This document shows, one piece after another, positions 1 through 20,064 of a stretch of 20,064 nucleotides of DNA. The position numbers and the translations under genes were made by a program. The DNA lies in IMG/VR virus record IMGVR_UViG_3300025671_000708, positions 1 to 20,064 of that record, one strand, 5' to 3'. The stretch comes from a virus. Positions within the stretch are counted from its first letter, which is position 1; the number at the start of each line of letters is the position of its first letter. The notes under the pieces are model-generated. The model had not been told where the DNA came from and searched no databases. It was given only the letters and a program-made list of their open reading frames with translations.

Positions 1-551
1 ACGCTTCGGCCAGTCTTTATTTAAATATGTGGTTAGGTGCTGGAAGCACTTATACATCTGGAACTTTGGCTACATCTTGGCAATCTGCAACATCAGCCAA
101 TCGTGCGGTAGGCCAAGTTAATCTTGCAGATAGCAATACTAACGAATGGTACATCACAGGCATCCAGTTAGAAGTAGGCGAGACAGCCACGCCGTTTGAA
201 CACCGTAGCTATGGCGATGAGTTGGCTAGGTGTCAGCGGTATCTAAAACTTGGTGGTGCTGGTGTTTATGGCATTTATAACTCTGCCGCTAACATTGAAA
301 TTTCAATACCTTTAAACCCAAATATGAGGGCGGCACCTACACTTTCAATGGCTAAAACAACTGTGACTATTAGTAATAAAACTAATTCTAATACAGCAAC
401 TGCCACAAGTGTTTCAGCAGTAAATATATCTAGCTCACCATCTGGTGTTTATTTTGCACAAATAGGTAACTGCAATGTAACTTCAGCATCTGCTGGACAC
501 ATAGCGCAATTTAGGACAGATGAATTTTTGCAATTAGATGCGGAGTTATAG
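1..551 (+). CDS. Tail fibre/tail protein, C-terminal part (5' end outside window)
   Basis: The reading frame is open from base 3 and ends with TAG at 549-551, so the gene begins upstream of the window; the ATG at 27 is probably internal because the frame continues upstream of it without a stop and no ribosome site precedes it. The visible end is rich in Ser, Thr, Ala and Asn, like a beta-structured fibre. Near its middle is a WYITGIQLEVG stretch followed by TPFEHRSYGDELARCQRYL, a sequence I recognise from the distal part of many phage tail fibre and receptor-binding proteins. A likely role is host adhesion at the virion surface. The next gene starts at the base after the stop. The family call is from memory of the motif; the exact receptor or enzyme activity cannot be read here. 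Confidence 0.75.
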   Translation, partial: ASASLYLNMWLGAGSTYTSGTLATSWQSATSANRAVGQVNLADSNTNEWYITGIQLEVGETATPFEHRSYGDELARCQRYLKLGGAGVYGIYNSAANIEISIPLNPNMRAAPTLSMAKTTVTISNKTNSNTATATSVSAVNISSSPSGVYFAQIGNCNVTSASAGHIAQFRTDEFLQLDAEL

Positions 552-722
552 ATGAACATAGAGAACGCACAATATTCTGCTGATAATGGTGAAAACGTAA
601 GCGTCAACGCAACCATTAACGGTATTACAGTGTCAGTCCCACTTGACCCAGCCAACCGCCACTACGCTGAGATACTACGCCAAGTAGAAGCTGGCACCCT
701 GACCATAGCGGATGCTGATTGA
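552..722 (+). CDS. Small conserved phage protein, 56 residues, tail region
   Basis: ATG at 552 directly follows the TAG of the fibre gene and the frame closes with TGA at 720-722. The product begins MNIENAQYSADNG and has a central V-S-V-P-L-D-P stretch and an acidic C-terminus (TIADAD). Small proteins of this appearance often follow fibre genes in marine phages, but I know no function. The zero-base spacing upstream and the TGATG junction with the next gene argue for a genuine, translationally coupled gene. No membrane segment or signal peptide is visible. It could be a small chaperone or accessory to the fibre; that is inference from position only. Confidence 0.65.
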   Translation: MNIENAQYSADNGENVSVNATINGITVSVPLDPANRHYAEILRQVEAGTLTIADAD

Positions 723-1447
723 TGCTAGGCGCGGTTGCTATATCAGAACGAGGCATATCAGATCAGGGTGTAATTCTTCCCGGTTCTGAAACGCTGACTG
801 CCGCCTTTACGAAAGCAAACAACGGAAACCTAACACTAGACGGTTCTGCTGACTTAGAGGCTATTGCCACCAAGACATCTATAGCCGTAGGTATTCTTGT
901 GGGGATTATGGAATCATCCACAATCTTTACACAGACCACAGTGCCTACACGGTTTGCCACTGGTATTTCAGCTAGCGTGACCAGTTTCGACCAATCATCA
1001 ACATTAGATGTTATTGTTGACGGGGTTTCGGAACAGTCCTTTAACTTTACGCAAGATGCAGAGGGTGTGCGCTTTGCCACTATCGTGTCAGAGCAGGATG
1101 CTAACTTTACTCAAAGCACCGCTCCAAACATGATATTTGCGGCGGTGTCAGAGCAGGATGCTAACTTTACTCAAGGAACTAATGGCGGTATAGTAAAGCT
1201 CGGTGAATCAGAGCTTATCTCTGTATTTACACAAATAGCTTCGGGTGGTTTTGTTAGGTTACTTGAGTCCGAAGTTTCAGCGGTATTTATACAAACCGCC
1301 GATGGTAGGTTATATTGGGACGACTGGGCGCAGTCGCCAAACAACTCACCCCCTGAAGCGTGGGTTCAAATTGTGCCAACTGGCGGCACATGGACAGAAA
1401 TCAACGCGGGTGGTACAGTAGAGATATGGACACAAAAGGTGGTTTAA
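722..1447 (+). CDS. Virion-associated repeat protein: nine exact 20-residue repeats ending in FTQ
   Basis: The frame can start at ATG 722 (241 residues) or at TTG 719 one codon earlier; ATG is preferred because it overlaps the preceding TGA. The sequence from residue 12 to 191 divides without any insertion or deletion into nine 20-residue units that end in F-T-Q or a variant; the third residue from the end of each unit is at 29, 49, 69, 89, 109, 129, 149, 169 and 189 (F in all but the second, where it is A). Units 6 and 7 share VSEQDANFTQ. A Trp-rich tail follows, with A-W-V-Q-I, T-W-T-E-I and I-W-T-Q-K. Such fixed-pitch repeats with alternating hydrophobic residues suggest a beta-solenoid or stacked beta-hairpin rod. 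Its place between fibre and collar genes suggests a tail-tip or fibre component. I recall similar FTQ repeats in other marine phages but no assigned role. Confidence 0.75.
   Translation: MLGAVAISERGISDQGVILPGSETLTAAFTKANNGNLTLDGSADLEAIATKTSIAVGILVGIMESSTIFTQTTVPTRFATGISASVTSFDQSSTLDVIVDGVSEQSFNFTQDAEGVRFATIVSEQDANFTQSTAPNMIFAAVSEQDANFTQGTNGGIVKLGESELISVFTQIASGGFVRLLESEVSAVFIQTADGRLYWDDWAQSPNNSPPEAWVQIVPTGGTWTEINAGGTVEIWTQKVV
1085..1174 (+). repeat. Perfect 30-base direct repeat with 60-base period
   Basis: Bases 1085-1114 and 1145-1174 are identical over 30 bases, and both neighbouring bases differ on each side. The distance is exactly 60 bases, one 20-residue unit of the surrounding repeat protein. 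The other units match only at the protein level, so this pair is the most recently duplicated or gene-converted one. Confidence 0.9.
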
Positions 1448-2560
1448 ATGGCGTCTACCTATACAGATAACACAGGTATTGAAAAACCGGGACCGGGCGA
1501 ACAGTCGGGTTCTTGGGGTACTACAACCAATACAAACTTTGATATTATTGACCGCAGCTTAAATGGTGTTGGTAATATCACATTAATAGGAACGACACAT
1601 ACATTGTCCACATCAGACGGCTCCTTGTCTGACGGTCATTATCGTGCGCTTATTTTAGGCGGAACGCCTACTGGTACTAATACAATTACTATTACGCCAA
1701 CCGATCAAGAAAAAGTCTATCTTGTTTTTAATAACTCTGGGCAAACAGCCGTATTTACGCAAGGTTCTGGTGGCAATGCTACTGTTAGCAACGGTGCGAC
1801 TGCTTGGATCTATGCTAATGGTGGTGGCGCAAGCGCACAAGTTAGAGCCGTTCCTTCAGATGTAATTGACGACTCGACCCCACAGCTAGGCGGCAACTTA
1901 GATGTTAATGGTAACTCAATTGTGTCTGTTAGCAATGGTGACATTTCTATTACACCAGACGGCACAGGGGATGTTATTCTTGACGGCTTAAAATACCCAC
2001 AAGCAGATGGTAACGCTGGTGAGTTTTTGACCACGGATGGTGCAGGCCAGTTAAGTTTTGCTGACGTGGCTTCGTCAGCTTTTAGCTCCGGTATGTTAAT
2101 GCCCTATGCTGGTGCGACTGCGCCAACGGGGTGGTTTCTTTGTTACGGTCAAGCAGTTAGTCGTACAACATACGCGGATCTATTTGCTGTTGTCGGCACA
2201 ACTTATGGTGCTGGTGATGGGTCAACTACATTTAACCTACCTGATCTCCGTGGCCGTGTTATTGCTGGTAAAGACGACATGGGCGGCGTTTCCGCTGATC
2301 GTCTAACAGATCAATCTGGTGGTTTGGATGGTGATGTTCTTGGTGATACAGGTGGTGCAGAAACTCATACACTTGTTGAGGCGGAACTAGCGGCGCATAC
2401 ACACAGTGTGCCTTCCGGTGGAGGTGGTGCTTCAAACTATGCACTTGGTGGTCCAGCGGGTTCATTCTCTGTGTCACAAACTACGGGTTCAGCGGGTAGC
2501 GACACTGCACACAACAACGTACAGCCCACAATAATCTTGACCTATATTATTAAAACATAG
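1448..2560 (+). CDS. Tail fibre with phage tail-collar domain
   Basis: Of 370 residues, the N-terminus (TYTDNTGIEKPGPGEQSGSWG) resembles the attachment end of fibres from marine phages. A spine follows around residues 140-205 with the LGGNLDVNG / ISITPDGTGDV / LTTDGAGQLSF phrases typical of beta-rich fibre shafts. Residues about 215-280 form a tail-collar domain (PF07484 type): MPYAGATAPTGWFLCYGQ, then Y-G-x-G-D-G-S-T-T-F-N-L-P-D-L-R-G-R. The end carries His pairs (ETHTL, AAHTHS) and HNNVQPTIILTYIIKT, the usual C-terminus of this class, where trimer histidines can bind metal. The ATG follows the upstream TAA with no gap. It is likely a trimeric receptor-binding or short tail fibre protein. 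Confidence 0.88.
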   Translation: MASTYTDNTGIEKPGPGEQSGSWGTTTNTNFDIIDRSLNGVGNITLIGTTHTLSTSDGSLSDGHYRALILGGTPTGTNTITITPTDQEKVYLVFNNSGQTAVFTQGSGGNATVSNGATAWIYANGGGASAQVRAVPSDVIDDSTPQLGGNLDVNGNSIVSVSNGDISITPDGTGDVILDGLKYPQADGNAGEFLTTDGAGQLSFADVASSAFSSGMLMPYAGATAPTGWFLCYGQAVSRTTYADLFAVVGTTYGAGDGSTTFNLPDLRGRVIAGKDDMGGVSADRLTDQSGGLDGDVLGDTGGAETHTLVEAELAAHTHSVPSGGGGASNYALGGPAGSFSVSQTTGSAGSDTAHNNVQPTIILTYIIKT

Positions 2561-2568
2561 GTGGTTAC

Positions 2569-4674
2569 ATGCCGCTAACAAAGCTACAGTTCCGACCCGG
2601 AATAAATCAGGACATAACCTCATATTCAAATGAGGGCGGCTGGCGTGATGGTGACAAAATCAGGTTTCGTCTGGGCTACCCCGAAAAAATTGGTGGCTGG
2701 CAAAAGTTTTCTGAGTCTACTTATGAGGGAGCCGCCCGTGCGCTTCATAACTGGATCGCATTAGACGGATCTAACTATCTAGGTGTCGGAACACATCTTA
2801 AATATTACATCGAAGAAGGTACGTCTTTTAATGACATCACACCTATCCGCGAAACCACTGCGGCAGGTGCTATAACATTTGCTGCGACAAACGGCAGTTC
2901 AGTTATAACTGTTACGGACACAAGCCACGGTTGTCAGCAAAATGACTTTGTGACCTACACAGACGCGGCTTCTCTGGGCGGAAATGTTACAGATGTTATT
3001 TTAAATCAAGAACATCAAATAACCCGTGTTATTGATGCCGACACATATGAGATTACTGTTAGTGTAACAGCAAATGCTTCAGACACAGGTAACGGTGGCG
3101 CTTCTGTTGTAGGCGAGTATCAAATTAATGTTGGTTTGAACACAACCGTGGGCGGCACAGGCTGGGGTGCAGGTTCATATGGCGGTGTTTCTGGTCATAT
3201 CCCAGCAGCGACAACACTATCTGGAAACATAACTGCTGGCGTTGCAACTATTCCATTAACCAGCGTCGCTGGTTTCCCGACATCGGGCTACGTTGTTATA
3301 AATGGCGAAATAATTCAATACACAGGTGTTTCTTCCCCTAACTTAACAGGTGCTACACGGGGTTTGTTTGGAACAACAGCTTCCGCCCACAGTAGCGGAG
3401 ATACAGTTACAGAAGCAACTTACGGTTGGGGCATGCCGTCTTCACTGTCAACCACAACTCAGATCCGCCTTTGGTCGCATGATAACTTTGGCGAAGACTT
3501 GCTTATAAACCCACGAGATTCGTTTATTTATTATTGGGACAAGTCCGGCGGTGCAGGCGCAAGAGCCGTGGAACTATCTACACTAACTGGAACTAAGACA
3601 TCTGTGCCTACGGTATGTAAACAGGTAATGGTTTCTGACCGTGATCGACATGTTTTAGCTTTTGGGTGTGATGGCATTAACCCTAGCTCTTCTGCAACAC
3701 AAGGGGATGAAGTTCAAGATCCGCTACTTATTCGATTCTCAGATCAAGAAGATCCGCTAGACTGGTATCCATCCGCGACTAATACTGCTGGCGACTTGCG
3801 CCTTGGTTCTGGGTCTACGTTTGTTAAGGCAATAGAGACAAAACGTGAGATCTTGGTGTGGACAGATACGGCGCTCACTTCACTCCGGTTCATCGGGCCA
3901 CCATTTACTTTTGGTCTGCAACAGCTTGCCAACAACATTACTATCATTGGCCCTAACGCGGCAGTAGCTACGGAAGACTTTGTGTTCTGGATGGGGTTAG
4001 ATAACTTTTATGTCTACGCTGGTCAGACAGCGCAGTTACCTTGTACAGTTAAGGACAAAGTGTTCGCCGACATTAACTTGGCTGAATTTGATAAAGTCTA
4101 CGGCGCAGTTAACAGTGAGTTTGGTGAGGTGTTTTGGCTTTATCCGTCCGCCGCATCATCAGAAAATGACAGGTATGTCGTGTATAACTACATCGACAAA
4201 ATTTGGTATTTTGGAACACTCAGTAGAACAGCATGGTTGGATCGTGGCACAAGGGACTTCCCAATTGCAGCAGAAAGCGGGTATTTATATAACCATGAAT
4301 TTGGTTACGATGACGATGGTCAGCCTATGGATTCCTTCATAGAGTCAGCGGCGATGGATCTTGGCGATGGCGATCATTTTGCATACATCCGCCGCGTCAT
4401 ACCGGATCTTACTTTCACTGGTTCGACTGCGATTAGTTCGCCGCAGGCTACTTTTACGCTCAAGGCGCGTAATTTTCCGGGCGAAGATTTTGGTAATACA
4501 GCGGCGGGGACTACATCAAGAACAGCCGTAAGCCCTGTTGAAGAATTTACAAATCAGCTAGATCTTCGTGTTCGTGGACGTTCTTTTGCAATTCGTGTAG
4601 AATCTAACGCATTAGAATCAAAATGGAAACTTGGAAGCCCCCGCGTGGATATTAGACAGGACGGTAGACGCTAA
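2569..4674 (+). CDS. Gp10-like head/tail structural protein (DNA-stabilisation or tail-hub type)
   Basis: The 701-residue product begins MPLTKLQFRPGINQDITSY and continues with GGWRDGDKIRFRLGYPEKIGGW, a start I know from structural proteins of marine podoviruses. A later section, about residues 405-500 (REILVWTDTALTSLRFIGPP, then F-T-F-G-L-Q, EDFVFWMGLDNFYVYAG), follows the layout of the P22 Gp10 family, which closes the portal after packaging; many of these proteins fold as beta-propellers. Between about residues 95 and 285 there are two inserts that look like separate beta modules: ITFAATNGSSVITVTDTSHG to YEITVSVTA, and LSGNITAGVATIPLTSVAGF to GATRGLFGTTA, the latter with an EIIQYTGV core found in other phage proteins. 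The gene starts 8 bases after the collar fibre and its TAA overlaps the next ATG by one base. Gp10 kinship is a memory-based assignment of medium strength. Confidence 0.7.
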   Translation: MPLTKLQFRPGINQDITSYSNEGGWRDGDKIRFRLGYPEKIGGWQKFSESTYEGAARALHNWIALDGSNYLGVGTHLKYYIEEGTSFNDITPIRETTAAGAITFAATNGSSVITVTDTSHGCQQNDFVTYTDAASLGGNVTDVILNQEHQITRVIDADTYEITVSVTANASDTGNGGASVVGEYQINVGLNTTVGGTGWGAGSYGGVSGHIPAATTLSGNITAGVATIPLTSVAGFPTSGYVVINGEIIQYTGVSSPNLTGATRGLFGTTASAHSSGDTVTEATYGWGMPSSLSTTTQIRLWSHDNFGEDLLINPRDSFIYYWDKSGGAGARAVELSTLTGTKTSVPTVCKQVMVSDRDRHVLAFGCDGINPSSSATQGDEVQDPLLIRFSDQEDPLDWYPSATNTAGDLRLGSGSTFVKAIETKREILVWTDTALTSLRFIGPPFTFGLQQLANNITIIGPNAAVATEDFVFWMGLDNFYVYAGQTAQLPCTVKDKVFADINLAEFDKVYGAVNSEFGEVFWLYPSAASSENDRYVVYNYIDKIWYFGTLSRTAWLDRGTRDFPIAAESGYLYNHEFGYDDDGQPMDSFIESAAMDLGDGDHFAYIRRVIPDLTFTGSTAISSPQATFTLKARNFPGEDFGNTAAGTTSRTAVSPVEEFTNQLDLRVRGRSFAIRVESNALESKWKLGSPRVDIRQDGRR

Positions 4675-4901
4675 TGTCCAGTTCTCAGATTGCACCACCA
4701 AGGCTACCGGAAGCGCCGTTAGAGTATTCGCAACAGCACATGCAGGATTTAATCCGTGCGCTGGAAGTATTTATTGAACAGGAACGCAACCCCGGTGAGT
4801 TGCGCGGCACAAGAATAACACTAACTGACTTGCCTACAAGCGCCACTGGACTTGAAACTGGTGCATTGTATAATGATGCAGGTACAGTAAAGGTTGCCTA
4901 A
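4674..4901 (+). CDS. Small conserved phage virion-region protein, 75 residues
   Basis: The ATG overlaps the TAA of the Gp10-like gene by one base, so the two are probably translated together. Residues 15-40 (LEYSQQHMQDLIRALEVFIEQE) should form an amphipathic helix. The C-terminus, LPTSATGLETGALYNDAGTVKVA minus a few residues, resembles the L-P-T-S-D-P-x-x-x-G-x-L-W-N-D-x-G-T-L-K-V phrase that ends many marine phage structural proteins, with Tyr in place of the usual Trp. No catalytic or membrane feature is seen. A role as a small head-tail or connector component is inferred from position. Confidence 0.72.
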   Translation: MSSSQIAPPRLPEAPLEYSQQHMQDLIRALEVFIEQERNPGELRGTRITLTDLPTSATGLETGALYNDAGTVKVA

Positions 4902-4940
4902 TGTACAAAATCATAGTATGTTTCGATTAAGGTGATAAAT

Positions 4941-6032
4941 ATGCAAGTAGCCCCATATGAAAACGTAGCCAAAGGTTTGGCTTCTCTCGGCAGGTACGAG
5001 GACGATTATATCGTTCACGCCGCTGAAGGGGAAACAGTTATACCTAAAGAAGTGTTTGACGAAAACCCAGCTTTAAAAGCTAGTCTGTTCAAACAGATGA
5101 GAGCTATTGGTATTGAAAACCCTGAAAGATATGTAGTCGGCAACGCTTTAAATTCTATAAACCCTGACACTGGCCAGCCTGAGTTTTTCTTAAAAAAGGT
5201 TGGTAAGGTTCTTAAAAAAGCCGCGCCTATGATTGGTTCGGTAGTCGGTTTTGCTATTGGTGGTCCTGCTGGTGCCGCTATTGGTTCTGGTTTAGGAAGT
5301 CTTGCTTCTGGCAGGTCGCCGGAAGAAGCACTTATTAACGCTGGTCTTAGTTTTGCTGGGGCTAAGTACCTAGGACCAATGGCGGATAAGGCATTCGGCG
5401 GGGGTGCGCCTTTAGCTGGACAAATGGGTCCGACATCTGCTGGAGCGTTAGGTAATGTCCTTCCTTCCGGTGTTGCTAGTGCGCTTCCGCCGTCAATAGC
5501 TAATCTTGGAGTAGGCTCATTAGCTGCCGCCGCATTAGCGCCTATGGCGGGTAAATCGCTTATGGATATGTTTAAGCCAGAAGAAGTAGCCCAGCCAGAT
5601 CGTAGAGACGTTGTTAGTGAATATTATGCGGCAGTAGCAAGAGGCGAGAACCCTCCTCTACCAGCTGAATTAACTCCGCCGCCTCAATCTAGTTTGATGG
5701 ACCTTGGACCTTCTCAAATTACTCCATCTTCTGAGTTACCAGCGTTAGGTGGTATTTTGTCAAATTATAACGCCGTACCTCGCGATGTTTTTGGCCGTCC
5801 TATGTTTATGAAAGCGATGGCTACAGGTGGTTATGTAACTGGTCCAGGGGGTCCAACCGACGACCAGATACCAACACTTTTATCTAATACAGAATTTGTA
5901 ATGACAGGTAAAGCTGTCGCTGGGGCAGACCCATCAGGTCAAAATAATCCGGATAAAGGGGCTAAAGTTATGATGGGCATAATGCGAGCGTTTGAAAAAG
6001 ATTTCGATGAAAACGCTAGAGCGATGGCGTAG
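4941..6032 (+). CDS. Putative internal virion/ejection protein with glycine-zipper membrane segment
   Basis: ATG 4941 gives 363 residues and has AAGGTG at 4929-4934 at suitable spacing; a GTG in the same frame at 4932 lies inside that ribosome site and is unlikely to be used. The N-terminal 80 residues contain HAAEGETVIPKEVFDENP and RAIGIENPERYVVGN, phrases seen in marine podovirus virion proteins. Residues about 98-122 form a Gly/Ala zipper (GFAIGGPAGAAIGSGLGSLA) able to insert in membranes. A Pro/Ala-rich middle follows. The C-terminus has GPGGPTDDQIPTLLSNTEFV followed by MTGKAV, a motif recurrent in phage structural proteins. The gene heads a run of four large Ala/Gly/Gln-rich genes, as expected for proteins stored in the head and ejected to make a channel. 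Function is inferred. Confidence 0.68.
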   Translation: MQVAPYENVAKGLASLGRYEDDYIVHAAEGETVIPKEVFDENPALKASLFKQMRAIGIENPERYVVGNALNSINPDTGQPEFFLKKVGKVLKKAAPMIGSVVGFAIGGPAGAAIGSGLGSLASGRSPEEALINAGLSFAGAKYLGPMADKAFGGGAPLAGQMGPTSAGALGNVLPSGVASALPPSIANLGVGSLAAAALAPMAGKSLMDMFKPEEVAQPDRRDVVSEYYAAVARGENPPLPAELTPPPQSSLMDLGPSQITPSSELPALGGILSNYNAVPRDVFGRPMFMKAMATGGYVTGPGGPTDDQIPTLLSNTEFVMTGKAVAGADPSGQNNPDKGAKVMMGIMRAFEKDFDENARAMA

Positions 6033-6041
6033 GAGTAAAAT

Positions 6042-6860
6042 ATGGCTGAAACTCAAACCGTAGAGAATATTACCAGACTCGCTCCATTTATGGAGGACTA
6101 CACTCGTAAGTTACTTGAGTCTGCGTATCAGCAAACCCAAACTGGTGGAACTACTCCGGCTCTTCAAGTTGCAGGTCTAACTCCTGAGCAACTATACGCT
6201 GGCTCACTGGCTACTTCTGGGATTGGTGCGTACCAACCATATTTGAATATGGCTACGGGTATGACTGCTAATCCAAACGCATATCAGGCGTATATGTCGC
6301 CATTTACGTCAAGTGTTATCGACGAAGTCGGTAAAGACATAATGCGTCAAACAACTATGCAACAAAACATGCTTGGGAGCCAAGCCGCTACAGCTGGGGC
6401 GTTTGGTGGTTCTAGGGCGGGTATCGCTCAAGGCGAAATTGGCCGAGCTGGGCTTGATGCTTTTGCAGACGCCTCTGCTAAACTTCGCGAAGCTGGTTTT
6501 ATGAACGCTCAAAACTTAGTTGGTCAAAGATCTGGTCAACTAGCTAACTTAGCGGGTCTTGGCCAACAGTTTGGTCAACAAGATATTTCAAACCTGTTGG
6601 GTATTGGGTCACTTTACCAAGGACAAAATCAGGCTATACTTGACGCACAAAGAGCTACTGCGCTACAGCAGATGTATGAGCCATATCAGCGTATTGGCTT
6701 CTTTAGTGATATACTTAGAGGCGTCCCAACAACACAGTCTTCCTTGTCGGTTGGTACTTCTCCTAGCCAAAGCCCATTGAGCCAGATCGCTGGTATTGCG
6801 GCAACAGGATTAGGAATAGCTGGTAACTTGGGCTGGAACCCATTAGCAAAAACAGCATAG
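6042..6860 (+). CDS. Putative internal virion protein, Gln/Ala-rich, 272 residues
   Basis: AGGAG at 6031-6035 overlaps the upstream stop and places ATG 6042 at good spacing. The protein is rich in Gln, Ala and Gly. It begins TVENITRLAPFMEDYTRKLL and has L-T-P-E-Q-L-Y-A, then YMSPFTSSVIDEVGKDIMRQ, SQAATAGAFGGSRAGIAQGE, and a series of helical heptad-like stretches (NLVGQRSGQLANLAGLGQQF). The C-terminus is a hydrophobic Gly/Ala stretch (IAGIAATGLGIAGNLG). The AGAFGGSR phrase is familiar from conserved marine podovirus proteins of unknown role. Its place between two other ejection-type genes points to the internal core or DNA-ejection machinery. No enzyme motif is visible. Confidence 0.68.
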   Translation: MAETQTVENITRLAPFMEDYTRKLLESAYQQTQTGGTTPALQVAGLTPEQLYAGSLATSGIGAYQPYLNMATGMTANPNAYQAYMSPFTSSVIDEVGKDIMRQTTMQQNMLGSQAATAGAFGGSRAGIAQGEIGRAGLDAFADASAKLREAGFMNAQNLVGQRSGQLANLAGLGQQFGQQDISNLLGIGSLYQGQNQAILDAQRATALQQMYEPYQRIGFFSDILRGVPTTQSSLSVGTSPSQSPLSQIAGIAATGLGIAGNLGWNPLAKTA

Positions 6861-6870
6861 GAGTTGATTT

Positions 6871-9276
6871 ATGGTACTTGATCCTAGGACCTTGACTCCT
6901 GCCGCTGTTAAATCAATGTTTTTAACACAGCAACAGCCAACCCTTAGACAATCTGTAGTTAATCAAGCTAGTCAACAGCCGATGTCGCTAGCTGATTTAA
7001 TACAGGGCCAAGCTGGTGCGCAACCGCAAAACCAGCCTACAAGCGCGGGTATTTTAGATAATCTGACAAATAAACAAGCGATGGATATTGGTACTCAAAT
7101 GTTTGGGCCAACCCTAGCTAACGCTGATCCTAAAAAGATCGTTTCTATGGCGACAGATAATCCTGATGACGTAGACCCAGCGATGGAAGAACTGTACAGG
7201 TCTAATCCTGACTTGGCTAAAATTTTAGGTGCATCAACTAAACTAGCTGAAGAAGAAAAAGCTACTTCTGATCTTTTAGCAAATATTCTCAATGATAAAA
7301 CAACACCTGACGAAGCTAGGGCAGAAGTTAATAAATTCTTCGGAACTGACCCTGATAAAGAAACACCTGTTTGGGCAGATGTTGCCTTAACTGTTGGTTT
7401 AAGCCTACTACAAGGCGAGGGCGGTAAGGGTGAGTTTCTTTCTGACCTTGGAGCCGCTGGACAAAAAGGATTCGCTGTTGCTAAACAACGTGGCGCTGAA
7501 AAACGTGCGCGTTCAGACACTCTTAATAAGTTAGCTTTTGGTATTTATCGTGAAGATGAAAAGCAAAGAACTACGCTAGCCGCCCAGCTTCGTCAAAACT
7601 TGAGTAAACTTCGCACCGATCAACAAAAGTTTGGTCTGGACATGGCAAAGTATTTTCAAAAAGAAGAAGAAATAGATGCCACTATAGCGAAAAACCGTGG
7701 TACGGCAATTACTCAAACTTTAAATACTCTTTCTGACGATTTAAAAGCTAAAGCGTTTCCTATTATTGCTCGTAACGCTGATGTATTTAAAGGCGTTGAG
7801 CCAGATAATGTAGCGTCTACTATGTTCGGCTTACTAAAAAGCAAGGGCTTAAATCTTGATGAGGTTTCGAATTCTAAGAATATTGTAGAGTCTAGCTTTA
7901 CTATTACTGATAAGGAAACTTATGACGCATATAAAGCTAAGTTCCCTAATCGGTTCCCTGAAGAATTTCAACAGGGCAAGGAATACAAGGTTGAAGGTTT
8001 TAGCGATAAGTCTAAAGCTGGAACAGATATGGCGCTTACAAACGTCCTTGGTGTACAAAAGTCTGTAGGCGGTCAAGATAGTATTACTCGTTTATTAACT
8101 CAAAGAGACGAGCTTCAAAGAGCTATTCTAAACACAACTGACGAGACTGAAAAGAAAAGGCTACAGGCACAGCTTGGTTCTATTCAAGGTGCTATTGATT
8201 TACAATCAACTCGTAAAGCTCCTTTATCTTATGTGTTTGCTGACGGTCAAATGGTTGCGGCTGGCGAAGGCGCGGCTGGAGCGTACCAACAAGCCGATGC
8301 AATTTCTAAAGCAACTGAATTAGGTAAACAAGCTAACGCTCTTGCTTCAGCTTATGGTCTAGCCGACGGTCTTTCTCAAACTTTGGCTTCTACACCAACT
8401 CCTGCGGATTCAACTGGTGTCTTTGCATTACTTGGTAAATTTTCTGGTGGTGTTAGAGGCCAGCTCGGCACTGTAATAAACGCTTTTGGTGATAAGGCTT
8501 CTGACAACGAAGGTTCTTATCTTAGTGGGAATATTACAGACTCTATGCGAAGCAGTACAGAAAGAGCTGTGTCAGGTGGGCTTGGAGCAGGTAAGTATAG
8601 CGTAGGGCAAGTTTTTAAGGCTTTTGAAAAAGCTACCGCAGGCAACACCGAACTGCGAAGCCAACTTATGAGCTTTGCATACGCTCTAGCGGGTAGCCGA
8701 GAAACAGGTAAGCTGACAGATAAAGACGTTGCGGCAGCTCTTGTTACATTCGGTGGCGGTGATATTGCAGAAGGTAAATGGTTTGGTAATCCAGACGTAC
8801 TTGTTACTGGTATTAACCAAGCCTTAACAACAGCTACTAATGATTTTGCTATACGCTATAATAAACTTCACCAAAGCCCCGGAAATCTAAAATATTTAAA
8901 AGATGTTGAAGGCTTAGATGACGAGAGTATTGCAAAGCGCACAGCGTTTGACGTAAACGACTTCTTAAAAAAGAACGAAGGTATTAGAAAAGGTCTTAGT
9001 AGCCGAGTTATTTATGACGGTGCGGGTATTAAAATGCAAGGTCTTGATAAATATCGAGGTGATGGCGGCGGCGCTGTAGACTCTCCACAAGGTTCAACAG
9101 GGTTATCGTCAAACGCTTTAAATTATATAGGTGTTCTTAATAATTCAGCGGCTCGTAATAAGCTAGACCCGTCAGACGCAAATTATTTATCTAATGATCA
9201 GTTAGATATGATTGTTAAATCAATTCCTGCAGACATATTAGCTGAAATTAAAGAGTATAGAGCAAGGAACCAGTAG
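6871..9276 (+). CDS. Putative large internal virion protein, 801 residues
   Basis: AGGAG at 6859-6863 precedes ATG 6871; the TAG at 9274-9276 overlaps the GTG of the next gene by one base. The N-terminal 60 residues are rich in Gln and Pro (FLTQQQP, SQQPMSLADLIQGQAGAQPQ). Residues about 170-200 (ADVALTVGLSLLQGEGGKGE, then FLSDLGAAGQKGFAVAKQRG) begin a long helical, charged region up to about 280 that may form a coiled coil. The rest is mostly helical with a Ser/Gly-rich section near 500-580. No lytic transglycosylase, peptidase or nucleotide-binding motif was found. Size, composition and neighbours suit a podovirus internal core or ejection protein; no homologue is named with confidence. Confidence 0.7.
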   Translation: MVLDPRTLTPAAVKSMFLTQQQPTLRQSVVNQASQQPMSLADLIQGQAGAQPQNQPTSAGILDNLTNKQAMDIGTQMFGPTLANADPKKIVSMATDNPDDVDPAMEELYRSNPDLAKILGASTKLAEEEKATSDLLANILNDKTTPDEARAEVNKFFGTDPDKETPVWADVALTVGLSLLQGEGGKGEFLSDLGAAGQKGFAVAKQRGAEKRARSDTLNKLAFGIYREDEKQRTTLAAQLRQNLSKLRTDQQKFGLDMAKYFQKEEEIDATIAKNRGTAITQTLNTLSDDLKAKAFPIIARNADVFKGVEPDNVASTMFGLLKSKGLNLDEVSNSKNIVESSFTITDKETYDAYKAKFPNRFPEEFQQGKEYKVEGFSDKSKAGTDMALTNVLGVQKSVGGQDSITRLLTQRDELQRAILNTTDETEKKRLQAQLGSIQGAIDLQSTRKAPLSYVFADGQMVAAGEGAAGAYQQADAISKATELGKQANALASAYGLADGLSQTLASTPTPADSTGVFALLGKFSGGVRGQLGTVINAFGDKASDNEGSYLSGNITDSMRSSTERAVSGGLGAGKYSVGQVFKAFEKATAGNTELRSQLMSFAYALAGSRETGKLTDKDVAAALVTFGGGDIAEGKWFGNPDVLVTGINQALTTATNDFAIRYNKLHQSPGNLKYLKDVEGLDDESIAKRTAFDVNDFLKKNEGIRKGLSSRVIYDGAGIKMQGLDKYRGDGGGAVDSPQGSTGLSSNALNYIGVLNNSAARNKLDPSDANYLSNDQLDMIVKSIPADILAEIKEYRARNQ

Positions 9277-12209
9277 TGGCGCAAAACGATATCATCGACC
9301 TTGATCCTTTGATCTTGCAAAGATTAGATTCTTCTGCGGCTCAAGCTAGAGCTGGCGGAGCGATACCTAATGCTGATCCTAATGCTCTTAGTGGTCCTTT
9401 CTTTATGCCGCCAGAGCCAACAGGGTTTGAAGGCCAAGGATATTCAGCAGACTTTATGTCGCCGGAGGATGAATTTATTCAACCTATGCGCGAGTCTATG
9501 GCTACGAAACTTCAAAGAGCTGGCGTATTAAATGAAGGCGCACCGACTGGTCTTCGGTTTGATTTAAGTACCGCTTCTGTCTATGACCAAGACTTACAAA
9601 CTAAAAATGTCGAACATAATTTAAAGCGGTATTTTAAAGATAAAGGTCTAGTCAATGACGACTATGACTTTGCTGTTCGTGTTGGTCCTGTAAGCGAACG
9701 GCTTGAGTTCAAAGACCCAAGATTCGACGGCAAATATAACGTGCTTGACGCTTTTGGTATAAAAGATATACAGGGCGACATAGCAGACGTTTCAGTTGAT
9801 ACCTTATTGCCAATCGCGGCTGAAGTCACAGCGGGTGTCGGGACTGCTATGGTTCCGGGTGTTGGTCAAGTTCCGGGTGCGCCTATTGCGGCGGCGGCAC
9901 TAGCGGCGACAATAACATCTTTTGGTAGGCTGAAATACGCTCAGTCTCAAGGATATCTTGCGCCTGAAGTTAACGATGAAGAAATAGTTTATCAAGCCTT
10001 AAAAGAAGGCGGGCTGAGTGCTGCTTTCGGTCTGGGCGGTCAAGCTGTATTTAAAATGGCTAAACCTGTACTACGCTCACTTGGTATGGCTAATCCTAAG
10101 TTTCAGTTTGATATAGACGAAGAAGTTTTCTTACGAGCATACGAAAGATATATGGCAACTCCAGCTGGTAAAACAGCCGCAGAAAAAGGAGTTATGCCTA
10201 GCTCTGCTCAGCTTTTAGAACAAGTATCAAAAGACCAATCTATTTCTTCTGCCGAACGCGGTATTCTTCAGGCTTCTGCAGAAGAATTAGCGGCTCAAGA
10301 AGCAAAGGTGGCTACCTCCCCTGCGCGAGATATTGCGGAAGGTGTTTTAACACCAAGTAGAACTAGAACACTCGAAGCAGAACGAGCTGTTACTGAAGCG
10401 GCTGAAAGTGGAACAATGCCTGTTGGTGTTGCGGGTACTTCAGCGCGGATGGGTGAATCAGAGGCGGCGGCTCTTGGAACTGGGATTCAACGCGAAGCTA
10501 TTGTTCAAGCTGAAACACTTGGTCAACAAGCTCAACGTACTTTAGATACAGAGCTTGCTAATGTTCAAACTGTTATAGACGATGCGGTAAACTTACCAGA
10601 AAGTTTAGCTAGTCCCTCGCAAGTCGGTACGTCTGCAAGAGACGCTATCGGAGAGTCTTATCAAAAAGCTGCAGACGCTATCGGTAAAGCATATGAAGAT
10701 GTCTTTACGCGGTGGACAGCGGCTACAGGCAATACACTTGATTCAACAACTGTTGGTATTAAGCCATCAGAAGCGGCTCGTCTTGCCGCTGATATTCGTA
10801 AAACTTTTGGCGACAGACCTTTCTTGAATGACGCAGAACGTAATGTTGTTGAAAAAGTTTATAAGAACTTTGTAACTGGTGAACGCGGCGGCGCTCTTTC
10901 AGTAAAGGAAGTCTCGCTTCGTACAATTAACGAAAACCTCCGCGACCTTCGTAGACTTGAGCGCCAAGCCTACAGAAAAACATTAAGCGGAGAGGACGCT
11001 CCGTATCCTGAAACTCTTTCTAAGATGGTAGACGCCTTAGAAGAAACAAGACGTCGGGTACTATCACGCAAAGATGCACCTCCGGGGTTAGCTGACGAGC
11101 TACGGGCTTTAGACGATCAGTTTGCAGACTTTTCTACAAAGTTTCGTAATGTACAAAAATCAGCTGTTGCTAAACTTCGTACAGCTAAAAGTCCAGAAGC
11201 CGCATTTAATATGGTCTTTCAAAAAGATCGGTTAGGTCGCACCGCCGCCCTTGACATTGCGGACGAACTAAAGCTACCAGAAAACGCAGATTTATTTGCT
11301 ACGGTTGGACAAACCATACGCAAAAAATGGCTAGATACTGTTGTAAAGCGTGATCCTAAGACGGGGTCTATTACTAAAATTGATGTAGCCGCACATAATA
11401 AGTTCCTTGACGAATATGGCGCGGTTATGGAATCGTATCTTAGCTCTGCAGAAAGAAACGCTCTTGGTTCTGCTACACAGCTAGCTGACAGAGTAATTGA
11501 AGCTAACGCTCGTCGGACTGCAGCTTTACGAGAAATAAATAATAAACTTGAGCTTGGTGGCGGTAAAATCCTAGAGCCAGAGCGTATCTTTGAAGAAACA
11601 TGGAAGAAGGGCCGTATTTCAAGATTTGATGAAGTCTTGCTTTCTTTAAATAAAGATGAAGGTCTTAAAGATACTTTCAAGGCTTTCGTTTATAAAGATA
11701 TGTTTGACCCAGCGGCTGGTCGTACAAAAACTATAAACGGTCGTGAGGTTATTGACCCTGACCAAATGCGCCAATATATTGACGGTAACAAGGACAAACT
11801 AGGTAAACTGTTTGGTCAAGATTATGTAAATAACTTACGGGTCGTTGTTGATGCTGTAGAAGCGGCACTTACAGAAGTACCTACACGGGGCGCTCGTAGA
11901 GAAAATAATTTCTTAACACAGGCCGTCCGTTCTTATGTCGGTGTGTTTACTCGTCCCGGTCGTGTTATTACTGCCTTTAACAAAATACGCGGTCGCGTTA
12001 GCGAAGACGCCATGACCCTTGGCCTTTCTGATCCTCGCAAACTAGCAGAGATGGCTAAGTCAGCTAGACGTGGACCAATAGTTAAGGAAGTCGATCGTGA
12101 GCTTGGTCGTATATTCCTTGGTCGGTATGACTACCCCTCTAATTCTGAACTAGATGTTTATAAACCTTCCCAAGCACAGGCTATTCTTGACGAACTAGAG
12201 GCACGGTAA
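9276..12209 (+). CDS. Putative large internal virion protein, 977 residues, GTG start
   Basis: The start is GTG at 9276, sharing its G with the preceding TAG, so translation probably depends on the upstream gene. The product is the largest in the window. Residues about 176-215 are an uncharged Ala/Gly/Pro/Val stretch (LLPIAAEVTAGVGTAMVPGV and on to AAAALAATITSF) that could cross or line a membrane. Residues about 330-450 are Ala/Glu-rich and likely coiled coil, followed by several long charged helices (RRLERQAYRKTL, RRRVLSRKD). The C-terminal quarter is basic (RGARRENNFL, SARRGPIVKE). No catalytic motif is evident. As the last and longest of the ejection-type genes it sits where T7-like phages carry their biggest internal core protein, but no sequence kinship to T7 gp16 is claimed. 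Confidence 0.7.
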   Translation: MAQNDIIDLDPLILQRLDSSAAQARAGGAIPNADPNALSGPFFMPPEPTGFEGQGYSADFMSPEDEFIQPMRESMATKLQRAGVLNEGAPTGLRFDLSTASVYDQDLQTKNVEHNLKRYFKDKGLVNDDYDFAVRVGPVSERLEFKDPRFDGKYNVLDAFGIKDIQGDIADVSVDTLLPIAAEVTAGVGTAMVPGVGQVPGAPIAAAALAATITSFGRLKYAQSQGYLAPEVNDEEIVYQALKEGGLSAAFGLGGQAVFKMAKPVLRSLGMANPKFQFDIDEEVFLRAYERYMATPAGKTAAEKGVMPSSAQLLEQVSKDQSISSAERGILQASAEELAAQEAKVATSPARDIAEGVLTPSRTRTLEAERAVTEAAESGTMPVGVAGTSARMGESEAAALGTGIQREAIVQAETLGQQAQRTLDTELANVQTVIDDAVNLPESLASPSQVGTSARDAIGESYQKAADAIGKAYEDVFTRWTAATGNTLDSTTVGIKPSEAARLAADIRKTFGDRPFLNDAERNVVEKVYKNFVTGERGGALSVKEVSLRTINENLRDLRRLERQAYRKTLSGEDAPYPETLSKMVDALEETRRRVLSRKDAPPGLADELRALDDQFADFSTKFRNVQKSAVAKLRTAKSPEAAFNMVFQKDRLGRTAALDIADELKLPENADLFATVGQTIRKKWLDTVVKRDPKTGSITKIDVAAHNKFLDEYGAVMESYLSSAERNALGSATQLADRVIEANARRTAALREINNKLELGGGKILEPERIFEETWKKGRISRFDEVLLSLNKDEGLKDTFKAFVYKDMFDPAAGRTKTINGREVIDPDQMRQYIDGNKDKLGKLFGQDYVNNLRVVVDAVEAALTEVPTRGARRENNFLTQAVRSYVGVFTRPGRVITAFNKIRGRVSEDAMTLGLSDPRKLAEMAKSARRGPIVKEVDRELGRIFLGRYDYPSNSELDVYKPSQAQAILDELEAR

Positions 12210-12210
12210 A

Positions 12211-12705
12211 ATGGTCGTAGCTGAAGTCCTCACTGGTATCGCTCTTGTTCAGCAATCAGTAAAGTTCATAAAAGATAATATCAATACTGCTAAAGATATT
12301 GGTGATATTGCTAGCCAGATAGACGATCTATTCCGAGGCGAAAAAGAAGTACAACAGCTTCGAAATAAGAAAGCAGGGTCAGTAAGTCTTGGCGATCAGT
12401 TTGGTGTTAACAGCGTAGCAAAAGAAGTTATTGACTCTAAACTAGCCGCTGAAAAAATGCAAGAAATAAGGACTCTTGTTGATCTGCGATTTGGTCCGGG
12501 AACGTGGCAAGGTATCTTAGACGAGCGAGCTAAACGCATACAAGAAGCAAAAGAAGCCGCCGCTAGAGCTAGAAAACAAGCCATGGAAGAGCGTCAAGAA
12601 ATGTTAGACGCTTTAAAGCTGGCGGGGGTCATTGGTACTGTTGTTGCTATATCTGTCGGGTTATTTATCTTCCTAGCAATGTCTGTTCAGGCGGAACCAT
12701 CATGA
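12211..12705 (+). CDS. C-terminally anchored coiled-coil phage protein, 164 residues
   Basis: ATG 12211 lies one base after the preceding TAA. The N-terminal 25 residues (VVAEVLTGIALVQQSVKFIK) are mildly hydrophobic; residues about 104-132 are a strongly charged Ala/Arg/Glu helix (ERAKRIQEAKEAAARARKQA) and residues about 138-158 form one clear transmembrane segment (GVIGTVVAISVGLFIFLAMS) followed by only VQAEPS. It therefore looks tail-anchored with a cytoplasmic or virion-internal coiled coil. I recognise it as a frequent partner of internal virion genes in marine podoviruses but know no function. It could belong to the ejection apparatus or be the first lysis gene (spanin-like, though inner-membrane spanins normally have an N-terminal segment). 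Confidence 0.65.
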   Translation: MVVAEVLTGIALVQQSVKFIKDNINTAKDIGDIASQIDDLFRGEKEVQQLRNKKAGSVSLGDQFGVNSVAKEVIDSKLAAEKMQEIRTLVDLRFGPGTWQGILDERAKRIQEAKEAAARARKQAMEERQEMLDALKLAGVIGTVVAISVGLFIFLAMSVQAEPS

Positions 12706-12920
12706 CTGTAGATAAGTTTTTAGAATGGAAAATCCTCCCAAGGTTTATGATGCTAGTTTCTACAGCAATGAGCTGGCGGTGCGCCGAATGGTTTATGGCC
12801 TTACCAGAGCCAACCGCTTCCCAAAGCGCGTTTGTATCTGTCGTTATGGGCGTTATGACTGGCGTCTTCGGTATCTGGATGGGTCACGAACATAAAGCCT
12901 CGCCTAAAAAAGAATCATGA
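12702..12920 (+). CDS. Small two-TM protein, holin candidate
   Basis: The ATG overlaps the previous TGA (ATGA at 12702-12705). The 72-residue product starts MTVDKFLEWKILPRFMMLVS and has two hydrophobic segments: about 12-32 (one Arg and one Glu within it) and about 42-62 (AFVSVVMGVMTGVFGIWMG), then a short basic tail with HKASPKKES. Small size, two membrane passes, charged C-terminus and place four genes before or near the lysozyme suit a holin or an antiholin. A three-TM holin is encoded nearby, so this one may be the partner that sets lysis time. The family is not named by any certain motif. Confidence 0.62.
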   Translation: MTVDKFLEWKILPRFMMLVSTAMSWRCAEWFMALPEPTASQSAFVSVVMGVMTGVFGIWMGHEHKASPKKES

Positions 12921-13123
12921 CTTGGCAAGCTATCGTTATGGCCTGTTACCTCGCCAACCCATCTTTATGTGTTGAGCTAGAGGACCAAAGCTGGTATCCT
13001 ACTCAAGAAAAATGTCAAGTTCGTGCTTTTAAAATGGCCGAAGATGTGCATAAATATATGAAGACACATAAGGCAAAATCTTGGCGCTGTAGGCCGATGC
13101 CAAAAGGAAAGTTGACGCAATGA
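12917..13123 (+). CDS. Small four-cysteine protein in lysis cassette, 68 residues
   Basis: It starts at an ATGA overlap (12917-12920) and ends at another (13120-13123). The short N-terminus (TWQAIVMACYLANPSLCVEL) is hydrophobic and could act as a weak signal or lipobox-free export segment; Cys occur at about residues 10, 18, 33 and 58, and the C-terminus is basic (KAKSWRCRPMPKGKLTQ). Two disulfides in the periplasm are possible. I recognise similar small proteins in marine phages near holins but without a function. Given the cassette, an outer-membrane spanin-like or lysis accessory role is conceivable, but there is no lipoprotein signal. Confidence 0.6.
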   Translation: MTWQAIVMACYLANPSLCVELEDQSWYPTQEKCQVRAFKMAEDVHKYMKTHKAKSWRCRPMPKGKLTQ

Positions 13124-13515
13124 TACAAGCACTTATTGGACCCGCTACTGAGCTTATTGGTAAGTTTGTTGAAGATAAAGATAAGAAGAACCAGCTTGCT
13201 CATGAAATAGCTACAATGGCCGAGCGCCATGCTCAAGAGCTTGCAAAAGGTCAATTAGAAATCAATAAAGCAGAAGCCCAAAGCCGTAGTATTTTTGTAG
13301 CTGGTTGGCGTCCATTTATCGGCTGGACGTGTGGCGTAGCTCTATTGGCTCACTTCTTAATTTTCCCAACAGCAGACGTTATTACAGCGTATATGGGTAT
13401 TCCACCTGTTGAGTACCCAGCTTTTGACATGGACAGCCTTATGACAATTTTGTTAGGCATGCTCGGTTTAGGGGGTATGCGGACGTTTGAGAAATATAAG
13501 AAGGTGTCAAAATGA
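13120..13515 (+). CDS. Holin, GTA-type three-TM family
   Basis: This 131-residue protein has an N-terminal helix, a charged linker (about residues 18-55, VEDKDKKNQLAHEIATMAER and on), then a SRSIFVAGWRPFIGWTCGVA block and hydrophobic segments at about 61-85 and 108-122 (SLMTILLGMLGLGGMRTFEK). The R-P-F-I-G-W block followed by the GLGGMRTFEK end is the hallmark of the holin family first described for gene-transfer-agent release (PF11351 type). It would open the inner membrane so that the lysozyme encoded next can reach the wall. Both ends are ATGA overlaps. The final hydrophobic stretches could be two or three passes. Confidence 0.8.
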   Translation: MIQALIGPATELIGKFVEDKDKKNQLAHEIATMAERHAQELAKGQLEINKAEAQSRSIFVAGWRPFIGWTCGVALLAHFLIFPTADVITAYMGIPPVEYPAFDMDSLMTILLGMLGLGGMRTFEKYKKVSK

Positions 13516-13955
13516 ATATAGATCAGTTAAGAAAAGACTTAGAAGCTGACGAAGGCTGTAAGTATGAAATCTATTTAGACCACTTAGGCTACCCAACTTT
13601 CGGTATTGGACATCTTATTACTAAACAAGATGAAGAGTTCGGAGAGCCAGTTGGCACTCCAATATCTGAGGAACGAGTAAAGAAAATTTTCGAAGAAGAT
13701 ATAGAAATGGTCTTAGAAGATTGCGATGACTTGTTCGAATATTTTGATACTTGCCCAGAAGAAGTTCAGCTAATCTGCGCTAACATGTGCTTCAATCTTG
13801 GCTACCCTAGGCTTTCTAAATTTGAAAACTTTAGGGATGCGGTAGATAATGAAGACTGGCAAAAAGCCGCAGATGAGATGGTCGACTCACGTTGGTATCG
13901 TCAAGTAACTAACCGTGCTGAGCGTCTTGTTCAGCGGATGCGAGCGGTTGAATAG
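13512..13955 (+). CDS. Endolysin, T4-type lysozyme (GH24)
   Basis: The 147-residue product aligns in outline with T4 lysozyme: D-E-G at residues 13-15, L-D at 22-23, and Y-P-T-F-G-I-G-H-L at 27-35, giving a Glu14 / Asp23 / Thr29 triad with the same spacing as Glu11 / Asp20 / Thr26 of T4. Further matches are TPISEERVKKIFEEDI, the N-M-x-F-N-L-G turn and SRWYRQVTNRAERL near the end. It cleaves the glycan strand of peptidoglycan. No signal or SAR segment is present, so export depends on a holin; the gene overlaps the three-TM holin at ATGA (13512-13515). Its last 47 bases are shared with the opposite-strand regulator gene. At 147 residues it is a little shorter than T4 lysozyme. Confidence 0.92.
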   Translation: MNIDQLRKDLEADEGCKYEIYLDHLGYPTFGIGHLITKQDEEFGEPVGTPISEERVKKIFEEDIEMVLEDCDDLFEYFDTCPEEVQLICANMCFNLGYPRLSKFENFRDAVDNEDWQKAADEMVDSRWYRQVTNRAERLVQRMRAVE

Positions 13956-14133
13956 AAACTTCATAACCCATCTTATTTAGGACTTTATTGAAGTTAGCCA
14001 GCGTTGGTTGTCTTTGTTTAGACTCCCAAGTGTATACTGTTATCAGGCTAACACCTGTACCGTCCGTAACTTCTTTTTGACTTAAACCAGAAGTCTTTCG
14101 TATCGTTTTAAATTCTTCGATTAAATCAGCCAT
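13909..14133 (-). CDS. XRE-type helix-turn-helix regulator, 74 residues
   Basis: The frame reads MADLIEEFKTIRKTSGLSQ, then K-E-V-T-D-G-T-G-V-S-L-I-T-V-Y-T-W-E-S, Q-P-T-L-A-N-F, a standard Cro/CI helix-turn-helix (helices 2-3 around residues 18-40). ATG 14133 is chosen, but TTG 14142 in the same frame (77 residues) lies four bases after an AGGAG and may be the real start; the ATG is 13 bases from that site. The gene overlaps the end of the SNF2 helicase by 13 bases, so it is the second gene of that reverse operon, and its 3' end overlaps the lysozyme gene tail to tail. It may repress the adjacent divergent control region or act as an antitoxin-like regulator without a visible toxin. Confidence 0.82.
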   Translation of the reverse strand: MADLIEEFKTIRKTSGLSQKEVTDGTGVSLITVYTWESKQRQPTLANFNKVLNKMGYEVSIQPLASAEQDAQHG

Positions 14134-15563
14134 TTTTTCCAATCTTCTCCTAAGACTTCTGTCGCTATATTTATCTTCTTGCGAAGTGCGCCTACTATCT
14201 TTTCGTCCACCGTTTTTTCTGCGACTAAGTCTATATAGGTCACAGAGGAAGTTTGACCAATACGGTGCGCTCTATCCTCGGATTGCAACCTTACCTCAAG
14301 ATCATAATTATTACTATAATAAACTACAGTTGAAGCGGCAGTTAATGTAAGGCCATAACCACCTGTTCTTGGCTGACCAACAAAAAACCGTAACTCATCT
14401 TTAGTCTGGAAATCGTTTACTATCTCTTGCCGCTTTTCCCCGTCCGTATCTCCGAAGTAAGAAGCCACGGAACTTGGACCATAGACCTTTGCTATGTTTT
14501 CTTCTATAGCCATAATATCGTGTCGGTAGTTAGCCCAGATAATCGCCTTGCCGCTTACTTCTTCTAATATAGACATAAGCTCAGAGAGTCTATTGTTCTT
14601 TATTTCAACAGTGTTTCCTTCGTCTGTATTTACGAAGCCGCAACTTACTTGGTGCAGTCTAAGAAGCTGTGTAATAACTGCATTAGCCGATACCATTTCC
14701 ATATCATCTAGCAAAGCAACCGCGCTACTCTTGAGCTGGTTGTAGACCGTCTTTTGCTCCGGCGTTAATTCTATAGACCGCATGATATAATTCTTTTCAG
14801 GAAGATCAAGACATTCTTCCTTAGTTACGCGGTACGAAAAAGGCTGTATAGATTTAGTTAATTCATCCAAGTTTCTGAAACCTAGGATTTGATTGTACTG
14901 ATGCGCTCCGCCGTTTCGTTTTATCATATCAGCGTAACGGCTACAAAATGAGTAATAAGATCTGAAGCCTAGTAATTCTTCGCCAAGAAACAAGAACTGA
15001 GAATAAAGGTCCAAGGGTGACTTAGTAATCGGTGAGCCAGTCAGTATTCGCTTGTACCTAGCTAATTTAGCAACTCGTACAGCGGCCTTGGTTCTTTTTG
15101 CTTTGTGGTTTTTAATAACGGTAGATTCGTCAATAGCTACAAGCGTTTTCCCGCCGTGCATTCGTATAAACCCTGCCGCAACATCTTCAGCCTTACCGCT
15201 TGAAAAAGCCTCTATGTTCATAACAAAAATATGCAGGTCGAAGTTAGGCTTCCAAATTTCGCGTATAGCATCTTTATGTGCCTTAGACAATGGGGACGCC
15301 CAATACGCAGTCTTGGCTTCTATATGCTCCGGCATATGTGTGGGTAGTTCTTTCCCTACCCAGTTTTTGTATACGCCCTTCGGAGCTAAGATAAGAGCCG
15401 AATCAATCTTCCCCGCATCGTATAAAGCCGCGATAGTATCAATAAGGACTTTAGACTTACCAGTACCCATGTCCATTAACAGCGCAAACTCCTCCTTTTT
15501 CCAAGACTCTTGGAGGGCTTTTAGCTGATGGTCATAGGGTTTAGTTTTAAATACGAAACCCAT
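14121..15563 (-). CDS. SNF2-type superfamily 2 helicase/ATPase, 480 residues
   Basis: The protein has the SF2 order: a Q-motif-like P-Y-D-H-Q-L-K-A-L (9-17), Walker A MDMGTGKS (30-37), LILAPKGVYKNW (58-69, motif Ia), DEST at 145-148 in place of DEAH, LTGSPI (174-179, motif III), IIWANYRHD in the second RecA lobe (motif IV), and SEDRAHRIGQ near residue 430 (motif VI), the clearest SNF2/Rad54 signature. Such phage proteins translocate on duplex DNA and are thought to remodel protein-DNA complexes or forks; a specific role is unknown. It lacks nuclease or chromodomain extensions. Encoded on the reverse strand, it starts 82 bases from the divergent HD gene; GTAGAAAGGTAGG precedes its ATG. The downstream regulator overlaps its end by 13 bases. 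Confidence 0.9.
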   Translation of the reverse strand: MGFVFKTKPYDHQLKALQESWKKEEFALLMDMGTGKSKVLIDTIAALYDAGKIDSALILAPKGVYKNWVGKELPTHMPEHIEAKTAYWASPLSKAHKDAIREIWKPNFDLHIFVMNIEAFSSGKAEDVAAGFIRMHGGKTLVAIDESTVIKNHKAKRTKAAVRVAKLARYKRILTGSPITKSPLDLYSQFLFLGEELLGFRSYYSFCSRYADMIKRNGGAHQYNQILGFRNLDELTKSIQPFSYRVTKEECLDLPEKNYIMRSIELTPEQKTVYNQLKSSAVALLDDMEMVSANAVITQLLRLHQVSCGFVNTDEGNTVEIKNNRLSELMSILEEVSGKAIIWANYRHDIMAIEENIAKVYGPSSVASYFGDTDGEKRQEIVNDFQTKDELRFFVGQPRTGGYGLTLTAASTVVYYSNNYDLEVRLQSEDRAHRIGQTSSVTYIDLVAEKTVDEKIVGALRKKINIATEVLGEDWKKWLI

Positions 15564-15645
15564 AAAAATATACCTACCTTTCTACGCGGTAATTTACTAT
15601 ATTAACTCTAGCGCGTAAATACTTAGAAAGTAGAAAGACATCGAC
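15564..15645. promoter_or_regulatory. Divergent control region between helicase and HD gene
   Basis: These 82 AT-rich bases separate two diverging coding sequences and must hold the start signals of both operons. CTTTCTAC at 15578-15585 and GTAGAAAG at 15630-15637 are exact inverted copies, so each strand has GTAGAAAG shortly before its ATG (14 bases for the helicase, 8 for the HD gene). A TATATT at 15598-15603 could be a -10 box for the rightward gene, but no good -35 is visible and no strong Shine-Dalgarno precedes the HD gene. Operator function for the reverse-strand regulator is inferred. Confidence 0.6.
15578..15637. repeat. 8-bp inverted repeat, arms 15578-15585 and 15630-15637
   Basis: Arms CTTTCTAC and GTAGAAAG are perfect reverse complements with 44 bases between them. 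A partial third copy, TTAGAAAG at 15623-15630, abuts the right arm and shares one base with it. Confidence 0.7.
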
Positions 15646-16218
15646 ATGTATGATTTAAAAGAGAAAATCTATAATACCCGTATGGCTGGTCGCATCCGGC
15701 GGTTGCATATTCGCCCTATGAACGGCGAAGAGCAAAGTGTTGCCGCACACACATGGGGCGTAGCTATGATCCTTCTTGATTTATTTCCGGAGGTTTCAAA
15801 AGAAACTCTTGTATTCGCCCTAAGACATGATGTAGCAGAAGTCTGTACAGGGGATGTACCCGCGAATGTAAAGTGGGCTAACCCAGAACTAGAAAGCACA
15901 TTAGAATGGATGGAGTCGGAGTTTTTAAAGAAGATGGGCTGGCCTGATACTGTGGCTTCCGCTTATGACGAGTTTGCTATTAAAGTTGCAGACAGGGTTG
16001 AGCTTATATTCTACTGCCTTGAACAAATATATATGGGTAACTGGCTCTTATACGATGTATTTGAAAACGCCGCTAAGAAGTTAGACGAGGATGTAAAAGA
16101 TTTACACCCCGAAATGGCTGAAAAGATCAATGGCTATATAGACGCGTATATACTATATCTGAGGGAAAACTTTTCCCAGAACGACGAAATCCCTCGCGAC
16201 GGCTTATCTATCTCATAA
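15646..16218 (+). CDS. HD-domain phosphohydrolase, YfbR-like (deoxyribonucleotidase type)
   Basis: The 190-residue protein shows the HD metal site: His35 in SVAAHTWGVA, His61-Asp62 in LRHDVAEVCTGDVPANVKW, and Asp116 in KVADRVEL. The HD...E-V-x-T-G-D-x-P-x-x-V-K pattern is that of YfbR/HDDC2-type enzymes that hydrolyse deoxynucleoside monophosphates; Glu65 and Asp70 of that motif are present. It likely tunes the dNTP pool during replication by removing phosphate from selected nucleotides. Related HD enzymes in some phages act on dATP to favour diaminopurine genomes, which cannot be judged here. The gene is the first of the rightward replication region and has only a weak GAAAG ribosome site. 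The C-terminal 15 residues (EIPRDGLSIS) look disordered. Confidence 0.85.
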   Translation: MYDLKEKIYNTRMAGRIRRLHIRPMNGEEQSVAAHTWGVAMILLDLFPEVSKETLVFALRHDVAEVCTGDVPANVKWANPELESTLEWMESEFLKKMGWPDTVASAYDEFAIKVADRVELIFYCLEQIYMGNWLLYDVFENAAKKLDEDVKDLHPEMAEKINGYIDAYILYLRENFSQNDEIPRDGLSIS

Positions 16219-16264
16219 TCTCATAGCATATATCATAGTATGGTTACGAAGTTAAAACAACGGC

Positions 16265-16275
16265 TTAGTAACTAA
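16265..16275. promoter_or_regulatory. 11-base palindrome, operator candidate
   Basis: TTAGT-A-ACTAA is a perfect palindrome around a central base at 16270, directly next to the tandem 8-mers. Short symmetrical sites of this size are typical of dimeric helix-turn-helix regulators; the XRE protein encoded at 13909-14133 is the only regulator in the window. Binding is inference. Confidence 0.4.
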
Positions 16276-16299
16276 ATTATGACATTATGACATTATGAT
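16276..16299 (+). repeat. Three tandem 8-mers (ATTATGAC x2, ATTATGAT)
   Basis: Bases 16276-16283 and 16284-16291 are identical and 16292-16299 differs only in the last base. They lie in the non-coding gap ahead of the replication genes, next to a palindrome, and could be repeated protein-binding sites or a slipped-strand microsatellite. Confidence 0.85.
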
Positions 16300-16373
16300 T
16301 AGCTTTTACATAAGAAACCGCTTTAAAAACTGCCCAGAAATATATAAGTTAAAAATAAGGAGAAGAAAGAAGA

Positions 16374-16700
16374 ATGGCAACTGTGTATCTTATCCAAGAT
16401 TTTGGGTATTGGAATCTTGTCCCTGCAAAAGACTTTGGCAAGATAAAAGTGTTACTGCCGCCTCGGAAACAAATTATTTTCAGCTCTGCGCCTGTCGTAC
16501 AAAGATTGCGTGAGGGGCTAAGAGGTATCACTAAGGATGACTTCTTGTTATTGTCTGGTGATCCAGCGGCTATCGGTGCCGCGTCCGCTATCGTAGCTGA
16601 AAAGCTCGGTGAACTTAATCTTCTAAAGTGGGATAAAAGAGAGGGGGTTTACTATCCTGTAAGAATCAATCTCAGTAATTACGGAGAAATAGATGAGTGA
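16374..16700 (+). CDS. Conserved marine-phage protein of unknown function, 108 residues
   Basis: AAGGAG at 16357-16362 precedes ATG 16374. The sequence begins MATVYLIQDFGYWNLVPAKD and contains K-V-L-L-P-P-R-K-Q-I-I-F-S-S-A-P, then DDFLLLSGDPAAIGAASAIV and NLLKWDKREGVYYPVRINL. The S-G-D-P-A-x-I-G and N-L-L-K-W-D phrases are conserved in a family I have seen repeatedly in marine phages next to primase genes; no activity is known to me. It has no membrane segment. It overlaps the next gene by 8 bases and so belongs to the replication operon; a small replication or regulatory partner is the best guess. Confidence 0.75.
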   Translation: MATVYLIQDFGYWNLVPAKDFGKIKVLLPPRKQIIFSSAPVVQRLREGLRGITKDDFLLLSGDPAAIGAASAIVAEKLGELNLLKWDKREGVYYPVRINLSNYGEIDE

Positions 16701-17256
16701 TTTACTCGACGATATCCTCGGGAGCGAGGCGATAAATACTCTTTCTGTCGAGGCATCCGACGACGAAATTCGTCGAATAGCTGATCTTGCTAATAAACAG
16801 CTAAGTCTGCAACAACAGGTCGCTGACCTAGAGGAACAGATGAAAGCTGCAAAGGAAGAACTTCGGGTTGTACAAGAACACGATCTTCCTGACGCAATGG
16901 CAGAGGCTGGTATATCTGAAGTTAAACTAGCCGATGGCTCGAGAGTCAAAACCGAACCTTTTGTAAACGCAAGCATCACCAAAGCTAAAGCTGATAAAGC
17001 TCATGCTTGGCTAGTAGAAAACGGTCATGGTGATCTAATTAAGCGCGAGGTTATAGCGAAATTTGGCAGAGGTGACGATAAGTTTGAAAAAGCGCGGTTA
17101 GCACTTTTAGAACATGGTATCGCGGCTGAAACCAAAGAAGCTGTACACCACATGACCTTAAAAGGGTTTGCAAGAGAACAGATTGAACAGGGTAAGGACT
17201 TACCTGTTGACTTGTTCAATCTTTATTCCGGCTCCAAAGCCACCATTGCCAAATAG
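16693..17256 (+). CDS. Coiled-coil phage protein of unknown function, 187 residues
   Basis: GGAG at 16683-16686 precedes ATG 16693, which overlaps the upstream gene by 8 bases. Residues 33-66 form a clear coiled coil (NKQLSLQQQVADLEEQMKAA and on), joined to a compact domain with EVKLADGSRVKTEPFVNASI, HAWLVENGHGDLIKREVIAK and HHMTLKGFAREQIEQGKDLP. The acidic N-terminus (MSDLLDDILGSEA) may be flexible. The organisation resembles Gam-like or small replication-accessory proteins, but no family can be named. It lies directly before the SSB candidate, with only 11 bases between, so a role in DNA replication or recombination is inferred from context. Confidence 0.75.
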   Translation: MSDLLDDILGSEAINTLSVEASDDEIRRIADLANKQLSLQQQVADLEEQMKAAKEELRVVQEHDLPDAMAEAGISEVKLADGSRVKTEPFVNASITKAKADKAHAWLVENGHGDLIKREVIAKFGRGDDKFEKARLALLEHGIAAETKEAVHHMTLKGFAREQIEQGKDLPVDLFNLYSGSKATIAK

Positions 17257-17267
17257 GAGAATTAAGA

Positions 17268-18074
17268 ATGGCATCTAAAGAAGTAGCTGTAAAACAGCAA
17301 CAGGCCTCGGCTGTAACTGTTATTGACGATGATTTGTTGTCGGCAGGAACAGGTCTTGAAAATGTATCTTCAGATGATATGGCGATACCATATCTTATGT
17401 TGCTACAGGCTCTAAGCCCACAGCTTAATAAGCAAAAAAGTAAATATGTTGAAGGCGCTCAGCAGGGCGAAATCTACAACAGCGTTACTGGTGAGACTTT
17501 TGATGGCGACGAAGGTATCGTTGTCATTCCGTGCTTTTATCAAAAGAAGTACGTTGAGTGGACACCACGCGAAAGCGGTGGTGGTATTGTAGAAAGCCAC
17601 GATAGCCGCGAAATTTTGGCAAAAACCACGAAGAACGATAGAGGCCAGCAGGTTTTAAGTAATGGTAATTACATTGCAGAAACTGCTTACTTCTACGTTA
17701 TGGTTTGTAACGAAGACGAAAGCGAATGGTCTCAAGCCTTGATCAGTATGACTTCTACACAGCTTCCGAAAGCTAAGAAGTGGATTAGTCAAATGACTCA
17801 GCGGAAGGTACAAAACTCTGCTGGGGAAATGGTTAACGCCCCGATGTTTATGTTTAAGTATCGGTTGAAATCTAACGCCGAGCAAAACGACCGTGGTTCT
17901 TGGTATGGTTGGTCTATCGGGCTAGAAGGTCCCACACAAAACCCTGTTATTATGCAAGAAGGCAAACGCTTCCTGCAAAATATTAAAGGCGGTAACGTGA
18001 AGGTTCAAGAAGACCCCGATGCGGATCAAAACTCCTCAAGTAAAACAGATTTAAACGACGAAGTGCCGTTCTAA
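17268..18074 (+). CDS. Candidate single-stranded DNA-binding protein, 268 residues
   Basis: AGGAGA at 17255-17260 precedes ATG 17268. The main domain (about residues 40-240) begins MAIPYLMLLQALSPQLNKQK and is rich in Tyr, Trp and Phe in alternating strands (VVIPCFYQKKYVEWTPRES, TAYFYVMVCNEDESEWSQAL, FKYRLKSN, GSWYGWSIGLEGP), as expected of an OB-like beta fold. The last 30 residues are disordered and acidic and end DLNDEVPF, much like the D-D-D-I-P-F tip with which bacterial SSB recruits partners. Placement before the primase and helicase agrees. I have seen this family annotated only as hypothetical; SSB function is inferred from tail, aromatic content and context, not from a recognised domain. 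Confidence 0.62.
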   Translation: MASKEVAVKQQQASAVTVIDDDLLSAGTGLENVSSDDMAIPYLMLLQALSPQLNKQKSKYVEGAQQGEIYNSVTGETFDGDEGIVVIPCFYQKKYVEWTPRESGGGIVESHDSREILAKTTKNDRGQQVLSNGNYIAETAYFYVMVCNEDESEWSQALISMTSTQLPKAKKWISQMTQRKVQNSAGEMVNAPMFMFKYRLKSNAEQNDRGSWYGWSIGLEGPTQNPVIMQEGKRFLQNIKGGNVKVQEDPDADQNSSSKTDLNDEVPF

Positions 18075-18079
18075 TCAAA

Positions 18080-18105
18080 TAGGGTGGCGTTTCGGCGTCA
18101 CCCTA
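18080..18105 (+). other. Stem-loop with UUCG tetraloop between SSB candidate and primase
   Basis: AGGGTGGCG (18081-18089) pairs with CGTCACCCT (18096-18104) with one G-T wobble; T18080-A18105 and a U-G closing pair (18090/18095) extend it to 11 pairs around a TTCG loop. It starts six bases after the stop of the SSB candidate. The following AACTTTACTT is not a clean U-tract, so it is at best a weak terminator; it may limit read-through or stabilise the 3' end of the abundant upstream message. Confidence 0.65.
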
Positions 18106-18128
18106 ACTTTACTTGTCTGGAGATAGAA

Positions 18129-19664
18129 ATGAATAACATAGAAAGATTTGCTGGTCTATTCGCTGGACTAAGGTTAGCGTATGGTAGTTATCGCCCTAAT
18201 GAAGATAACGGTCCGGGAAAACAACGTGGACAATACCGAGTTGTTAGTGAAGATATTAGTGACGAGCGTCTTATTGAGCTCTGGTCTAATCACCTATCGG
18301 GTAGCGAATCCGTGGGAATTGTACCCATTAGAGAAGATAATTCTTGCGTTTGGGGTGCTATTGATATTGATCAATATCCTCTTAACCATTCTGACCTTGT
18401 TGAGCGATTAGTAAAAAGAAACGAACTTCCTTTTGTAATAGCGCGGTCTAAATCAGGCGGTGCGCATGTTTATTGTTTTGTATCTGAGCCTGTCCCTGCA
18501 GCAACAATGCAGAGTAAATTAAAAGAAGTTGCTTCCGCCCTTGGTTATGCAACTGCTGAAATATTTCCAAAACAAACAAAGCTACTGTTAGAAAAAGGTG
18601 ACAGGGGTAACATATTAAATATGCCGTACTTCGGCGGCGAAACTTCTACACGTTATTGCCATAACGATAACGGCGAAGGAATCTTGGACCTTAGTGCTTT
18701 CTTAGATTACGCTGAAGCTAAAAAGATAACAAAACGTGAGCTTGAAAACTTAACCCCTAAAAATATAACAAGCGCTGAAACCGATCAAGATTTAGAGGGC
18801 GCTCCACCTTGTCTCAAGGTTCTTTGTTCTGTTGGCTTTCCCGAAGGAACAAGGAACAACGGCCTGTTTAGCATTGGTGTATTCTTGCGTAAGAAGTTCC
18901 AAGACGATTGGGAACGCAAGCTAGAAGAATTTAATTTCAAGTATCTTAAACCACCGCTAGGTGCTAGCGAGGTTTTGACTGTAGCCAAGGCGCTAAACAA
19001 TAAAGACTATATGTATAAGTGTAATGACCAGCCGATCGCATCGTATTGTAATGCGGCTGTTTGTCGTACATGCGAACACGGTGTTGGTTCATCTGGCGGG
19101 TTGCCTCAGTTTGGTAATCTTCAAAAGCAGGACTCAACACCTCCGATCTGGTTCCTTGATGTAGAGGGTCATCGAATAGAGTTAACTACAGAAGAACTAC
19201 AAAACCAAACTAAGTTTCAAAGACGCTGTATGGATGCTTTAAATTTTATGCCGCCTACACAGCGACAAAACAACTGGCGAAATATTATTCAGCAGTTACT
19301 TGATTCGGTATCTATAATTGAAGTACCGCACGATGTTTCTATACAAGGTCAGTTCCAAGAGCTACTTGAAGCGTTTTGTACAGAACGTGCGCAAGCTCAA
19401 AATAAAGATGAAATCTTGTTGGGTAAACCGTGGTCAGAAGACGGTAAAACTTTCTTCCGCTTGAAAGATTTATTAGACTATTTTACCCGCCAACAGTTCA
19501 GAGAGTATGGGCGTAACCACATCGCGGCTAGAATACGCGAGATGGGTGGTGGGGATCATTTCTTCCACATAAAAGGCAAAGGGGTTACAGTTTGGTTTAT
19601 CCCCGAGTACGCGATGCAAAGCGGCGGCTATGACCTTCCCAATATGCAAGAGGAGCCGTTCTAA
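18129..19664 (+). CDS. AEP-family primase (TOTE-type archaeo-eukaryotic primase domain)
   Basis: ATG 18129 gives 511 residues and follows GGAGAT (18119-18124); an in-frame GTG at 18084 lies inside the stem-loop and is rejected. The AEP core shows KQRGQYRVV (31-39), the metal-binding AIDIDQY with Asp79 and Asp81, and SKSGGAHVYCF (107-117) with His113 of the S-G-x-x-H motif, then NMPYFGGETS. A Cys-rich section near residues 296-320 (KCNDQPIASYCNAAVCRTCE, HGVG) has the spacing of a metal site common to these proteins. The C-terminal 180 residues have no helicase motif, so the partner helicase is separate, presumably the next gene. It should make primers for phage replication. The protein ends NMQEEPF, like the SSB candidate. 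The TAA overlaps the next ATG by one base. Confidence 0.85.
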   Translation: MNNIERFAGLFAGLRLAYGSYRPNEDNGPGKQRGQYRVVSEDISDERLIELWSNHLSGSESVGIVPIREDNSCVWGAIDIDQYPLNHSDLVERLVKRNELPFVIARSKSGGAHVYCFVSEPVPAATMQSKLKEVASALGYATAEIFPKQTKLLLEKGDRGNILNMPYFGGETSTRYCHNDNGEGILDLSAFLDYAEAKKITKRELENLTPKNITSAETDQDLEGAPPCLKVLCSVGFPEGTRNNGLFSIGVFLRKKFQDDWERKLEEFNFKYLKPPLGASEVLTVAKALNNKDYMYKCNDQPIASYCNAAVCRTCEHGVGSSGGLPQFGNLQKQDSTPPIWFLDVEGHRIELTTEELQNQTKFQRRCMDALNFMPPTQRQNNWRNIIQQLLDSVSIIEVPHDVSIQGQFQELLEAFCTERAQAQNKDEILLGKPWSEDGKTFFRLKDLLDYFTRQQFREYGRNHIAARIREMGGGDHFFHIKGKGVTVWFIPEYAMQSGGYDLPNMQEEPF

Positions 19665-20064
19665 TGAGTAGCGACCCTAAATCATGGTCCATTATCCTTG
19701 GACCTCCGGGAACTGGGAAAACAACTACTATCCTCAACATGATCGAGATGGAGATGGAGCGCGGTACGCCTCCTGACCGCATAGGTTATTTTGCGTTTAC
19801 TAAGAAGGCTTCGAGGGAAGGACGTGAAAGAACAATGGAACGGTTTGGCTTAACCGAGAATGAGCTACCGCACTTTAGAACACTTCACTCTCTTTGTTAT
19901 AAGATGCTTGGTCTATCGCGCCACGGTGTAATGAACTCGACTAAGTTTCGTGAGTTTAATGATATTATGGGGATGAGGCTGACGGGTGATCTAAACTTAG
20001 AAGAGGGTTCTGTATCCTTGTTTTCTAAGGACGACAGGCTTCGTTTTGTAGAAGGGCTTTCTAG
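19664..20064 (+). CDS. SF1 (UvrD/Rep-like) helicase, N-terminal part (runs off window)
   Basis: ATG 19664 overlaps the primase TAA by one base and has AGGAG at 19651-19655. The open frame continues to the window end (133 codons). Residues 12-21 are LGPPGTGKTT (Walker A), residues 42-49 YFAFTKKA correspond to motif Ia of SF1 helicases, and 71-77 FRTLHSL to motif Ib. This is the usual start of a UvrD/Rep or RecD-like ATP-dependent DNA helicase. Fused to none of its neighbours but coupled to the primase, it probably serves as the replicative or repair helicase. Motifs II-VI lie outside the window, so subfamily and any nuclease domain cannot be judged. Confidence 0.85.
   Translation, partial: MSSDPKSWSIILGPPGTGKTTTILNMIEMEMERGTPPDRIGYFAFTKKASREGRERTMERFGLTENELPHFRTLHSLCYKMLGLSRHGVMNSTKFREFNDIMGMRLTGDLNLEEGSVSLFSKDDRLRFVEGLS

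Follow-up and report, generated by a model that had tools for sequence, protein, structure and literature searches.

The repeat gene and its neighbours

We analysed a window of 20,064 nucleotides that covers positions 1–20,064 of IMG/VR virus record IMGVR_UViG_3300025671_000708. The gene of interest occupies positions 722–1447 on the plus strand, starts with ATG and encodes a 241-residue protein built from 20-residue repeats. It is packed tightly between its neighbours: its start overlaps the preceding stop codon (TGATG), and its stop codon abuts the following ATG (TAAATG). Upstream on the same strand are the C-terminal part of a tail fibre protein (3–551; phrog_4492) and, directly adjacent to the repeat gene, a gene for a 56-residue protein (552–722) whose counterpart is gp52 of phage Venkman. 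Downstream, also on the plus strand, are a fibre protein with a tail collar domain (1448–2560; PF07484) and a "stabilisation" virion protein (2569–4674; phrog_3287), which serves as a syntenic anchor. Only the neighbours of the repeat gene fall into structural families in Pfam and PHROGs.

The remainder of the window holds several other genes of note. Two large proteins of 801 and 977 residues are encoded within 6871–12209, after an ejection-protein-like gene; neither has a PHROGs match, and the 977-residue protein has no Pfam match. A small helix-turn-helix regulator (HTH_3; 13909–14142, minus strand) overlaps a SNF2-type helicase gene (14121–15563, minus strand); the rest of the window is encoded on the other strand. 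Two genes within 16693–18074 match families named for gp33 and gp34 of cyanophage Pam3 (PF23984 and PF23977). They are followed by a primase (18084–19664) that matches both the TOTE conflict-system archaeo-eukaryotic primase domain (PF22548) and the phrog_21866 primase.

The repeat protein consists of a short N-terminal cap, nine units and a Trp-rich tail, all encoded on the plus strand. The cap spans residues 1–11 (MLGAVAISERG; 722–754), and most relatives retain its motif M(F/L)GxxAxSE. Autocorrelation of the 241-residue sequence peaks at a lag of 20 among lags 5–79 (z = 10.6), followed by lags 40 and 60. To locate the units we used a 20-position profile trained on relatives, from which the window protein and its relatives of 72–76% identity were held out. 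This profile yields exactly nine peaks, at every twentieth residue from 12 to 172, scoring 14.9–35.3 bits, and the best of 2000 shuffled sequences reaches 11.4. The units, with their nucleotide positions, terminal tripeptides and scores, are unit 1 (residues 12–31; 755–814; FTK; 22.2), unit 2 (32–51; 815–874; ATK, lacking the Phe; 18.9), unit 3 (52–71; 875–934; FTQ; 19.7), unit 4 (72–91; 935–994; FDQ; 14.9), unit 5 (92–111; 995–1054; FTQ; 25.4), unit 6 (112–131; 1055–1114; FTQ; 27.8), unit 7 (132–151; 1115–1174; FTQ; 35.3), unit 8 (152–171; 1175–1234; FTQ; 24.2) and unit 9 (172–191; 1235–1294; FIQ; 23.5). The original prediction had placed the third-last residue of each unit at 29, 49, 69, 89, 109, 129, 149, 169 and 189 without a single insertion or deletion, and both the translation of the reading frame and the held-out profile agree with this. 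Its description of a common FTQ ending is literally true of five units but not of the other four, in which the tripeptide starting at 29, 49, 89 and 189 varies. At the DNA level, an exact 30-nucleotide direct repeat is present at 1085–1114 and again 60 nucleotides downstream at 1145–1174, the first copy ending at the border of unit 6 and the second at that of unit 7.

The tail covers residues 192–241 (1295–1444). The three Trp residues noted earlier (W214, W224 and W236) are present, but the list was incomplete, as W199 and W202 also belong to the tail. Trp residues are spaced 10–12 apart in the tails of relatives. The C-terminal part of one relative (L036, 2471–3250) has a tail that is itself repetitive; extra copies of a tail unit of about 10 residues (WTPIxHSGDT) occur in relatives and seem to have been acquired separately from the 20-residue units. 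In composition, the window protein has no Cys and about 1% Pro, and Ser and Thr together make up 25% of the repeat region. The same region contains only 8% Gly, so composition gives no support for a gp38-type adhesin, which we set aside.

A family with whole-unit gain, loss and swapping

A direct search returned four close relatives at 72–76% identity. Further relatives were gathered using the conserved neighbour at 2569–4674 as an anchor, combined with profile searches of the fetched loci. The resulting set comprises 131 ORFs whose stop codon lies inside the locus, corresponding to 85 distinct complete proteins of 156–411 residues, in which the number of units ranges to more than 10. Of 114 classified loci, 109 have the collar gene and, after it, the "stabilisation" gene downstream of the repeat gene. 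A recognisable homologue of the 56-residue ORF precedes the repeat gene in 32 of those 109, and the full order reads fibre, small ORF, repeat protein, collar, stabilisation. The protein belongs to a group of uncultured aquatic, mostly marine phages and is encoded within their tail-fibre gene cluster. Values of dN/dS across 12 pairs of relatives lie between 0.05 and 0.21; the repeat protein is therefore translated and conserved, and purifying selection on its gene is strong overall.

The family has no name in Pfam or PHROGs and is probably one of the tandem beta-repeat phage structural proteins. Scans of the repeat protein and about 15 relatives against both databases gave nothing above cut-off, and a PDB sequence search found no family match; the earlier statement that no named fold or family is known for it holds for these three resources. 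The best PDB profile match was to viral capsid proteins (E = 0.016), which we judged not credible. The pentapeptide repeat (PF00805; A(D/N)LxX) was rejected as well, being absent from the window protein and scoring 10 bits in one relative (L121) against a Pfam cut-off of 20.2. Among INPHARED isolates the window protein found no match, and matches to two other family members were insignificant. No relative was found in bacterial and archaeal genome contigs, and no matching description was found in the literature on 20-residue repeats. The diversity of the full family alignment (A2) precluded pattern searches.

The pitch of the repeats is nearly invariant across the family. In 74 complete members, consecutive detected units are 20 residues apart in 516 of 553 cases and 21 apart in 24; the other 13 spacings are mostly 40 or 42, probably because an intervening unit escaped detection. 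Protein length follows the same grid. For 40 members, representatives chosen at an 80% identity level without merging proteins of different length, a period of 20 fits the lengths best among periods 5–40 (R = 0.78), with a nominal p of about 1e-11 that is too optimistic because the members are related. Fixed pitch, as the original prediction proposed, and gain or loss of entire copies, which it suggested looking for among related phages, are both supported well beyond the window, and indels inside units are rare among relatives.

Comparisons of individual pairs show that units are gained, lost and swapped whole. The clearest case is a near-clonal pair (L066, with 280 residues, and L094, with 240), 99.7–99.9% identical over 5.8 kb, which differs by an exact in-frame deletion of 120 nucleotides, or two units, lying between similar unit copies. 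A second pair (L007 and L041) differs by 80 residues, equal to four units. All these contigs are metagenome assemblies, in which repeat collapse could partly account for copy-number differences. Other members are mosaics. L036 and L070 share only 25–55% identity per segment over their first 50 or so residues and 80–100% in later repeat units, and the start of L036 matches a third member (L016) at 91–100%. The joints in such mosaic pairs lie close to unit borders. Some pairs have diverged further in their repeat units than in the Trp tail or the adjacent genes; in L124 and L136, for example, units are 25–75% identical, the Trp tail is 80–100% identical and the downstream DNA 85–91%.

Likely counterparts in cultured and other phages

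Several other phages encode proteins of comparable design. The closest are gp51 of the Methylophilales phage Venkman EXVC282S, a cultured OM43 phage of host H5P1 (QLF88126.1; 238 residues; period 20, z = 11.9), and UOF77505.1 of podovirus ctXG6705 (258 residues; period 20, z = 10.7). Like the window family, both have an N-terminal cap resembling MxGxxxFSxxPxSxLxG, which in Venkman gp51 reads MYGLSAFSQSPYSALG, and a Trp tail. Their unit sequence differs, being ASISGTATLTADGLRIRFGN as against SEQDANFTQ in the window family. The Venkman gene order matches that of the window, with tail fibre gp53, the 59-residue gp52, gp51, collar gp50 and stabilisation gp49. Venkman gp53 matches phrog_4492, the fibre family also found in the window, and gp52 is 38% identical to the 56-residue window protein over 45 residues (E = 5e-8 in a single comparison). 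Searches with tblastn gave no direct match between the family members searched and isolate phages. In hhalign comparisons with the family profile, which were pairwise only and involve repetitive sequence, Venkman gp51 scored a probability of 93% and the ctXG6705 protein 95.5%. Homology at the level of the repeats is suggested by profile similarity rather than firmly established. By sharing its caps, Trp tail and gene order with the window family, Venkman brings the repeat protein within reach of laboratory tests.

Further counterparts are gp68 of Pelagibacter phage HTVC023P, whose N-terminal cap is LLGITAISQSPIASLG, and WJZ48131.1 of phage DSL-LC04. In both, as in the window protein, a Trp tail comes after tandem beta-like repeats, but their period is 22 rather than 20 and their units are of a VTG type. 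Only the Trp tail of HTVC023P gp68 aligns with the window family (35% probability). Related repeats also occur in MEP402 gp62. We found no characterised function for the counterparts in Venkman, ctXG6705, HTVC023P, DSL-LC04 or MEP402, and the portions of the OM43 phage papers that we consulted contain no discussion of a gp51-type protein. In the public record QLF88126.1 is annotated as a "putative E3 ubiquitin-protein ligase HERC6" and UOF77505.1 as a "serine-rich adhesin"; these names, carried at L167 7001–7717 and L166 4689–5465, look like products of spurious similarity.

Predicted fold and probable role

The family-wide unit profile is roughly [ST][ST]xGxx[IVL]xxGxS[ED][LQM][DS]AxFTQ. Phe18 (89%) and Gln20 (68%) are its most conserved and most informative positions, and together with position 19 they are the least often substituted between orthologues. 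Position 7 is hydrophobic, and the segment 12–20 is amphipathic. AlphaFold2 was run on the window protein (41 alignment rows; pLDDT 43.0, pTM 0.27) and on L121, the most regular nine-unit relative (53 rows; pLDDT 43.5, pTM 0.34). Both models are of low confidence, with pLDDT below 50 for most residues, and values this low would fit disorder or an obligate oligomer as well. Both place two strands in each unit, at about positions 5–9 and 12–20. AlphaFold2 is known to draw unjustified solenoids from repeats (PMC11795689). The strongest covariation connects positions i and i+2 within strands (6–8, 12–14, 15–17 and 17–19); the analysis gave no signal between strands and hence no strand pairing. The two predicted strands and the i,i+2 covariation make beta strands in the unit likely. 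A Foldseek search with the low-confidence model returned a PDB list made up mainly of beta-solenoids and beta-helices, none significant (best E = 0.86). The "beta rod" of the original prediction is thus backed in its strands, which prediction and covariation both favour, but not by a confident model of the whole; equally, prediction as a monomer gave no confident globular fold to set against it.

We favour the reading that the product of the gene is a virion protein belonging to the tail-fibre module, in which an N-terminal cap is followed by a rod of nine stacked units and then the Trp tail, and give this a probability of roughly 55%. Its position among fibre genes, stop-to-start gene stacking, beta repeats and capped ends suggest such a virion rod, which would probably be adjustable and carried on the virus tail. 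We found no proteomic evidence of the window protein or any relative in particles. Each unit would comprise a short strand (about 5–9), a two-residue turn containing Gly or Ala (10–11) and a longer amphipathic strand (12–20), and a four-residue turn (1–4) would join it to the next. Units would stack one per turn, as in a solenoid, so that the rod would lengthen by a fixed step with each unit. Known beta-solenoids such as filamentous haemagglutinin/haemolysin A and CsgA likewise have coils of about 20 residues, side chains alternating in and out, and invariant stacked residues; they differ in that the window family has no PF07012 match and that the Foldseek similarity is not significant. Homologous recombination between units would alter the length and exposed faces while leaving the fold intact, making the unit the quantum of recombination. 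Whole-unit length change and swapping, with the cap and tail persisting, fits either a shaft or a surface displayed for binding.

The same unit could instead form a trimeric triple beta-spiral shaft, in which three chains would wind around one another, each unit supplying two antiparallel strands connected through a tight Gly turn. Most fibres are trimers, and a trimer would suit both the fibre-gene neighbours and the failure of AlphaFold2 on a single chain. The predicted pair of a short and a longer strand, with a two-residue Gly/Ala turn between them and a four-residue linker after them, also suits a spiral repeat, and adenovirus shafts would resemble the window protein in combining two strands with a tight turn in each unit, in a fixed rise and in a neighbouring fibre function. 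The best known triple beta-spirals, however, have repeats of about 15 residues with variable outer loops, whereas the repeat here is 20 residues and its loops hardly vary; no PDB sequence match links the two, and the weak AlphaFold2 topology looks solenoid-like. We regard the spiral as possible but doubtful. A similar weight, that of a tentative option, falls on a receptor-binding adhesin whose repeat surface recognises the host and is diversified by unit swapping. Mosaicism, the place directly after the fibre gene and the pairs in which units outpace the Trp tail and neighbours in divergence, such as L124 and L136, speak for it, but the low dN/dS and the lack of any Pfam or PHROGs match to a lectin or adhesin domain do not, and this reading overlaps the rod model and may be identical to it.

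A disordered, low-complexity linker without a fold would account for the low pLDDT and the Ser and Thr content, but it sits poorly with conserved Phe18 and Gln20, a hydrophobic position 7, an amphipathic second strand, strand-like covariation and the nearly invariant pitch, and we think it distinctly unlikely. Curli genes occur in some marine phages (PMC9599517, PMC9004378), and a curli-like secreted amyloid would share the similar unit length, Gln/Ala-rich beta units, absence of Cys and scarcity of Pro. This last idea is highly improbable: across 16 records holding relatives or HTVC023P, some of them fragments, there is neither a Curlin repeat (PF07012) nor CsgG (PF03783; 0 of 16), and the repeat gene lies among fibre genes, not secretion genes.

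Returning to the favoured rod, a bolder version would make it a new beta-fibre fold in which the 20-residue unit is both structural turn and recombination unit, allowing length and surface to be tuned in fixed steps between constant caps; we consider this rather improbable. Near-clonal gain, loss and swapping of whole units would offer a clear example from nature of a modular rod with its length set by copy number. Naming the family would improve the annotation of abundant aquatic phages, as the likely counterparts in cultured OM43 and SAR11 phages are currently misleadingly named or nameless.
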